Assembly: GCA_951812755.1 (NCBI GenBank)
Contig: OX638329.1
Location: 2,651,339 to 2,715,338 of the forward strand
Source of the DNA: an uncultured Latescibacterota bacterium
Lineage (GTDB): Bacteria > Latescibacterota > UBA2968
Direction: 5' to 3'
DNA: 64,000 nt
Both the position numbers and the translations under genes were made by a program. How positions within the stretch are numbered: the first letter of the stretch is position 1; the number at the start of each line of letters is the position of its first letter. This document shows, in pieces, positions 1 through 64,000 of the stretch. Below the pieces are notes generated by a model. It ran no database searches and had not been told where the DNA came from. It saw only the letters and a program-made list of their open reading frames with translations.

Positions 1-1218
1 CTCATATCGGGCACTGGAAGCCATGAATATGGAAAACTCAACCAGATCGTTATTGAGAATGGAGGGCAAAAAAGCGCTGCTACTTCTTATCATGTTACGC
101 GCTTTATACTGAGATTTCCAAAGGATAAGTTTGACCTTGCAGTTGAGATAGATCGCGATAGATATTACGACACAGTGATCAACGAAGAAGTCGTTGAAAA
201 GGAAAAGAAAATTGTACTGACGGAACGAAGCCGCAGACGGGCAAGTGCAACCCGCGGATCTTTGAATATTTTTTTTGGTTTAATCTATGGGAAGAAAAAT
301 TTTGATGGACTTGGTACTGAGGCTTTTATTAAACAACTCGATCCCGTTGATTTGAAAGATTACTATGAGAATTTTCTGCGTCGCCAAAAGAGATTGGTCG
401 TTGTGATTGGCGATGTAGATATCGATCATGTCCTGACCAAATTGGACGACGCTTATAGCAATGAGCAAATATCAGGCGAATCGGTGATCGAATTACCTGA
501 TCCGCACTATCCCAGCTATGAAGTGCTTGGAAGAAGATTAAAACGCACTGTGAAAAGTCTCAGTCTTACCAGGTTCAGGAAGGGCTGGTACATACCCAAT
601 TTAGGCCATCGCGACTATGCTGGGCTGCTCATTTTGGAGCGCATTTTGGAGAGATCTTCAAATTCATTGAAATCTTCTATGGTTGATTCAGGGCTTGCAA
701 AATCTTTCAGTATGTCGGTTAACAGCTATAAAGGATTTGGTTTGATAAGTTGCTATGCAGAATTGTCTCATGATACGTCCAGAAATAAGCTCCATACCGT
801 TATTGATGCAGAATTAGAGAAACTGAAGTCCATCTCTGAAGCAGAACTCAATGCGGCTCGGAACCAGCAGTTGACCTCAATGTATTCCGCATTTTACAAT
901 CGCTTGAGCATGGCTTCTTCATTTGGGCGGGCATTTGCTTCTGCCAACGACCCCCTCTTATATCCTAAACTGATAAAAGACATCGAATCCATTCGCAGAG
1001 ACGACATTCCGCGCATCATCAATCGATATTTGAGAGACTATAATTCGATAACTCACTCTCTAACGGTACCCGAAAAGAAAGAGCTTCTTCCGAGAATCCT
1101 ATCGGAGTATAGAATTCCAGTATTGGCATTGGCAGGCGTAGGTTTTCTAATGCTGTTGGGAGGTTTTATCGTAATGCTGGTATGGGGTGGAAAAAAATTA
1201 CACAGGAAGTTTTCTTGA
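1..1218 (+). CDS. M16-family (insulinase-like) zinc peptidase, 5' end outside the window, C-terminal membrane anchor
   Basis: The reading frame is open from base 1, so the gene begins before the window. The first visible residues (GSHEYGKLN, then a Gly-Gly, Ala-Thr-Ser and Thr-Arg pattern) match the part of M16 peptidases that follows the HxxEH zinc motif. The motif itself would lie upstream and cannot be checked. The conserved glutamates around INEEVVEKEKK are in the place of the third zinc ligand. The middle matches an M16C inactive domain. The last 35 residues form one hydrophobic helix followed by KKLHRK, so the enzyme is probably membrane-anchored. It is followed within 10 bases by a second M16 protein, as in two-subunit M16B enzymes. 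Family assignment is fairly firm; substrate is unknown. Confidence 0.78.
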   Translation, partial: LISGTGSHEYGKLNQIVIENGGQKSAATSYHVTRFILRFPKDKFDLAVEIDRDRYYDTVINEEVVEKEKKIVLTERSRRRASATRGSLNIFFGLIYGKKNFDGLGTEAFIKQLDPVDLKDYYENFLRRQKRLVVVIGDVDIDHVLTKLDDAYSNEQISGESVIELPDPHYPSYEVLGRRLKRTVKSLSLTRFRKGWYIPNLGHRDYAGLLILERILERSSNSLKSSMVDSGLAKSFSMSVNSYKGFGLISCYAELSHDTSRNKLHTVIDAELEKLKSISEAELNAARNQQLTSMYSAFYNRLSMASSFGRAFASANDPLLYPKLIKDIESIRRDDIPRIINRYLRDYNSITHSLTVPEKKELLPRILSEYRIPVLALAGVGFLMLLGGFIVMLVWGGKKLHRKFS

Positions 1219-1225
1219 AAGGCTA

Positions 1226-2563
1226 ATGAATATGTTTCTGAAATTGATGGTTAGTTTTGCTATGTGCTACGCGGTTGGCGTTCTGCCCACGTATGCCGAA
1301 ATTCCCAACCACCATATTTTTTATCGCAATGACAATCGTGCGCCATTGACCAGTATTGAGATTGTATTCCTCGGCGCGGGAAATAACCAGGAACCACCTT
1401 CTCAGATCGGGCTTGCAAGAACAGTATCAAAATTGATTTGGGAGTTGGCAAAAAAGCAGGGGCACCTGGATCAACTGGAAGCATTGGGTACACGCCTTAA
1501 TATCCCTACCAGTACCCTATATCAGACAATATCCATTTATGGCCTGTCTGAAAACTGTGGCAAATCTATAAAAATAGTCCGCGACTTCATATATAATCTC
1601 GAGTTTTCTGAGTCAGACTTGCAAGATGCCAAAAAATTAATGGCTACTGATTACGAAAACGATCTCAGGAAAAATCCCCGTACGCATATGAGAAATTTTG
1701 CCCTTTCACAAACAACAGGGATAAAGAAGTACAAGTCCTTAAAAGCTCTCAAAAATCTCTCGTTTGAGGATATCAGGCAATATTGTGATCAGCTTTTGAA
1801 AACAGACGTGATGTTTTTTAAGGTAATCTCAGACCTCGATTCCACTGAGGTTGCGATGTTGCTTCATCCAATTACAGAAAAACGAGAGACAGGTGGATTT
1901 GTGCATACCCTGGGATCCCCAACAATGGATTCTAAGATTGGCCCTACGGCTTTTGTCTCTGATTCAAACCTAAAGACTGTTGGGTGTTATTGGCTGATCC
2001 TCTGTGGAATGATAGGTGAAGAAGATTATCTTCCATCAATGATATCCAGGGCGCTTGGGCGATCTGGCGCTCGGGGGTTGCTCTATAAATATTTTAGAGA
2101 AGAGTTGGGGTTGGTCTATGGTACTGGTAGCAGTTATCGAACAGAGGAATATGTCAGATTTCTCGAAATCTCCGCCGATCCCCAGTTGCAGAATAGCGAA
2201 GAACTGATAGCAAAAATGTCCGATTTCCTCCGCGAACTCCCCGACAATCCCCGATTCTGGGAGGCAATCAAAGAGTTGCGAGAAAATCGCAATGTCGCCT
2301 ATGCCCATGTCCACGAACAATTGACACCACAGCGAAGACTGTACAGTGAGGTATATCGAGCCATCCATAATCCGCCACGTCGCAAAGGCGGTTATAGTTC
2401 GGTTACTGATGAGGAAGTGCGTGCCTTTCTCGAAAAATTCTTTGTCTCAGAGAATATGGTCATGATCTTTCGCGGGCGGAAGGATAATATTAGAGAGATT
2501 CTGAATACGCACTGGCCAGAAGCTGAGGTACATGAGCAGAGTTTGCGGAGTGTGATTGAGTGA
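1226..2563 (+). CDS. M16-family peptidase-like partner subunit, probably non-catalytic, exported
   Basis: The protein starts with a signal peptide (hydrophobic stretch ending near TYAEIP). Two in-frame ATGs, at 1226 and 1232, follow a GAAAGG box; the second has the better spacing, and an upstream start at 1187 would run into the preceding gene. The fold pattern (GLARTVSKLI, later GLVYGTGSSYRTEEY and a C-terminal FRGRKDNI segment) is that of M16 proteins, the middle resembling the M16C domain. No HxxEH is present at the expected place, so it is probably the inactive partner of the upstream M16 enzyme, as in M16B heterodimers. About 445 residues is a normal subunit length. It ends convergent with the RND gene. 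Confidence 0.72.
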   Translation: MNMFLKLMVSFAMCYAVGVLPTYAEIPNHHIFYRNDNRAPLTSIEIVFLGAGNNQEPPSQIGLARTVSKLIWELAKKQGHLDQLEALGTRLNIPTSTLYQTISIYGLSENCGKSIKIVRDFIYNLEFSESDLQDAKKLMATDYENDLRKNPRTHMRNFALSQTTGIKKYKSLKALKNLSFEDIRQYCDQLLKTDVMFFKVISDLDSTEVAMLLHPITEKRETGGFVHTLGSPTMDSKIGPTAFVSDSNLKTVGCYWLILCGMIGEEDYLPSMISRALGRSGARGLLYKYFREELGLVYGTGSSYRTEEYVRFLEISADPQLQNSEELIAKMSDFLRELPDNPRFWEAIKELRENRNVAYAHVHEQLTPQRRLYSEVYRAIHNPPRRKGGYSSVTDEEVRAFLEKFFVSENMVMIFRGRKDNIREILNTHWPEAEVHEQSLRSVIE

Positions 2564-2617
2564 AACTACCAAGATCGGGATGGGCAGGGTGTGAGGGGGG
2601 ACAGACACAGGATGAAA

Positions 2618-5600
2618 TTAATCCGCCATATCCGCCGCCTGTGTATCGCCAACTTTTAGCGCGTTGAAGGCACTATTTGTCAACCTTTTGAGGGCTGAGC
2701 GCAAGTCATCTAAAAATGTGTAAAACAAGGGGACGAGCAGCAGGGTGAGCAGGGTGGAAGAAAGTAGGCCACCGATCATGGTGAAGCCCATAGGCGCGTA
2801 GGGCTGTCCCAAAACTTTACTGCTTCCCAGAGCCATTGGCAAAAGTCCGCAGACTGTTGTAAATGTCGTCATCATAATGGGGCGGAAACGATTTGCGCCC
2901 GCCTCCATGATCGCAGCGGTGCGATGCATGCCCTCTGCGCGCATGCGATTTATCATATCGACCAGTACAATCGCGTTGTTGACGACCACGCCGATGAGCA
3001 CAATGATACCCACCATAGCCAATCCATCCATAGGCGTTTGGGTCGCAAACAACGTCCAATAAACCCCCAGAAAGGCAAAGGGGATGGAAAACAAAACAGA
3101 AAATGGCAGGACAAAGGACTCGAACAAAACGCCCATTAAAAGGAATACGCAGGTCACGGCCATAATCGCGGCGAAATACATGGTATAGTCTTCTTCCCGC
3201 AGCTTGGAATATCTTTCCCCTTTGTCCCAGGTATAACCGCGCGGCATTTCAAATCCTTCCATTGCGCGGTCAATTTCTACATAAAGTTCTTTTACATCTT
3301 CTTTGGTCGTAAAAGCCTGCACCCGCAACCGCGTTTTGCCATCTTCACGCCTGATGGTGCCGCGCCCTTGATTTACGCGCAGGGTGGCAAAGTCCAGCAA
3401 TGAAACCTGTGTGCCCGTTTCAGACGGAAATGTCAAACGCTTCAGGCGTTGTAGTGTTTGCTGATTCAATTTTTCCAAATACAATCGCACCCTGATTTCG
3501 TGGTTGTCAGATTGGAGATAGGGCAATTGTACGCCTTGAAGCGCGAAACCAATGCTGCGTCCCACGTCTCGAGCCACAAGTCCTAATTTTTGTGCGCGCT
3601 CCCGGTCGATAATGACCTGTACCTCATCATTGGCGCGTTCCAGGTCTGAATCTACGCTCATGACCGAGGGGATATTTTTCAGACGTCGCTCGACCTCTTG
3701 CACCAAATCCGCGAGTACATCGACATTATCCCCATAGAGAACCAGTGATACGGAGGAATCGCCGTCATCCCCGCCGCTCCTGCTTTGCCCCTGTACAGCC
3801 ACTTTGACGCCTACAAATTGGGGTGCATGTTTTTTCATGTCTTCGATGACGGCGTTGCGCGGCAGGTGCTGTTGTATGGGAATACCGATCAATGCGCGTA
3901 CGGATTTATAGGTCGTCTGCCACCAGGCTTCATCCGTCTTTTTCAGAAAGACGTGAATGGATCCATACGTAGATCTGAACCACACGCGCATGGTCTCAAT
4001 CCCGTATTTCTCTCGACGAGACTCCAAAAAATCCTCGACTTCTGCGATTGTGTCGCTGGCATCTCGAATGCCAAAATCTTTTGGAAAACGAAACTCAATG
4101 CGAAAATCGTTGAGCATGCTGCCGTCTGAATCGCCGCGCTTGAGTTCGTTCATCGGATAGCTGATGCTTCCGAGAAGGACGAGGGCGATCAAAAATGCAT
4201 CGCGCCGGTGTGCGAGTGTCCAGTTCAACATGCGCGTGTAATAATGGCGCGCGCGTTGAATAATCAAGGGGTCGGATTTGACCTGGGAACCGCCAAAGCG
4301 CAATGCCGCCTGAGGAATAAAAATGAGTGCCACAAATAGCGATCCAACAAGCGCGACCACAACCGGCACCCCAATGCGCGCGAGGAAAAAGGTCAGTTCT
4401 GCATTGCCGCTCATCAGCATCAGTGGCAAAAACACGACAACGGTTGTCAGCGTTGCCATGGTGATCGCCAACCCGACTTCGCCGGCACCTGCGATGGCTG
4501 CATCTTTGACGGGCAGTCCTTTGCCGCGCATGCGATAGATATTTTCCAGGATCACAATGGCATTATCGACCACCATCCCCACGCCTACCATCAGTCCCAT
4601 CATGGTCAGTACATTGAGCGACCAGCCGAGAAAATAAAGTGCCGTAATCGTAATCATCACACACAGGGGAATAGATAGGGTGATAATTGCTGTCATGCGC
4701 AATGTTTTCAAAAAGAATAGCAAGACCATCGCGGCAAATAGCCCACCCCAAAGCCCTGTGGTTTCCAGATTGCGAATCGAATCGTTGATGTATTCACCCT
4801 GATTAAAAAACACATTAAAAGCGATCTGTTTTTCTACCAGCGGATCGCTTTCAATCTCCTGCAAAGCCGTCACCACGCGCTCGCATACTTCTACAATATT
4901 GGCACCCGATTCTTGATAAATCGCGATCGATACGGCTTCTCGTCCATCAATGCGCTGGTACCAGGACCGTCCGGGAACATCGTAAACTATGTCTGATACA
5001 TCTCCCAGGCGGACTTCGCCCCGGGGCGTGCGGATGAGGATATTTTTGATTTCATCTACACTTTGATATTTGGCGAGTGATCGCACGAAAAACCGCTTGC
5101 CGCCTTCGCGTACATGCCCGACCGAAAGCGCGAAGTTGTCCGATCGCAGTGATTGCACCACCGTTCCCAGATCTACCCCTCGGGTCATCAATCGCTCGTG
5201 GCTGAGTTCAATCATGATTTCTTTTTCATCCACACCCCAAAAGCTGACTCTGCCCACACCCTCGACCCGTTCCAAACGCCGTTTCACATGCAGGTTCAAG
5301 AACTTATAGGGATCGACAATGGATGGGGATAGGGAGACGCCCGCCCACATAATGGACCAGCTATCTACATTAAACTTATATACATAGACTTGGTCGCGCA
5401 CTTCCTCGGGCAATTCTAATTTGAGACGCTCGAGGCGGTCAACGACCTGATTATAAGCCAGGACCATATCTGTATCGGGCTGAAACTCAATGGGCGCATC
5501 CACGCCGTAAGACGCGCTGTACGTGCGAATTTTCTTTATGCCCTTTACCGCGCGCAACTGCTCTTCCAGGGGGCGGGCGATTTGTTGTTCGGCTTCCTGG

Positions 5601-5791
5601 GGTGACGCATTTCGGTGATTGTATTCAATATCCACATACAAAAAAGCCGGTGTAAATCCCGATGGGAAGAATTTCACCGGTACGCGAAAATAGGCCACAA
5701 TACCCACCAGTAATAACGCGACCAGACACATCGCAACCGTGACGGGGCGATTTACTGAGATGCGCGGCAAGAGGGCGGATTCGCGGTTCAC
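2618..5791 (-). CDS. RND-family multidrug/solute efflux transporter (AcrB/HAE1-like)
   Basis: This 1057-residue inner-membrane pump has the classic RND layout: TM1 near residues 16-35, a large periplasmic loop, a TM2-6 bundle at about 345-500, a second periplasmic loop and TM8-12 near the C-terminus. The TM4 proton-relay segment reads GVGMVVDNAIVILEN, with Asp409 kept and Asn in place of the second Asp of AcrB, a common variant. The start is a GTG. No membrane-fusion or TolC-like partner gene lies next to it, so it must use partners encoded elsewhere. The substrate cannot be read from sequence. It is convergent with the M16 pair and divergent from the M42 peptidase. Confidence 0.9.
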   Translation of the reverse strand: MNRESALLPRISVNRPVTVAMCLVALLLVGIVAYFRVPVKFFPSGFTPAFLYVDIEYNHRNASPQEAEQQIARPLEEQLRAVKGIKKIRTYSASYGVDAPIEFQPDTDMVLAYNQVVDRLERLKLELPEEVRDQVYVYKFNVDSWSIMWAGVSLSPSIVDPYKFLNLHVKRRLERVEGVGRVSFWGVDEKEIMIELSHERLMTRGVDLGTVVQSLRSDNFALSVGHVREGGKRFFVRSLAKYQSVDEIKNILIRTPRGEVRLGDVSDIVYDVPGRSWYQRIDGREAVSIAIYQESGANIVEVCERVVTALQEIESDPLVEKQIAFNVFFNQGEYINDSIRNLETTGLWGGLFAAMVLLFFLKTLRMTAIITLSIPLCVMITITALYFLGWSLNVLTMMGLMVGVGMVVDNAIVILENIYRMRGKGLPVKDAAIAGAGEVGLAITMATLTTVVVFLPLMLMSGNAELTFFLARIGVPVVVALVGSLFVALIFIPQAALRFGGSQVKSDPLIIQRARHYYTRMLNWTLAHRRDAFLIALVLLGSISYPMNELKRGDSDGSMLNDFRIEFRFPKDFGIRDASDTIAEVEDFLESRREKYGIETMRVWFRSTYGSIHVFLKKTDEAWWQTTYKSVRALIGIPIQQHLPRNAVIEDMKKHAPQFVGVKVAVQGQSRSGGDDGDSSVSLVLYGDNVDVLADLVQEVERRLKNIPSVMSVDSDLERANDEVQVIIDRERAQKLGLVARDVGRSIGFALQGVQLPYLQSDNHEIRVRLYLEKLNQQTLQRLKRLTFPSETGTQVSLLDFATLRVNQGRGTIRREDGKTRLRVQAFTTKEDVKELYVEIDRAMEGFEMPRGYTWDKGERYSKLREEDYTMYFAAIMAVTCVFLLMGVLFESFVLPFSVLFSIPFAFLGVYWTLFATQTPMDGLAMVGIIVLIGVVVNNAIVLVDMINRMRAEGMHRTAAIMEAGANRFRPIMMTTFTTVCGLLPMALGSSKVLGQPYAPMGFTMIGGLLSSTLLTLLLVPLFYTFLDDLRSALKRLTNSAFNALKVGDTQAADMAD

Positions 5792-5878
5792 AGGTTTCTC
5801 ACATGAAAGGGTGTAAGATTTTACGTCAAATCATTGGACGGATAAATCGCCAAAAGGCTTCATGAATTTTGAAATAGC

Positions 5879-5907
5879 TTGATAAATCACACGCGCCAGC
5901 GTATTCT
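5879..5907 (+). promoter_or_regulatory. Candidate sigma70 promoter for the M42 peptidase gene
   Basis: TTGATA and TATTCT are separated by 17 bases, about 40 bases upstream of the ATG at 5949. The match is good but not perfect and the call rests on sequence alone. Confidence 0.4.
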
Positions 5908-5948
5908 TAGTGGTCGATAATAATCATGAAACGAAAAGGTGACACTTT

Positions 5949-7025
5949 ATGTCTTATCCTCAAGATGATCCCAATGTACGTCTGCTGTCAGACCTTTTGC
6001 GCGTTCCTGCGCCATCGGGCCGCGAAGAACTTATGGCCCGGTTTATTATGGCCCGCATTGCCGATTTGGGGTATATGCCCAACCAAGACCAGCAGGGCAA
6101 TGTTTGGGTGGAAGTGCCCGGACAAAATCCCGATCTGGGGCGTATCGCGCTTGCGAGTCATATGGATGAACTCGCCATGGTGATTACCGCCATCAATGCC
6201 GATGGGACCCTGCAGGTGCGTCCGAGCGGTGGATTGCATCCCTGGAAACTCGGCGAATGTCCTGTTGAAATCCTTTCAGATGGTGCAGAGACAGTTGCGG
6301 CACATCTCTGTTTTGGTTCTACGCATACGACTGATCCATCGGATCCCAACACGCAATTTGCAACGGGACAAAGCGGCATTACCTGGCCCTACTGTCATTT
6401 GCTTACTGGTCTGACACTCGATCAACTCGCCCGCGCAGGTGTGCGCGTTGGATCGACTGCTGTACCAGTGGCCGGTGTGCGCGGTCCTCATTTTTTGGGG
6501 CCACCCGAAGATCCGCTCGTTTCCGCGTGGTTGTTTGACAACCGGGGCGGGAGTCTAACCCTTCTGCGCCTGCTTCAGCGAATTTCGGAAGAAAAGACAA
6601 GCCCCAATCGCGCTACCTGCCTGTGTTTTCTCGTTCAGGAAGAAACCGGATTGATTGGGGCACGCGGTTGGACTGCGCGAAATCCGGTCGAAATTTTTAT
6701 CGCGGTTGATTCTTCCCCGATACCGCGGAATCAACAACTTCAACTCGATGGTCGCCCAGCCGTCTGGTCAAGAGATAGCCAGATGCATTTCGATCAGGCT
6801 CTGATTGCCGATCTCGCAGCAGCGGCGCAACGCGCGGGTACACAGTTGCAATACGCCGTGTACGATCGCGCAGCGTCTGATGCCTCGGGCGTTCTTCAGA
6901 CGGGTCACGTGCCTCGGGCTGCAACTATTGGGTATCCGCGAGAAAATTCCCACGGTTATGAGGTCTGCCGTCTGAGCGTTTTTGACAATCTTATTGCCAC
7001 TTTGTTCTGTTATCTCCACGCTTAA
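5949..7025 (+). CDS. M42-family metallo-aminopeptidase (glutamyl aminopeptidase/endoglucanase-like)
   Basis: The 358-residue protein carries the binuclear-zinc site of M42 peptidases in order: His71 and Asp73 in SHMDE, Asp197 in FDNRGG, Glu231-Glu232 in QEETG, Asp254 in AVDSS and His335 in ENSHGYE. The length fits the family. M42 enzymes are cytosolic, often tetrahedral dodecamers that trim peptides; specificity cannot be read here. The ATG follows an AAGGTG box with 8-base spacing. It faces away from the RND gene, and the downstream DUF445 gene begins 29 bases after its stop, so the two may be co-transcribed. Confidence 0.85.
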   Translation: MSYPQDDPNVRLLSDLLRVPAPSGREELMARFIMARIADLGYMPNQDQQGNVWVEVPGQNPDLGRIALASHMDELAMVITAINADGTLQVRPSGGLHPWKLGECPVEILSDGAETVAAHLCFGSTHTTDPSDPNTQFATGQSGITWPYCHLLTGLTLDQLARAGVRVGSTAVPVAGVRGPHFLGPPEDPLVSAWLFDNRGGSLTLLRLLQRISEEKTSPNRATCLCFLVQEETGLIGARGWTARNPVEIFIAVDSSPIPRNQQLQLDGRPAVWSRDSQMHFDQALIADLAAAAQRAGTQLQYAVYDRAASDASGVLQTGHVPRAATIGYPRENSHGYEVCRLSVFDNLIATLFCYLHA

Positions 7026-7054
7026 ATTTTTTTTCGCCCCTTTAAGGACTTCGT

Positions 7055-7765
7055 ATGAATAAAAGTCTTGTGACAAATCTGCTCGCGGTCGGCGTGATCG
7101 GTGCAGGTTATGTCAGTCCTGTTTATTCCGATCATTTGCTCGCGGTTGGGCTTTTTGCAACTTCGGGCGCTCTGACCAACTGGTTGGCGGTTCACATGCT
7201 TTTTGAGAAAGTGCCGGGTCTCTACGGTTCGGGTGTTGTGCCGAGTCGGTTTGAAGAATTTAAGACGGGTATCCACGCTTTGATTATGAAGCAGTTTTTC
7301 ACCGCTGAAAATGTTAAAAAATTTATCGCCGAGCAAAAAATTCCAGATAAATTCGATGCCGGTCCCGTTATTGAGGCCGTTGACTGCGACCGCATTTTCA
7401 GCCGTCTGATGGAGGCTGTTATGACTTCTCCTTTTGGCAGCGTGATCAATATGATTGGCGGTGCAACGGCATTGCAGCCTCTCAGAGATCCCTTTGTCGC
7501 AAAAATTCAGGTAGAAATTCGCCTCTTGCTCTCCTCACCCAAATTTCTCGATGCCATCCAGAGAGGGTTGAATACCGCGAGTTATACGGACGAAATGATT
7601 GACAGAGTTGATGCTATTGTTATGCAGCGTCTAAACGAGTTGACGCCCGAAATGGTTAAGACCATTGTCCAGGACATGATTCACAAACATCTGGGCTGGC
7701 TGGTTGTTTGGGGCGGGGTTTTTGGTGGTTTTATTGGTTTGATTGCTTCAGTGGTCAGTGGTTAG
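7055..7765 (+). CDS. DUF445-family membrane protein
   Basis: This 236-residue protein contains the DUF445 signature (GALTNWLAVHMLFEK followed by a PSRFEEFK segment). It has hydrophobic helices near residues 4-50 and a C-terminal helix (WLVVWGGVFGGFIGLIASVV). Members such as Bacillus YheB are integral membrane proteins of unknown function. This one is shorter than the roughly 400-residue members. An AAGGAC box lies before the ATG. A perfect palindrome begins at its stop codon and probably ends transcription between it and the convergent TPR gene. Confidence 0.8.
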   Translation: MNKSLVTNLLAVGVIGAGYVSPVYSDHLLAVGLFATSGALTNWLAVHMLFEKVPGLYGSGVVPSRFEEFKTGIHALIMKQFFTAENVKKFIAEQKIPDKFDAGPVIEAVDCDRIFSRLMEAVMTSPFGSVINMIGGATALQPLRDPFVAKIQVEIRLLLSSPKFLDAIQRGLNTASYTDEMIDRVDAIVMQRLNELTPEMVKTIVQDMIHKHLGWLVVWGGVFGGFIGLIASVVSG

Positions 7766-7793
7766 TAGGAGCGGGTTTGGAACCCGCTCCTAC
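7765..7793. repeat. Perfect GTAGGAGCGGG palindrome between convergent genes
   Basis: GTAGGAGCGGGTT and its inverted copy AACCCGCTCCTAC flank a three-base loop. It overlaps the stop codon of the DUF445 gene and lies 3 bases from the stop of the convergent TPR gene, so it could act as a two-way terminator although no T-run follows. Related GTAGGRGCGG hairpins occur at 17566, 25899, 31312 and 33955. Confidence 0.75.
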
Positions 7794-7796
7794 ATA

Positions 7797-8420
7797 TCAC
7801 CATTTCTCGACAAATGTTTTTACCTCGCCGAGTTTTTCTTTTTGTTCAGATGCCCATGTCCGCAAAAAGGTCGCCATATCTGCATCAGTTGCGCCATCTG
7901 CCCATTGTGTTACAAAGGTCAATAATCGCGCAGCGTGAGGGCGGTTCAGTGCGGCCAATACGCCATAAGCTTTTTTCATTTCTTCCACCTGTCCCATGAT
8001 CAAATACGCTTCTGCGCGATATTCAATGGCTTCTGCGTAGTTTGGATTTAATGTCAAAGCGCGATTGTACGCTGCGAATGCTCCGTCCATATCTCCGGTT
8101 TTGCGCTTGACATATCCCAAACTGCTAAATGCCTGATAATAGGTTGAGTCCTGCTCGGTCGCTTTCGCAAATTCTTCCAGTGCGCGATTGTACAGGTCCT
8201 GGATAAACCGCGCGTACGTTTCTCGATCTTCGCCTTCTGTACCCGACATTTTTTCTTCATAGACCCAGGCTGCATCCCGGTGGCGCAAGCCTTCTTTATG
8301 GTGGCGGATAGCGGCTTCGTTTTGGCCTTCCTTGGGTTTGCGAGGTGCGGGTTTACTCGGCGCAGCCAATACACTGTTGCTAAGGGTCAAAATCAGAATC
8401 AACATCCATTGCATTTTCAT
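7797..8420 (-). CDS. Exported TPR-repeat protein
   Basis: A signal peptide (MKMQWMLILILTLSNSVLAA) is followed by a basic proline-rich linker and two or three TPR units, e.g. YYQAFSSLGYVKRKTGDMD and NYAEAIEYRAEAYLIMGQVE. At 207 residues it is a short periplasmic scaffold. It is the last gene of a minus-strand run (lipoprotein, outer-membrane protein, dioxygenase, aminotransferase, TPR). A 9-base ATCCGCGAA repeat separates it from the aminotransferase gene. No enzymatic domain is seen. Confidence 0.7.
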   Translation of the reverse strand: MKMQWMLILILTLSNSVLAAPSKPAPRKPKEGQNEAAIRHHKEGLRHRDAAWVYEEKMSGTEGEDRETYARFIQDLYNRALEEFAKATEQDSTYYQAFSSLGYVKRKTGDMDGAFAAYNRALTLNPNYAEAIEYRAEAYLIMGQVEEMKKAYGVLAALNRPHAARLLTFVTQWADGATDADMATFLRTWASEQKEKLGEVKTFVEKW

Positions 8421-8438
8421 GCCAAAAGCTCCTTTCTG

Positions 8439-8474
8439 ATCGCGGATTACATGGATTTCGCGGATTTCGCGGAT
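8439..8474. repeat. Short tandem ATCCGCGAA-type repeat at the 3' end of the DegT gene
   Basis: Read on the minus strand, the aminotransferase stop codon is followed directly by two full and two degenerate copies of a 9-base unit ATCCGCGAA. It is placed like the 10-base CGCAGATGAA arrays at other gene ends in the window. Confidence 0.6.
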
Positions 8475-9679
8475 TATTTTGTGGTAGGTTGTGCGTGGGG
8501 TGAATTTACGACATGTGCAGATTTCCGGATGGCATCTGCAAGTTCATCTATCTTTTCTTTATCGTTGTCCGGGTGCATGCCAATGAGTACTGCACGGCTC
8601 AAGATATCCAGCGATTTGGGGCACATATCCATTGAATATTCGATATTCAATGCTTTGTTTTGTGGTAACTGAAACGGATCAAGCGCGGGGTGGTGTGCGC
8701 CCTGCTTCCGCATAATGGGGTCCCATCGCGTGTAAACGTGTCGCCCGGTATCGATGGGCAAAAAAGCGCGTCCTGTCGATTCCTTTATCTGCCCGGCAAA
8801 GGCGCGTGCATTTTTTTCAGAATCAAAGATAAAGCCGACATGGGTACCGCATTCGCAATCCAGACAGTTATTTGTAATAGATGTCAGGCCCTCGTCTTCG
8901 CCCACTTTTGTCAGGGTTCGTTTGTGGCCGCGCATGCGATCCAGCATTTCGTCTATGCGCTCGAGTTGCGCGTTGAGAATCGCGCCTGAGATTTCTGTGG
9001 CTCTGAAATTCAATCCGGCAAATTGTTCATCTGGACGGTGCTCGTCGGGATTCCAATAATAAGAACAGCAATCTGCGGCCACTGATCCGCGCCGAAACAC
9101 AGATTCATCGGCAGAGACAAATGCGCCGCCTTCGCCGCTGGTCATATTTTTGAAATAGTTAAAGCTGAATGCCCCGGCATGCCCGATGGAACCGAGTTCG
9201 CGCCCTTTGTATCCACCGCCCACGGCCTGGCATGCATCTTCTAATACTTTTACCCCGTGTTTTTCTGCAATGTCCATCAGTGCGTCCATATTACAGGGCA
9301 ATCCCCACATATGCACGGGAATGATGGCTTTTGTGTGCGGGGCAATTTTTCGCTCGACATCTTCGGGCGAGAGGGTGATTGATTCATCTACTTCGGCAAT
9401 AATGGGCATGGCACCTGCGGCAACAACGGCGAGTGTGGTCGCCATATAGGTACACGATGGCACAATGACCGAATCGCCCGGTCCCACTTTCAGGCCAATG
9501 AGGGCGCAATAAAGCGATGCCGTGCCGCTTGTGGTCATTCGCGCCTGCACACCGCCCAATCGCTTTCCCCAATCTGCTTCAAACTGATCGCATTCGCCGG
9601 CTTTGCCATAGCGAAAAATTTCACCGCTTTCCAAGAGTTTTTCCACGCGCTTGCTTTCGGGTTGTCCGATGCGGTACAT
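8474..9679 (-). CDS. DegT/DnrJ/EryC1/StrS-family PLP-dependent sugar aminotransferase
   Basis: The 401-residue protein has the family layout: an N-terminal TTSGTASLYCAL segment, Asp148 in LEDACQA that pairs with the PLP pyridine nitrogen, and the PLP lysine Lys177 in FNYFKNMTSGEGG. Family members transaminate keto-sugars, or in some cases act as dehydratases; the substrate is not evident. An AGGAGA box precedes the ATG. It lies 53 bases after a phytanoyl-CoA dioxygenase gene on the same strand, which suggests one transcript. No nucleotide-sugar genes are nearby, so a role in a surface-polysaccharide pathway is not supported by context. Confidence 0.88.
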   Translation of the reverse strand: MYRIGQPESKRVEKLLESGEIFRYGKAGECDQFEADWGKRLGGVQARMTTSGTASLYCALIGLKVGPGDSVIVPSCTYMATTLAVVAAGAMPIIAEVDESITLSPEDVERKIAPHTKAIIPVHMWGLPCNMDALMDIAEKHGVKVLEDACQAVGGGYKGRELGSIGHAGAFSFNYFKNMTSGEGGAFVSADESVFRRGSVAADCCSYYWNPDEHRPDEQFAGLNFRATEISGAILNAQLERIDEMLDRMRGHKRTLTKVGEDEGLTSITNNCLDCECGTHVGFIFDSEKNARAFAGQIKESTGRAFLPIDTGRHVYTRWDPIMRKQGAHHPALDPFQLPQNKALNIEYSMDMCPKSLDILSRAVLIGMHPDNDKEKIDELADAIRKSAHVVNSPHAQPTTK

Positions 9680-9732
9680 AAAGATCTCCTATTCAACCCA
9701 GCGAATAAAACGATGGGGTCTGACATACAGGA

Positions 9733-10527
9733 TTACGCGACGGCTTCGTGAACCACTGCGCCTTTGCCAAAGACACGGGTGAAGGTGTTGCCGCGCAATG
9801 AGCGCGTATCACCGTGCATATAACACACGCTGAATGCGCGTCGCGCAATATCTGTCGTATTTACGTCCGAACTGTGCAGCATCCAGTTGTGGAGCAAAAC
9901 CGAGTCGCCAGCTTCTAATATTAAATCTATTGGCTTGTATTGGGATACAATGGTCTCGATGTGTTCTTCGGTCAAAAATCCGGAGCCTTGTTCGGGATTT
10001 ATCAACCTGTGATGCGATCCGGGAATAATTTTCACACAGCCGTTCTCAACTGATGTGGGATCCAGAGCTGTCCATATTGTGATTTGGGGATCGAGGGTTA
10101 GATCAGTCCAGCGATCCTGATGCCATATCAGCGGGGTGCCATCGTGCGCGGGTTTGTTCATAAACATTGCCCGAAAACAATCTACGGGCGTATTTTTGCC
10201 ATAGATGTGTTCGCAGATTTCTCGAAACTGCGGTTTTTGCAAAAATGAGAGAAAGAGGGGGTCCAATTCCAAATTTTGAATTTTGCGATACCCCAGGGTC
10301 GCGTATTTATGTCCTTTGCTCTGTGGGCCGGGTTTTCCACTGTTCTCGGGGTCGGAATCCAGTTGCATCATGACGCGATCGTAGTCAATAGGTGCCGTGC
10401 CCAGCATGATTTCGTCTATCCGCCGCTGTAATGCCTCCAGTTCCCCATCGTCCATCACATTGCCCAGATGAAGGTACCCCTGCGCTTCATAAGTTGCCCA
10501 CTGTGCTTTAGAAATATACTGTCCCAT
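9733..10527 (-). CDS. Phytanoyl-CoA dioxygenase (PhyH) family Fe(II)/2-oxoglutarate enzyme
   Basis: The start is placed at the ATG giving MGQYISK, because AAAGGAG lies 7 bases before it; a longer frame to 10662 would run into the previous gene. The 264-residue protein has the iron triad His136-x-Asp138 (WHQD) and a distal His218 in the HNWMLHSS region, with a following Arg for 2-oxoglutarate. PhyH proteins hydroxylate varied small molecules, and bacterial ones are rarely specific for phytanoyl-CoA. It sits between an outer-membrane protein and an aminotransferase gene. The substrate is unknown. A distant relative lies at 48492. Confidence 0.87.
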   Translation of the reverse strand: MGQYISKAQWATYEAQGYLHLGNVMDDGELEALQRRIDEIMLGTAPIDYDRVMMQLDSDPENSGKPGPQSKGHKYATLGYRKIQNLELDPLFLSFLQKPQFREICEHIYGKNTPVDCFRAMFMNKPAHDGTPLIWHQDRWTDLTLDPQITIWTALDPTSVENGCVKIIPGSHHRLINPEQGSGFLTEEHIETIVSQYKPIDLILEAGDSVLLHNWMLHSSDVNTTDIARRAFSVCYMHGDTRSLRGNTFTRVFGKGAVVHEAVA

Positions 10528-10552
10528 CCGGATAACTCCTTTATGTTTTATC

Positions 10553-11827
10553 CTAAAGTCCTGTAAAAAAATAAAAACGCGCCGAAGCGAGCACCCGCAC
10601 TGCACGCACGCGATCTGCGCGATTGCCTTCGATAGCTTTGTAGCCGCCAATAACAGCGGCAAAATCCAGGGTTACAGCCTTTTCCAATTCGGCACCAAAA
10701 CCGAGTGTCCACGCATCGCGGTCTGTCTCAATTTGAATTTCTGGGACACTGCCGCCTCCCACATAGCGAACCGGGTCGCGGTAGTATCCGCCCCTAAACG
10801 CGATGCCCCAATGCGAAATGGCATATTCACATCCCAAATGCAATCGCGCTGCGCTGCGATATTGCCGCCGGAAATCATCGACATTGGGTGCAATATTTAG
10901 TGGCAAAGCCTCGTAAGTCACTTCTTGCAAATCGCCGTAATGCAGGTCACCGCTCACTGTCAACCCGCCCGACGACCATCCAATTCCCATCCCAAAAGTC
11001 AGGGGTTGACGAATCTCATATGCATCCGAAAAAGATTCGCGTGGATAGGTATCTGTGCGGTCTTCAAACTCATCTTCAAATTCATCTGCCAACTCAGCCG
11101 ATACGCGCAAGGGCGTGACCGCTGCTACCACAAGGCCAAATTGGAAACCCGTGGGGTGCCAATATCGAATACCGCCCTGGACACCCCATGCGGAGTAGCT
11201 TTCCTCAGATTCAAAACGCTGGAAGATGCGAACGGTGTCGGCGTGTACTCGCTGCACATCTTCGAGGGTCAATTCCTGCAAAAAGCGATTGGTTCCCCCC
11301 CAGCGAAACAATGAGATCCCCGCTGACAAACGCGGCATTAGATCAATTGCAGCCCCCAATGTCCACGCGCCGAGAGCACCTTTGTCTTCTGAAAATCCCG
11401 CTTTATCAAAATTGGCGATGGTATCATACGCGTTGATCTGTAATCCCCCGTCAAAATTTCGGTTGCGCCCAAAGCCCGCGGCAAAGACCAGACTTCCGCG
11501 ATATACGGGGACGGGATAAACAAAGCCCAGGGATGCAATCCGCGTACTGCGCAATTCGAGTGTCGAAGATCGATCAAAAAATTGTGATATGTTGCGAAAG
11601 CGGTCGTGTGAAACACCCCAGTTTACAGTTCCTCGCTCGATCCTCGCCAATCCAGCGGGGTTCCAGAATAGGCCAGAAAAATCATCGGATACGGATATAT
11701 AAGCACCGCCCATGCCCATGGCGCGGGCACCAATGCCAGAAAAGCTATCGAGAGCGACTTCTTGTGCAGGGATAGATACCGCGAAGAAGCAAAGCACAAA
11801 TGTCGGGATACAGAGATGTTTGGGCAT
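10553..11827 (-). CDS. PorV/UPF0164/FadL-like outer-membrane beta-barrel protein
   Basis: A signal peptide ending near SIPAQE is followed by the hallmark GARAMGMGGAYISVSDD and a WNPAGLA motif, typical of PorV/PorQ and UPF0164 outer-membrane proteins related to FadL. The rest is alternating aromatic-rich beta strands ending in RFYFFTGL, with the terminal aromatic pattern of barrels. Its start overlaps the stop of the upstream lipoprotein gene (TAATG), so the two are translationally coupled. Possible roles are outer-membrane transport or secretion assembly; context does not decide. Confidence 0.8.
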   Translation of the reverse strand: MPKHLCIPTFVLCFFAVSIPAQEVALDSFSGIGARAMGMGGAYISVSDDFSGLFWNPAGLARIERGTVNWGVSHDRFRNISQFFDRSSTLELRSTRIASLGFVYPVPVYRGSLVFAAGFGRNRNFDGGLQINAYDTIANFDKAGFSEDKGALGAWTLGAAIDLMPRLSAGISLFRWGGTNRFLQELTLEDVQRVHADTVRIFQRFESEESYSAWGVQGGIRYWHPTGFQFGLVVAAVTPLRVSAELADEFEDEFEDRTDTYPRESFSDAYEIRQPLTFGMGIGWSSGGLTVSGDLHYGDLQEVTYEALPLNIAPNVDDFRRQYRSAARLHLGCEYAISHWGIAFRGGYYRDPVRYVGGGSVPEIQIETDRDAWTLGFGAELEKAVTLDFAAVIGGYKAIEGNRADRVRAVRVLASARFYFFTGL

Positions 11828-12486
11828 TATCTCATTCCCCCTCTGCGGCGCTGCTTCGAGCGTTTTTCCTCACGGGTTTCAGACTTTTCTTCTTTTTTTT
11901 CCGATTTTTCTGCTGATTGTGTTTTGGTGCTGCGCGAGTTTCCCGTCGGTTGTGTGCTTTCCGTTTTGGTGTTGCGCGAGTTCTCCGGCTGTGCTGTAGG
12001 TGTGCTCTCTGTTGTGGTGCTGCCCGACCGAATAGTGCTGGCCGAGGCGGGAGCGTCACGCACGCCCGTGTACCTGATACGGGGGCGTGGATTGACCTGT
12101 TCGCGTTCTATCTGGGGTCTCACTGCTGGCGCATATACAATATGAGGCACCAAAACCCTCGGCGACCATCCACGCCACCAGGGGTCATGCACACTTGCCC
12201 AACACGAGTATTCCCTAATGAGGCGATGCCTGTTCCACACCGGATATCGCCGATATGGTCTGTACGGCCGATATGGATTGTACGAACCATGAAAAGGCAG
12301 AGGTCTCCACTCAGATGGATTGCAATAATTGTAGTAGTAATATTCAAACCGCTGCACAGAATCCACAGAAGGTTTGACTAGGGATTTAGCGCGTTGTTCA
12401 CGATGAACACGCGGTGCCCGAAGTTGCGTATAACACCCGGCAAAAACGATGAGACAGGTCAGTATAAAGCAGATGCGCGATGCCAT
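11827..12486 (-). CDS. Small lipoprotein with Tyr/Arg/Pro-rich body and charged low-complexity tail
   Basis: The first 18 residues form a lipoprotein signal ending in FAGC. The middle is rich in Tyr, Pro, Arg and Trp (YNPYRPYRPYRRYP). The last 70 residues are Ser/Thr/Glu/Lys-rich with the near-repeat NSRNTKTES / NSRSTKTQS, probably disordered. No known domain is recognised. A GGAGG box precedes the ATG, and the stop codon overlaps the start of the PorV-like gene, so it probably serves the same envelope function. Confidence 0.6.
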   Translation of the reverse strand: MASRICFILTCLIVFAGCYTQLRAPRVHREQRAKSLVKPSVDSVQRFEYYYYNYCNPSEWRPLPFHGSYNPYRPYRPYRRYPVWNRHRLIREYSCWASVHDPWWRGWSPRVLVPHIVYAPAVRPQIEREQVNPRPRIRYTGVRDAPASASTIRSGSTTTESTPTAQPENSRNTKTESTQPTGNSRSTKTQSAEKSEKKEEKSETREEKRSKQRRRGGMR

Positions 12487-12568
12487 GGCTAACCTCCAGA
12501 GGTGAGACGTGAAAGGATCACACCAGTCCCCAGCCCTTTATCTCTAAAAAATAGGGCAATTTTACAGT

Positions 12569-13354
12569 TTACACAATGCCTAACAACTGAATCAGGTTTT
12601 GGCCGAGAATTAACTGTACGCCTGCGACAAATAGAATTGAATAGACGACTATATTAAACCAGCGGTCTGTAAAACGCTTATTGAAAAAAATGCCCAACCT
12701 CACGCCCGCGTAACTCAATGGTGCAAGGATTGCAATTGCGACGAGATGTTCGGCCCGCAAAATATCCAATCCCACGTAGGGAATTAATTTTATTTGATTG
12801 ATCGCTGCAAAAAGGATCACGGTCGTTCCCACAAAGAGGTTGCGGGGCAATTGCTGGGGAAGCAAATAGATGGTTGTGGGGGGGCCACCGGCATGTGCGA
12901 TGGTCGATGTAAAGCCCGCTACTGCGCCCATGAAAATGCCTTCTGCGCTGTGTGGATGCCGTTTTGTAAGTGCGCCTGTAATCACTGCGCGCAAAGCCTG
13001 GAATACGACAAAAAACAAACTCAAAATTCCCAAACCGATTTGCAATACGCGCTCATTCGCGCTGAAGTACCCAAAGAATAATGCTCCTATGCCTATCCCG
13101 ATTGCAGCACCGGGCAAGAGCAATTTTACACTGCGCCGATGAAAATGCTTGCGGTAGTGTGCAACGGCGAATACGTCACAAACCATTAAGAGTGGTAACA
13201 AAATCGCCGCTGAATCTGCCACGGGAATGACAAGTGCCATGAGCGGTGTCGCCAAAATGCCAACGCCTCCGCCAAACCCGGCTTTGGCTATACCGACAAA
13301 AATCACAGAAATAACAGCCAATATCCAAAAAACCGTGGGATAATCAGGTAACAC
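12569..13354 (-). CDS. TauE/SafE (DUF81) family anion exporter
   Basis: The 261-residue protein has about eight hydrophobic helices and the two-fold internal pattern of TauE/SafE permeases (GIAKAGFGGGVGILATPL near the N-terminus, GFTSTIAHAGGPPTTIYLLP in the middle). Relatives export sulfite, sulfoacetate or other organic anions; no sulfur-metabolism gene is adjacent to identify the cargo. Translation begins at a GTG with AGGAG five bases upstream. It is divergent from the EF-hand/propeller gene. Confidence 0.85.
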   Translation of the reverse strand: MLPDYPTVFWILAVISVIFVGIAKAGFGGGVGILATPLMALVIPVADSAAILLPLLMVCDVFAVAHYRKHFHRRSVKLLLPGAAIGIGIGALFFGYFSANERVLQIGLGILSLFFVVFQALRAVITGALTKRHPHSAEGIFMGAVAGFTSTIAHAGGPPTTIYLLPQQLPRNLFVGTTVILFAAINQIKLIPYVGLDILRAEHLVAIAILAPLSYAGVRLGIFFNKRFTDRWFNIVVYSILFVAGVQLILGQNLIQLLGIV

Positions 13355-13427
13355 AATATCTCCTATTTTAATCAGAACCTGGAACTATAAGTAAATAAAA
13401 AGCGTTCCAAAATATAATTAAATCAGA

Positions 13428-13456
13428 TTGACAACCTCAACGGTCAAATGTATCAT
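13428..13456 (+). promoter_or_regulatory. Sigma70-type promoter for the EF-hand/YVTN propeller gene
   Basis: TTGACA and TATCAT are spaced by 17 bases in an A+T-rich stretch, 27 bases before the ATG at 13483. The -35 box is perfect and the -10 matches five of six. Confidence 0.75.
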
Positions 13457-13482
13457 ACATATTCTTAAAAAAAGGAAATATT

Positions 13483-14811
13483 ATGAAATATACCGCAATT
13501 GCGTTATCCCTCACACTGCTTTTGGCTGCCTCATTGCTCGATGCCCAGGAAACAAAGTCGGCCGATTTTGATGGCAATGGCACAGTTGATTTCACTGACT
13601 TTCTGACTTTTGTTCAGGGTTTTGGCAAGTCTGCCAGTCAGGCTGATTTCAACGCAAAACTCGATCTCGACGGCAATGGCACAATCGACTTTTCAGATTT
13701 TCTTCTTTTTGTCAGTGCTTTTGGCGGGTCTTCAAGTCCAACGACTCCACCTGCAGAACCCGAGCCTCGTTTTCTTTATATTAGCGATTTAATTGGCAGT
13801 ATCCAGGTCATCGATACCTCGACCAATTTGCTCGATCCCAGCCGAATGCTTGCCGTCTCTTTTCCCCGGGGTATCGCGTTTTCCAATATCAACAAGCGGC
13901 TTTATGTGGCAGCTACCGATACCTTTCACGCATTTACTGAAGATGGAACTCCCGAATTTCAACTCTCACTCGAAATGCCAGTTGCGCCCGGCGGAGCGTT
14001 CACAGGTCGGGGTGGGTTTCGCGTTGTGCTTTCGCCCAATCACCAGTTTGCTTATGTCACCGAAGAATCTGGCGCGGCAGTCGAGGTCTTTGATGTACTT
14101 GCAGGGCAGTCCCTGGATATCATCGATGTTCCGCCCACGCCCAGTGGCATTACCATCTCACCCGATGGCACGCGCCTCTACGTTGGGCATGGCTATGAGA
14201 CCAATGCTGTGTCTGTTATTGATACGGGTATTCCAGCTCTGATCGACAGCATCTCTGTAGGCCAAACCATCAGTCGATTGGCTGTCTCGCCCGATGGACA
14301 AACCCTTTATCTCAATAACACCCGCGCGGGCCGCATACTCAAAGTCAATACCAGCACCAAAGCGATTGCGGATAGCCTCTCACTCGGCCAGGCCAATGAT
14401 CTGGGTATTGAAATCCGCGATATCGCGCTTTCTGCCGATGGCACGCGCCTTGTAGTATCTCTCAGTCGCCTCTTTTTGGGCTTTGATGCGTTGGGCAATT
14501 CCGTTCCTGCATTTTGGGGCGGTATTGTGGTTATTGATACACAGACATGGGAGCAAACAGCCGAAATTTTTGTCGGTGAAAGTGTGGCCAGCATCGGCCT
14601 CACACCCAACGGTAAAACCGTGTATGTCGCCGGGGTCGAAAGACTCGACGCTTTTGCTACAACGGGTAATTTGCAGGTCTTTATTGTCGATCTCGAAGAT
14701 AATAGAACCCTGGGTACTATCCGAGGCTTTAGTTTGCCAGTTGCCTTTTCCTTTGGCGCATCCAAACCCGCAATACCCCGGTTGCAAAGTCCAGAACTGA
14801 TTATTTTCTAA
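13483..14811 (+). CDS. Exported dockerin-like EF-hand protein with YVTN beta-propeller
   Basis: A signal peptide (to about residue 22) is followed by two dockerin/EF-hand calcium loops, DFDGNGTVDFTDF and DLDGNGTIDFSDF, and then a Thr/Pro linker. The remaining 340 residues are a seven-bladed-type propeller with YVTN repeats such as ISPDGTRLYVGHGYETN and SPDGQTLYLNNTRAG. Such proteins are secreted or surface-attached; the EF-hand pair may bind a cohesin-like partner or only calcium. No cohesin is seen in the window. The gene has a strong promoter and an AAAGGAAA box. A tautomerase gene follows 11 bases later. Confidence 0.8.
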   Translation: MKYTAIALSLTLLLAASLLDAQETKSADFDGNGTVDFTDFLTFVQGFGKSASQADFNAKLDLDGNGTIDFSDFLLFVSAFGGSSSPTTPPAEPEPRFLYISDLIGSIQVIDTSTNLLDPSRMLAVSFPRGIAFSNINKRLYVAATDTFHAFTEDGTPEFQLSLEMPVAPGGAFTGRGGFRVVLSPNHQFAYVTEESGAAVEVFDVLAGQSLDIIDVPPTPSGITISPDGTRLYVGHGYETNAVSVIDTGIPALIDSISVGQTISRLAVSPDGQTLYLNNTRAGRILKVNTSTKAIADSLSLGQANDLGIEIRDIALSADGTRLVVSLSRLFLGFDALGNSVPAFWGGIVVIDTQTWEQTAEIFVGESVASIGLTPNGKTVYVAGVERLDAFATTGNLQVFIVDLEDNRTLGTIRGFSLPVAFSFGASKPAIPRLQSPELIIF

Positions 14812-14822
14812 AAGGAGATCCT

Positions 14823-15008
14823 ATGCCTTTCATTAATGTTAAAATGCTCGAAGGCCGCACACACGAGCAAAAACGCGAACTCGCCAGTGCTATTACTGAT
14901 GCGATGGTCAATATTTGCAATGCCAAAGCCGATGGCACAATGGTCGTTATCGAAGAGATCCCGCGCGATCACTGGGCGAGAGGCGGCACGCTTCTTTCGG
15001 AGCAATAA
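14823..15008 (+). CDS. 4-oxalocrotonate tautomerase-family small enzyme
   Basis: The 61-residue product has the complete tautomerase pattern: the catalytic Pro directly after the initiator Met (MPFINVKMLEGRT), a helix (EQKRELASAITDAMV) and the VVIEEIPRDHWARGG strand with its conserved Arg. These proteins form hexamers and isomerise dienols of aromatic-acid breakdown. A clear AAGGAG box precedes the ATG and the gene is 11 bases after the propeller gene. No meta-cleavage pathway genes are nearby, so the natural substrate is open. Confidence 0.88.
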   Translation: MPFINVKMLEGRTHEQKRELASAITDAMVNICNAKADGTMVVIEEIPRDHWARGGTLLSEQ

Positions 15009-15038
15009 GGGCAATAACGGAATGTGCTTCGCAGAGAC

Positions 15039-15067
15039 TTGACAGGATTTTGCACACTGCATATATT
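15039..15067 (+). promoter_or_regulatory. Sigma70-type promoter for the 433-residue TPR gene
   Basis: TTGACA and TATATT are separated by 17 bases, about 68 bases before the ATG at 15135. Both boxes are near-consensus. Confidence 0.75.
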
Positions 15068-15134
15068 GGCGGTGTGCATTGTCATTTAACCTGCTGCCGG
15101 AACGCGCCGGTTGCTTTGAGAAAGGAAGATTCCC

Positions 15135-16436
15135 ATGACATTTTTTAAGCGCGGATTTATTGTTACCCTTGCACTGGCCTTTGTTGCGACGCCACTGTGC
15201 ATCCAGACCGCTGAAGCAAAAGTGACCAAAGGGCAGGCTTCTGTAGCCAAACGCTCGGGCAAATTGTATATCAACCAGCGCCAATACGATAAGGCACTGG
15301 AACAATATATGATCGCGGCAGAAGGACGCCCCGACGATTCCGAGGTGCAGTATTATTTGGGTTGGCTATACAGCCAGAAAGAGCTTTTTGAAGAGATGAA
15401 TGAGCACTATAATCTGGCAACAGACAGGAAGTGGAAAAGGAAAGTTGATGCCGATCGCAAAGAACTCTGGACGCGGTATTACAACATGGCCGTCAAGGGG
15501 ATGAATGCCCAGAGGTTCGATTTTGCTGTTGAGCAATTCGATCTCGCCATTACGATTAACCCCAATGAAGCCGACGCTTATGAGGGGCTGGCTATTACGC
15601 ATCTCAATACGGGCAATTCAGAAGCAGGTATTGAGATGTATCAAAAAGGAATTGAGCTTGTAATTGGATATAACTTAGACTCGCTTATAACTGGATATAA
15701 CTTAGACTCGCTTATAGTTCAAGGTGATATCGAAAAAATTCTTGAATTTAATCCCCAAAAACCTCGTGAAGTCAAACCTCAAAAGGCACAATCCTTTTTC
15801 AATCTGGGCGGCGCGCTTATGAATGTTGCTCAGGTACAAAAAGCACTTGTAATGTTCAAAATGGGCCACGCGATTGATCCCGAAGAAATCAATATTTTGC
15901 AGCATATGTCGATTGCTCAATATCGACTGGGCGACAAAGAAGGCGCGGCGGAATCAGCGGAAAAGGCGCTGGCTATCGCAGGTGATGATCCCAAAATTTT
16001 GAATATTGCTGCAACCATTTATTTGCAGGCTGAAAATTTCGAGAAGTCTGCCGAAATTCTCGAAAAGGTGGTTGAAATACAGCCCGATAACATGGACGCG
16101 TTGTTCAACCTCGCTATCGCGTATAAGCAACTCGACAAAGGCGATAAAGCTCTTAATCTGTTTGCAAAAAGCGTTGAAGCAAATCCAACCGATATTGATT
16201 CGTGGTATCAACTCGGTCTGCTCGCAGACAAAATAGATGCTTACGACAAGGCTATTGAAGCCTTCAACAAAGTCACCGAACTGCAAGCCGACAATGCCAG
16301 GGCATGGGCTGCATTGTCTCGCGTTTATGCGCGCAAATCCGAAGTGTCGGAAGGCGAAGTTGCCGCAGAATGTGTCAAAAAAGCAACCGAAGCATTTCAG
16401 ATGTACGAAGCCCTTTCGAGCCAGAATCAGGAGTAG
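15135..16436 (+). CDS. Exported TPR-repeat protein (433 residues)
   Basis: A signal peptide (VTLALAFVATPLCIQTAEA) is followed by about nine TPR units through to the C-terminus, with consensus Gly/Tyr/Ala positions such as DSEVQYYLGWLYSQKELFEE and NMDALFNLAIAYKQLDKGD. It is probably a periplasmic or envelope scaffold. It has its own near-consensus promoter and a downstream terminator, so it is a one-gene unit. Residues 178-195 contain a perfect in-frame duplication of nine residues (GYNLDSLI plus one). No catalytic domain is visible. Confidence 0.8.
   Translation: MTFFKRGFIVTLALAFVATPLCIQTAEAKVTKGQASVAKRSGKLYINQRQYDKALEQYMIAAEGRPDDSEVQYYLGWLYSQKELFEEMNEHYNLATDRKWKRKVDADRKELWTRYYNMAVKGMNAQRFDFAVEQFDLAITINPNEADAYEGLAITHLNTGNSEAGIEMYQKGIELVIGYNLDSLITGYNLDSLIVQGDIEKILEFNPQKPREVKPQKAQSFFNLGGALMNVAQVQKALVMFKMGHAIDPEEINILQHMSIAQYRLGDKEGAAESAEKALAIAGDDPKILNIAATIYLQAENFEKSAEILEKVVEIQPDNMDALFNLAIAYKQLDKGDKALNLFAKSVEANPTDIDSWYQLGLLADKIDAYDKAIEAFNKVTELQADNARAWAALSRVYARKSEVSEGEVAAECVKKATEAFQMYEALSSQNQE
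15666..15719 (+). repeat. 27-bp in-frame tandem duplication inside the TPR gene
   Basis: Two adjacent 27-base units differ only at their last codon (ACT versus GTT). They insert nine residues into the helix-to-helix region of one TPR unit. The near identity points to a recent slip. Confidence 0.9.
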
Positions 16437-16492
16437 ATGGTCCATCGGATCTCGGCTCATCACAATGGGTAATTAAAAAACAATTCAAACCC

Positions 16493-16522
16493 GAAAACCC
16501 CGTGCAAAAGTGCGGGGTTTTC
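16493..16522 (+). terminator. Rho-independent terminator after the TPR gene
   Basis: A ten-base stem GAAAACCCCG / CGGGGTTTTC with a short loop ends in a TTTTC tract. It separates the TPR gene from the malate dehydrogenase gene. Confidence 0.75.
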
Positions 16523-16551
16523 TCCGTCCATCACCAGAAAGAGGAGTATCG

Positions 16552-17544
16552 ATGTACCTGACAGATGAAAAAGTTGCCGTAATGGGCGCAGCAGGCGCCA
16601 TTGGTTCCAACCTTGCGCAAACGCTCCTGTCTTCGGGCACGGCGTCTCGGGTGGCTATGTACGATCCTTTTGCGCCGGGGCTTGAAGGCGCGGCCGAGGA
16701 GGTCTATCACTGTGGTTTCCACAATGCCGATGTTACGTGGACAACCGATGTTGCCGAAGCACTTGAAGACGCATCTTATGTTATTAGCTCGGGGGGCGCG
16801 CCGCGCAAAGAGGGCATGACACGCGAAGACTTGCGGCGCGACAATGCAGAAATTGCCAAACAACTCGGTCTCGATATCAAACAGTATTGTCCAAATTGTA
16901 AGTTTGTCGTCATTATTTTTAATCCCGCCGACATCACGGGGCTGACTACGCTGGTACATTCGGGGCTCGAACCCGGTCGCGTGACGACTCTCGCCGCGCT
17001 CGATAGTACGCGCTTGCAAACCCGACTGGCACAACACTTTGGCATTTTGCAAAGCAAAGTCACCGGTTGTCGCACGTACGGAGGGCACGGCGAACAGATG
17101 GCCGTGTTTATCGGCGGTATTCAGATTGACGGCACGTCCCTCACGGATATTCTCGCTGGAAAAACAGTCAGTGGCGTTGGTATGAGTGCCGATGAATGGG
17201 CTGATGTTCAAGATCACGTGCGCGGGGGTGGTGCTCGCATTATCGATCTGCGCGGGCGTTCTTCGTTTCAATCGCCGGCACAACAAAGTGTTTTTATGTT
17301 GCGCGGCGTTCTGGGCGAGTCCTATTCCTGGCCCTGTGGTGCATATCTCAATGCCGAGGGATTTGACAATATCATGATGGCTATGCCTGCGACCCTGTCT
17401 GCGTCGGGCGTGAATTGGGCTATGCCCGAAGGCACCGAAGACGATATCAATGCCCTGCGCGAATCCTACACCCATCTGACCGCGTTGCGAGACCAGACCA
17501 TTGAAGACGGCATCTTGCCTCCGCTTTCTGAGTGGCGGGTGTGA
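16552..17544 (+). CDS. mdh: Lactate/malate dehydrogenase family, probable NAD-dependent malate dehydrogenase
   Basis: The start is the ATG giving MYLTDEK, six bases after AGGAG. The 330-residue protein has the Rossmann GAAGAIG loop, an Asp at the end of the second strand (AMYDPF) favouring NAD, the substrate-loop Arg in APRKEGMTREDL as in malate dehydrogenases, NPAD after the next strand, and the catalytic His in TYGGHGEQM. These fit malate over lactate as substrate. The typical GxHGD is changed to GGHGE, a modest deviation. It would work in the TCA cycle or malate turnover. A repeat-rich gap separates it from the next gene. Confidence 0.78.
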   Translation: MYLTDEKVAVMGAAGAIGSNLAQTLLSSGTASRVAMYDPFAPGLEGAAEEVYHCGFHNADVTWTTDVAEALEDASYVISSGGAPRKEGMTREDLRRDNAEIAKQLGLDIKQYCPNCKFVVIIFNPADITGLTTLVHSGLEPGRVTTLAALDSTRLQTRLAQHFGILQSKVTGCRTYGGHGEQMAVFIGGIQIDGTSLTDILAGKTVSGVGMSADEWADVQDHVRGGGARIIDLRGRSSFQSPAQQSVFMLRGVLGESYSWPCGAYLNAEGFDNIMMAMPATLSASGVNWAMPEGTEDDINALRESYTHLTALRDQTIEDGILPPLSEWRV

Positions 17545-17645
17545 TCCGCAGATGGACGCAGATGTGTAGGGGCGAAACATTTTTCGCCCGATGTTGTGGT
17601 TTGCAGGAACAATCGTACGGGTGGGTTTCTAACCCATCCCTAACC
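17544..17645. repeat. Composite repeat: CGCAGATG unit followed by two GTAGGGGCG / GGGTGGG hairpins
   Basis: Directly after the mdh stop codon come two copies of the CGCAGATGNA unit, then the hairpin GGGCGAAA / TTTCGCCC, then a second hairpin GGGTGGGTT / AACCCATCC. The same order (10-base repeat, then GTAGGGGCGGG hairpin) is seen at 33903-33979. Confidence 0.6.
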
Positions 17646-17672
17646 TCTAACCCCTAATCCTTAACCACTATC

Positions 17673-18764
17673 ATGCCCTATTCTCCAATTGGTAAATCCA
17701 TACAGGTGCTCGATACGCCCGCGTTGCTCGTTGATCTGGATAAGATGGAAAATAATATCCAGAAGATGGCGGCTCGATGTCGAGACAGCGGGTTGCACTG
17801 GCGGCCCCATGCGAAGGGTCACAAAACGCCCGCTATTGCCCACAAACAACTGCGTGCAGGTGCTATTGGTATTACCTGTGCCAAACTCGGTGAAGCCGAA
17901 GTGCTTGCAGATGCCGGTATTTCGGATATACTTATCGCCAATCAAGTTGTTGGACGAGAAAAAGTCGCGCGTCTGGTCAATCTGCGTCGCCGTGCAGATG
18001 TTATGGTGGCGGTTGACGACCCCGTTCATATCCGCGCGATAAGTGACGCGGCCACAGATGTTGGCGTCAACGTGCGCGTGCTTATTGAGGTAGATGTCGG
18101 CATGAAACGCTGTGGCGTGCCGCCGGGTGATCCAACTCTCGCGCTGGCACGGCAGACACACGCCGCACCCGGTGTGGTTTTTGCGGGGATTATGGGTTAT
18201 GAGGGGCACGCGATGTCTCTGGATGATGCCGCCAAAGAAGCCGCATGCAGGAAGGCTGTGGGAGAATTGTCAAAGACGCGCAATCTCATTGAGGATGCTG
18301 GGTTATGCGTCGGTATTGTCAGTGCTGGCGGCACGGGTACGCTCGCATTTACTCCCGATTTTCCCGGTATTACTGAGATACAGGCTGGCGGGGGCATTTT
18401 TATGGATACTTATTATCGCGATGGACTCCATGTTCGTGGGTTGGAACACGCGCTTTCCGTGCTTACCACGGTTATCAGTCGTGCGGCTCCCGATCGCGCA
18501 GTCGCCGATGCCGGGCGCAAGACAACGAGCAGTCATCCTTCATTGCCCGAGGTCAAAGACCGAACAGATGTTGTGGTAACGGGCCTCGCGGCAGAACACG
18601 CCTTACTCAGTCTGACGAATAGCGATATAGAAATTGGCGATAAAATTCAATTTATTTCCGGGTATTCCGACATGACTGTATTTTTGCACGATCAGATCTA
18701 CGGCACGCGCAATGATCGCGTCGAAGTCGTGTGGGATATTCTCGCGCGCGGCAAAAAACAATGA
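17673..18764 (+). CDS. DSD1/D-threonine aldolase-like PLP enzyme (alanine-racemase fold)
   Basis: The N-terminal alanine-racemase-type barrel shows TPALLVDLDKMENNI and the PLP lysine Lys48 in RPHAKGHKT. Later come EVDVGMKRCGV and GYEGH, as in D-serine dehydratases and D-threonine aldolases. The C-terminal metal site of that family is normally a His-x-Cys/Asp pair; here it reads GYSDMT, so Tyr331 replaces the His while Asp333 is kept. Activity on D-threonine-type or D-3-hydroxy amino acids is possible, but the altered ligand makes it uncertain. Its stop overlaps the start of the next gene by four bases. Confidence 0.8.
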   Translation: MPYSPIGKSIQVLDTPALLVDLDKMENNIQKMAARCRDSGLHWRPHAKGHKTPAIAHKQLRAGAIGITCAKLGEAEVLADAGISDILIANQVVGREKVARLVNLRRRADVMVAVDDPVHIRAISDAATDVGVNVRVLIEVDVGMKRCGVPPGDPTLALARQTHAAPGVVFAGIMGYEGHAMSLDDAAKEAACRKAVGELSKTRNLIEDAGLCVGIVSAGGTGTLAFTPDFPGITEIQAGGGIFMDTYYRDGLHVRGLEHALSVLTTVISRAAPDRAVADAGRKTTSSHPSLPEVKDRTDVVVTGLAAEHALLSLTNSDIEIGDKIQFISGYSDMTVFLHDQIYGTRNDRVEVVWDILARGKKQ

Positions 18765-19975
18765 TCCTCTTTTTGCCTCTTTTTTTTTTCGCTTTTCTCT
18801 GGCCTTCAATCTCACTTGCCCAGACCGACTCAACATCTGTTCTTCACGCGCAGTGCCGCGATGCCGATACTGATGCAAGCCTGCCTTATGTGACCGTTGT
18901 TCTCCGCCGATCGGGCGAATTTCCCCGCGTTCATATTACCGATCTACACGGGCGCATTGAAATAGAAGGACTCGCGCCGGGGATCGCACATGTTCAGGCG
19001 CGTCATCAAGGGTATGCCCCATCGGATACAACGCTTGTGCTTTCGCGCGGTTTGATCTCCACGCTGGAACTTTCACTTTTACCCGCCCCTGTCCTCCTGC
19101 GCGAGGAGACCCAAGTACAGGATCTCTCAGCATCCGATCTGATCCGCCGCCTGATCGCGAACACCCGCTTCGAATATCTCCACACATATCACGCGACTAT
19201 GCATACTTACGCATTCAATGCGTACAGTAGCCAGAAGGTGATCAACCGCAAAACAGAAGAAATTGTTGCGGGTATTGAATACACGATCAAAGGCTATTAC
19301 CAATCTCCCGATAGTCTCGCACAGCATATTACGGGCATACGCAATTGGGGTAAGTGGCGGTTGAGTGTTTCCCCAGGTCTCACGCAAAGCCCTGCGCGGG
19401 GTATTGTAGATGATAAATCCTTTGACATCGCGCCGCATCCCCTGTCGTCCGATGCACTTGAACACTATCACTATGAACGCATTTCCACGGTGCAGGTGGG
19501 TGATCTTCACGTTTCGCGCATTGGTGTGTCGCCGCGGCACGGGCACAAGCCTGGCTTGCTCGGCGATATATGGATCGCCCGCGATGATTTTTCACTTGTG
19601 GGCTATGACCTGCGTCTCAATTTTTCCGCGCTCTTGCAATTGCGCGGCATAGATCACTGGCAGGTTTATCAGCAAAATACGCGATATCTCAATGAATACT
19701 GGTTGCCCGAGCGTCAAATTTGCACGATCAAGACACGCGATTATACCGCGCAAGCGACAACGCGTTGCTATCGCTATGATCTCAATACGGATTTGCCACC
19801 CGCAATTTTTGAGGCGCCGGAAATTGTGATTTTGCCAGAGGCAACTATGCGAGATAGCACTTTTTGGGCCGCACATGCAGCAGATCGAGATACCGCACAT
19901 ATCCGCATACAAAGCGAACTCCTGCAAGGCGACCTGCCCGCGGCATGGAAAAAGCAATTAGGAATTAAGAATTAG
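18761..19975 (+). CDS. Exported protein with carboxypeptidase-regulatory-like domain and DUF5686-like body
   Basis: Translation starts at the ATG inside ATGA, coupled to the preceding PLP-enzyme gene. A signal peptide ends near SLAQTDS. Residues 25-100 form a CarboxypepD_reg-like beta-sandwich (DASLPYVTVVLRRSG, ITDLHGRIEIEGL). The remainder, with LIRRLIANTRFEYLHTYHAT and many beta strands, resembles the periplasmic part of DUF5686 proteins but stops before any barrel, at 404 residues. It probably acts in the envelope; no enzymatic motif is visible. A repeat of the ACTGAYRTTACGCA family starts two bases after its stop. Confidence 0.6.
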   Translation: MILFLPLFFFAFLWPSISLAQTDSTSVLHAQCRDADTDASLPYVTVVLRRSGEFPRVHITDLHGRIEIEGLAPGIAHVQARHQGYAPSDTTLVLSRGLISTLELSLLPAPVLLREETQVQDLSASDLIRRLIANTRFEYLHTYHATMHTYAFNAYSSQKVINRKTEEIVAGIEYTIKGYYQSPDSLAQHITGIRNWGKWRLSVSPGLTQSPARGIVDDKSFDIAPHPLSSDALEHYHYERISTVQVGDLHVSRIGVSPRHGHKPGLLGDIWIARDDFSLVGYDLRLNFSALLQLRGIDHWQVYQQNTRYLNEYWLPERQICTIKTRDYTAQATTRCYRYDLNTDLPPAIFEAPEIVILPEATMRDSTFWAAHAADRDTAHIRIQSELLQGDLPAAWKKQLGIKN

Positions 19976-19977
19976 GA

Positions 19978-20231
19978 ACTGATATTACGCACAAGCACAC
20001 TATAATGCGCCTGTCATTCTGAGCGCAGCGGAGTCGAAGGAGCGGGGTACAACTGGCCGGTGAACGAGCCTGAAAAGCGGCTCGTTGTACACCATCCTCA
20101 GGCCAGTTCATCTACTGCTTCAACGGTGTGCATGGGTAACAGATGCTTCGTCAGCCTATCGGGTGTTGGGCGCAGAAGATTCATTGCGCTCGCCTCAGCA
20201 TGACAAAACCACAGATCTGCGTAACGTCAGT
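19978..20231. repeat. 254-bp palindromic element with ACTGAYRTTACGCA inverted ends
   Basis: The ends ACTGATATTACGCA and TGCGTAACGTCAGT are inverted copies with two mismatches. Inside are TGTCATTCTGAGCGCAGCGG and its partial inverse, a second palindromic block around GGGGTACAACTGGCC, and no reading frame of note. A 158-bp relative with the same ends lies at 49235. The rest of this 378-base gap is A+T-rich ATTTTTAATTTTTAATT repeats; I see no gene. Confidence 0.7.
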
Positions 20232-20353
20232 TAGGAATTAAGAATTGTCCCCGCTCTCAATAAACTGCTACGCCGTTGTGCGCTGTTCCGTAATTTTTAA
20301 TTTATTGCTGCTTTCCAATTTTTAATTTTTAATTCGTAATTTTTAATTGACCA

Positions 20354-21595
20354 ATGCCTATCCTTTTTTCAAATGTGCATTTTTCCCGCGATGTACGCCT
20401 CTATTTAATGGCTAATGCGCTGTTTGGTTTTGTCCTTTTTGGTGGTATTTATCCCCTTTTGTACAATCTCTATTTGTTGCGCCTGGGGTATAATACCCAA
20501 TTTGTGGGGTTGGCCAATGCGACGGGGGCACTTTGTTTTGCTTTGTCCAGTTTGCCCAGCGGGATGCTGGGTGGGCACTGGGGCAGTCGGTTTACGATGG
20601 TTGTTGGGATTTGTGTGTCTGTGGTGGGTTTTGGATTGCTTTCACAGGCGGAGTTGATTTCTTCCGGTACACGCGATTATTTTATTTTAATATCTTATTC
20701 GCTCGGTGTGGTGGGTATTGCGCTGTTTATTGTGAATGGCACGCCTTATTTGATGGGTATTACTGGTCCGGTTGAGCGCGATCCGGTTTTTGCCGTGCAG
20801 GCCGCGCTGATGCCATTTTCGGGTTTTGTCGGGAGTATGTTGGGGGGCGTTGTTCCGGATTATTTGGCAGGTGTGCTCGATGTTTCACTTGCGGAGCCCG
20901 TTGTTTATCGCTATACGTTGTTTATTGGGGTGCTCTGTCTGATTCCGGCGATTTTCGCGCTGCTCGCCACGCAGGATGTTCGGGTTGGACGCAAGCGGGA
21001 AGCGGAGGATAATAGTGGTGTGTCCAATGCGCCTGCGCTTCCACTGGCAGCTATTGTCATTACCGCACTGATTTCCGTTCTCCACGTCGCAGGCGAAGCG
21101 GCTGCGCGAACATTTTTTAATGTTTATATGGATGAGGGACTCAATATCAGTCTTTCTCTTATTAGTGTGCAACTCGCCGCGGGACAGTTGCTCGCTGTTC
21201 CGGCTGCGCTGTCCCTTCCGTTTTTTTCTGCGCGTTTTGGCATTCGTCGCACGGTGGTTCTGGTAACGGTTGTTACGGCTCTTTTTTTGTTTTTTATGGC
21301 GTTGGTCTCAAATTGGATTGTTGCGGGGATTTGCTTGATGGGGATTATGGCGATGGCTTCGCTGCGCCGCTCGGCTTTTGCCATTTTCCACCAGGAATTG
21401 GTGCCCGTGCGCTGGCGTACAGCGATGTCGGGTGCGACTGCTATGATGTCGGGGGTGGGCTATTCGGCAATGGCTCTGGGCGGTGGGTATATGATCCCGG
21501 TTGCGGGATATTCGAGTCTTTTTCTGACCGGGGCAGTGCTCACCGGGCTGGGGGCGTTTTTGTTTTGGATTTGTTTTCGGAGGGGTAAAGATTGA
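20354..21595 (+). CDS. Major facilitator superfamily (MFS) transporter
   Basis: The 413-residue protein has about twelve hydrophobic helices with a charged central loop near residues 205-225 (DVRVGRKREAEDNSG). The loop between helices 2 and 3 holds SGMLGGHWGSR, close to the MFS motif A position. Substrate cannot be told. The sulfatase gene begins 23 bases after its stop, so it may carry the sulfated compound or the desulfated product. No clear Shine-Dalgarno box precedes the ATG. Confidence 0.82.
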   Translation: MPILFSNVHFSRDVRLYLMANALFGFVLFGGIYPLLYNLYLLRLGYNTQFVGLANATGALCFALSSLPSGMLGGHWGSRFTMVVGICVSVVGFGLLSQAELISSGTRDYFILISYSLGVVGIALFIVNGTPYLMGITGPVERDPVFAVQAALMPFSGFVGSMLGGVVPDYLAGVLDVSLAEPVVYRYTLFIGVLCLIPAIFALLATQDVRVGRKREAEDNSGVSNAPALPLAAIVITALISVLHVAGEAAARTFFNVYMDEGLNISLSLISVQLAAGQLLAVPAALSLPFFSARFGIRRTVVLVTVVTALFLFFMALVSNWIVAGICLMGIMAMASLRRSAFAIFHQELVPVRWRTAMSGATAMMSGVGYSAMALGGGYMIPVAGYSSLFLTGAVLTGLGAFLFWICFRRGKD

Positions 21596-21618
21596 CAAAT
21601 GATCAGGAGGTTGATGCG

Positions 21619-23055
21619 ATGAATACAGAGAGACCCAATATCCTTTTTTTGCTTACCGATATGCAGCGCTATGATGCGCTGGGGTTTAATGGGAATGCGG
21701 TGTGTAAGACGCCGGCGATTGATCGCATTGCCAGAGAGGGCATGCGTTTTTGCCGGGCTTATACGCCCATTGCTCTTTGCTCTCCTGCGCGCGGGTCGCT
21801 GCTTACGGGGATGTTTCCGCACAATCATGGGCAGTTATCGAATATGGGCAATTTTAATCGGGCTTTTGATTTGAATATTCTGGATAAGGCGGCCTATCCG
21901 CAGATTTTATCTGATGCGGGTTATAATGTCGGTTATGTGGGGAAGTGGCATTTGCCCAGGGAGGGCGATAGCGAATTTTGGGGGTTTGACCCGTGGCATA
22001 GGACGCGTGATTGGAACCAGAGTGTGCGCGATGCGGGTTTTGATTGGGGGTATGCACAGGAAGTTCAGCGCATGGAATGGGGGGGTGACGCACCTTTTTG
22101 CGGTCGGTCACAGTTGCCCGCCGAGTATATGCAGGAGCACTGGACTGCGGATAGGACGATTGATCTAATTGAAGGATTTTGTGAGGGTGATAAACCCTTT
22201 ATGATTTGTAGCAGTTTTTTTGGACCGCATTTTCCCTATTGTGTGCCGGAGCCTTACGATGAGATGTACGATCCCGATACTGTGGATCGCTGGATCAATT
22301 TCGACGAGCAGTTTGTCGATAAACCGAGTGTTCAGCAAAAGGAGATGCTCAGGTGGAATGGGAGTCATTTGACCTGGCCCGATTGGCAGAAGGTGATCGC
22401 GACGTATTGGGGGTATTGCACGTTTATTGATGATCAGGTGCAGCGCGTTCTGCATGTTTTAGAGGAAGTGGGGCAATTGGATAATACGGTGGTTGTGTAC
22501 AGTTCGGACCACGGCGATATGTTGGGCAGTCACCGCTTGTTTAATAAGATGATGAATATGTACAATGAGACGCACCAGATTCCATTGGCGATCCGTTGGC
22601 CGGGTGTTGTTGAACCCAGTAGTATGTGCGATGATTTTGTGAGTCTGGTCGATATGATGCCGACGTTTCTCGATATGGCGGGTGTGGATATTCCCGATAA
22701 GGTCGATGGGTGTTCTTTGCTGCCCTTACTGCGCGGGGAGACGCCGTCGGATTGGCGGGAGGATATTTTTGCAGAGCATCACGGGTACGAGCCTGCGCTG
22801 TGTACGATTCGGATGGTGCAGACCCGAAAGTGGAAGTATATCTACAATCCGTGTAGCGAGGATGAACTGTATGATCTGGAGAGTGATCCCGGAGAGTTGC
22901 ACAATTTAGCTCCTAAGCTGGGGTACAAACATGTGCTCAGGCGCATGAAGGATCGCATGGTCAAATGGCTGAGAGATACAAATGATGGGATTGTGAATGA
23001 TGGCGGCTGGCAGTCAAATTCTTACGATTTGTTTGTGTCGGGGCGGGAGCGTTGA
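21619..23055 (+). CDS. Type I sulfatase (formylglycine-dependent)
   Basis: The start is the ATG giving MNTERPN, eight bases after AGGAGG. The 478-residue protein has the metal-binding LLTDMQRYD segment and the formylglycine motif CSPARGSLLTG, where Cys would be oxidised. It also has GYVGKWHL and the second metal site SSDHGDMLGSH. No signal peptide is visible, so it may act in the cytoplasm after uptake by the adjacent MFS protein. The target (sulfated sugar or choline-type ester) is not evident. A second sulfatase is at 55191. No formylglycine-generating enzyme is in the window. Confidence 0.9.
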   Translation: MNTERPNILFLLTDMQRYDALGFNGNAVCKTPAIDRIAREGMRFCRAYTPIALCSPARGSLLTGMFPHNHGQLSNMGNFNRAFDLNILDKAAYPQILSDAGYNVGYVGKWHLPREGDSEFWGFDPWHRTRDWNQSVRDAGFDWGYAQEVQRMEWGGDAPFCGRSQLPAEYMQEHWTADRTIDLIEGFCEGDKPFMICSSFFGPHFPYCVPEPYDEMYDPDTVDRWINFDEQFVDKPSVQQKEMLRWNGSHLTWPDWQKVIATYWGYCTFIDDQVQRVLHVLEEVGQLDNTVVVYSSDHGDMLGSHRLFNKMMNMYNETHQIPLAIRWPGVVEPSSMCDDFVSLVDMMPTFLDMAGVDIPDKVDGCSLLPLLRGETPSDWREDIFAEHHGYEPALCTIRMVQTRKWKYIYNPCSEDELYDLESDPGELHNLAPKLGYKHVLRRMKDRMVKWLRDTNDGIVNDGGWQSNSYDLFVSGRER

Positions 23056-23089
23056 ATGCTATGATGCCAGACGAATTGGAGTATCTGCA

Positions 23090-24304
23090 TCAATCACTGG
23101 CATCATTTACAACTAAAAACTCAATCTCTCGCTGTTCTTTCCGAATTCGCAAACCGAGTTGTTCTTTCAGAGCCGCGAGCACGGAATTGGGATCGTCTTC
23201 GTCATAGGTGAGTTCCCAGTCGTATTTTCCTTTTATCCCGGTACCATTCTCTACAATACGCTCTAAGACATACTCCAATGACTGCGCCAGTCTGCTGATT
23301 TCACCATTCATTGTCTTTATCTTACCACGCCCACCGCTTGTCATAGATCCCGACGAACCCATTACTGTGGGCTTCAACTTTTCTGCGCTGTCTTCTCCAG
23401 CCGTGAGTACGAAGACTTCAACAGATTTTTTCTGGTTGGAAACGCGCAATTGTAGCGATGCAGTCAATGCTTGTTGGAATAGCAATTCGAACTGATTGGT
23501 CGGCAGTCTGACTGAAATCTCGTACCGCGACTCTAAAAGTGCCTCTGGACCTATAATCCGCGTTGTGGGAACACCATAAGCCATGCTTAAAATCTGGTGC
23601 AATGTCCTGCTTTCTGCTTCCTGTTGTTTGTATCCTTTTGAAATCTTGCTTGAACTACGACCGCCTTCTTTTTCAGTAGGTGCTATCAAGATTTTGAAGA
23701 TTGGGTCGGTACCTTCGTTTTTGACCGTTTTCGGTTTTGGCAATTTGGGGAGTTCTATTTTTTCCCCGTTGATGACCTTTTTGATCATGTCAGAGGAGAG
23801 TCCTACTGGGTGAAGCGATGTGGCGATTATGCCTTTTTGGTTGATCAAAAATGTCCGCGGGATTCCCTTGACACCATAAGCTTCGAAGGCTGACCGATCC
23901 GTGTCCAGGCCAATCCACGATTTCATTTCTTGCCGTTTCAGAAATGGCGCAACTACGTCTTCACCTTCATCTGTTATTGAGATAAATTGTACCTGCTTGT
24001 CGCGAAATTCTTCGCTTAGCTGGTTCAGATGTGGAATTTCTGCCACACAGGGGGCACACCAGGTTGCCCAAAATTCCAGGACTACGACTTTGCCCTTTAG
24101 TGTCGATAAGCTCTTTTCTCCTTCTGGTGCCTGCAGGTATTTTTCAATGTTCAATTCTGGCGCAGTCTGTCCAATGAGGCTCTGCTCTCCCATTACATTC
24201 ATGACCAACACTTTGGTCTTTTCAACTGAGGTCTCCTGCGCTATTACACTTGTAGCAAATATCTGAACAATGATTGCGATTTTCAGTAGATGGGAGTGAT
24301 GCAT
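23090..24304 (-). CDS. TlpA-type thioredoxin fused to a DUF3738 (TIGR03435-like) domain
   Basis: A signal peptide (to about residue 22) leads to a TlpA/AhpC-type thioredoxin domain with the redox motif FWATWCAPC and a cis-Pro GIPRTFLI. After residue 190 a DUF3738-like region follows (ESRYEISVRLP, a GGRGKIKTMNGEI segment, GTGIKGKYDWELTYDE). DUF3738 is common in Acidobacteria and other soil bacteria, and occurs joined to thioredoxin domains. It probably handles disulfides in the periplasm. AAAGGAG lies ten bases before the ATG, and a 184-bp MITE is inserted directly upstream of that box. Confidence 0.8.
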   Translation of the reverse strand: MHHSHLLKIAIIVQIFATSVIAQETSVEKTKVLVMNVMGEQSLIGQTAPELNIEKYLQAPEGEKSLSTLKGKVVVLEFWATWCAPCVAEIPHLNQLSEEFRDKQVQFISITDEGEDVVAPFLKRQEMKSWIGLDTDRSAFEAYGVKGIPRTFLINQKGIIATSLHPVGLSSDMIKKVINGEKIELPKLPKPKTVKNEGTDPIFKILIAPTEKEGGRSSSKISKGYKQQEAESRTLHQILSMAYGVPTTRIIGPEALLESRYEISVRLPTNQFELLFQQALTASLQLRVSNQKKSVEVFVLTAGEDSAEKLKPTVMGSSGSMTSGGRGKIKTMNGEISRLAQSLEYVLERIVENGTGIKGKYDWELTYDEDDPNSVLAALKEQLGLRIRKEQREIEFLVVNDASD

Positions 24305-24321
24305 TAGGGTTTCTCCTTTTA

Positions 24322-24505
24322 GAGACTGTTTTAAAACTCATTTTGCCCCTTCTCAGCTATGCGCTATTGCCCTGTCATTCTGAGCGGAGCGTAGCGGAGT
24401 CGAAGAATCTCTTACCAACTCAGGTGGAAAAGATGCTTCGGCTACGCTCAGCATGACAAAACGCCGGACATGCGTAACATCAGGTATTAATTTTAAAACA
24501 GCTTC
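24322..24505. mobile_element. 184-bp MITE, copy 1, with TTA target duplication
   Basis: The ends GAGACTGTTTTAAAA and (inverted) GAAGCTGTTTTAAAA match at 13 of 15 positions and are flanked by TTA on both sides (24319-24321 and 24506-24508). The inside carries the TGTCATTCTGAGCGGAGCG palindrome and the half-end GCGTAACATCAG of another repeat family. A copy with about five mismatches lies at 36577-36760. It has no coding capacity; the TNA duplication and GAG start resemble IS5-family (IS427/IS1031-type) elements, which could mobilise it. Confidence 0.88.
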
Positions 24506-24582
24506 TTAGTGTTGGGGTGTGGTTGATTGCGTGCGGGGTGACGCGAGATATGGAATTTATTTCGTCAGCTTTTAGACAATAG

Positions 24583-24706
24583 TTCGGACACTTTTTGTAA
24601 GTTACGTATTTACAATAATTTACAGAAGTGTCTATAAATTTCATAAATTGTTGTAAATTAAGGATTTATGGATTATAAAGGTCCAAATTTTGAAAAACTG
24701 TCCGAA
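24583..24706. repeat. A+T-rich inverted repeat with TTCGGACA ends; otherwise empty 380-bp gap
   Basis: TTCGGACACTTTTT and the inverted copy AAAAACTGTCCGAA bound an A+T-rich region that holds a second inverted pair, TTTACAATAATTTA (24609) and TAAATTGTTGTAAA (24644). It may be a degenerate mobile element or a DNA structure. Nothing else, coding or RNA, is recognised between 24509 and 24886. Confidence 0.5.
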
Positions 24707-24886
24707 GTGTTGTTAGATAGACCCCAACGAAAAACGATGGGTAATTTTACTTCATAGCCAGTGTTATGCAGGCGTGCAAAAATTGACTTTGAAAGAAGAA
24801 ATTTTTGGTAAATTAAAAACAAATGTGTGTATAAGTCAATGTGAAGTTGAAAATAACAGGCGAACAGGGTTTGATGTCGAACATTT

Positions 24887-25240
24887 TTAGTGGCCGTGAT
24901 GATGGTCGTGATGATCGTGAATACCGGAGGCGTATTCCGCTGTTCTGGTGTCCAGTTGTTCCCGGCTGATCAAGCCTCTATCAATGAGCAGTTCCTCGAG
25001 GGAAGCGACCCATCGGGCATAGTAGCTTGATGGGTCGTTGTTTTGTTCTGCATCGGCGATTTCCGAAGCCAATTGAGAACTGAATTCCCGCCATTCGTAG
25101 AGGTCTTTTTCGTTGAGTGCAACGGCAAGGCCGAAAGCGCGGGCTTCCCAGGGTGCTTGAAAAACGAGTTCTCCATTTTCTCTGGGCAGGGCGATTTGTG
25201 CGTCCATTGTAGCGATTTTTTTGTCGGTTTTTTGCGTCAT
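24887..25240 (-). CDS. Nitrile hydratase activator / metallochaperone (P14K/NhlE-like)
   Basis: The start is set at the ATG giving MTQKTDKK, five bases after a GAGG box that overlaps the alpha-subunit stop. The 117-residue protein resembles the N-terminal half of nitrile hydratase beta subunits (FQAPWEARAFGLAVALNEKDLYEW, YYARWVASLEELLIDRGLI), as known activators do. It ends in a histidine-rich tail (HDHHDHHHGH) suited to carrying cobalt. Such proteins swap or insert metal into the alpha subunit and help oxidise its cysteines. It is the last gene of the beta-alpha-activator operon. Confidence 0.85.
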   Translation of the reverse strand: MTQKTDKKIATMDAQIALPRENGELVFQAPWEARAFGLAVALNEKDLYEWREFSSQLASEIADAEQNNDPSSYYARWVASLEELLIDRGLISREQLDTRTAEYASGIHDHHDHHHGH

Positions 25241-25247
25241 TCGAGCC

Positions 25248-25841
25248 TCACTTTGAGGGCGATTCGATTTTGGCGACACCGATCATTGAGTCGCGCGTGA
25301 CGAGTGAGATGAGTTGTTCTTCGGTGTAGTTTTCTGTGCCAGCAGGGCGTTCGGGCAGGACCATGTAGCGGAGATCCGAGTTGCTGTCCCATACGCGGAT
25401 TTCTACGGTATCGGGTAGGTCGAGGTCAAATTCCCGCAAGACGGCTCTCGGTTCCCGCACGGCTCGAGAGCGGTACGCGTAGGATTTGTACCAGTTCGGA
25501 GGCAAGCCGAGTACAGACCAGGGATAACAGGAGCACAGGGTGCAAACGACGAGGTGGTGGACGCTTGATGTGTTTTCAAGCACGACGATTTTGGCACCGT
25601 GTGCGCTGTCAAAACCCAGTTCGGCAATAGCCGCTCTGCCATCTTCAAGCAGCCGTCGCTTATAGTCCGGGTCAGTCCAAGCGCGGGCAACCACTTTGGC
25701 GCCGTTGAGCGGACCTACGTCTTTTTCGTATTTTTCTACGATTTCGTCTATAATCTCCGTTGTAAGCAAACCCTTTTCGATCAGGAGCGATTCGAGCGCT
25801 CTGGTGCGCAGGGCAGTGTCGGTTTGGGCAGTTGTGTTCAT
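25248..25841 (-). CDS. nthA: Nitrile hydratase alpha subunit, cobalt type
   Basis: The 197-residue protein carries the metal claw at Cys100-Thr-Leu-Cys103-Ser104-Cys105 ([11 protein letters not shown]). Thr in the second place marks the cobalt type; iron enzymes have Ser. The downstream [20 protein letters not shown] segment is typical. The enzyme hydrates nitriles to amides in the cytoplasm. One position differs from the usual YPWPVLGLPP, with Ser for the second Pro. It lies between the beta subunit and activator genes, the order found in cobalt enzymes. No amidase gene is next to it, so amide breakdown must be done elsewhere. Confidence 0.93.
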
Positions 25842-25898
25842 GAGAGGTATCCCTTTTTTATTACGTTAGGTCATCTGAAAGATGAGGGAAAGGATGCT

Positions 25899-25952
25899 GT
25901 AGGAGCGGCATCCCTGCCGCGATCAAGGTCGGGAAAAGGATTTCCCTCCTAC
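25899..25952. repeat. GTAGGAG-bounded double-hairpin repeat between the beta and alpha nitrile hydratase genes
   Basis: GTAGGAG and CTCCTAC are inverted ends. Between them are two hairpins, CGGCATCCCTGCCG and GGGAAAAGGATTTCCC. The same two modules occur in swapped order at 31274-31337. It sits in the 140-base spacer of the operon and could alter the beta:alpha expression ratio. Confidence 0.7.
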
Positions 25953-25981
25953 GCGACTACTTCCTTTTTCGATTGGGATGG

Positions 25982-26653
25982 TTACACAGGTTCCAGATAG
26001 CTTTCCCACATGTCCAGATAGACGGCACTTTTTGTTTCGGCAGCGTTACCCCATAGTTCCGAGGCTTCAAAGCGCACGGCGTATAAAGGTTGCTGGCGAT
26101 TTGTACACCCTGTGGGTAGTTCGGCGTCCTGGAGATTGTCGATGCCGTAGTAATTGGTGATGGTGCCGTATTTGCCCCGTACGTATCGGGGGAGCCGGGT
26201 GTGGCCTTCGGGATGGATATTGCGTGCTTTTACGCAGTCGCCAATGGAAAATTGTGGCTGGATATTTATTTTCTCTGATCGCGGACCAGCGGGACGAGAT
26301 CGTGCGAGTTCTGCTCGGACGGCATCGGGGTCGGGATGTTCCGGAGTTTCGGCATTGGGATTGTTCCGCAAGAGCGCCATCCGCGTTTCCATCTCTTCTG
26401 GGGTTAGTACGCCTGCGTCGATCAGCCCTTTGATTCGGGAATATAGCCATTTTTCGTAATAGCTGGATGCGAGGTAGTGCGCGGGGTCCATGTTTTCAAT
26501 ATTGTTGCGGGAGCCTCCGGGGATCGGTACAGGTGTGGCTACGGATATGGCGAGTACCCGGCTTTCCCAAGAGTGGTGAAATAAGGGTTCGTTTTCTTCG
26601 CGCTCTATGGGACCAAATCCGTGCATCCCGCCCATGTCGTGAATGCCGTCCAT
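25982..26653 (-). CDS. nthB: Nitrile hydratase beta subunit
   Basis: The 223-residue protein begins MDGIHDMGGMHGFG, the signature of nitrile hydratase beta subunits. It continues with WESRVLAISVA and YYEKWLYSRIKGLIDAGVLT, and ends with the beta-barrel region containing LPRYVRGKYGTI and YAVRFEASELWG. Conserved arginines there contact the modified cysteines of the alpha subunit. An AGGAG box lies before the ATG. The gene has its own promoter at 26710-26738 and is first in the operon. A repeat element separates it from the alpha gene by an unusually long 140 bases. Confidence 0.93.
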   Translation of the reverse strand: MDGIHDMGGMHGFGPIEREENEPLFHHSWESRVLAISVATPVPIPGGSRNNIENMDPAHYLASSYYEKWLYSRIKGLIDAGVLTPEEMETRMALLRNNPNAETPEHPDPDAVRAELARSRPAGPRSEKINIQPQFSIGDCVKARNIHPEGHTRLPRYVRGKYGTITNYYGIDNLQDAELPTGCTNRQQPLYAVRFEASELWGNAAETKSAVYLDMWESYLEPV

Positions 26654-26709
26654 GGTTGCTCCTGTGATTGGCTGTTGTGTATGTTTGCTGGGTTTTCGAT
26701 AGGGGTCAT

Positions 26710-26738
26710 AGTTTAATTTGTACTTGAGACTTTGTCAA
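26710..26738 (-). promoter_or_regulatory. Candidate sigma70 promoter of the nitrile hydratase operon
   Basis: On the minus strand TTGACA and TAAACT are separated by 17 bases, about 57 bases before the beta-subunit ATG. The -35 box is perfect and the -10 matches four of six. It lies after the stop of the upstream EamA gene, so the operon is probably transcribed on its own. Confidence 0.6.
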
Positions 26739-26753
26739 CTGTGCAATCAAGGA

Positions 26754-27641
26754 TCAAAGCACGAGCAGAACGCCAGCCACGCAGAGCGCAACTCCTGTGA
26801 GAATGCGGAGCGTGATTTGTTCTTTGAGAAAGATCACGGCGAGAATAAGTGCGAGAACGGGTGTTGCAGTTGTTACTGTTGCTGTTTTAGCGGGTCCGAT
26901 GAACAGAACGGCTTCGACATAGAAGAAAGATCCGAGGCCCATGCCCAAAAGTCCGGTTATGGCAATCAGCGCAAATGTGCGCCATCCGATGTCGCGCAGG
27001 TTGCCGCGCCCCTGATTGAGCCGCCAAATGCCAAATAACGCCAGGGCTACGAGTGGCATTCGCACGCTGTTGGCTTGAATACTGGTGAGATGTGCCATCG
27101 CAGGTTTGAGCATGGTGGTGCTCAAACCCCAGAGTAAAGATGTGATAAGCGCAAAGATTATCCCGCGTTTGAGGCGAATGGGTTGTTCTTGTGCGTCCTG
27201 GTGTTTTTGACGCGGTCGCTGAGAGAGTAAGATAACGCCAGATGCAGCCAACACACATCCAAAAATAAAGGTGTGGGTGACGGGTACATCGAGCAGCAGT
27301 TGCTCCCAGATCAACGTGGTAATTGGAAGCGTGCCAACCAGAGCCATTGTGCGCGACACGCCAATTTCTTTCATGGCGTGTAAATAGAGTTGGTCGCCAA
27401 TGACAATGCCGATGAAAACGGAGCCGATCAAGAGTCCCCATTCGTGCATCGGTACGTTGACCAGTGTGGATAGGGGGGGACCAAAAGGCAGCAGCATCCA
27501 GAAAAAAGGCCCGGAAATCCCACAGCGGATGGCCGTGATGAGTGCCGATGGCTGGTGCTGGGATAGGGTTCTTAAGACAAGGCTGGTAGATGCCCAAACC
27601 AGTGACGCCCCAAGTGCAACACCTTCGCCGTAATTGATCAC
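26754..27641 (-). CDS. EamA/DMT-family transporter (two EamA domains)
   Basis: The 295-residue protein has ten hydrophobic helices in two EamA repeats, with motifs such as GASLVWASTSLVLRTL at the N-terminus and a PVLALILAVIFLKEQITL segment near the C-terminus. Family members export metabolites such as amino acids. It ends 100 bases before the nitrile hydratase beta gene on the same strand, but a promoter lies between, so a functional link is not shown. Confidence 0.85.
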   Translation of the reverse strand: MINYGEGVALGASLVWASTSLVLRTLSQHQPSALITAIRCGISGPFFWMLLPFGPPLSTLVNVPMHEWGLLIGSVFIGIVIGDQLYLHAMKEIGVSRTMALVGTLPITTLIWEQLLLDVPVTHTFIFGCVLAASGVILLSQRPRQKHQDAQEQPIRLKRGIIFALITSLLWGLSTTMLKPAMAHLTSIQANSVRMPLVALALFGIWRLNQGRGNLRDIGWRTFALIAITGLLGMGLGSFFYVEAVLFIGPAKTATVTTATPVLALILAVIFLKEQITLRILTGVALCVAGVLLVL

Positions 27642-27662
27642 TCGCGCTCCGTTGTGTATAAA

Positions 27663-27692
27663 AAAGGGTTATGCCGCTCGGCATAACCCTTT
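27663..27692 (-). terminator. Terminator after tRNA-Leu(CAG)
   Basis: A perfect 14-base stem AAAGGGTTATGCCG / CGGCATAACCCTTT with a two-base loop lies 31 bases downstream of the tRNA on the minus strand, and the distal arm ends in a T-run. It would also shield the EamA gene from the tRNA transcript. Confidence 0.8.
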
Positions 27693-27723
27693 GTGTCTTT
27701 ATGTCTCTCTGTGTAAGAATTTA

Positions 27724-27810
27724 TGGTGCCGAAGGTGGGATTCGAACCCACACGGGCCTAAGCCCACGGCGCCCTGAACGCCGCACGTCTACCAATTCCA
27801 TCACTTCGGC
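27724..27810 (-). tRNA. tRNA-Leu (anticodon CAG)
   Basis: A full cloverleaf can be drawn: acceptor GCCGAAG/CTTCGGC, D-arm with TTGGTAGA, anticodon stem CGGCG/CGCCG with loop TTCAGGG, a long class II variable arm (GGGCTTAGGCCC), the T-arm GGGTTCGAATCCC and an encoded CCA. The long variable arm and CAG anticodon identify leucine. Confidence 0.97.
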
Positions 27811-27831
27811 ACCTGATCCAGTGCGAAAGCA

Positions 27832-27860
27832 AATATATCAAATCGCCTATAGGTTGTCAA
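27832..27860 (-). promoter_or_regulatory. Strong sigma70-type promoter of tRNA-Leu(CAG)
   Basis: On the minus strand TTGACA and TATATT are 17 bases apart, ending 22 bases before the tRNA. The same layout precedes both other tRNA genes in the window. Confidence 0.85.
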
Positions 27861-27865
27861 GACGG

Positions 27866-28024
27866 TGAGAAGTGTGAAGTAAGAAGTGTGAAGTGAGAAG
27901 TCCACCCATACCGCTCCAACGGGGTACAACTGGTCGATCCTCAGGTCCGTTCACACAGGGGGCCCATCACTTTTCCCCCTTCTTGGCCACCCAATTTTTA
28001 ATTCTCAATTTTTAATTTTTAATT
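27866..28024. repeat. Repeat-rich gap: GAAGTGTGAAGTAAGAAG tandem, GGGGTACAACTGG module, ATTTTTAATT array
   Basis: The stretch between the tRNA promoter and the mannonate dehydratase stop holds imperfect GAAGTGTGAA / GAAGTAAGAA repeats, a shortened copy of the GGGGTACAACTGG...TCCTCAGG block found at 20043, and ATTTTTAATT repeats. I see no gene. Confidence 0.55.
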
Positions 28025-28026
28025 CA

Positions 28027-28986
28027 TTATGGCAGAGCAGCGAGGGCGGCGAATAGGGCTTTGATATAGCCCACAGAGTAAGCCAGTCCGCCAGTGATGG
28101 GTGCGTTGTCGCCTTCGAGTCCTGGAATGTGGTCGGGATTCAGACAGCCATCAAAGCCCACGCGGTTGAGTTCCAGTAAGAGCTTAAACATGTTCATGTC
28201 GCCGTCGTCGAGCAGGGTTTCTTCAAAACCGCGCGCTGTGGCGAATGAGCCGCGCACATTGCGGAAGTGTACCATAAAGATGCGGCCTTTGCGCCCGTAG
28301 TTGTTAATTTCGTCGAGGACGAGCGGTGAACCGCCCGCTTCGGCGCGGGTGCCACAGCAGTAGAGATAGCCCACTTGCGCGCTGGGGAAGGCGTCGATGA
28401 CGCGGTGATATCCCAGGCCGCCGAATGGGGTGTCCGGGTTGGGGCTGTCGGAGGGGTGAATGGCGAGTTTAATCCCGGTTTCTTCGGCAATGGGCACGAG
28501 GTGTTCATAGACGATGCAGAAGTGTTTCCACCAGTCTTGCAGGGCTTCGTAGTCGGGTGTTTCGGGCACGGGATTGGTCAATGCTTGACTTTCGCCGCGC
28601 GAGAGGTATCCACCGCGATGTTCAGATCGGTAGCGAAACATGAGTTCGTTAAAGGTGTCGCCCCAGAATCGCTGTCGGGCAATGGGTACGCCTGCTTCGC
28701 CAAGTATGCGCAGTGCCGTACAGGTATTTTCGAGTTCTTTTTCGCCGCCGGGTTGATCGGTCATAAATTTTTCCGTGATATTTGGCAGGCTGACGCGGTT
28801 GATCGACAGGCCCCAGGACTGGATTTTTTTCTTCACTTTTAGAAGTTCATCCAGGTCGGGATACCCTTGTTCTACAACGCCGGGAATGTCCGTATCAGTC
28901 CCAAAATCGAGGGCGTCAGCGCCGAGTTGGGTGACAAATCGCAGATACGAATCGGAGAGTTCGCGGTGCCAGACGGATATTTTCAT
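28027..28986 (-). CDS. uxuA: Mannonate dehydratase (UxuA family)
   Basis: The start is the ATG giving MKISVWH, with AGGAGG six bases upstream; the longer open frame upstream is not supported. The 319-residue TIM-barrel protein has the UxuA metal-site residues: His in LAIHPSD, Cys in YLYCCGTRAEAGG, His in MVHFRNVRG and Asp/His in NPDHIPG, followed by GLAYSVGYIKAL. UxuA converts D-mannonate to 2-keto-3-deoxygluconate in glucuronate breakdown. It is shorter than the E. coli enzyme (about 394). Its ATG overlaps the stop of the heme A synthase gene (ATGA), an odd pairing. Confidence 0.88.
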   Translation of the reverse strand: MKISVWHRELSDSYLRFVTQLGADALDFGTDTDIPGVVEQGYPDLDELLKVKKKIQSWGLSINRVSLPNITEKFMTDQPGGEKELENTCTALRILGEAGVPIARQRFWGDTFNELMFRYRSEHRGGYLSRGESQALTNPVPETPDYEALQDWWKHFCIVYEHLVPIAEETGIKLAIHPSDSPNPDTPFGGLGYHRVIDAFPSAQVGYLYCCGTRAEAGGSPLVLDEINNYGRKGRIFMVHFRNVRGSFATARGFEETLLDDGDMNMFKLLLELNRVGFDGCLNPDHIPGLEGDNAPITGGLAYSVGYIKALFAALAALP

Positions 28987-29924
28987 GAAGACCTCCTTGT
29001 GTTGGCGGCTCTCAGTGTGAGCCAAAGCGTATAGACCGCGCAGATTAGCAGGGCTGCGGTCACGAGATGAAGTACTTGAAAAACGCGGGGTAGCCCGCCA
29101 TATGCCAGGGCAATGCCAGTGGCTGCCTGGCACAGAATGAGTGCGAATGCGAGGTAGCTGCTCACTTTGAGCAAGCCACTTATTAAATTTTTGCGTATGA
29201 TATAGACGAGATAAGCGGCAACGGCTACGACGACCCAGGTAAAAGAGCGGTGGATGTGATCCATAAGGCCAATATTGGCGATCCATGCACTGCGAGAGAT
29301 GCCCGCACTGTTTTTGATGTAGGGATCGATGGCTTCGCGCACCTGTGTGCCGAGTAGCATTTGAATACATACGATGATAAAGAGCAGGGCCGAGAGGTAG
29401 GTGAGCAATTTGGGAGTAGGCAATGTGGCGGGAAGGCGGATGTCAACGGCGCGAAATGTGACGTAGAGCAACAGGCATAAGAGTACCATTGCGCCTGCCA
29501 TGTGCAGGGTGATCATGCCGGGTTTGAGACCGGATTGTACGACTTGCCCGCCAAGCCAGCCTTCAAAGCCGACGAGGAAGACGGCAATTAGCGATCCGTA
29601 GAAGATGGTAGGGTGTGATTTCCGATACGGGATGGCGCGCAGAAAGGTGGCGATGACGAGGAGGCCGATGATCATGCCGATGAGGCGGTTGATGTATTCG
29701 ATCCACATTTTGACCGGGTTGAAGTCTTCGATGTTTAGCCCGCGTTCTGCGAGATAGGCCCGGTCGATGTCGTCAATACTCGAGGGGGGGAACCAGCAGC
29801 CCCAGCACCGGGGCCAGTCGGGACACCCCAGGCCCGCACCTGAAACGCGCACGAGACTACCAACGCCGATAAGCAAGAGGATTGCAACGAGGGTGGTGAT
29901 GGCGGTTTTTTGGAATGCGTTCAT
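28983..29924 (-). CDS. ctaA: Heme A synthase (CtaA/COX15 family)
   Basis: The 313-residue protein has eight hydrophobic helices in two repeats and the COX15 signatures VRVSGAGLGCPDWPRC near residues 25-40 and EYINRLIGM. Histidines in TLHMAGA, DHIHRSFTW and LHLVTAA are the expected heme ligands. It oxidises heme O to heme A for cytochrome c oxidase, implying aerobic respiration. No protoheme farnesyltransferase or oxidase subunit is adjacent. A small membrane protein gene ends 14 bases upstream, and the gene shares four bases with uxuA. Confidence 0.9.
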   Translation of the reverse strand: MNAFQKTAITTLVAILLLIGVGSLVRVSGAGLGCPDWPRCWGCWFPPSSIDDIDRAYLAERGLNIEDFNPVKMWIEYINRLIGMIIGLLVIATFLRAIPYRKSHPTIFYGSLIAVFLVGFEGWLGGQVVQSGLKPGMITLHMAGAMVLLCLLLYVTFRAVDIRLPATLPTPKLLTYLSALLFIIVCIQMLLGTQVREAIDPYIKNSAGISRSAWIANIGLMDHIHRSFTWVVVAVAAYLVYIIRKNLISGLLKVSSYLAFALILCQAATGIALAYGGLPRVFQVLHLVTAALLICAVYTLWLTLRAANTRRSS

Positions 29925-29938
29925 AAAATATCTACTGA

Positions 29939-30112
29939 CTACCGCTTCTCCTTTAGCATTTCGTCAATGGCTTTGCGTACTGTGCGCCGCCACGCCCATT
30001 CGGACATTTCATCCCAGTTTTCGGTATTTTTGGGTTTGCGGAAATACAGGTAGAGTTCAATACCCATATAGACCCAAAACACGATAAATAAAAAAATAAA
30101 GAGCCAGATCAT
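29939..30112 (-). CDS. Small single-helix membrane protein upstream of ctaA
   Basis: A 57-residue product begins with a hydrophobic helix (MIWLFIFLFIVFWVYMGIEL) and ends with a charged amphipathic tail (WDEMSEWAWRRTVRKAIDE). The frame is open further upstream, but that part looks non-coding. It ends 14 bases before the ctaA start, a placement that suggests a helper in heme A or oxidase assembly. No family is recognised and the Shine-Dalgarno box is weak. Confidence 0.5.
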   Translation of the reverse strand: MIWLFIFLFIVFWVYMGIELYLYFRKPKNTENWDEMSEWAWRRTVRKAIDEMLKEKR

Positions 30113-30229
30113 GATTGCGAAGTCACGAGACGGTGTTATGTTATAGCGGCGATGGTAAAGATAAGAAAAAAGATTGCACAAGCAATAGTAGTATTGTTCA
30201 GTGGTTAAGACAGTTTCTAAGGAGGAGAG

Positions 30230-31201
30230 ATGGAGTATCGCGTTTTGAGAGGTACGGGTATTCGCGTGTCGCGTATATGTTTGGGCGCGATGACATTTGG
30301 CGATCAGGCCGATGAGGCTACGTCTATTCGCATGGTGGATACGGCTCTGGATGCCGGTGTGAATTTTATCGATACGGCAGATACTTATGTGAATGGCGTG
30401 TCTGAGGAAATTGTGGGTAAGGCGCTCAAGGGCAAACGCGATCGGGTGATTTTGGCGAGCAAGATCGCCAATTTTGTCGGACAGGATGAGATTAAGGATC
30501 AGGGGTTGCACCGCTGGCATGTGATTCGGGGGGTGGAAGCGTGTTTGAAGCGGTTGCAGACCGATTGTCTGGATATTCTCTATTTGCACAAGCCCGATTG
30601 GAATACGCCTCTTGAGGAGACTATGGCGGCGTTTGACACATTGGTACAACAGGGTAAGATTATATATGTGGGGATGTCGAATTTCGCTTCATGGCAGGTG
30701 ATGAAAGCGCTTTGGAAATGCGATGTGAATAATTGGGCACCGCCCGTGGTGCTGCAGGTACCCTATAATTTGATTACGCGGAGTATCGATGAGGAGTGCG
30801 TTGCATTTAGTCGTGAAATGGATATTGGGATGGCTGTGTATAATCCGCTTGCAGCCGGCATGCTGACGGGTAAACACACGCGAGATACCGAACCCGCAGC
30901 GGGCACGCGTTTCGATTTGAATCGGGATTATTACGGCAGGTTCTGGCATGATCGCAATTTTGACGCGCTTGATGCGTTGCAGCAGATTGCACATACTGCG
31001 GACAAGACGATGATTGAATTGTCTTTGCAATGGTTGATGTCTCAGTCAATTGTCGATTCAATGATTTTGGGCGTGAGCAAGCTGGAATATCTGACGCACA
31101 ATATTCAGGCTGCAGATGGGCGCTTGGATGAGGATGTCTTAGAGGCTTGCGATGCGGTGTGGCGCGGAGTGCGCGGGGGGCATTTTCCGTATAATAGGTG
31201 A
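30230..31201 (+). CDS. Aldo/keto reductase
   Basis: The 323-residue protein shows the AKR barrel with the catalytic tetrad: Asp in FIDTADTY, Tyr four residues on, Lys in ASKIAN and His in LYLHKPD. The N-terminal LRGTGIRVSRICLGAMTFG is typical of the YghZ/L-glyceraldehyde reductase-like group. The NADPH-binding end is seen at SIVDSMILGVSKLEYL. AGGAGG precedes the ATG by six bases. Substrate is unknown. It stands alone between divergent and repeat-rich regions. Confidence 0.9.
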   Translation: MEYRVLRGTGIRVSRICLGAMTFGDQADEATSIRMVDTALDAGVNFIDTADTYVNGVSEEIVGKALKGKRDRVILASKIANFVGQDEIKDQGLHRWHVIRGVEACLKRLQTDCLDILYLHKPDWNTPLEETMAAFDTLVQQGKIIYVGMSNFASWQVMKALWKCDVNNWAPPVVLQVPYNLITRSIDEECVAFSREMDIGMAVYNPLAAGMLTGKHTRDTEPAAGTRFDLNRDYYGRFWHDRNFDALDALQQIAHTADKTMIELSLQWLMSQSIVDSMILGVSKLEYLTHNIQAADGRLDEDVLEACDAVWRGVRGGHFPYNR

Positions 31202-31273
31202 AAAAAGTAAAAAGTAATACCAATCGTAAGAATTAACTATGCATGGTCTGTTGCCTGCTCAAGCTGTCGCAGA

Positions 31274-31337
31274 GTCGGGAAAAGGATTTCCCTCCTACAA
31301 CTCGCTTACTGTGGGAGCGGCATCCCTGCCGCGATTA
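31274..31337. repeat. Swapped-order copy of the double-hairpin repeat
   Basis: The GGGAAAAGGATTTCCCTCCTAC module comes first here and the GTGGGAGCGGCATCCCTGCCGC module second, the reverse of the order at 25899-25952. It lies in the 270-base gap between the aldo/keto reductase and the TPR gluzincin gene; nothing else is recognised in that gap. Confidence 0.6.
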
Positions 31338-31471
31338 CCCAGTTTCGAGAACCTGATGCAAGATTTCTATATCTGATTAGTATAAGAAGTGAGAAGTGAG
31401 ATGGAACAAACCTGAGTGTATCAAGGTCGAAATTGATATGCGAATCTTAAAATGCAAAGTGTAGTGTTCTT

Positions 31472-33934
31472 ATGCGTTCTCAAATTACATATTTGATCTG
31501 TGCAATCTTCTTTGGCCTTGTTGCGGAAAGCGCGTGGGGGCAAGAGACGGATTATCGCACGCTGTGGGTGCGGGGCGATTATGCCGAGGCGGTGAAAGTG
31601 CTCGAGCGCTTGTCTTATCACCCGCGGTCAACGCGACAGGATTATGCCGAATTGCTGGTGTTGACGGGGCGCGTTGATGAGGCGATCGCACAATTGGAAG
31701 GGCTTTCGGCAAGTTCGCCCGATGTGGCTGTGCGCCTGGCTGAGTTGTATCGCATGCGCGGTCGGATGGGCGATTATGGCATGACATTGATGAAGGCCGA
31801 GCACCAGGTGCGCTTGTTGTCGGAATATCGCCCTGATATCGATGATTTTCTCGCGGCTGCGCGGCTGCGCGAGTTAAAGGGCGAAGATCCAAAATCGCTG
31901 TTGCGATTTTACAATTTGATGGCTCAGGCATTTCCCAATAGTGTGCCTGTGTTTATTGCGGCGGGTAAGCTATCTCTGAGCAAACGCGCTTTTGATGTGG
32001 CGGCAGAGAAATACGGCGCTGCGCTCGCGTTGGATCCCGAAAATCAGGAGGCTTTGGCGGGGTTGATGTGGTGTTATTATCACGCGGGCGATGATCGGGT
32101 TTTGGAAGTGATGGCGCAACTTTTCGCCCTCAATCCGAATCATCTGGAGGTCCTTCGGTTGCAAGCCGAGCAATTGCTGGATCGCGACGAGCCACATGCC
32201 GCGCTTGCGGTGCTGGATTCTATCTTGTCTGTTAATCCAAATCACCTGAAAGCACTGGGGTTAAAGGCGGCGGCATTTTTTTTGTTGGATGATTCAGAGG
32301 CGATGAAAAAAATGCAGGAACGGGCATTGGCTTTTAATGGATATTTTTCAGGTGCTTTTCGCATTCCCGGGCGCATTGCGTCTCGGCAATACCGGTTTGA
32401 AGAAGGGCGTGTTTTTCAAGGGCGTGCGTTGGAGATTGATGATGAGGATGTCGAGGCGCGCTTGCTCTTGGCGTATGATTTGTTGCGGTTGGGTAAAGAT
32501 GGTGAGGCTCGGCGCGAGTTGGAGCGGGTTTTTGCGGCTGATCCATATAGCGTGCGGGCGTATAATTTGCTCGAGGCTGCCGATGCGATCGATGGTTTTG
32601 AGACCATATCGCGCGGTATTTTCAAGTTGCAATTGCCCGGGCAAGAAGCCGAGGTAATGTCCGATGGGTTATTGAAGTTGCTCAATGAAGCGGCTTTGTA
32701 TTATCAGAGAAAATATAATATTGAGTTACATACGCCCGTGGTGGTGCAGGTGTTTGACGACCACGATGTGTTTATGGTGCGGTCGGTTGGTCTGCCGGGC
32801 AATGCGGGGCATTTGGGCATTTGTTTTGGGCGGTTGGTTACAATGGATTCTCCTCGGGCACGGCCCCCCGGTACGATGAACTGGCAACAGGTGTTGTGGC
32901 ACGAGTTTGTGCATGTGATTACGTTGCAAAAGACCCACAATCGCATGCCGCGCTGGTTGTCGGAGGGGATTTCGGTCTATGAAGAGACGCAAAAGGATGT
33001 GTCTTGGGGGCAGCGGCTGAGCCCGGATTTTAAGCATATTTTGGATGGCGAAGGGTTTCCCAGTGTAGGCGATCTCGGGCGGTTTTTTACGGATCCAGAA
33101 ACGCCGATGCATCTGATGTATGGGTATTTTGTATCGGGCGAATTTGTGGCTTTCTACGTGAATCACTACGGCCACGATGCACTGGTGACAGCACTCGACC
33201 GCATTGGTGATGGTATGGAGGCTGTTGAGGCGTTGATATCGGCCAGCGGTGTTTCCGCCCGTCTTGTGGATGAGCGGTTTATGGAATATCTGGGCAATCG
33301 ATGCTCGCCCCTCAAGGCGTTGTCCAAAAACTCGGAGTTTCGCCAGGCGTTAGATGCTGGAAAAGAGGCGGTTGAGGCAAAGAACTGGGCGGATGCAGAG
33401 CGGTTTTTCTTGAAAGCACATGCTCTGTATCCAGACTATGCTGCGGAAGATGCGCCTTTGAGGCTATGGGTGGATGCCGGGATGGTGCGCGGGGATCCGA
33501 AGTGGCACCGCAAAGCATTAAAAAAGCTCGTTGAATGGGATGCGACGGCGCCTGAAGCCTGTCTGGTGTTGAGCGGATTTTATGTGAAGGATAAAGACTG
33601 GACGGCTGCGCTTGCGGTGCTGGATCGAGCATTGGCGGTGCGTCCGTTTCAGGTTGAGATATTGGCGCAAAGAGCAGAGGTACACGAGATGCTGGCGGAT
33701 TGGGATGCGGCGATTGCCGATTGGCGTCGGCTGATTTATCTGGATGTACCGGGCCGGGCCGCGCATCGACTCAATCTGGCGGAGGCGCTCGCTAAAAAGG
33801 GCGAGGTCAAGGCTGCAAAAGCCGAGGTGCTCGCGCTGTTGGAAACAATGCCGCATTTTTGGGATGCACAACAGTTGTTGTTGGAATTGGTGGATGCAAA
33901 GTATCCGCAGATGAACGCAGATGAACGCAGATGA
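31472..33934 (+). CDS. Exported TPR protein with a gluzincin (peptidase MA-like) zinc protease domain
   Basis: A signal peptide ends near AWGQE. Residues 30-390 are TPR units. The centre carries HEFVHVITL (His477, Glu478, His481) and the third ligand Glu498 in WLSEGISVYEE, the PF13485-type peptidase MA pattern. The C-terminal 200 residues are again TPR. The protein is probably periplasmic and may bind and cut partner proteins. Its last residues (QMNADERR) and its stop codon are encoded by a CGCAGATGAA array. It is the first gene before DUF4159 and MoxR, and a shared function is likely but unproven. Confidence 0.82.
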   Translation: MRSQITYLICAIFFGLVAESAWGQETDYRTLWVRGDYAEAVKVLERLSYHPRSTRQDYAELLVLTGRVDEAIAQLEGLSASSPDVAVRLAELYRMRGRMGDYGMTLMKAEHQVRLLSEYRPDIDDFLAAARLRELKGEDPKSLLRFYNLMAQAFPNSVPVFIAAGKLSLSKRAFDVAAEKYGAALALDPENQEALAGLMWCYYHAGDDRVLEVMAQLFALNPNHLEVLRLQAEQLLDRDEPHAALAVLDSILSVNPNHLKALGLKAAAFFLLDDSEAMKKMQERALAFNGYFSGAFRIPGRIASRQYRFEEGRVFQGRALEIDDEDVEARLLLAYDLLRLGKDGEARRELERVFAADPYSVRAYNLLEAADAIDGFETISRGIFKLQLPGQEAEVMSDGLLKLLNEAALYYQRKYNIELHTPVVVQVFDDHDVFMVRSVGLPGNAGHLGICFGRLVTMDSPRARPPGTMNWQQVLWHEFVHVITLQKTHNRMPRWLSEGISVYEETQKDVSWGQRLSPDFKHILDGEGFPSVGDLGRFFTDPETPMHLMYGYFVSGEFVAFYVNHYGHDALVTALDRIGDGMEAVEALISASGVSARLVDERFMEYLGNRCSPLKALSKNSEFRQALDAGKEAVEAKNWADAERFFLKAHALYPDYAAEDAPLRLWVDAGMVRGDPKWHRKALKKLVEWDATAPEACLVLSGFYVKDKDWTAALAVLDRALAVRPFQVEILAQRAEVHEMLADWDAAIADWRRLIYLDVPGRAAHRLNLAEALAKKGEVKAAKAEVLALLETMPHFWDAQQLLLELVDAKYPQMNADERR

Positions 33935-33979
33935 ACGCAGATGAAAAATCAAATGTAGGGGCGGGTTTTTAACCCGTCC
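33903..33979. repeat. 10-bp CGCAGATGAA tandem array plus GTAGGGGCGGG hairpin
   Basis: Four copies of the 10-base unit begin inside the coding sequence of the TPR gluzincin gene and give it its stop codon. A GGGCGGGTT / AACCCGTCC hairpin follows. The next gene starts 28 bases later. Confidence 0.85.
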
Positions 33980-34006
33980 GTTGATTCGCAAAACGGAGAT
34001 TTCGCA

Positions 34007-34861
34007 ATGCGAATTTTGCTGGCGTGTTTGTTGGTGCTGTTGATGCCCGAGTGGGATGTCGATGCACAGTTTGGGCGCAGACGGCGAGGCCCTATTGAGC
34101 GGATGGAACGCGATATTTTTCCGGGCAATACGTTTACGTTTTGTCGCATTGAATATTCGAATTATACGGGTGATGATGATTGGGGATATCGGCGGCGGCG
34201 GGGCAGTTGGTCGGTGGATTATCCCGAGTCGGATGAGAATTTTTCTCTGCGATTGTCTCAAATTACAACGCTCAATGTGAATCGCACCGAAGACGGGCGG
34301 TTTAAGCATGTGGTTGTGCGTCTCGATGATCCCGAGGTGTTTAAGTATCCTTTTGTTTATATGCTCGAAGTGGGGCGGATGGCTTTGAGTGTGTCCGAGC
34401 AGGAGGGGTTGCGCGAGTATTTGTTGCGCGGTGGTTTTTTGTTGGTGGATGATTTCTGGGGGGACGATGCGTGGCGAAATTGGGAGTACGAGATTTCTCA
34501 GGTGTTGCCGCCCGATGAGTTCCCTTTGGTGGATATTCCGCTGGATCACGAGTTGTTTCACATTGTGTTTGATATTAAGGAGGTGCCGCAGGTACCGGGG
34601 CTGGGGAGTTTCTGGGACTGGCAATCGACTGGTTTGACGTATGAGGGCTGGGCCGGGCGCTATGACGAATACGGTTCTGAGGCGCACTGCAAGGGTATTT
34701 TTGATCAGGACGGGCGGTTGATGGTCGTGGTGATGCACAATACGGATTTGGGTGATGGCTGGGAACGCGAGGGCGAGAATTACGAGTATTTCCGCAATTT
34801 TTCCGCGCCGAAGGCGTATCCGATGGGTATTAATATCGTGGTGTATGCGATGACGCATTAA
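34007..34861 (+). CDS. DUF4159 protein, exported
   Basis: A short signal peptide (RILLACLLVLLMPEWDVDA) is followed by the DUF4159 domain, recognised by FTFCRIEYSNY, the PFVYMLEVGRMALS strand, LLRGGFLLVDDFWGDD and the C-terminal PMGINIVVYAMTH. DUF4159 has a class I glutamine amidotransferase-like fold and is regularly found beside MoxR, DUF58 and vWA genes in Planctomycetes, Acidobacteria and FCB bacteria. The molecular role is unknown. Its stop is 18 bases before the moxR start. Confidence 0.85.
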   Translation: MRILLACLLVLLMPEWDVDAQFGRRRRGPIERMERDIFPGNTFTFCRIEYSNYTGDDDWGYRRRRGSWSVDYPESDENFSLRLSQITTLNVNRTEDGRFKHVVVRLDDPEVFKYPFVYMLEVGRMALSVSEQEGLREYLLRGGFLLVDDFWGDDAWRNWEYEISQVLPPDEFPLVDIPLDHELFHIVFDIKEVPQVPGLGSFWDWQSTGLTYEGWAGRYDEYGSEAHCKGIFDQDGRLMVVVMHNTDLGDGWEREGENYEYFRNFSAPKAYPMGINIVVYAMTH

Positions 34862-34878
34862 AATAATTGAGGTGATTT

Positions 34879-35907
34879 TTGGGAGAGACTATTCAAGAAC
34901 GAGAAACGCCATTTGAAGCCGAGGCGATAGGCAAGTTGCGCGATGGTCGAGCGCGGATGATGGAGCAGATTCGCAAGGTGATCGTGGGGCAGGATGAGGT
35001 TATTGAGTCGCTGTTGATTGTGTTGTTTAGCGGCGGTCATTGTTTGTTGACGGGGGCGCCGGGTTTGGCGAAGACGTTGCTGGTGCGTACGATTGCGAAA
35101 ATTTTGGACCTGGATTTTAAGCGCGTTCAGTTTACGCCAGATCTGATGCCTTCGGATATAACGGGTACAGAGATTATCGATGAGGATCGCGTGGGCGGGC
35201 ATCGCGAGTTGCGGTTTATTTCGGGACCTGTCTTTACGCATATTTTGCTGGCGGATGAGATTAATCGCACGCCGCCCAAGACGCAGGCTGCATTGCTGGA
35301 GGCGATGGAGGAGAAGCAGGTTACGATAGGGGGTAATTTGCACGCGCTGGAGCAACCGTTTTACGTTTTGGCAACGCAGAATCCCATTGAGTTGGAGGGG
35401 ACCTATCCTTTGCCCGAGGCGCAGTTGGATCGCTTTATGATGAATATCTGGATCGATTATTTGACGGAAGATGAAGAGTTGGATGTGGCTACGCGCACGA
35501 CGTCAATTGAGGCTGAAGAGGTCGAGCCTGTGTTTTCGGGTGCAGATATGCTCGATTTTGCCAGGCTGGTGAAGATGGTTCCTCTTGCCGAGCCTGTGGC
35601 GCGTTATGCGGTGCAACTGGTGCAGGCGAGCCGCCCGGGCGATACGGCACCGGATTTTGTGAGTTCATGGGTGAGTTGGGGCGCGGGCACACGCGGCGTG
35701 CAGGGGTTGTTGCTGGGGGCAAAGGCGCGGGCACTGCTCAAGGGGCGATACCACGTTTCTTTTGGCGATGTTCAAGCGGTTGCGCCCAATGTGTTGCGCC
35801 ATCGCATTTTGACCAATTTCAGAGCCGAAGCCGATCGCGTAAACGCCGAGGATGTTATCAATCGGCTGTTGGAGACTATTCAACCGCCGGAAGCGGATTT
35901 GGTGTAG
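34879..35907 (+). CDS. MoxR-family AAA+ ATPase
   Basis: The 342-residue protein has Walker A in GAPGLAKT (residues 59-66), Walker B in ILLADEINR (Asp126-Glu127), the sensor ATQNP and the TYPLPEAQLDRFM segment that defines MoxR ATPases. Translation seems to begin at TTG, six bases after GAGGTG. MoxR proteins act as chaperones that fit metals or cofactors, or activate partner vWA proteins. The usual next gene, DUF58, is not adjacent: a 3.2-kb accessory island lies between. Confidence 0.93.
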   Translation: MGETIQERETPFEAEAIGKLRDGRARMMEQIRKVIVGQDEVIESLLIVLFSGGHCLLTGAPGLAKTLLVRTIAKILDLDFKRVQFTPDLMPSDITGTEIIDEDRVGGHRELRFISGPVFTHILLADEINRTPPKTQAALLEAMEEKQVTIGGNLHALEQPFYVLATQNPIELEGTYPLPEAQLDRFMMNIWIDYLTEDEELDVATRTTSIEAEEVEPVFSGADMLDFARLVKMVPLAEPVARYAVQLVQASRPGDTAPDFVSSWVSWGAGTRGVQGLLLGAKARALLKGRYHVSFGDVQAVAPNVLRHRILTNFRAEADRVNAEDVINRLLETIQPPEADLV

Positions 35908-35925
35908 GGTGAGGAGACTATAAGC

Positions 35926-36818
35926 TTGACTGCTAACAAATTCATAAGCCCTGCGGTGCAGGCAATGAACCTTATTCGATATATTGGAGATAGAGTATCG
36001 GAATCAGGGACTCCAGAACTTATTAATATTTATGCAATTCAAGATGCCATTGAGGCACCGAGTGTTGAATTTGCCCTTCAACTCATTGAAGATTTGAAAG
36101 AACGGGGAACTATCATTTATAGTGATTCATCAGTACCTGGTGATATGCTTAGGGAATTCAATCTCAGCCTCAATGGATGGGAGCAGTATGAAGCGGAAAA
36201 ACGTGGTCAGTTCAGTGGTAACTACGGCTTTATCGCCATGCAGTTCAACGACGACAATCTTGACGCCTTTATCCGAGACGTTGTGAAACCAGCGGTGAAA
36301 GACGGTATCGGCTATGAACTTGTCGATCTGCGCGATGTTTCGCAGGCTGGGATTATAGATAACATTATGCGTCCAGATTAGAGATGCAGCATTTGTGATT
36401 GCTGAACTCTCTCATGACAATTCTGGTGCGTATTGGGAGGCTGGTTATGCGGAGGGACTGGGAAAGCCTGTCATTTATATCTGTGAACAAAAGAAGTTCG
36501 ATGAAAAAGGCACTCATTTCGATACCAATCACTGCACAACCGTTTTCTGGGACAGAGATAATGACAAGGGTTTTAAGAGACTGTTTTAAAACTCATTTTG
36601 CCCCTTCTCGGCGATGCGCTATTGCCCTGTCATTCTGAGCGGAGCGCAGCGGAGTCGAAGAATCTCTTACCAACTCAGGTGGAAAAGATGCTTCGGCTAC
36701 GCTCAGCATGACAAAACGCCTAACATGCGTAACATCAGGTATTAATTTTAAAACAGCTTCTAAGAAAGAATTGATTGCTACGATTCGCCGGTCTCTTGAC
36801 CTATTCACAACGGATTGA
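35926..36818 (+). pseudogene. Broken NDT/TIR-like nucleotide-binding effector gene: frameshift plus MITE insertion
   Basis: The N-terminal part reads through a winged-helix-like region and into YGFIAMQFNDDN and VDLRDVSQAGIIDNIMR, then stops at 36381. From base 36372 the +1 frame continues as IRDAAFVIAELSHDNSGAYW, EAGYAEGLGKPVIYI and the DKGFKR segment, where the MITE at 36577 adds a stop. After the MITE the frame resumes as KKELIATIRRSLDLFTTD with a stop at 36818. The pattern matches nucleoside deoxyribosyltransferase-like / TIR-like domains, with the conserved Glu in EAGYAEGLGKP. The apparent start is TTG after GAGGAG. Two lesions make it a pseudogene unless the frameshift is a sequencing error. 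Confidence 0.8.
36577..36760. mobile_element. 184-bp MITE, copy 2, with TAA target duplication, inserted in a coding sequence
   Basis: It has the same ends and length as copy 1 at 24322 and about 97 percent identity. It is flanked by TAA at 36574-36576 and 36761-36763. Removing the element and one TAA joins DKGFK directly to KELIATIRRSLDLF in one frame, so the insertion split an intact 3' end. Confidence 0.92.
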
Positions 36819-36821
36819 TAC

Positions 36822-38126
36822 TCAATTGGGCCAATTCGGTATCGCTAACGGGTTTTCCTCAGGACCGATGTCTTGACCAAGAGAATTCACGAAATCTCGG
36901 TAAAATAAATTAAGGAGATCATTACCCTCGTTGGAATCACCGAGCGAGTAGCGAGGGAATGTTATCGTGCCTGGAGCTAATTTCCCTGACGATATACGAT
37001 ATCTATTCCATGGCACTATTACAGGGACTCCTTTAACATGTATTTCCACCTCAACAGCATATTCCGCGATAGGAACACTGGCTTGATTTCTCAAACGATG
37101 GGCTTGAGTAATCAAGTTCGCAAATAGAACGAGGGGATAAGCTGGTAGGAGGATAAGATCTTGACTTTCTGGAGACTCATCAGTCCCCGATAAATGTGCC
37201 AACTCAATTAGCCCGTCGCAGTGAATTTCTCTGTATATTTGTTTAGGTAGCTTATGAGGGTGAGCGTCCTCGGAAAAGTATTCTGCCCGGGCACCGCGTA
37301 GTATCGGTCGCCAATGGGTAGGTTCGTTATGCTGATCATCGTATATTCGAGAGCCGTCTTTCCTTCGAGAGCCGTCTTTCCTTTGCAAAGCTGATCGCCA
37401 CGGTTCAGAGAGATCGTCGATGATTCGACCTTGGCGGAAAATGCGGTCAAATGGGATTTTGTCTCCCACGGGTATGGCTGTTGCTCGGATACCAAAAGCT
37501 TTTTCTGGTTCTTCAATGCGTTCAAATTCCTGCTGAAACCGTTCCGAGCGTTCCGAAAGTCGTCTTTCCAAACGTTCGAGTCCGCGTGATATGTTCAGTG
37601 TCAGGTCTTGGATTTGTCGCATTGTCATTTTCTCGCATCGATCAGATTGTCGGATAGGGCAAACAAGGGTTCTTGTCACGCGGTGGGGTGCCAGCCGGGA
37701 TTGCCCAACACGACAGATAATCACACCGCTTTCACCATTGGTTTTTATTGGGATAATTTCGATCTGAGGAAGTTGGGGGTCCACACAATCGCGGAATACC
37801 AACTTCAGGCGTTCCGCCAACTCTGCACATCGCGGAATTGGTGAAATTTCGGCAGCAACTGGCGGTTTCGTCTGGGACTCTTTTATACCCAGCAGGCAAA
37901 CGCCACCATACGCATTTGCGAAGGCGACGACTTCCTCGAGTATCTTGTCTTTTGCTGGGTTGCCGATTGTGTTCTCGCCTTCGATCCATGGATCGGTGGA
38001 GTTTCTTCTCGCTGGCAGACTTTCTTTGAACTCGATTTGTTCACTTTCAGGAACTTCTGAATCAATCAGCGATTCAATATCGCTGATGCTGATTTGATCA
38101 GCAGGTTTGGAGAGCACTTCAATCAT
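36822..38126 (-). CDS. Schlafen-AlbA (AAA_4-like) domain protein
   Basis: Residues 25-180 show the AlbA_2 pattern: EQIEFKESL, a helix with ILEEVVAFANAYGGVCLLGI, and later SRLAPHRVTRTLVCPIRQSD. A coiled-coil-like segment (LERLERRLSERSERFQQEFERIEE) follows and the C-terminal 230 residues are not recognised. AlbA/Schlafen proteins bind nucleic acid, and several act in phage defence or regulation. It lies on the opposite strand to the surrounding operon, inside the accessory island. An 18-base tandem duplication (RKDGSR twice) is at 37347-37382. Confidence 0.78.
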   Translation of the reverse strand: MIEVLSKPADQISISDIESLIDSEVPESEQIEFKESLPARRNSTDPWIEGENTIGNPAKDKILEEVVAFANAYGGVCLLGIKESQTKPPVAAEISPIPRCAELAERLKLVFRDCVDPQLPQIEIIPIKTNGESGVIICRVGQSRLAPHRVTRTLVCPIRQSDRCEKMTMRQIQDLTLNISRGLERLERRLSERSERFQQEFERIEEPEKAFGIRATAIPVGDKIPFDRIFRQGRIIDDLSEPWRSALQRKDGSRRKDGSRIYDDQHNEPTHWRPILRGARAEYFSEDAHPHKLPKQIYREIHCDGLIELAHLSGTDESPESQDLILLPAYPLVLFANLITQAHRLRNQASVPIAEYAVEVEIHVKGVPVIVPWNRYRISSGKLAPGTITFPRYSLGDSNEGNDLLNLFYRDFVNSLGQDIGPEENPLAIPNWPN

Positions 38127-38276
38127 AGGCTTACTCCTTTATTTGCCTCTAAAGACATATTTTTTGTTGTAGAACAATATACAATAGTCTCGAAACTTCT
38201 GTGATATTAAAGCCTATTTTTGCATATTTTACAAATATAACTGATGGATACATATCACTTTTCAGGAGAATGAGCG

Positions 38277-38492
38277 ATGCGTGTGACGAGTAAAGGACAG
38301 GTGACCATTCCCAAAAAGGTGCGTGAAGTATTGGGGATTGGGCCAAAATCAGAAGTCGATTTTGTGGAAGAAAATGGTCGTGTTTATCTGGTAAAAAAGT
38401 CAAAAGAAAATCCCTATAAAAGTCTGTTGGGGTCTGCTACAATCAAAATGACTACGGATGAGATTATGGCATTGACCCGGGGTGAAAAATGA
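38277..38492 (+). CDS. AbrB/SpoVT-type antitoxin (VapB/MazE-like)
   Basis: The 71-residue protein begins MRVTSKGQVTIPKKVREVLGI, the swapped-hairpin AbrB DNA-binding fold, and ends in a short acidic tail (TTDEIMALTRGEK) that would block the toxin. AGGAG lies before the ATG. Its stop overlaps the toxin start (ATGA), the usual arrangement. It would repress its own operon from the 150-base divergent gap upstream, which is A+T-rich. Confidence 0.9.
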   Translation: MRVTSKGQVTIPKKVREVLGIGPKSEVDFVEENGRVYLVKKSKENPYKSLLGSATIKMTTDEIMALTRGEK

Positions 38493-38917
38493 CGGGTATG
38501 CTCGTGGATTCCAATGTCATTTTAGATGTCTTTGAAAACGATCCCGTTTGGGCAGAGTGGTCTTTACAAATGCTTGGACAATATCGTGATACTCACGAGT
38601 TTCTCATCAATCCGATCATTTACGCCGAAGTGTCAATCGGTTATGAAAATATTGAAGAATTAGAGCAGGTGTTAAAAGAGGGCAAATTTCAGATGCGCCA
38701 AATTCCGAAGGAAGCTCTTTTTTCAGCCGGCAAGGCTTTTTTATCATATCGTAAGCGCGGTGGGATACGGCGTTCGCCATTACCCGATTTTTTTATAGGC
38801 GCACACGCCTCAGTTGAAAAAATATCCCTGCTAACTCGAGATGCAGCGCGCTACAAAACAGATTTTCCGACTGTAAATTTGATTTCTCCAGAGAGCAGTC
38901 CATTACGAAAAGAATAA
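38489..38917 (+). CDS. PIN-domain toxin (VapC-like)
   Basis: The 142-residue protein has the PIN acidic residues: Asp in MLVDSNVILDVFE, Glu in YAEVSIG, and Asp in SPLPDFFIGAHA and LTRDAARY. PIN toxins are magnesium-dependent RNases that cut tRNA or rRNA. The four-base overlap with the AbrB-type antitoxin defines a type II toxin-antitoxin pair. A 134-bp MITE begins 15 bases after its stop. The pair lies in the island that splits the MoxR operon. Confidence 0.9.
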   Translation: MTGMLVDSNVILDVFENDPVWAEWSLQMLGQYRDTHEFLINPIIYAEVSIGYENIEELEQVLKEGKFQMRQIPKEALFSAGKAFLSYRKRGGIRRSPLPDFFIGAHASVEKISLLTRDAARYKTDFPTVNLISPESSPLRKE

Positions 38918-38931
38918 ATGGTGCTCTGTCA

Positions 38932-39065
38932 AATAAGTTTCGTGTCTAAATCCACTGGACTCCGGCCTACGCCGGAGTGACGAACAGCGGTTGTCATTGC
39001 GGCATGCCTAAAGCCGCAAACCAGTCTATCTGAAAAACATATCAGTAAATTTTTTTGACAGAGCA
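38932..39065. mobile_element. 134-bp MITE with TGCTCTGTCAAA inverted ends
   Basis: The ends match at about 19 of 23 positions, the outer 12 perfectly. Inside are the hairpins ACTCCGGC/GCCGGAGT and TTGCGGC/GCCGCAA. The second hairpin core (38991-39024) is shared with the element at 63522. No clear target duplication is seen. It marks the right edge of the accessory island. Confidence 0.75.
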
Positions 39066-39105
39066 ATAGTTAAACGGGTTGCGCGATTTATAGGGTGAAG
39101 GAACC

Positions 39106-40032
39106 ATGAATTTGTACACATATCTCGATCCTGCCGAACTTGCGCGTATTGCGGATCTGGAGCTTCTGGCTCGTACGGTTATTTCCGGGTTGCAAGGTGG
39201 ATCGCATCGCAGTATTCACCACGGGGCGTCGGTCGAGTTTGCCCAATATCGTCCCTACGCGTGGGGCGATGATTTGCGTTTTGTGGATTGGCGGCTGTAC
39301 GGGCGGAGTGATCGGCTGCATGTGAAGCAGTTTCAGGATGAGCGCAATTTGCGTTCTACTATTTTGCTGGATTGCAGCGCGTCTATGGACTATGGTTCGG
39401 GAGAAGTGAACAAGTTTCGGTATGCACAGATGCTGGCGGCGTGTCTGGTGATGCTGGCTTCCGGTCAGGGTGATGCCGTGGGTTTTGCCGCTTATCATCG
39501 GGAATTGATTGCACATGTGCCCGCGCGTCGTCGAGACGGGCAACGCCATCGCATTTTGATGGAGATCGACAATTTGAGGCCCGCAGGTGAAGAGACAGAT
39601 ACAGCGGGGACGTTGCGGGTGATGGGCGATGTGTTGCCTGCGCGGGGCATGGTGGTGTTGATCGGCGATTTGTTGCATCCGGCAGATGAGATGATTTTGC
39701 ATTTGCGTTCCCTGAGGGCGCAGCGTCACGATGTGCTGGTGCTGCAGGTGAGCGATCCGGCTGAGCAGACGTTTCCTTTTGATCGGTCGGTGACGCTGGT
39801 GGATGCCGAGGACAGCCGCGAGCAATTTGCCGTGCCAGAGGAGGTGCGCGAAGCTTATTTGGAAAATCGCAGGCGACATTTTGATGCAATAAGAGAAGCG
39901 TGTTTGTCAGCGGAAATCGATATCGAAGAGTTCGCGTGTTCTGAACCTCTGGATATGGCACTGCACCGGTTTTTACATCGGCGCAACGATGGACTGATCG
40001 CGCCGAGCAGACGGTCGCGGGGAGGTGTGTGA
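39106..40032 (+). CDS. DUF58-domain protein
   Basis: The 308-residue protein has the DUF58 core: SVEFAQYRPYAWGDDLRFVDWR, then RLHVKQFQDERNL and the vWA-like strand TILLDCSASMDYG with a DxSxS motif. DUF58 proteins pair with MoxR ATPases. It overlaps the next gene at its stop codon. It is separated from moxR only by the accessory island, which strongly suggests the two were once adjacent. Confidence 0.92.
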   Translation: MNLYTYLDPAELARIADLELLARTVISGLQGGSHRSIHHGASVEFAQYRPYAWGDDLRFVDWRLYGRSDRLHVKQFQDERNLRSTILLDCSASMDYGSGEVNKFRYAQMLAACLVMLASGQGDAVGFAAYHRELIAHVPARRRDGQRHRILMEIDNLRPAGEETDTAGTLRVMGDVLPARGMVVLIGDLLHPADEMILHLRSLRAQRHDVLVLQVSDPAEQTFPFDRSVTLVDAEDSREQFAVPEEVREAYLENRRRHFDAIREACLSAEIDIEEFACSEPLDMALHRFLHRRNDGLIAPSRRSRGGV

Positions 40033-41948
40033 TGGGGTTGCTGATCCCGCTATTTGCATTTGGTGTTGCGCTGATTGGCATTCCCTATTTTGTGCATCGC
40101 ATTCGCCGTCCAGAGCGCGAGACCGTGCGGTTTAGCAGTTTGATGTTTGTGCCCGATGTCAAGCGCGAGGTGATTGAGCGCAGGCGCGTTCAACATATTG
40201 TGTTGATGTTGTTGCGAATGGCGGTGCTGGTCGCTCTGGCACTTGCGTTTGCGCGGCCTTTTCAAGAGATGATGTTGGATGCTGAAGCGGTATCTTCGGG
40301 AACGACTGATCATGTGATTGCGATGGATGTGTCGCTGAGTATGGGATATGAGAGGGTGTGGGAACGCGCAAAAATAGAGGCGAAATCCGTGCTGGAGACT
40401 GTGGCGCCGGGGGATCGGGTTGGGTTTGTGCGATTTGCACAACAGGCCATGGTTGATGTGCCGCTTTCGGGTGATGTGGCAGATGTGCGACGCGCTATTG
40501 AGATCGCCGATGTGACGTGGGCACATACCGATTATGCTGCGGCTCTTCAAGCGGTTGAGCATGTTTTTGCAGCCGATACCGCTCAGGTGCGGCGCGTGGT
40601 GCATGTGATTAGCGATTTTCAGGCGAGTGGCATGCCGGTGTCCGATATGGGATGGCGTTTGCCGGGTGCGATCAAACTCAATGCTGTGGATGTGGGGACC
40701 TCCCAGGTGTCAAATGCGTCGGTTGACGCGCTCGCTGTGCGGGCTGGAAAGGACGATGTATTACGGGTTCGCGCTCGGGTGAGAAATTGGTCTGGGCAAG
40801 GCGCGCTTGCTGTGCAACTGGTGGTCGATGGCGAAGTGGTAGAAACGCGCGGTGTGACGGTATTGCAGGGCAATGCGACGCAGGTGGCTTTCTCCTTGCC
40901 TTTGGAGGATGGGATAAACGGATATGTCGGACTTGCCGGAGCCGATGGCTTGAGGCGAGATGATCGCCGTTTTTTTGCGTGGGTTGCCAAACCGCAACAT
41001 CCCATCGCGGTGTTGAATACTTCGGAGGTTACGCAGTTTATGCTTAAGGCTGCGGTGCCCGAGGGCTCAGACTGGCGTTTGATCTGGTCGGGAGAACTTA
41101 TGGGTTCGGTGGTGATTGCCGAGGATGTGACTTCCGGGATCGAGGTTGTAAAATATGTTGAAGAAGGTGGCGCGCTGTTTTTGCCGCTTCGCAAGGATGC
41201 CGATATCCAGTCTGTAAATGCTTTGCTCGCGCGCGCGAATATCCGGGTTTCAGGGGTGGAGGATGCGGGGTATGCCGCGCTGGCGTGGGTCGATTTGGAA
41301 CACCCCATTTTTCGTCCTTTCAGGGGAGCGCGGTTTAACGATTTTTCATCTGTGCGCTATGAGAATTATCACATTTTGACAGCAGATAGTTCAGCCGTGG
41401 TGCTGGCAAAGTACGACGATTTGATGCCCGCTATTGTCGAAGGCAAAATAGGAGAGGGTCGCATTGTGGTCTGGACCGGTGGGATGGGGTTTGATCGGTC
41501 AAATCTGGCGCGAACGCCGCGGTTTGTACCTTTGTTGCACGAGACATTGCGCTATTTATCCGGTGATCGGGAGATCGAGACAGATTATCTGGTGGGTGAT
41601 GCCATAAGTACTTCTGATGCAGTGGAACGGGTTACGGGACCAGAGGGATTGGATTCTGTAGTTGGCGATACGCGCATATTCCACGCTCCCGGCGTATATC
41701 AGTGGGGGACGCAAATCGCATCGGTCAATGTTGCGGATCGAGAGAGCGATTTGGCGCGGATAACGCCCGCGGAATTTGAGATTCGGCTGTGTGATGCGCC
41801 CGTGTTATTTCAGAGAGATGGCAAACAATCGGCTGATCTTTCGATTGTGTATGAATACGGCCGCTGGGTGCTTGGATTTTTGCTCGCCTTGCTTGTGATT
41901 GAACATTTTTACGCCGCGTATTTGAGTGCGCGAGGAGTACGGACATGA
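40032..41948 (+). CDS. BatA-like membrane protein with von Willebrand factor A domain
   Basis: The N-terminus holds the two-helix BatA domain (MGLLIPLFAFGVALIGIPYF and VLMLLRMAVLVALALAFARP). A vWA domain follows with the MIDAS motif AMDVSLSMG, a beta-rich middle with Ig-like features, and a C-terminal helix (WVLGFLLALLVIEHFYAAYL). The topology places most of the protein in the periplasm. ATG overlaps the DUF58 stop (TGATG) and its own stop overlaps the next gene by four bases. Related proteins in Bacteroidetes are needed for aerotolerance; the function here is unknown. Confidence 0.88.
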   Translation: MGLLIPLFAFGVALIGIPYFVHRIRRPERETVRFSSLMFVPDVKREVIERRRVQHIVLMLLRMAVLVALALAFARPFQEMMLDAEAVSSGTTDHVIAMDVSLSMGYERVWERAKIEAKSVLETVAPGDRVGFVRFAQQAMVDVPLSGDVADVRRAIEIADVTWAHTDYAAALQAVEHVFAADTAQVRRVVHVISDFQASGMPVSDMGWRLPGAIKLNAVDVGTSQVSNASVDALAVRAGKDDVLRVRARVRNWSGQGALAVQLVVDGEVVETRGVTVLQGNATQVAFSLPLEDGINGYVGLAGADGLRRDDRRFFAWVAKPQHPIAVLNTSEVTQFMLKAAVPEGSDWRLIWSGELMGSVVIAEDVTSGIEVVKYVEEGGALFLPLRKDADIQSVNALLARANIRVSGVEDAGYAALAWVDLEHPIFRPFRGARFNDFSSVRYENYHILTADSSAVVLAKYDDLMPAIVEGKIGEGRIVVWTGGMGFDRSNLARTPRFVPLLHETLRYLSGDREIETDYLVGDAISTSDAVERVTGPEGLDSVVGDTRIFHAPGVYQWGTQIASVNVADRESDLARITPAEFEIRLCDAPVLFQRDGKQSADLSIVYEYGRWVLGFLLALLVIEHFYAAYLSARGVRT

Positions 41949-44900
41949 TACCATTGCTACCGCTTAAATTGGAACACGCGATCCGCGAAGTTGCCGCGCA
42001 GTTTGAACGGCGGCGGCGTTTGCAAGGCCGGCTGATATTTGGCGCGGTGTTTTTGGGCTTGTTGATCGGATTGTGCGCTGTGGTGGTTTTTGTGGATCGC
42101 GTGCCTGTAGTTTTGCCGGTTCTTGCATTTCTTCTTCTGGTCGTTGGCGCGGGCTATAAATGGTTGTATGTACCGCAGCGGACGGTGGTGACGCGAGAGC
42201 AGATCGCGTTGTTTCTCGACGCACACCATCCCGAGCTGGAAGACCTGATTGTGAGCAGTGTGTCGCTGCACGGGTCAACGCCGGTTTCCGAGTGGATGAC
42301 CGATCAGGTGTTTCAGCAGGTGCGCGAATTGTCGGCGATACAGGCTCCTCCTGTGATTGATTTGCGCGTTTTGAAGCGTGTGCGTCGCGCGGTTGTTGGG
42401 GTGTGGGGGTTGGGGGCTGTTGTGTTGCTTCTGGCACTGTGGCAGGTTGATCTGGGCGATATTGCGGGACGGTTGTTTTCTGTACCGACTTTGCCATTAC
42501 CCTATACTGTTGAACCGGGCGATGCGCGGGTTCGGCGCGGGGCGCATCAGATGGTGTGGGTGACGACAGATCTCTCAGGGGCGAGTAAGGCGATTCAGTG
42601 GCGAGCATCGGGTGGCGACTGGCAAACCGCACCTTTAGAGCCTGGAGAGACTGGCGATGTGTTTGCCCATCAATTGCGCGATTTGTATGCGGATACAGAA
42701 TATCAGGTGCAGGTTGGGGCTTATCGTTCGGATGTCTATGCACTTTCGGTGTGGACGCCGCCCGAAGTCGTGTCGATTGGGCTTTTGTATCGCTATCCCG
42801 ACTATTTGGAGATGGAGGACAGGGATGTGCCTTATGGCGGCGATATTACAGCGCCCGAAGGCACGGAGGTGGTAGTGTCGGTGACAGTGAATAAAGTGTT
42901 GGAGAAGGCAGTGCTGGTATTGGATGGTGTAGAAGAAATGGCGTTGAAAAATTCAGATGATGCCGTGTGGGAAGGTGTGCTGTCGATTGTAGAGAACAGT
43001 ACATACGAGGTGGCGTTGCAAGATGCGGATGGCGAGAAAAATGAGTATGCGCGTGCGTATAAAATTACGGCGAAGATCGATCAGCCGCCGCGCATCCAGG
43101 TTCGTTTTCCGCGTGGAGATGACGAGGCTACGGCAATAGAGGAAGTGGCTTTTGGGTTTTCGATAAAAGATGATTACAGGCTTATGGATTACGGTTTGCA
43201 ATACGAGGTGGCAGGGCGCGATCCCGTGCGGATTTCTCTTAAGACGGAGACAACGCGGATAGAGAGTGCAGAGGGTGAGTATCCGATGGCATTGGAAGAT
43301 CTGGGTCTCGCGGCGGGCGATTTTATCACCTGGACGGTTTGGGCAGAAGATGGCAAGCCGGGACGGTCTGAGGTGGAGAATCTGGGCGATCCCTATTTTT
43401 TGGAGATTCGGCCTTTTGAACGGCTCTATCGCCAGGCTGTGAGTAACGAGGGCGGTCAGCAGGGACAGGGCAGGGGACAGCAGGGTGGTGTGGAGGGTCA
43501 GAAACAGGTGATTATTGCGATCTGGAATTTGCGTAAAGGCGCAGCGGGAATGGACCGGGAAGAATACGATGAGCAGAAGCACGCTATAATTGAAGCACAA
43601 GAAAATGTTCAGGGTTCTGTGAGGAATCCGGCAGCGGATTTGGAAGCCGAGTTTGCGGGTGTTATAGGGGCACTGAGCGAGGCGCCTTTTGACGATCCGG
43701 ATGCGGCATTGGCAAGGGCATGGGGGCACGCTCAGCGCGCTTATCGGCACCTGTTGCAGAGAAGACCGAGAGAGTCTGAAGTGGTGCAAGGCAGGCGACA
43801 GCGCGGAGGCGGTGGGGGCCAGGCACAACAACGCGAGTTGGATGGCCTGGAGTTGGCGCAGCGACGAGATTTTCGGGAAGAGGCATCTACCCTGCAACAG
43901 CAACTCGCCGAGACGGCAGAGGCACAAAACAAAATTGAGGAATTGACGAGACGGCAGGCGGCGATTAACGAAGATGTTGCGCAGTTGATTTCAGAGGTGG
44001 AAAAACTGGATGGCGAAGCGCGCGAGGAGGCCAAACGCCGCCTGGAGCAGTTGCGCGAGGCGCAGCGTCAGACAATGGATGCGCTCGATGCGGTCAATGG
44101 TGAGATTGCTTCCGGGGATATGGATCCACAACAGGCGCGGCAGGCGCGGGAGCAATTGGAAGGTGCGCGGCGGCAAATGAGTCGCAGCGCGCAAAATATG
44201 GAGAACGATCAGTTGCAACGGGCGCGGGCTGCGGGCAATCGAGCTTTAGACGCATTGCGCGATGTGCAGGAGCAATTGGGCAATTTATCGCGCGGGGCGG
44301 CTGCTGAGCGCATGAAAATGTTGCAAGAAAATATGGACAGTTTGCGCGCCCAACAGCGCGGTTTGGTCGCGCAGGCACAGGATCAGCAGGCGCAGCGCGG
44401 AACGCTGTCTGATTCGGAGCGTGGGTTGAGAGAGATGCTCGAAGGCAAGCAACGCACGGCCGATGAGTTCCGGGATATGATGGAAGAGGCGAGTGCGTTG
44501 GCAGAAAAGGCCGCTGAAAGCCAGGGTTTGATGGCGCAAAAGCTCAATGACTGGCTGCGCGAGACGAGCCGAGAGGGTATTTTTGAAGATATGCAAGCGG
44601 GCGAGCGATTGGTGAGATTGGGGGCGTGGCAGGCATCGGAAACACACGAGCGCGCTGTGGAGGAGAAATTGGATTTGGCGGCTGAAAAACTCGATGGCGT
44701 CGCGCAATTTCTGGTGCGCGATGATCTGGAAGCGCTGGAGCGGGCACAGGAGCGTTTGGAGAGTGTGATGGAAGGAGAAAGGGATGACGGGCGATTTGGA
44801 TGGGGACCGCGAAACCCCGACGAGTTGCGGCGTTTTGCCGAAGGCGGTTTTCGCGATTGGATGGATCGATTGCGCGAGGCCGAGTCGCTTTTGCCGGCTG

Positions 44901-45172
44901 ATTTGGATGTGCGACAGCGTTTGACGGGTATCCGCGAAGATCTGGCGGGTATTGGGCGCGATTATTATCGCGAGGGGGCGGTGCCGCAATACGATTTGAT
45001 TTTTGATCGCGCGATCAAGCCTTTGACGCTGTCTGCCGAAGAATTGTCGGATCTGATTCGCGAGCGAAAAAGCGATTATGGATTTTCCGCTGGCAAGGCG
45101 GATGAAATCCCCGAGCAATACCGCACCCGTGTTGCCGAGTATTTCAAGGCATTGACGGAACGTGAGAAGTGA
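41945..45172 (+). CDS. Large DUF4175-like membrane protein with long coiled coils
   Basis: This 1075-residue protein starts with two helices (LIFGAVFLGLLIGLCAVVVFV and PVLPVLAFLLLVVGAGY) and a third near 150. A beta-rich periplasmic region of about 350 residues follows. A Gly/Gln-rich linker (GGQQGQGRGQQGG) leads into roughly 450 residues of heptad-type coiled coil, rich in Glu, Arg, Gln and Ala. The layout fits DUF4175 proteins, which occur with MoxR/vWA genes. It could act as a rod or scaffold in the envelope. ATGA and GTGA overlaps on both sides show tight translational coupling. Confidence 0.75.
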   Translation: MIPLLPLKLEHAIREVAAQFERRRRLQGRLIFGAVFLGLLIGLCAVVVFVDRVPVVLPVLAFLLLVVGAGYKWLYVPQRTVVTREQIALFLDAHHPELEDLIVSSVSLHGSTPVSEWMTDQVFQQVRELSAIQAPPVIDLRVLKRVRRAVVGVWGLGAVVLLLALWQVDLGDIAGRLFSVPTLPLPYTVEPGDARVRRGAHQMVWVTTDLSGASKAIQWRASGGDWQTAPLEPGETGDVFAHQLRDLYADTEYQVQVGAYRSDVYALSVWTPPEVVSIGLLYRYPDYLEMEDRDVPYGGDITAPEGTEVVVSVTVNKVLEKAVLVLDGVEEMALKNSDDAVWEGVLSIVENSTYEVALQDADGEKNEYARAYKITAKIDQPPRIQVRFPRGDDEATAIEEVAFGFSIKDDYRLMDYGLQYEVAGRDPVRISLKTETTRIESAEGEYPMALEDLGLAAGDFITWTVWAEDGKPGRSEVENLGDPYFLEIRPFERLYRQAVSNEGGQQGQGRGQQGGVEGQKQVIIAIWNLRKGAAGMDREEYDEQKHAIIEAQENVQGSVRNPAADLEAEFAGVIGALSEAPFDDPDAALARAWGHAQRAYRHLLQRRPRESEVVQGRRQRGGGGGQAQQRELDGLELAQRRDFREEASTLQQQLAETAEAQNKIEELTRRQAAINEDVAQLISEVEKLDGEAREEAKRRLEQLREAQRQTMDALDAVNGEIASGDMDPQQARQAREQLEGARRQMSRSAQNMENDQLQRARAAGNRALDALRDVQEQLGNLSRGAAAERMKMLQENMDSLRAQQRGLVAQAQDQQAQRGTLSDSERGLREMLEGKQRTADEFRDMMEEASALAEKAAESQGLMAQKLNDWLRETSREGIFEDMQAGERLVRLGAWQASETHERAVEEKLDLAAEKLDGVAQFLVRDDLEALERAQERLESVMEGERDDGRFGWGPRNPDELRRFAEGGFRDWMDRLREAESLLPADLDVRQRLTGIREDLAGIGRDYYREGAVPQYDLIFDRAIKPLTLSAEELSDLIRERKSDYGFSAGKADEIPEQYRTRVAEYFKALTEREK

Positions 45173-47526
45173 CTGACTGGTTATTACATTTATTGGCTGG
45201 AGATCGCGCCGTTGCGTATCGCGATGTGCGGTTTGCACTGGATGTCGCATGGCCTGTGGCGCTGGTCTTGCTCGGCGTTGTTTTTTGTGCGGGTGTGGGG
45301 TTCTGGCACAGGCGACGACCCGCGCTTTCAAAGGTGTTGATCGGGTTGCGCGCGCTGGCATTAACGCTGGTGCTGTTTTTGTTATTGGGGCCTGCGCTGG
45401 TGGCGCGGAAGTTGGAGCCTGGTACGCATTTTGTGCCTGTTTTGTTCGACGATTCCCGCAGTATGACGGTATCCGAAAATGGTGGACAGACGCGAGCAGA
45501 ACGATTTGTGGAGGCGTATCAGGCGTCGGATTTTGAGCGCGTGTTGACGCAGTCTCACCAGGTGGCGCGGTTTCGGTTTGGCAGTACAACATCGCGTGTA
45601 AATGAGGTTGAAGGCCTCGCGTTTGATCAGAGACAATCAGATATTGTCGGCGCAGTTCGCGGGGTGCTCAAGCAAATGTCGGGTGCTGCAGTGTCGGCTG
45701 TGGTGGTGTTTAGCGATGGGGTGCAGCAAAGTGCCACGCCTGTTCAGATAACGGATTTGCCCAGCGATGTGCCTGTTTTTACGGTGGGGGTAGGACGCGA
45801 TGATCTCTGGCGCGATCTGGCATTGGCCGATGTGTCGGTGTCGCGCGTGCGGTCCGATGAGGTGGCGGTTACGGCGCGGGTGGTGGCCGAGGGGTTGGGT
45901 AGTGAAGATGTAATGGTTGAGGTGTTGGACGGCAAGCGGGTGGTGGCGTCGTCACCGCTTTCTATTGTGGGACCGCAAGAAGAGAATTACGTGCGGCTCC
46001 ATTTTGATCCGCAAGGAGATGGCTGGCTGGCTCATCGCGTGCGTGTGCGTTTGGCAGATACTACGGGTGTTGCGACCAAAGATCGCATTGTTGCGAATAA
46101 TGCGCGGGATATTCTGGTGGATAATCGCGAGCGCGTTTTTCGCATTTTGTATTTTAGCGGGCGACCCAACTGGGAGGGCAAGTTTTTGAGGCGTGCCTTA
46201 GACGGGGCGCCACAACTTGTGCTGTCGAGTCTGGTTCGCATTTCTGGTGCCGAACGCAAGTTTGTATTTCGGGGGCGCGATGCTACGATGGCGAATCCCC
46301 TTTTTGAGGGTTTTGACGATCAGGCGTTGAATGCACCGCGTTATGACGAAGCGGTTTTTATTCGCATTGGCGTGTCAAAATCGGAGTTGGCAAGTGGGTA
46401 TCCCTCAGATATCTCAGAGCTTTTTCGCTACCATCTGGTGATCTGGGGAGATATTGAGCGCGATTTCTTTTCTCTTGCACAACTCAATTTGACGCGGGAA
46501 TTTGTGTCCAAACGGGGAGGCAGTTTTTTGATGCTGGGCGGTCCGCGCGCATATTCAGAGGGCGGGTGGGCACATTCGGCTATTGAACCGATGTTGCCCG
46601 TTGTATTGGGGCCGGCAGGCGATTACGACGATGTGGCTTTTCGCGCTAAGCCTACGATTGAAGGCTTATTGTCGGGGGTCTGGTCTTTGAGCGAAGATGC
46701 CGAAGTCAATGCCGAGCAGTGGGCGAATTTATCCGCGCTTTACGGGGTTAATGCGTTTGCGTCTGTGCGCGCTGGTGCAACGGTGATGGCGACGGTGGAT
46801 ACCGAGTCTGAAGCTGTGGATGGACAACCGCTGTTTGCCTGGCAGCGATATGGAGAGGGTTTGAGTGCGGCACTGGGCACGGGCGAGACATGGCAGTGGC
46901 AGATGATGCAGAATGTTGACGATGCCGCCCACGAACGCTTTTGGCGGCAGTTGGCGCGTTTGCTGGCGATGCGGGTCCCCGAGCCTGTGACGATGATCGA
47001 TAGCGGCGAGGATGTCGTGGTGGGGGACATGCGCGATTTGAAGTTTGTGGTGCGCGATTCTCTTTTTGAACCCCGCGAAGGGCTGTCCGTTGATGTGCTG
47101 GTCGAGATACCGAATGGCGGGACGATCAGGTTGCCGATTTCTGAATCTATTGCCGAGGTGGGTGCGTATTCTGCGACTTTTGAAGCTACAGAAGCGGGAT
47201 TGCACCGCGTAAGACTTATTGCACGCGGTGCCGATGGCGCGGATGTTGGGCAGTTGGACGCGGCTGTGCTGGCGCGTCCGGATAATCTCGAGTTTTTGTC
47301 TGCGCGTTATGATCCCGACTTTTTAAGGCACTTGTCTGAGCACACGGAGGGCAAATTTATTGCGTTGGACGCGCTGGACGAATTGGCCGAGCAGATTCCA
47401 TATACAGATCAGGCTCATGCGCGGTTGGATCGTTTTCCGTTGTGGCATTTTCCACCTTTTTATATTCTACTCGTGTTATTGCTTTGCGTTGAATGGTATT
47501 TGAGACGGAAGCGGGGAGAGCCGTGA
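45169..47526 (+). CDS. Membrane protein with vWA-like and glutamine-amidotransferase-like domains
   Basis: Two N-terminal helices (VAWPVALVLLGVVFCAGVGF and LIGLRALALTLVLFLLLGP) are followed by a vWA-like domain with FDDSRSM and VVVFSDGVQQS. Then come an Ig-like strand region and a glutamine-amidotransferase-like segment (REFVSKRGGSFLMLGGPRAY). A last helix (FYILLVLLLCVEWYL) ends the protein at 785 residues. Translation begins at GTG inside GTGA, coupled to the previous gene. Similar proteins accompany BatA in Planctomycetes and Acidobacteria. Its substrate or partner is unknown. Confidence 0.8.
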   Translation: MTDWLLHLLAGDRAVAYRDVRFALDVAWPVALVLLGVVFCAGVGFWHRRRPALSKVLIGLRALALTLVLFLLLGPALVARKLEPGTHFVPVLFDDSRSMTVSENGGQTRAERFVEAYQASDFERVLTQSHQVARFRFGSTTSRVNEVEGLAFDQRQSDIVGAVRGVLKQMSGAAVSAVVVFSDGVQQSATPVQITDLPSDVPVFTVGVGRDDLWRDLALADVSVSRVRSDEVAVTARVVAEGLGSEDVMVEVLDGKRVVASSPLSIVGPQEENYVRLHFDPQGDGWLAHRVRVRLADTTGVATKDRIVANNARDILVDNRERVFRILYFSGRPNWEGKFLRRALDGAPQLVLSSLVRISGAERKFVFRGRDATMANPLFEGFDDQALNAPRYDEAVFIRIGVSKSELASGYPSDISELFRYHLVIWGDIERDFFSLAQLNLTREFVSKRGGSFLMLGGPRAYSEGGWAHSAIEPMLPVVLGPAGDYDDVAFRAKPTIEGLLSGVWSLSEDAEVNAEQWANLSALYGVNAFASVRAGATVMATVDTESEAVDGQPLFAWQRYGEGLSAALGTGETWQWQMMQNVDDAAHERFWRQLARLLAMRVPEPVTMIDSGEDVVVGDMRDLKFVVRDSLFEPREGLSVDVLVEIPNGGTIRLPISESIAEVGAYSATFEATEAGLHRVRLIARGADGADVGQLDAAVLARPDNLEFLSARYDPDFLRHLSEHTEGKFIALDALDELAEQIPYTDQAHARLDRFPLWHFPPFYILLVLLLCVEWYLRRKRGEP

Positions 47527-48476
47527 AAAAAAGCGCGTTGTGGGTGTTCCCGATTTGGATGTTGATGTTGGCACAGGCGGATGCCGCTGTTTTTGATGTG
47601 ATTATCAGCGGTAGCGGTGGGGAGGATGTGTATGCCGAGCGGTTTGACGATTGGGGGCAGCGTTTGCGCCGGGTGCTGATTGATCGATGCGATCATCCCG
47701 CAGCAAATGTGCAATTGGTAAATGAGACGGGTGAGAATGCCGATGGTGTGTCGTCAATAGGAGGTATTCGCAATGCGATCCGTCGTTTGTCAGAGCGGGT
47801 AACGCCGGGCGACGATGTGTTCATTTTTTTGATTGGACACGGGAGCTATCGGCGCCAGATTGGCAAGTTGAATATTCCGGGTGCGGATTTGACAGTGGAG
47901 AATCTGGATGGATTGTTGAGGTCGATATCCGCACGGCGTATTATTGTTGTTAATAGTGCGTCGATGAGCGCGCCTTTTGTCAATGCGCTGAGTCGAGATG
48001 GGCGTATTATATGCGCGAGTACGCGCAGTACGGATCAGCGCAATGCCACGCAATTTATGCGTTTTTTTGTGCAGGCATTGGAGGATGGCAGTGCCGATCA
48101 GAATCGCGATGACCGCATTTCGGTTCTGGAGATTTGCATACAAGCATCTTCATTGACAGATGCGTGGTTTTTGAGTGAGGGTCTGATTGCGACAGAGAAC
48201 GCGATTTTAGACGATAATGGCGATGGTTTGGGTACGCGTCTGTCCGATATTGACGAGGGCGATGGGTTGTTGGCAGACCGTTGTTTTTTGCTCAATTTTC
48301 GCGTTCCCAAAGGCGCTTCGCCCGCGCTTGTTGCAGCTTATGGCAAGGCGATTGACGAGGTGCAGGCTCTGATAAAGAAAAAAGCGACGATGGATTCTGC
48401 GGCTTATTATAAATTGTTGGAGCGCGAGCTGGTGAAAGCCGCGAAGTTGAATCGGGAGATTCGCGGTGAGAAATGA
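47523..48476 (+). CDS. Secreted clan-CD (caspase/C13 legumain-like) protein lacking the catalytic Cys
   Basis: The start is the GTG in a GTGA overlap, giving a 317-residue protein with a signal peptide (KKSALWVFPIWMLMLAQADA). The fold pattern is clan CD: FDVIISGSGG, a VFIFLIGHGS strand with the His106-Gly107 pair, and IIVVNSASMS where the catalytic Cys would be (residues 144-149). No Cys is there, so peptidase activity is doubtful. Two EF-hand-like loops, ADQNRDDRISVLE (192-203) and LDDNGDG (229-235), could bind calcium. A C-terminal helix follows. It is the last gene of the MoxR/vWA operon and may be a non-catalytic ligand or sensor. Confidence 0.72.
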   Translation: MKKSALWVFPIWMLMLAQADAAVFDVIISGSGGEDVYAERFDDWGQRLRRVLIDRCDHPAANVQLVNETGENADGVSSIGGIRNAIRRLSERVTPGDDVFIFLIGHGSYRRQIGKLNIPGADLTVENLDGLLRSISARRIIVVNSASMSAPFVNALSRDGRIICASTRSTDQRNATQFMRFFVQALEDGSADQNRDDRISVLEICIQASSLTDAWFLSEGLIATENAILDDNGDGLGTRLSDIDEGDGLLADRCFLLNFRVPKGASPALVAAYGKAIDEVQALIKKKATMDSAAYYKLLERELVKAAKLNREIRGEK

Positions 48477-48491
48477 AAGAGGGAGGTTTTT

Positions 48492-49232
48492 ATGTTGACA
48501 GACAAACAGGTGCAGCAGTTTCGAGAAGATGGGTATCTCGTTTTTAAAGCTCTGATCCAGGGCGAGCGATTGGCCTATTACAAGCAGGTTTTTGATGAGT
48601 TGGTCGCAGAGGGGCGCAAGCTGACCGAGCAGGTGCCGCACTGGACGCTCGAGTTAGACGAGCGAGGTGTGCCCCGGGCGGGTTTGTTGCACAAAATTCA
48701 GGGCGTTTGCGTAGTCGATGCCCGCGTGTTGGAACTGGCGCGCGAGCCAGCGATTTTAGACCGTGTGGCGGCATTGATTGGTGAAAATATCGATTTGTTT
48801 GGCACCAAGTTTTTTCCGAAGTTGCCCAATGGCGGCACGTCAACGGGCTGGCATCAGGACAATTATTATTTTGGGACCGATACAGACCGCATTATCAGTT
48901 GCGGGATTTATCTGGAAGATTCCGATCTGGAGAATGGGTGTTTGCGGGTGGTGCCCGGCAGTCATCGGATGGGCGAGATTGTCGAGCATCGCAGAAATAT
49001 AGGCAGGCACGGCAGTTGGACAGAGGTCAATGAATCGCAGGCTGTTGATTTGATCATTCCCGCTGGTACTGTTGTTCTGTTTTCCGCCAATCTTCTGCAC
49101 GGTTCGAATGACAATCACAGCAATCGCACGCGCTATAGCACGGCATGGCATTATTTGCCAGAAGAACTCAATCCAGAAAAATTTTTAAAGGGGAAATACG
49201 AAGATCGGCATGTGGGACGAATTAAAAATTAG
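48492..49232 (+). CDS. Phytanoyl-CoA dioxygenase (PhyH) family enzyme, second copy
   Basis: The 246-residue protein has the iron site His121-x-Asp123 in GWHQDNYYF and a distal His203 in SANLLHGSNDN, with Arg further on for 2-oxoglutarate. VVPGSH is typical of the family. GGGAGG lies six bases before the ATG. It is 16 bases after the caspase-like gene and probably read from the same transcript, although its function seems unrelated. It differs clearly from the copy at 9733. Confidence 0.88.
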   Translation: MLTDKQVQQFREDGYLVFKALIQGERLAYYKQVFDELVAEGRKLTEQVPHWTLELDERGVPRAGLLHKIQGVCVVDARVLELAREPAILDRVAALIGENIDLFGTKFFPKLPNGGTSTGWHQDNYYFGTDTDRIISCGIYLEDSDLENGCLRVVPGSHRMGEIVEHRRNIGRHGSWTEVNESQAVDLIIPAGTVVLFSANLLHGSNDNHSNRTRYSTAWHYLPEELNPEKFLKGKYEDRHVGRIKN

Positions 49233-49234
49233 GA

Positions 49235-49392
49235 ACTGACGTTACGCAGGTCTGTAGTTTTGTCATGCTGAGCGGAGTGGAACGGAGCCGAAGCATCTAT
49301 TCCACCTGCGTTGGTAGTAGATTTTTCGACTCCGCTGCGCTCCGCTCAAAATGACAGGCCCATTATATTGTGCAGATATGCGTAACATCAGT
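49235..49392. repeat. 158-bp palindromic element with ACTGAYRTTACGCA inverted ends
   Basis: ACTGACGTTACGCA and TGCGTAACATCAGT are inverted with one or two mismatches. The inside is a near-complete palindrome built on TGTCATGCTGAGCGGAG and its inverse. It starts three bases after the dioxygenase stop. The longer relative is at 19978-20231. Confidence 0.75.
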
Positions 49393-49426
49393 GTTCCGTA
49401 GATTCGTACTTTTGGAGGATTTTTTG

Positions 49427-49852
49427 ATGGGTAGGGTGAAGTTGGCATTGCCAGATGAGTTCATCTTTACGACCGAAATTTTGTTGCGAGTTTCAGATAT
49501 CAATTACGGCGGGCATCTGGGCAACGATGCGGTGTTGTCTCTGTGTCACGAAGTGCGTGCACGGTTATTTGCCTCGCATGGTTTTACTGAGTTGGATGTG
49601 GATGGCGTGGGTATTTTGATGATCGATGCTGTGATTGTTTTTCGAAGCGAGGCTTTTTACGGCGAGACACTGGTGGGCGATGTGACGGTGTGCGATTTTT
49701 CGCGTACGGGATGTGATTTGTTTTATCTTTTGTGTGCAAAATCTGATGGGCGAGAGGTGGCGCGGGCAAAGACGGGCATTGTGTTTCTCGATTATAGCAA
49801 TCGGAGAATTAGACCCGTACCCCAAAAATTTAGAGAGATTTTTGAGGGATAG
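49427..49852 (+). CDS. Hotdog-fold acyl-CoA thioesterase (4HBT/YbgC-like)
   Basis: The start is the ATG giving MGRVKLALP, eight bases after GGAGG. The 141-residue protein shows the hotdog pattern: a RVSDINYGGHLGNDAVL segment where the usual catalytic Asp is at VSDINYGGH, a long helix (CHEVRARLFASHG) and strands with FYGETLVGDVTV. Such enzymes cleave acyl-CoA thioesters. It is followed within five bases by an Ldh2-type gene. Confidence 0.85.
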   Translation: MGRVKLALPDEFIFTTEILLRVSDINYGGHLGNDAVLSLCHEVRARLFASHGFTELDVDGVGILMIDAVIVFRSEAFYGETLVGDVTVCDFSRTGCDLFYLLCAKSDGREVARAKTGIVFLDYSNRRIRPVPQKFREIFEG

Positions 49853-49856
49853 TGCA

Positions 49857-50912
49857 ATGGAGAGTGAAACGCGCGTGGCTGCTGGGGCGCTGTTGGATCT
49901 GGTGCAGGCGATTTTTGAGATGTGTGAGATGCGCGCAGAGGATGCCCATTTGTTGGCGGATTCGCTGGTGGATGCCGATCTCAGCGGGGTGCATTCGCAC
50001 GGGGTATTGCGCGTTCCCGAATACGTGAGTAAGTTGACGGTTGACGGCGTAGATCCAAATGGCAAAGCCGAGGTGGTGAAGGATAATGGGGCGTGTCTCG
50101 TGGTGGATGGGGGCAATTCTATGGGGCAGATTGGGACGGCGTTTGCGATGCAGCAGGTGATTGCACGCGCTCGAGATATTGGTATAGCAGCCGCGGGTAT
50201 TCGGGGCAGTAATCACTGCGGTGCCGTGGGGTATTTTGCGCGTATGGCGCTGGATTGCAATATGATCGGGGTTGCGACGACCAATGCCTTGCCCACAATG
50301 GCTCCGTGGGGAGGTGCCGAGCGTATCCTGGGTATCAATCCCTTGAGTGTGGCGATTCCCGCCGGTAGGAAATTTCCCATTGTTTTTGACGCGGCATTTT
50401 CCGGCTCTGCGCATGGGAAAATCCGCGTATATGAACAAAAAGGACTGACCTTGCCAGAAGGGTGGGCTATGGATGCGGACGGGATGCCGACGACCGATCC
50501 TGTAAAGGCGATAGATGGCCTGCTGATGCCGATTGGGCAATTTAAGGGTGTGGCTCTGGCGATGGTGATGGGGATTTTGTCTTCTATGCTGTCCGGCGCG
50601 AGTTATGGCACTGAATTGGGCAATATGGAAGAGGGACCGCATGCGGGTGAAGATGGTCATTTTGTGGCGGCTATTCGGGTGGGTGCTTTTGAAGATGTGG
50701 CGCGATTCAAGGCGCGGGTTGACAATGCGATTCAGCAGATTCACGACTGTAAAAGAGCACCTGGGGTGGATCGGTTATTTGCTCCGGGTGAGCCTGAAGC
50801 CCTGCGGCGCAATGCGTATCGCACACATGGCATACCGTTGAATGCGGTTACGTTAAATGATTTGAAGAAAACAGCAGAAGAACGAGGTCTGGCCTTTGCG
50901 CTGGGCAGTTGA
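49857..50912 (+). CDS. Ldh2/YlbC-family malate/L-lactate/ureidoglycolate-type dehydrogenase
   Basis: The start is the ATG giving MESETRV, five bases after the thioesterase stop. The 351-residue protein has the Ldh2 signatures: the catalytic His in SGVHSHGV, SNHCGAVGYF, and the NAD-binding GINPLSVAIP segment. Members reduce or oxidise 2-hydroxy acids such as malate, sulfolactate or ureidoglycolate. They are unrelated to the classical malate dehydrogenase family at 16552. Its neighbours, a thioesterase and a ThuA-like protein, do not reveal the substrate. Confidence 0.88.
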   Translation: MESETRVAAGALLDLVQAIFEMCEMRAEDAHLLADSLVDADLSGVHSHGVLRVPEYVSKLTVDGVDPNGKAEVVKDNGACLVVDGGNSMGQIGTAFAMQQVIARARDIGIAAAGIRGSNHCGAVGYFARMALDCNMIGVATTNALPTMAPWGGAERILGINPLSVAIPAGRKFPIVFDAAFSGSAHGKIRVYEQKGLTLPEGWAMDADGMPTTDPVKAIDGLLMPIGQFKGVALAMVMGILSSMLSGASYGTELGNMEEGPHAGEDGHFVAAIRVGAFEDVARFKARVDNAIQQIHDCKRAPGVDRLFAPGEPEALRRNAYRTHGIPLNAVTLNDLKKTAEERGLAFALGS

Positions 50913-50935
50913 TAGATTAAAAAAAGGAGATAAAG

Positions 50936-51589
50936 ATGAGCAAGAAAGCTTTGATGGTATGGGGTGGTTGGAAAGGGCACGAGCCAAAGGAATGTGTGGA
51001 TGTTTTTGCACCGCTGCTGGAAGCAGATGGATTTGACGTAGATGTTCGCGATTCAATGGATGTTTATACGGATGCGAATTATATGTCGGAACTGAGCGTG
51101 GTTGTGCCGTGTTGGACGATGGGTAGTATTGAAAGAGAACAGGAGCAGGGGCTTCAAGGGGCGGTCAAGAGCGGCGTTGGACTGGCCGGGTGGCACGGGG
51201 GGATGTGCGATGCGTTTCGCAATAATACGGCCTATCAGTGGATGACGGGCGGGCAGTTTGTGTCGCATCCGGGTGGGGTGAAAGATTATGAAGTCAATAT
51301 TGTGCCGGAGAAAGCGGACGATCCGATTGTGGCGGGTCTGAGCGATTTTGCGATGCATTCCGAGCAGTATTATATGCATACCGATCCGGGTAATGAAGTG
51401 CTGGTGACGACGACGTTTGAGACCGATGTGGCTCCCTGGGTCAATGGCTGTGTGATGCCCGTGGTTTGGAAGCGTATGTGGGGAGAGGGGCGCGTATTTT
51501 ACTCTTCCCTGGGACACAAAGCCGTAGATTTTGATGTACCAGAGGCAAAAGAGATCCAGCGACGCGGCATTAACTGGGCAGCGCGGTAA
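50936..51589 (+). CDS. ThuA-like (glutamine-amidotransferase-fold) protein
   Basis: The 217-residue protein has the ThuA pattern: [15 protein letters not shown], then [28 protein letters not shown], and the C-terminal [18 protein letters not shown]. ThuA proteins have a class I amidotransferase-like fold, are common in Planctomycetes-like genomes, and are linked to sugar utilisation, although the exact reaction is not known. AAAGGAGA precedes the ATG. It ends the thioesterase, Ldh2, ThuA set before the tRNA genes. Confidence 0.9.
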
Positions 51590-51600
51590 TACCCCACCCC

Positions 51601-51629
51601 TTGACATTCGATATAAAGTACGGTATTTT
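51601..51629 (+). promoter_or_regulatory. Strong sigma70-type promoter of tRNA-Cys
   Basis: TTGACA and TATTTT are 17 bases apart, 28 bases before the tRNA. It directly follows the ThuA gene. Confidence 0.85.
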
Positions 51630-51657
51630 AACGCTTCGCAGATCACATAGCATATCA

Positions 51658-51731
51658 GGTGCCGTGGCCAAGCGGTAAGGCAGAGGCCTGCAAAGCCTTT
51701 ATCGGCGGTTCGAATCCGCCCGGCACCTCCA
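51658..51731 (+). tRNA. tRNA-Cys (anticodon GCA)
   Basis: The cloverleaf has acceptor GGTGCCG/CGGCACC, a D-arm with AAGCGGTAAGG, anticodon stem AGGC/GCCT with loop CTGCAAA, T-arm GCGGTTCGAATCCGC, a T discriminator base and an encoded CCA. The GCA anticodon gives cysteine. Confidence 0.97.
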
Positions 51732-51737
51732 AAAATC

Positions 51738-51771
51738 AACCGGTCAATCTCGATGATGAGATTGACCGGTT
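51738..51771 (+). terminator. Hairpin after tRNA-Cys, terminator-like but without a T-run
   Basis: A perfect 14-base stem AACCGGTCAATCTC / GAGATTGACCGGTT with a six-base loop starts six bases after the tRNA. It lacks the usual T tract, so it may be a processing or weak termination site. Confidence 0.45.
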
Positions 51772-51793
51772 ACTTGTATGGGAAATTGCGTGT

Positions 51794-51822
51794 TTGACAA
51801 GCATGGCGTCTTTGTCTATTTT
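51794..51822 (+). promoter_or_regulatory. Strong sigma70-type promoter of tRNA-Leu(TAA)
   Basis: TTGACA and TATTTT are 17 bases apart, 12 bases before the mature tRNA start, so transcription would begin almost at the tRNA. Confidence 0.85.
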
Positions 51823-51834
51823 TTGCCATACTGT

Positions 51835-51919
51835 GCCGAGATGGTGGAACTGGTAGACACGAGGGACTTAAAATCCCTTGGGCTAATCGCCCGTACGGGT
51901 TCGAGTCCCGTTCTCGGCA
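51835..51919 (+). tRNA. tRNA-Leu (anticodon TAA)
   Basis: The cloverleaf has acceptor GCCGAGA/TCTCGGC, a D-arm with CTGGTAGA, anticodon stem AGGGA/TCCCT with loop CTTAAAA, a long class II variable arm (GGGCTAATCGCCC) and a T-arm. CCA is not encoded, unlike the other two tRNAs. The TAA anticodon gives leucine. Confidence 0.97.
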
Positions 51920-51939
51920 CTTTTTTATTGTACACAAGA

Positions 51940-51971
51940 AAGCCCGGCAGAGCGCCGGGCTTATTTTTTTT
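51940..51971 (+). terminator. Rho-independent terminator after tRNA-Leu(TAA)
   Basis: A nine-base stem AAGCCCGGC / GCCGGGCTT with a five-base loop is followed by a run of T residues. It closes the tRNA transcript before the convergent dehydrogenase operon. Confidence 0.85.
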
Positions 51972-52050
51972 GTGTTTAAACTCGGTGAACTTGGCTTGGG
52001 GAACGGCCAGTTGTACACACACCGCTACATTGCCTGCTGTGATCTTGATC

Positions 52051-52083
52051 TCATCTGCGTCTATCTGCGTTCATCTGCGGATG
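52051..52083. repeat. CGCAGATGAA-type array forming the 3' end of the E1-beta gene
   Basis: On the minus strand the E1-beta coding sequence ends ATCATCCGCAGATGA, and the repeat unit supplies the stop codon. It continues with ACGCAGATAGACGCAGATGAG. The arrangement is the same as at 33903. Confidence 0.8.
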
Positions 52084-53063
52084 ATTTTCATGTCCTGCAC
52101 GGCGTGAATCACATCTTCGGGCGTGGGGATTGTGGCGTCTTCGAGGGGTTTGCTAAACGGAACGGGTACGTCCATTGCGCCGAGGCGCGCGATGGGCGCA
52201 TCGATGTAGTCAAAGGCGCCGTTATAGACGATGGAGGCGATTTCCCCTGTGATACCAAAACTTTTATAGCCTTCGTCGATGACGACGGCACGGGTGGTTT
52301 TGATCACGGATTCGATGAGGGTTTCTCTATCGAGCGGAACAAGGGTGCGCGGGTCAACGACTTCTGCGCTGATGCCCTGTTCGGCGAGTGCGTCGGCAGC
52401 CTCAAGGGCGACGTGAACCATGCTCGATGTGGCGATGAGGGTGATATCGTCGCCTTCGCGTTTAATGTCGGCCTGTCCAAAGGGTATGGTGTAGTCTTCT
52501 TCGGTGGGCACCATGCCCTTGAGGGCATACATCATTTTGTCTTCGTAAATGACGACGGGGTTGTCGTCTCTAACGGCGGTTTTGAAGAGGCCCTTGGCGT
52601 CGGCGGGTGTGGAGGGAATGGCGACTTTGAGGCCGGGGATGTGCGCGAGCCAGGCGTGTAAGCTCTGCGAATGCTGCGCGGCAGAGGAGCGTCCCGCGCC
52701 CATTGTGGATCGGATGGTGATGGGCACGATGGCCTGACCGCCGGACATGTATCGCAATTTGGCGGCCTGGTTTACAATCTGGTCCATTGCCAGGGTGATG
52801 AAGTCGCCAAACATAATATCGACAATGGGGCGCGAGCCGGTAAGCGCAGCACCAACGCCGAGGCCGACGAGACCCGCTTCTGCAATGGGTGTGTCGATGA
52901 CGCGATCGTCGCCGAATTCGTCGTGCAGACCCGTGAGTACTTTGAATACGGTGCCCGCTTTGCCGACGTCTTCGCCCATGAGAAAAACCGTGGGGTCGCG
53001 GCGCATTTCTTCGGCGATGGCTTCTTTGACGGCTTCGCCATAAGTCATTTCACGCATAGACAT
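52071..53063 (-). CDS. 2-oxoacid (pyruvate or acetoin) dehydrogenase E1 component, beta subunit
   Basis: The start is the ATG giving MSMREMTYGEA, eight bases after GGAGG; it lies inside the last codons of the alpha gene. The 330-residue protein has the E1-beta transketolase-like pattern: VFLMGEDVGKAGTVFKVL, RVIDTPIAEAGLVGLGVGAA, PIVDIMFGDFITLAMDQI and the C-terminal VVIDEGYKSFGITGEI. It combines with E1-alpha to decarboxylate a 2-oxoacid with thiamine diphosphate and pass the acyl group to E2. E3 is not in the window. Pyruvate and acetoin enzymes cannot be told apart from this alone. Confidence 0.9.
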   Translation of the reverse strand: MSMREMTYGEAVKEAIAEEMRRDPTVFLMGEDVGKAGTVFKVLTGLHDEFGDDRVIDTPIAEAGLVGLGVGAALTGSRPIVDIMFGDFITLAMDQIVNQAAKLRYMSGGQAIVPITIRSTMGAGRSSAAQHSQSLHAWLAHIPGLKVAIPSTPADAKGLFKTAVRDDNPVVIYEDKMMYALKGMVPTEEDYTIPFGQADIKREGDDITLIATSSMVHVALEAADALAEQGISAEVVDPRTLVPLDRETLIESVIKTTRAVVIDEGYKSFGITGEIASIVYNGAFDYIDAPIARLGAMDVPVPFSKPLEDATIPTPEDVIHAVQDMKIIRR

Positions 53064-54012
53064 GTTGATTGACCTCCGCAACATCGGGATAAGGCGCGGC
53101 TTTGGCAGCTTCGAGCGCGTTTTCCATTTCTTTTTCGACTTCGCGCTCTTCCGCATCGAGTTCGGCTCCAGAGGCGATGTTGTCGTCCAGAATTTTTGTG
53201 CGAAGTTGCTGGATGGGGTCTTTGGCCATCCAGGATTCTATTTCTTCTTTTGAGCGATAGCCTTCTCCGGGATCGCCAACGTGGTGCCCGCGATAGCGGT
53301 ACGTGTCGCATTCGATGAGTGTGGCACCGTCGCCTTTTCTGGCGCGTTCGACTGCCTGGGCAGTGGCTTCGTACACGGCAATGGCGTCGCTGCCATCTAC
53401 GGTTGTGCTGGGAATGCCGAAGGGGAGAGAGCGATCGGCGATGCTTTTGCCCGCGGTGACGTTCCCGGTGGGGGTGTATTCGCCGTAGTGGTTGTTTTCG
53501 CAGACGTAGATAACCGGGAGTTTCCATATTGCGGCGAAGTTCATGACTTCAAAGAAGATGCCCTGATTGGAGGCACCGTCGCCAAAGAAGCAGACGGCAA
53601 CCTGGTCGGTGCCGCGTTTTTGGGCTGAAAGTGCTGCGCCTGTGGCAATGCCAAATCCACCGCCGACAATGCCATTTGCGCCGAGGATGCCAACGGACAT
53701 GTCGGCGATGTGCATGGAACCGCCTTTGCCGCGGCAGTGGCCTGTGACGCGGCCCATCACTTCGGCCATCATGGCTTCGAGGTTCCCGCCTTTGGCAACG
53801 CAGTGCCCGTGTCCGCGGTGGGTGCTGGTGATGAAGTCGTCGTCGCGTAGCGCAGCGCAAACGCCCACAGCAACGGCTTCTTCGCCGATGTAGAGGTGCG
53901 CGAGTCCGTGCATGAGGCCGCCGGTATAGACTTCCCATATTTGTTCTTCAAAACGGCGGATGCGGAGCATGGCGCGGTACATTTTGATCAGGATTTCAGA
54001 GGGTAGGGACAT
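53050..54012 (-). CDS. 2-oxoacid (pyruvate or acetoin) dehydrogenase E1 component, alpha subunit
   Basis: The 320-residue protein has the thiamine-diphosphate motif beginning GDGASNQG and ending in the ENNHYG asparagine, the substrate-channel segment STHRGHGHCVAKG, and the phosphorylation-loop-like YRYRGHHVGDPGEGYR. The length fits acetoin dehydrogenase or short pyruvate dehydrogenase alpha chains. It lies 12 bases after the E2 gene and overlaps the beta gene by 14 bases. It belongs to a five-gene operon that begins with a sugar isomerase and a sulfatase. Confidence 0.92.
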   Translation of the reverse strand: MSLPSEILIKMYRAMLRIRRFEEQIWEVYTGGLMHGLAHLYIGEEAVAVGVCAALRDDDFITSTHRGHGHCVAKGGNLEAMMAEVMGRVTGHCRGKGGSMHIADMSVGILGANGIVGGGFGIATGAALSAQKRGTDQVAVCFFGDGASNQGIFFEVMNFAAIWKLPVIYVCENNHYGEYTPTGNVTAGKSIADRSLPFGIPSTTVDGSDAIAVYEATAQAVERARKGDGATLIECDTYRYRGHHVGDPGEGYRSKEEIESWMAKDPIQQLRTKILDDNIASGAELDAEEREVEKEMENALEAAKAAPYPDVAEVNQHVYA

Positions 54013-54024
54013 AAAGGCTCCTTT

Positions 54025-55188
54025 TTACAACCAGCTTTCCAATTTATTTACGTCTTCCAGGTTTTGTTTTAGTGCCTGTAAAAATTGAGCAGCGACCACG
54101 CCATCGACGAGGCGATGGTCAGCGGAGAGTGTGACTTCGGCGATTTGGCGAACGGCGATGGTCATGGTATCGCCGATGGGGACAACGCGAGATATGGCTG
54201 CGCCGACAGCTAAGATGGCAGCTTCAGGGGGATTGACAATGGCGGTGAAGGATGTGATGCCGTACATCCCCAGATTCGAGATGGTGAAAGTGGCACTGGC
54301 ATCGCCGCGCAATCTGCCTTGCCTGGCTTCTTCGACGCGCTGGGCGCGTTCGTCGGCGAGGTCGGTCAGGAATGCCTGGTCGGCATTTGGTATGACCGGG
54401 ACGACGAGGCCGTCATCGGTGCCAACGGCGAGGCCGATGTTGACGGTGTCGTGTACGATAACGGCGGTATCTCCGTCAAGGCTGGTGTTGAGTGCCGGGT
54501 ATTGAGTGAGGGCATCGGCGGCGGCTTTGACAAAGAGGTCGGTGACAGAGAGCTTGATGGCGTCGGTTTCGGCGAGGTTTTTGCGCCAGGTTTCCGCGTC
54601 GGTCATGTCGATTTCAGTGGCGATATAGAAGTGCGGAATGGTGCTTTTGCTATAGGCCATGGTTTTGCCAATGGCCTGGCGCATGCGCGATAGTGTGGTG
54701 GAAGACGGAGCCGCAGATGCAGCGAGTTCGACATCGGCGAGTACGATGCGGCCACCTGGACCCGTGCCTGCGATGGCTGCAAGGTCAATATTGAGTTCGC
54801 GGGCGCGGCGGCGGGCAGCAGGAGAGCGTTTGATGCGCTGGGTAGGTGCTTCCAGCACGGGTTTTTGCTCTTCGGTATCCGATATTTGGCGCGTTTCCTC
54901 TGTGGGGGTGCTGGTGCTGGTAGGTGTCAGGTCTTCAATGGCTTCGTCGGCTTCGTCGGTGATGATGGCAATGACCGAGAGCACTGGCACTTCTTCGCCG
55001 TTTTGGGCGACGAGTTTGCGGACGTAGCCGCTTTCGGGCGATTCGTATTCAAAGAGGGCTTTGTCTGTTTCCAGGTCGAGGAGGATGTCGCCTTTGTCGA
55101 TGTGGTCGCCTTCTTTGACGCGCCATTCAACGACTGTTCCGTTGTCTTGCTGAAGCCCGTATTTGGGCATGATGATGGTTTTTGTCAT
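54025..55188 (-). CDS. 2-oxoacid dehydrogenase E2 (dihydrolipoamide acyltransferase)
   Basis: The start is the ATG giving MTKTIIMPK; an upstream TTG would overlap the sulfatase stop. The 387-residue protein has one lipoyl domain with Lys43 in LETDKALFE, a Thr/Pro/Glu-rich linker, a subunit-binding domain (SPAARRRARELNIDLAAIAG) and the catalytic domain ending with the active-site His in ADHRLVDGVVAAQFLQ. It carries acyl groups between E1 and CoA. It is translated from the same message as the sulfatase gene two bases upstream. Confidence 0.92.
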   Translation of the reverse strand: MTKTIIMPKYGLQQDNGTVVEWRVKEGDHIDKGDILLDLETDKALFEYESPESGYVRKLVAQNGEEVPVLSVIAIITDEADEAIEDLTPTSTSTPTEETRQISDTEEQKPVLEAPTQRIKRSPAARRRARELNIDLAAIAGTGPGGRIVLADVELAASAAPSSTTLSRMRQAIGKTMAYSKSTIPHFYIATEIDMTDAETWRKNLAETDAIKLSVTDLFVKAAADALTQYPALNTSLDGDTAVIVHDTVNIGLAVGTDDGLVVPVIPNADQAFLTDLADERAQRVEEARQGRLRGDASATFTISNLGMYGITSFTAIVNPPEAAILAVGAAISRVVPIGDTMTIAVRQIAEVTLSADHRLVDGVVAAQFLQALKQNLEDVNKLESWL

Positions 55189-55190
55189 GA

Positions 55191-56627
55191 TTAATTTTTC
55201 CAAAATCCCGGCGGCAGGGCTTCGCTACCTCTCGCGCGTCCCTGTGCGTCTTGTTGTACGAGAAAAGATGTGAGTTTGTGGATGAGCCTGTCGCGTGTAT
55301 TGGACATATTGGCGTCAAACCAGAGGTTGTTCATTTCGTCGGGGTCTGTTTCCATGTCAAAGAGTTCGCCGGGGCAATCGTCGGGGCCGGGTTGTGGCGC
55401 GTGGTAGATGCTGAGTTTGTAGCGGTTTTCTCGCCACATGGTGATGTGCAATTCCGGGTTGTGATAGCCTCCGCGCGTGATACTCGAGTTGCGGTGCATG
55501 CAGACGGCATGGCCGCGTTGTTGCAAGGCGTTGATGTTCAGGAGGTCGCACGCGTCGGGCATGAGGTCAGTTTGTTCGCATCCGGCGATGGCGAGTGCGG
55601 TTGCGGCAATGTCGTGAAGTTGGCAGGGTGTGTTGATGATTTGATCGCCGGGTTCGCCCGGCACGCGGATGATCATGGGCACCCGGGTGCAGGCGTCGTA
55701 CATGTACGCGCCTTTGACGGTGAGGCCGTGGTCGCCGAGCATGTCGCCGTGGTCGCTGGCAAAGATGACGATGGTGTTGTCCGCAAAATCCGTGTCGTCG
55801 AGTGTTTGCAAGACGCGCCCGATTTGTTCGTCTATGAGGGTGATGGCTGCGTGGTATCCGATGCGGCTTTCGCGCAGGGTGTCCGTTGATGGGAAAGATC
55901 GTCTGCTGCGTTCCCGCCAGTGTGCGATTGGGCGGTGATCAAAGGATTCATCTACGGCAAAGGGTTCGGGCAGTGCATCGATGTCGAGATAGTCGGCGTA
56001 TTCTTTGGGGTAATTTGTATAGGGGCTGTGGGGATCAAAGACGCTCATGCAACAGAAGAAGGGTTGATGCGTGCCCTGCATGCGGTAGAGATAGTCGATG
56101 GTGCGGTCGGCAGCCCAGGTGGTGAAGTGGGCTTCGGCGCGGACATGGCCGATGCGGTTGCCGTCGCGTTTCCAGCGCTGGCGGATGTCGGGGTGATGTA
56201 TTGCAAGCCAGCGGAAGTACGCAGTGTCGCATCCCCGATACCCATTGGGATCGGGTGCCCATTCGTAGGTGTTGAAGCCGTCGAAGCGGTGGCGGTATTG
56301 CATTTCCCACCTGTGACCAGCAACGTGGAGCTTGCCAAAGAGCGCGGTGTCGTATCCGGCTTCGCGCAGGTGATGGGGAAAGAGGATTTCATCCTGGGGC
56401 AAGACATCGTGCAGGCGATAGACGCCGTGGCCGGGCAGGTGTTTGCCGGTCCAGAGGCTGGCGCGACTGGGCGTGCATATCGGGTTGTTGACATAGCACT
56501 GGTCATAGCGCGTGCCTTCACTGGCGAGGCGGTCGAGGTTGGGGGTGTGTACGCCGCTTACACCGCAACAACCGAGCGAGTCCCAGCGCTGTTGATCGGT
56601 CAGAATGAGGAGGATGTTGTAGGGCAT
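55191..56627 (-). CDS. Type I sulfatase, second copy
   Basis: The start is the ATG giving MPYNILLILTDQQ. The longer frame upstream lies over the isomerase gene and is not supported. The 478-residue protein has the TDQQRWDSLG metal segment, the formylglycine motif CTPSRASLWTG, LFGKLHVAGHRW and FASDHGDMLGDHG. There is no signal peptide. It sits between a sugar isomerase gene and the E2 gene with gaps of 17 and 2 bases, so it is firmly part of that operon. The sulfated substrate may be a sugar handled by the isomerase, but this is inference. Confidence 0.9.
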   Translation of the reverse strand: MPYNILLILTDQQRWDSLGCCGVSGVHTPNLDRLASEGTRYDQCYVNNPICTPSRASLWTGKHLPGHGVYRLHDVLPQDEILFPHHLREAGYDTALFGKLHVAGHRWEMQYRHRFDGFNTYEWAPDPNGYRGCDTAYFRWLAIHHPDIRQRWKRDGNRIGHVRAEAHFTTWAADRTIDYLYRMQGTHQPFFCCMSVFDPHSPYTNYPKEYADYLDIDALPEPFAVDESFDHRPIAHWRERSRRSFPSTDTLRESRIGYHAAITLIDEQIGRVLQTLDDTDFADNTIVIFASDHGDMLGDHGLTVKGAYMYDACTRVPMIIRVPGEPGDQIINTPCQLHDIAATALAIAGCEQTDLMPDACDLLNINALQQRGHAVCMHRNSSITRGGYHNPELHITMWRENRYKLSIYHAPQPGPDDCPGELFDMETDPDEMNNLWFDANMSNTRDRLIHKLTSFLVQQDAQGRARGSEALPPGFWKN

Positions 56628-56644
56628 GAGTGACTCCGATTTAT

Positions 56645-57478
56645 CTATGCGACACCTGCTTCTGTGCGCGCATCGTCGAGTGCTTTGAAGCATTGTTCGG
56701 CGACGGGCCAGGGATCGTAGTCGGGTTGTCTCCAGATTTGTGCGGTGACTTCGACGGTGATTGGGACGGTGATGCCTGCGGCTGCGACGGCTTTGAAGTA
56801 GGCGACGAGGTCGAAATCGCCTACGCCGGGCAGAAGGTAGCGCACCTGTCCGTTGACGCGATGGCCGTCTTTGATGTGGGTGGAGACGGTATAAGGGGCG
56901 CACAGGTCAACGCTCGGCTGGAGGTCGATACCGTCAACGTGAAAGTGGCTCATGTCGAAATTGACTTTGACGTTGTCGTGATTGGTTTGTCGCATGAGCC
57001 AATCGACTTTTTGGGGTGTGTCGAGCGGGTGGCCCGCATGGGGTTCGGTTGCGAGGATGACATTGTGTTTGGCGGCGCGGTCGCCCAGTTCGACGAGTTG
57101 ATTGCAATAGGTGTGTTTGACGTCGTCCCACTCGCCGTGCAGTCCGCCGAGTGTGCTGACAATAATACCGGGGGCATCGCCGAAGGCGAGATCACTGGCG
57201 AGGATACAGGCGTCGTCAAATTTTTTGAGGATGGCTGGGCGTTCATCGCCCTGTGTGCAGATGGGCATCAGAGCCATGGTGACGGGAGATTCAAAGCCGA
57301 GGTCCTGGATGGTTTTGGCGAGTGTTTCGCGGGAAGTGGCGTCGAGTTTGTGCGGGGCGGTGGGCCAGTCGTCGCCCGTGTTGATTTCGAGGGCTTCGTA
57401 ACCTATGTCGCGCAGGCGCGGGAGCGCGTCAAAGATGTTTTCCGTTTGCATTGCATAAGTGCCGTATCCGAGTTTCAC
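56645..57478 (-). CDS. Sugar phosphate isomerase/epimerase (xylose isomerase-like TIM barrel)
   Basis: The 277-residue protein has the four metal ligands of this family in order: Glu in LATEPHAGH, Asp in NFDMSHFH, His in STHIKDGH and Glu in PITVEVTAQ. The N-terminal KLGYGTYAMQTENIFDALP is typical. Such proteins isomerise or epimerise sugars, inosose or hydroxypyruvate-like substrates; which one is not evident. It is the first gene of the sulfatase, E2, E1 operon. CGCAGATGAA repeats lie 22 bases upstream of its start. Confidence 0.88.
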   Translation of the reverse strand: MKLGYGTYAMQTENIFDALPRLRDIGYEALEINTGDDWPTAPHKLDATSRETLAKTIQDLGFESPVTMALMPICTQGDERPAILKKFDDACILASDLAFGDAPGIIVSTLGGLHGEWDDVKHTYCNQLVELGDRAAKHNVILATEPHAGHPLDTPQKVDWLMRQTNHDNVKVNFDMSHFHVDGIDLQPSVDLCAPYTVSTHIKDGHRVNGQVRYLLPGVGDFDLVAYFKAVAAAGITVPITVEVTAQIWRQPDYDPWPVAEQCFKALDDARTEAGVA

Positions 57479-57499
57479 GATTTATCTCCTCTGAAAGCA

Positions 57500-57643
57500 T
57501 CCGCAGATGAACGCAGATGAACGCAGATGAACATAGATGAATGCAGGTTATGGTTTTTTTGAAGTGATCAGCTATCTGTCTGCTTCTCACTTTTGAGTAG
57601 CTGGGACGGGCTGGGACAATTTTTAATTTTTAATTTTTAATTG
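57500..57643. repeat. CGCAGATGAA array plus ATTTTTAATT repeats upstream of the isomerase operon
   Basis: Four copies of the 10-base unit (the last two degenerate) run from 57500 to 57545. Three ATTTTTAA units lie near 57620. The rest of the 211-base gap between the kinase and isomerase genes shows no gene or clear promoter. Confidence 0.75.
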
Positions 57644-57689
57644 ATTCCATGCTAATGCGATATTGCGCGAAACACAACCGAATTTCTGA

Positions 57690-59276
57690 TCAGTCGATGT
57701 TGCGTCGGGCTACATGCTGGTCGTATAGGGTCAACTGTTGTTCGTATTTCCAGGCGTGATAATCTGCGGTGTCTCGGTTGGGTTCGATAACTTCGCCCGC
57801 GTGGCACATTGCGCCCATCGCTTCCTGGATTGACGCATACGCACCCGCGGCGACGGCACCGAGGATTGCGGATCCGAGCAATACTGCTTCGGGTTCTTTG
57901 GGTAGATGAATGGGGCGCTGTGTGGCGTCGGCGTGTTCGCGTATCCACAGTTCGTTTTTTGTGCCGCCCCCACACGCATTGATCTGCTCAATTGCGTAGC
58001 CCTGTTTTTCCATTTCGTCGATGATATTGCGCGTGCCATAAGCCACGGCCTGGATGGTCGCGTGATAAATTTGCGCCAGCGTGTTGTAGGACATATCCAG
58101 AGTCAAGCCATCCATCATTCCCCGTGCGTTGGGGTCGGCTTTGGGAGAGCGGTTGCCGTGGTGATCGGGCAAAATATGCAGCCGTTCTGTCCAATCTGAG
58201 CGCACGCCTTTTGCGGCGATGTACGCGTTGAGTTCGGCGTACACAGCATTGATTTCTTTTCCCGTGAGTACATGCCAGTAGTGGTCTTCTTCTTTGACCA
58301 TGCCAAATCGCTCAATGGTGTGATCTAACAATGCGCCCGTTGCACTTTGCCCGCCTTCGCTGAGCCATAAGCCAGGCAGCATCGCACCGAAATAAGGTCC
58401 CCACACGCCGGGGATAAATCGCGCATCTTTTGACACGGCCATGTGGCATGATGATGTGCCGCCGATCAATGCCAAAATCGGTTCGCTGACCCCAACGCCG
58501 ATGCCTCCTGCATGTGCATCGATGATGCCGACACCCACGGCTGTTTGTGTTGTCAATCCCATCAAATCAGCGGCTTCTGCACTCAGGGTACCCGCGTTTT
58601 CGCCCATGGGCGCGACATCTTCTGTCACTTTTCCATTGTCAAATAAATCGCCCAGATCAATGGCTTCAAAGAAGTTGCGGTCCCAGCGCGATTCATGGCC
58701 CAGATAGGTCCATTTGCATACGTTGGTACACAAACTGCGGCGGTCGGTCCCCGTTGCTTTGTACACCATAAAATCTGCCAGATCGAAAAACTTGCCCGCC
58801 TTTTGCCATGTTTCGGGCAGGTTTTCTTTGATCCACAATAGTTTTGGCGGTTCTTGCTCGGGCGACATCGTGCCCCCGACATATTGCAACACGTCATATC
58901 CACCCGCATTGATGCGATTTACCTGATCTATTGCGCGGTGATCGCGCCACACGATGATGTTGCGCTCGGTTTCGCCTGTTTCAGATACGGTCAGCGGTTG
59001 TCCATCGGCATCCAGGACGACGAGAGAACAGGTTGCGTCAAAGCTCATGCCAATTATTGCTTCGGGCGAGAGGCCAGATTGGGCGATGGCCTGGCGAACG
59101 ACTTTCCCGGTTTCTGCCCAGATGTTCTCCGAGGATTGTTCGTAAAAATCGGGTTTGGGATTAAATTCCAGAATGGGCGAGGATGCTGTGCCCAGCATGG
59201 TGCCGTCTAAGTCAAATACACCTGCCCGCACACTGCCTGTGCCCACATCGACGCCGATTACCGCTTGATCACTCAT
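57690..59276 (-). CDS. FGGY-family pentulose kinase (D-ribulokinase-like)
   Basis: The 528-residue protein begins with the ATP-binding VIGVDVGTGSVRAGVFDLDG and contains IGMSFDATCSLVVLD, the IVWRDHRA substrate loop, the DADLMGL-type middle, GIIDAHAGG and the C-terminal ACGGGTKNELWIREHADA. These fit the ribulokinase-like FGGY group (TIGR01315-type) better than glycerol kinase. It would phosphorylate a ketopentose or pentitol. A terminator separates it from the upstream propeller operon, and repeats separate it from the downstream isomerase, so it seems a one-gene unit. Confidence 0.87.
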   Translation of the reverse strand: MSDQAVIGVDVGTGSVRAGVFDLDGTMLGTASSPILEFNPKPDFYEQSSENIWAETGKVVRQAIAQSGLSPEAIIGMSFDATCSLVVLDADGQPLTVSETGETERNIIVWRDHRAIDQVNRINAGGYDVLQYVGGTMSPEQEPPKLLWIKENLPETWQKAGKFFDLADFMVYKATGTDRRSLCTNVCKWTYLGHESRWDRNFFEAIDLGDLFDNGKVTEDVAPMGENAGTLSAEAADLMGLTTQTAVGVGIIDAHAGGIGVGVSEPILALIGGTSSCHMAVSKDARFIPGVWGPYFGAMLPGLWLSEGGQSATGALLDHTIERFGMVKEEDHYWHVLTGKEINAVYAELNAYIAAKGVRSDWTERLHILPDHHGNRSPKADPNARGMMDGLTLDMSYNTLAQIYHATIQAVAYGTRNIIDEMEKQGYAIEQINACGGGTKNELWIREHADATQRPIHLPKEPEAVLLGSAILGAVAAGAYASIQEAMGAMCHAGEVIEPNRDTADYHAWKYEQQLTLYDQHVARRNID

Positions 59277-59294
59277 CGCATACCTCAGTCGTCA

Positions 59295-59322
59295 GAAAGA
59301 AAAGCCCCGGAGGACCGGGGCT
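59295..59322 (-). terminator. Rho-independent terminator after the propeller/M55 operon
   Basis: On the minus strand a nine-base stem AGCCCCGG / CCGGGGCT with a four-base loop is followed by TTTTCTTTC. It lies between the 239-residue propeller gene and the kinase gene. Confidence 0.8.
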
Positions 59323-59356
59323 GATTGAAAGATAACAGAAGCGTCCCGCATGTGTC

Positions 59357-60061
59357 TCACCATGAAATTTTGGCAACCCACCCCGATGTGGCGTCGCAAT
59401 ACAAGAAGCCACCGTCGCAGATAGATAGTCCGTGTGGTTCGGGATGGGGTTCGGGCACCACGATGCGATCGAGTTCTGCGTTTGTCGCCAGGTCCAGTTT
59501 TACAATGACCCGATCACCGGTATGAACCACCCAAATCGCATCTTCTTCCATTCGCACCACGCCGTGTGCGCGAGGCAAAGGCAGTTTTAATGTTCGGATG
59601 ACGGACCAATCTTCAATACGCATCTGCGTAATGGTCTGTTCTTTTAACGTGGTCAGCCATAATGTGCCCGGTTCAATCGCGTCGTATTCCACGCCATGTG
59701 TGCCGCCACCCGTGGGCAGTGCCCAGCGGCCCTGTGTTTCTCCGTCACAGGGATCCACGCGCAAAATTTCACCCTGGGGCGCGTCGGCTTTGCGCGGTAG
59801 CCGCCAGCGCTGACCCGGCCCATTGGCAGCCAACCACAAGGATCCATCGCCCGCGGCCATGCCACTGGTGTTGGAGGATTCCGATGGGATGTCTCTCAAC
59901 ATGCGGCGATTGCCGTAATAATCGTCTGCATCTTCTGTCATGCTCATCAATGCCACCCGGTCCGTTACCTGATCTACAATCCACAAACCATCGTCTGTGA
60001 GTTGCAAACCATTTGGCACGCCATAAGGTGCTCGAAATTGATTCTCTATTTTGACTTTCAT
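59357..60061 (-). CDS. SMP-30/NHL-like beta-propeller protein
   Basis: The start is the ATG giving MKVKIENQF; AGGAGG lies four bases before it and after the other possible ATG. The 234-residue protein has four or five blades (GLQLTDDGLWIVDQVTD, GDGSLWLAANGPG, HGVEYDAIEPGTLWL, HGVVRMEEDAIWVVHTGD). No lipoprotein or signal peptide is visible, so it is cytosolic. Family members include lactonases and small-molecule binders; no clear metal site was found. It ends the M55 operon before a terminator. Confidence 0.75.
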   Translation of the reverse strand: MKVKIENQFRAPYGVPNGLQLTDDGLWIVDQVTDRVALMSMTEDADDYYGNRRMLRDIPSESSNTSGMAAGDGSLWLAANGPGQRWRLPRKADAPQGEILRVDPCDGETQGRWALPTGGGTHGVEYDAIEPGTLWLTTLKEQTITQMRIEDWSVIRTLKLPLPRAHGVVRMEEDAIWVVHTGDRVIVKLDLATNAELDRIVVPEPHPEPHGLSICDGGFLYCDATSGWVAKISW

Positions 60062-60085
60062 ACATCCTCCTATCATGCGAAAAAA

Positions 60086-60919
60086 TTACGCGGGAACTGG
60101 AAAATCGGGTTTGCCATAAACTACGTTGTGAAACACCTGCCAGAAGGATTTGCCTTCACACCGAATTGTAAAGTCATCTATGCGCTCAACCCCTTCTGGT
60201 ACTGAAAGACGACCGGGTTCTGGGCGCGTTACCTCCATTACCACGGGACTCTCTGCAATGAGCGGTTCGATATTTTCGACGTGCTCCATAGCTTCATAAA
60301 CGCGCGTTTTGATGAGGGCGCGGGCATCTACTGGTGCCATGTGGAGCGCGCATAATTCTCCCAGGCCTTCTTTTACTGGTGCTGTGACAATGTGGTTGAC
60401 CCAGCGCTCGGATTCGGTACAGGCATGCAAATCGCCCGATGTAAAGACCCAGGGAATACCCAGATCGCCACACAAATAAGCCGCCATTTCCATCTCGCCG
60501 ACTTCGGCACCATTGACGCGATAGACCATATTGCGGCTCATCGAATGTGCGAGACAGCCGTTGGGAGTGCCGGTCATTGCATGCATGCCCACCTGGATCA
60601 GTGCGTCAAATCTGGGCGATAATCCCGGCAACCAGCAGGGGCGGTTGACACCCTGTACGAGTTTTACACCTGAAATTAATTCTTCTGACAAGATCGTGCG
60701 TCCCGCTCCATGTGCGTCATTGATGATTATTTCTTCTACGCCTGCTGCAAATAATCCTGTGGCTGCGGCGTTGACTTCCCGTGTCAACAATCGCTGCATC
60801 TCTGCGCGGTCGTACACGCCTTTTGCAGTTGTCGCATCTTCCCGGTGTCTCGGATCCCAGTCATCTACTCCGGCTGAGCCTTCCAGGTCGGTCATCATGT
60901 AAACGGATTTTACAGACAT
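60086..60919 (-). CDS. M55-family D-aminopeptidase (DppA-like)
   Basis: The start is the ATG giving MSVKSVYMMTD, with AAGGAG six bases upstream. The 277-residue protein has the M55 pattern: MTDLEGSAGV with the metal Asp and Glu, INDAHGAGR, GMHAMTGTP and a later LAHSMS. DppA enzymes are cytosolic decamers that remove N-terminal D-amino acids. It sits between two propeller genes, so it may process a peptide bound by them, which is inference. The DSD1-like enzyme at 17673 also acts on D-compounds but is far away. Confidence 0.9.
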   Translation of the reverse strand: MSVKSVYMMTDLEGSAGVDDWDPRHREDATTAKGVYDRAEMQRLLTREVNAAATGLFAAGVEEIIINDAHGAGRTILSEELISGVKLVQGVNRPCWLPGLSPRFDALIQVGMHAMTGTPNGCLAHSMSRNMVYRVNGAEVGEMEMAAYLCGDLGIPWVFTSGDLHACTESERWVNHIVTAPVKEGLGELCALHMAPVDARALIKTRVYEAMEHVENIEPLIAESPVVMEVTRPEPGRLSVPEGVERIDDFTIRCEGKSFWQVFHNVVYGKPDFPVPA

Positions 60920-60930
60920 GGGATTCTCCT

Positions 60931-62064
60931 TCACACGTCACACACACATAATTGGCAAATTTCGGATGCATCGCTGGCGTATAGAATTTGCGAGCTATCT
61001 TGCCGCCATACCGGGTGTAGATGGGTTCCGGCATGCGAGTGATCGAAGACCGGGAGTTCCAATAGTGTTTCAGCGGTATCGGTTTCGACATCTACCAGCA
61101 AAATTTTGGCTTCTTTTGTTGTGTTGTTCACCACATCTATGACAATGTATTTTCCATCTGGGGAAAAGGAGGGATGCCCCGATCCCTTTGCGCAGGTTGC
61201 AGCCAGACGTTCTTTGCCTGTTTCCACATCGGTCAGTACCAGTTTATTGCCCTGCGAGCCTTCAAACGGGCTGTTGGTCAAAATTTCCCGACCATTGGGA
61301 TGCCATAGCGGATGATTGCCAAATTCGCCTATGCGCTTGAGATTGGAGCCGTTGGCATTGATGACGTACACATCTTTTACTCTGGGGAGTTCGCCGTATT
61401 TCCGGTCAAAGTGAATTTCGTTGGTGAATACAAACATCATCCGCGATCCATCGGGTGACCATTTGGTGTGCTTGACGAACATGTGCCAGTCGGCAATTTC
61501 ATCTCGGCGGGGATGGAGTGCCAGACAATCGGAAAGGGTTGCGAGTTGTTTGGATTCACCTGTTTTCAGATCCTGTGCGAAGACACCGTGTATGTCTTTC
61601 ATTTTGGGCACGTCGTCTTCGGCGTAATCCCCATGCATGGTGTGATAGGCATGCAAGTGTCCAGCGGGTGAAATCATTCGCAGGTCTCCAGGGTGTGTGC
61701 CCGACATACCCGTGTCTGGATCGACCCATCCAATCAAACGGGTTTCGCGGTCCCGATCCTTAAAATACACTCGCGACCCATCCGACGCCCATTGCGCCAA
61801 CGCACCGCCATTGGGAGACATCGCCTGCGATTCGGCGACTTTGTGCAAGTTGCCCCCATCGACATCCATGACGCAAATGTCTCCCGTCTTTGAATCAGGT
61901 GCATCCATGCGGCTAAATGCAATGCGCCCATCCACAGGAGACCATGGGGGTAGATCGTAATACCCATGCACCGACCGCCGCACATCCGTCGTCAATTGTA
62001 ATACGCGCTTTCCCGCCGGATTGATTACTTCAATAGCTTCGGAAGTTATGGTATCAATTGCCAT
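60931..62064 (-). CDS. TolB/PD40-type beta-propeller protein
   Basis: The start is the ATG giving MAIDTITSE, eight bases after GGAGG. The 377-residue protein consists of WD40-like/PD40 blades with recurring WSPDGSRMMF, SPDGKYIVIDV and DVETGKERL segments. No signal peptide is visible. Some relatives are oligogalacturonate lyases, which have a similar seven-bladed shape and conserved histidines; several histidines here (AGHLHAYHTMHG, DHSHAGTHLH) would fit, but the assignment is weak. It heads the operon with the M55 peptidase and the shorter propeller. Confidence 0.75.
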   Translation of the reverse strand: MAIDTITSEAIEVINPAGKRVLQLTTDVRRSVHGYYDLPPWSPVDGRIAFSRMDAPDSKTGDICVMDVDGGNLHKVAESQAMSPNGGALAQWASDGSRVYFKDRDRETRLIGWVDPDTGMSGTHPGDLRMISPAGHLHAYHTMHGDYAEDDVPKMKDIHGVFAQDLKTGESKQLATLSDCLALHPRRDEIADWHMFVKHTKWSPDGSRMMFVFTNEIHFDRKYGELPRVKDVYVINANGSNLKRIGEFGNHPLWHPNGREILTNSPFEGSQGNKLVLTDVETGKERLAATCAKGSGHPSFSPDGKYIVIDVVNNTTKEAKILLVDVETDTAETLLELPVFDHSHAGTHLHPVWRQDSSQILYASDASEICQLCVCDV

Positions 62065-62110
62065 GTTATATGCCTCCAAGACAAGGGCTTGGGCTTCTTC
62101 AAACGATATT

Positions 62111-63502
62111 TCACGGGCTGTAATAGTTCCAGGTCATCTTACTGCGGCGGTAGTGGTCTTGCGACCACAAGCGCTGGCGGTCAGAACCCCGATTCTCAGA
62201 CTCGTTGAAGTAGATGTGGAGTTGGTTGCCGTGCAAGACGATCAGCTCTTCGCGCCAATCTCCAGCCACATCGCCCACATAGAGCCGGTCGGCCTTTTCC
62301 TCAAACCGATGGAGAAAGCGCCCGCTAAGCGGATCGAAGATGCCAATATCTCCAGAGATATGGCGCTCTTTGGCTGCGGCAAGCTGTTTGCGGTCACCAG
62401 TCCAATCGATCTTGTGGATGACCTCGATCCCTCTTATGGTCCAGCCCTCGGGTGCTACATCGTCCATCTGGTAATCCGCGATTTTCTTTCCCTGCGCGTC
62501 AAAAACAAAAGGCTTCTGATGCTCGTTATAGCGGCTCCGACACCATATCTCCAGGCCCGGTCGCTTTAGGTCAAACTCGCCGACCGCCGCATTCTGGGGT
62601 TCTTGACGGCGAAAGTGCGTTTCCCAGAAGAGTTGTTCGTGGTTGTAGAGGAAAATGCGATTGCCGCCCCCTTCTTCTAAGGCGACGATTTCCAGGCCCG
62701 GTATATCGGGAAGCACGTCGTAGATGAAGATCGAGTCAATGTGACCTCTTAGGGGAATCCGCAGTAAAATTTTGCCATCGGCAGAGACGACCGTAGCGCC
62801 GATCACTTCGTCTTGCCCATCTCTATTCAGATCCGCCAGCCGTGCGCCGTTGTGGGCGCAGGCAACGAAATCGTCGCGTTCCCACAGGGGGACAAAATGT
62901 CTGCGCTGGAGATCGGCCAGCGCATAGGCCGCTAGAAAGCGCCCCATGCGGTAACCTTTGGCATTGGTGGCTTGGAGGAGTAAATCGCGATCTCCCGCGC
63001 CGCGGAAATTGGCTACGACCAGGTGCTCCCAGCGTTGAGCGCCTTTGGGGATGGGCGGCTTTGCGGTCCACTGCTCGCGCCCTGTAGTGCCATCAATTAC
63101 GTGGAGCGTGCCATCCTGGGTGAGGAACAGCACTTCGACCTGTTCATCGCCATCGATGTCTGCGGCCTGAACGCCTGGACCGTGATGGCCGGGTAGGCCG
63201 ATGCGCTCTGAGGAGCCGCCTACCCAAAGGTCGGTTTCGAGTACCCAGAGTTTGCGGCCATCGTGGGCATGAGCCGTGAGATAATTGGGAACGGTGACCA
63301 GGTAATCCATGCGTCCATCCCCATTTAGATCGGCGACAATGAGGCCGCCAGCAGTATCCGTAGGGCCGGGAATATCCAATTGGATGACGAATGGATTTAC
63401 GGGGTATTCAGGCCAGTGCGAACGCATGTTCCCAAGGGTGGAACAACTGGTTAGCATCACCAGCGTCAGAAGACTTGGCAATGCCAATGTGATTATTCTC
63501 AT
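62111..63502 (-). CDS. FG-GAP/VCBS-repeat lipoprotein
   Basis: A lipoprotein signal ends in LTSCS at residue 20. The body has FG-GAP-like calcium blades such as VADLNGDGRMDYLV, AADIDGDEQVEVLF and LADLNRDGQDEVIG, and propeller segments like LHVIDGTTGREQW. Rhamnogalacturonan lyases of the family 11 type have a similar fold, but no active site is identified here. It would face the periplasm or the cell surface. A CTAG-flanked MITE lies 15 bases upstream of the start codon. Confidence 0.75.
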   Translation of the reverse strand: MRIITLALPSLLTLVMLTSCSTLGNMRSHWPEYPVNPFVIQLDIPGPTDTAGGLIVADLNGDGRMDYLVTVPNYLTAHAHDGRKLWVLETDLWVGGSSERIGLPGHHGPGVQAADIDGDEQVEVLFLTQDGTLHVIDGTTGREQWTAKPPIPKGAQRWEHLVVANFRGAGDRDLLLQATNAKGYRMGRFLAAYALADLQRRHFVPLWERDDFVACAHNGARLADLNRDGQDEVIGATVVSADGKILLRIPLRGHIDSIFIYDVLPDIPGLEIVALEEGGGNRIFLYNHEQLFWETHFRRQEPQNAAVGEFDLKRPGLEIWCRSRYNEHQKPFVFDAQGKKIADYQMDDVAPEGWTIRGIEVIHKIDWTGDRKQLAAAKERHISGDIGIFDPLSGRFLHRFEEKADRLYVGDVAGDWREELIVLHGNQLHIYFNESENRGSDRQRLWSQDHYRRSKMTWNYYSP

Positions 63503-63521
63503 ATGCTTTCTCTTTCACTAG

Positions 63522-63649
63522 TGCATCGTGGCGTAAATCATGCCCCATATAGACATGAACAGCAAAACCTTCTGGATTGCGGCTAAAACCATGCCGCAAT
63601 GACAATCGCAAGTCAAACTGATATGCACAACTTCTTTTGCCACGATGCA
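63522..63649. mobile_element. 128-bp MITE with TGCATCGTGGC inverted ends and CTAG target duplication
   Basis: The 11-base ends TGCATCGTGGC and GCCACGATGCA are perfect and are flanked by CTAG on both sides (63518-63521 and 63650-63653). A hairpin core at 63572-63605 is the inverse of the core in the 38932 element, 29 of 34 bases matching. The gap from 63650 to 63764 shows no gene. Confidence 0.85.
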
Positions 63650-63764
63650 CTAGGCCAGTTATGAGACTACGCCGTTTTCATATCTCTTTGAATCTAAATG
63701 AACCGTATCGGGATAAATATTTTGCTCCTGAGGCTCTATGGATAGTGTTACCTTTTTTAATACA

Positions 63765-64000
63765 CTAAACAGCCGCTACACTTTGTGAACGAACCAACAG
63801 AGCATAAGGAATCTCAAATCCCGCTACGGTGGCGTCAGATATCGTTTCTATCTCATTCGGACTTACTCGTCTTGAGGCATTAACGGAACGCACAAATGGA
63901 TCCTGGGTTTTTAGAACCGTGATTCGAATAAGTGGTCGCCAAAAAGATTCATCGCCGTGTTCTCGAACAAGCGTTGTCATTTCCCTGATTGCGTCAGAGC
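63765..64000 (-). CDS. 3' end of a possible LacI-type regulator or sugar-binding protein, cut by the window edge
   Basis: The frame is open to the right edge of the window, and about 78 C-terminal residues are visible (SDAIREMTTLVREHG to FEIPYALLVRSQSVAAV). The ending with a strand like IPYALLVRSQS resembles the C-terminus of LacI-family effector domains, where such a strand precedes an Arg-Ser. The rest, including any DNA-binding part, is outside. The call is tentative. Confidence 0.4.
   Translation of the reverse strand, partial: SDAIREMTTLVREHGDESFWRPLIRITVLKTQDPFVRSVNASRRVSPNEIETISDATVAGFEIPYALLVRSQSVAAV

Follow-up and report, generated by a model that had tools for sequence, protein, structure and literature searches.

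The closest described relatives of the element examined here come from Porphyromonas gingivalis and Acinetobacter. MITEPgRS/MITE464, of P. gingivalis, matches the full-length IS5-family element ISPg4 and has the terminal inverted repeat (TIR) GAGACTGTTGCA; BrickBuilt, from the same species, combines IS5-like ends with 23-nt tandem repeat modules (PMC4596501). Within the IS5 family, the IS1031 group displays a TNA target preference (PMC12016507). MITEAba12/ISAba12, from Acinetobacter, generates 9-bp duplications, has been demonstrated to be transcribed, and amounts to 90 copies over about 31 genomes (PMC6382973). Our full-text literature search returned no MITE paper for the Latescibacterota.

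The MITE described here, from an uncultured member of that phylum, resembles each of these in part. Its TIR begins GAGACTGTT, as does that of MITEPgRS/MITE464, and it too matches a full-length IS5-family element, a likeness drawn on the ends; ISPg4, however, lies in the same genome as its MITE, whereas no such IS was found in the host genome here. With the IS1031 group it shares the 3-bp TNA duplication and an autonomous partner of about 930 bp with a single ORF, but it is itself a non-coding derivative that has only the terminal 15 bp in common with that partner. Like MITEAba12, it is a small, high-identity MITE inserted near genes and presumably mobilized in trans, although its ends and duplications differ, and its copies, about 85, lie in one genome. 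Like BrickBuilt, it joins IS5-like ends to internal repeated modules, which here are nested and mostly palindromic rather than tandem. The family is genuine, recently active and of IS5 type, and ordinary in kind; it is well documented, through its empty sites and through a partner IS that was found in a relative but not here.

The element upstream of the TlpA-DUF3738 gene

The stretch of DNA analyzed, 64,000 nt and hereafter ‘the window’, belongs to a 6.53-Mb genome assembled as a single contig (G000). Two copies of the MITE occur in it (Table 1). The left end of copy 1 reads GAGACTGTTTTAAAA and the right end TTTTAAAACAGCTTC. An earlier note on this DNA had described copy 1 as abutting the ribosome-binding site of the TlpA-DUF3738 gene, flanked by TTA duplications and ending 2 bases from AAAGGAG, and the sequence confirms this: TTA, 184 bp and TTA fill 24319-24508, and on the minus strand the end of the element is followed, 2 bases on, by AAAGGAG and then by the ATG at 24304-24302. 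Copy 2 is 97.3% identical to copy 1, in agreement with the earlier figure of about 97 percent. It interrupts the last codons, at the 3' end, of an ORF that, with the flanks joined, reads ...DKGFKKELIATIRRSLDLFTTD and then stops; this ORF seems to be frameshifted further upstream as well.

Table 1. Features of the window that bear on the MITE and its neighboring gene
Feature	Position	Strand	Remark
MITE copy 1, 184 bp	24322..24505	+	one of 40 copies exactly 184 bp long
Target-site duplication TTA, left (TAA on gene strand)	24319..24321	.	same triplet as 24506-24508
Target-site duplication TTA, right	24506..24508	.
Left terminal inverted repeat GAGACTGTTTTAAAA	24322..24336	+
Right terminal inverted repeat GAAGCTGTTTTAAAA (as on minus strand)	24491..24505	-
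Inner imperfect palindrome TGTCATTCTGAGCG...CTCAGCATGACA	24373..24458	+	repeat pairs with 20184-20246 and 49222-49363; common to a second repeat family
Shine-Dalgarno-like AAAGGAG of TlpA-DUF3738 gene	24313..24319	-	kept in four orthologues
TlpA-like thioredoxin + DUF3738 gene, 404 aa	23090..24304	-
MITE copy 2, 184 bp	36577..36760	+	TAA duplications at 36574-36576 and 36761-36763

Folded as RNA, the whole 184-bp element is more stable than shuffled sequences on either strand (z -2.7 on plus, -4.8 on minus), as expected because of its palindromes. Rfam has no match to it. Between 24250 and 24900, a promoter search gave a single weak promoter-like match, which does not exceed the yield from shuffled sequences, and none convincing within the element; terminator-like sites in the same interval were not found.

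Copies, ends and target sites

A DNA search of G000 yields at least 40 near-full matches to the MITE, at 94-100% identity. The terminal 15-mer, allowing at most one mismatch, occurs 181 times, vs 8 for a reversed control; the ends are not due to chance. The left-end pattern is found at 87 places, 83 of them paired with a right end, so the other copies on which the earlier note's idea of a family depended are not absent; counted by their ends, about 85 related copies are scattered through the genome. The TIRs are 15 bp long, the left being exactly GAGACTGTTTTAAAA in 63 of the 83 paired elements and the right exactly GAAGCTGTTTTAAAA in 76. An identical TNA triplet stands on both sides in 74 (31 TTA, 29 TAA, 10 TGA and 4 TCA), which upholds the TNA target rule first proposed from two copies. 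The surrounding context is palindromic: C precedes the triplet in 48 of these 74 and G follows it in 50, compared with a background of 18-20% at nearby TNA sites. YTNAR fits 59 of the 74 insertion sites, and CTNAG 30; as read from these sites, the target is YTNAR, with CTNAG as its best form.

None of the elements contains a transposase gene, the longest stop-free stretch being 76 codons. They have the properties by which MITEs are recognized: they are short (131-369 bp) and non-coding, possess TIRs and target-site duplications (TSDs) of fixed size, and are cleanly missing from nine loci in relatives. Among named genomes, the exact left-end pattern matches only assemblies of Candidatus Latescibacterota, an FCB-group phylum.

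The length is not fixed at 184 bp, as the earlier note had it. That is the main class, with 40 of the 83 paired elements; other lengths are 131, 139, 183, 185, 189, 210, 211, 214, 219, 232, 243, 253, 255, 277 and 369 bp. Length varies because modules are nested inside: in alignment, the copies share their left and right parts, and what is added between these consists of further modules, most of them palindromic. The 369-bp copy (G000:C1:6378720, L207) has another repeat unit nested within it, one end of which reads GTGACGTTACGCA. A second repeat family, at window positions 20000-20246 and 49222-49391, has ends like ACTGACGTTACGCA...TGCGTAACGTCAGT, to which the end of the nested unit is similar, and shares the inner TGTCATTCTGAGCG palindrome; a literature search on that inner sequence turned up nothing relevant. 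Elsewhere (G000:C1:2896483, L054, and L055), the MITE left end surrounds an unrelated GC-rich interior with GGGGAGG and CCCCTCCCC repeats, which suggests that MITE ends may capture other repeats. The unpaired terminal matches (L051-L056) were considered as IS and rejected; they are half or divergent elements. A ten-base tandem repeat (CGCAGATGAA units) at window positions 33888-33955, 52051-52091 and 57484-57551 also flanks other MITE copies.

Age and empty sites

Members of the 184-bp class differ from their consensus at 4.3 bases on average, a mean identity of 97.7%. The flanks of 22 insertion sites were joined, with one triplet kept, and searched against the genus. The 30 loci retrieved in this way provided alignments that span ten of the sites; nine of these are clean and one (1347664) is blurred by a local gap. 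For seven of the nine clean sites, there is at least one relative that has a single TNA there and nothing more; the remaining two (931395 and 1766390) are empty in relatives, but the triplet has drifted. The other outcome that would have spoken against the earlier note, empty sites that are not short of one TNA, thus did not arise. Together, the high identity to consensus and the clean empty sites indicate that the family moved recently, as the earlier note had supposed from its two copies. The nine are all other loci; at the window copy, the relatives' homology stops at the MITE edge. One insertion (4347454) is common to G000 and the related genome G006, in which its right end is deleted; the family was thus already active before these two genomes split and went on moving afterward.

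A candidate mover in a related genome

MITEs commonly, though not necessarily, have an autonomous partner in the same genome that shares their ends. None was found in G000: the IS5-type domains PF13340 and PF13586 have no match there, nor do IS-end DNA and the full protein of the candidate transposase described below. PF01609 has 20 transposase matches in G000, none of which has MITE ends, and those read resemble other DDE groups. Several multi-copy DDE transposases of this genome (L031-L038, L040-L042 and L043-L046; 455, about 645 and 427 aa) likewise lack MITE ends.

A full IS with such ends occurs in G007, a genome of the same genus. This element (L153) is 928 bp long, has ends GAAGCTGTTTTAAAA/GAAGTTGTTTTAAAA and TTA on both sides, and has, over its roughly 930 bp, a single ORF with DUF4096 and DDE domains. 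Its product matches PF01609, PF13340 and PF13586, and passes the cut-off of the IS5-family model NF033580 (8e-74), which identifies it, by its domains, as an IS5-family DDE transposase. It shares about 15 terminal bp with the MITE, and no interior. In G007, an IS or MITE with these 15-bp ends forms the terminus of many contigs, and one full IS copy was assembled. A separate MITE of G007 (L112, L123), 152 bp long, shares the 15-bp ends and is flanked by duplications of TCA or TGA; many of the contigs end inside it. IS5 relatives at class level are more distant, with ends GAAGCTGTCTGAAAA and TNA duplications (TTA, TCA, TAA). The single-contig genome G014, of the same genus, has 45 matches to the IS5-type transposase, mostly fragments or distant, and no match to the MITE.

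We consider it very probable that the feature is a non-autonomous, TNA-duplicating MITE of the IS5 family (IS1031 type), moved in trans by a DDE transposase. What the sequences themselves show are the ends and duplications, the number of copies (about 85), the empty sites of relatives, and the occurrence in a same-genus genome of a full IS5-family element with matching ends and the same kind of duplication. Because no matching transposase was found in G000, we infer mobilization in trans from the relative: the G000 copies would have been moved by a transposase of the L153 type or by a relative since lost. That the mover was a now-absent relative of the L153 transposase is equally possible, and its gene may have been on an unsequenced plasmid. 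The family in G000 is apparently orphaned, and its movement there would have stopped for lack of transposase.

The proposed mechanism is as follows. A DDE transposase acting in trans would recognize the 15-bp ends and insert the MITE at a YTNAR site, CTNAG being best, and repair of the staggered cut would produce the TNA duplication. The position of the window copy corresponds to one at which an upstream ORF of relatives ends in TAA, directly before AAGGAG of the TlpA-DUF3738 gene; the copy could have come there by simple insertion or could mark one edge of a later rearrangement. The duplicated TAA keeps the ribosome-binding site whole, and so leaves the TlpA-DUF3738 coding region unharmed. 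The predicted effect is that a structured spacer of 184 bp separates the gene from upstream transcription.

The neighborhood of the TlpA-DUF3738 gene

The 404-aa ORF combines PF00578 (AhpC-TSA/Redoxin) with PF12543 (DUF3738), and its orthologues in four relatives (G005, G006, G010 and G012) are 85-90% identical. In G006 and G012, the stop TAA of another ORF directly precedes AAGGAG of the orthologue, and G010 has nearly the same sequence at this junction; the product of the upstream ORF in G012 has a zinc finger of the zf-HC2 type, which is found in anti-sigma factors. Elsewhere in the window, this upstream operon gene of the relatives was not found. The counterpart in these relatives of the triplet duplicated in G000 is therefore a stop codon on the seam of an operon. 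Because this stop abuts the Shine-Dalgarno sequence, the gene in G006 and G012 is probably an operon member without a private promoter, sharing that of the upstream genes. The earlier note had suggested that an original promoter was moved away by 184 bases; with the gene probably an operon member and the DNA beyond the MITE unrelated to that of relatives, this finds no support.

The gene-side homology to relatives reaches window position 24318 and stops at the MITE. These facts also lend themselves to a different history, in which the window copy is one edge of a rearrangement, an exchange between two MITE copies having severed the TlpA gene from the operon gene that preceded it. We regard this as possible, but less likely than not. 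The homology ends exactly at the element, G006 and G012 have another ORF directly upstream, and the far-side flank matches none of the four orthologue loci and has no counterpart among the genus matches listed. Calculated from how often each TSD triplet occurs, identical TSDs would be expected in about 35% of pairs of unrelated copies, so an exchange between copies could have taken place at this site. On the other hand, the flanking triplets are identical (TTA/TTA), as in simple insertion, and the upstream neighbors differ among the relatives too, so that any rearrangement may predate the MITE.

Stop codons and ribosome-binding sites

On one strand or the other, any TNA triplet reads as a stop codon: TAA and TGA directly, TTA and TCA as complements. 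An element that duplicates TNA can therefore enter a stop that abuts the following gene's ribosome-binding site without damaging either gene. The family might thus survive preferentially at operon seams, as a mobile operon splitter with its site choice written into the target rule; we think this doubtful, but if true, a structured spacer would be placed between cistrons. Insertions were compared with random YTNAR sites of the window (701, of which 107 are non-genic) by the same crude gene caller. Only 19 of 74 insertions lie inside called genes, vs 594 of the 701 sites; among non-genic ones, 13 of 55 insertions and 10 of 107 sites overlap a stop codon (p 0.018). The exact junction of TNA with GGAG occurs at 11 of 87 insertions and 17 of 3187 window TNA sites or, among non-genic positions, at 9 of 62 insertions and 1 of 107 YTNAR sites (p 0.0006), an excess that is a lead, since the tests were chosen after the data had been seen and the control is small (107 sites). 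Copies in relatives (L074, L082 and L097) also stand at TAA-GGAG.

The same recurrence would be expected if the MITE were kept because it supplies the abutting gene with a promoter or regulatory leader, and there is precedent in MITEs whose outward promoters are transcribed (MITEAba12, PMC6382973). We judge this improbable here. Within 25 bp of a start, elements in G000 are turned with the left end toward it at 10:1 (p 0.012), but this orientation bias was dropped because it is reversed (0:5) in the independent copies of relatives. Proximity to a ribosome site, loosely defined, is no greater than at non-genic YTNAR sites (9 of 55 vs 15 of 107, p 0.8), and a general enrichment by such sites was accordingly rejected; the gene caller behind the insertion counts is crude, and the promoter-like match upstream of the TlpA gene is the weak one noted above.

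That the copies are not a TIR-based MITE but extragenic palindromes, REP/REPIN-like or other, disseminated by a RAYT or through recombination, is most improbable: an inner palindrome (TGTCATTCTGAGCG...CAGCATGACA) does occur without MITE ends at window 20184-20246 and 49222-49363, and matches to it in relatives cover only about positions 50-177 of the MITE, but REPIN/RAYT elements are marked by having neither TSDs nor IS-type TIRs, and here 83 elements are complete at both ends, 74 are bounded by exact 3-bp duplications, and the empty sites lack exactly the element and one triplet, whereas REP-type repeats are not known to yield TSDs or such empty sites.

Significance

What the IS5-type MITE offers is a large, clean family in an uncultured phylum, with a probable autonomous partner in a sister species and known empty sites. 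It provides a natural case in which to follow the fate of a MITE family after loss of its transposase, and in which to ask whether elements that duplicate TNA survive mainly at junctions of stop codon and ribosome-binding site.
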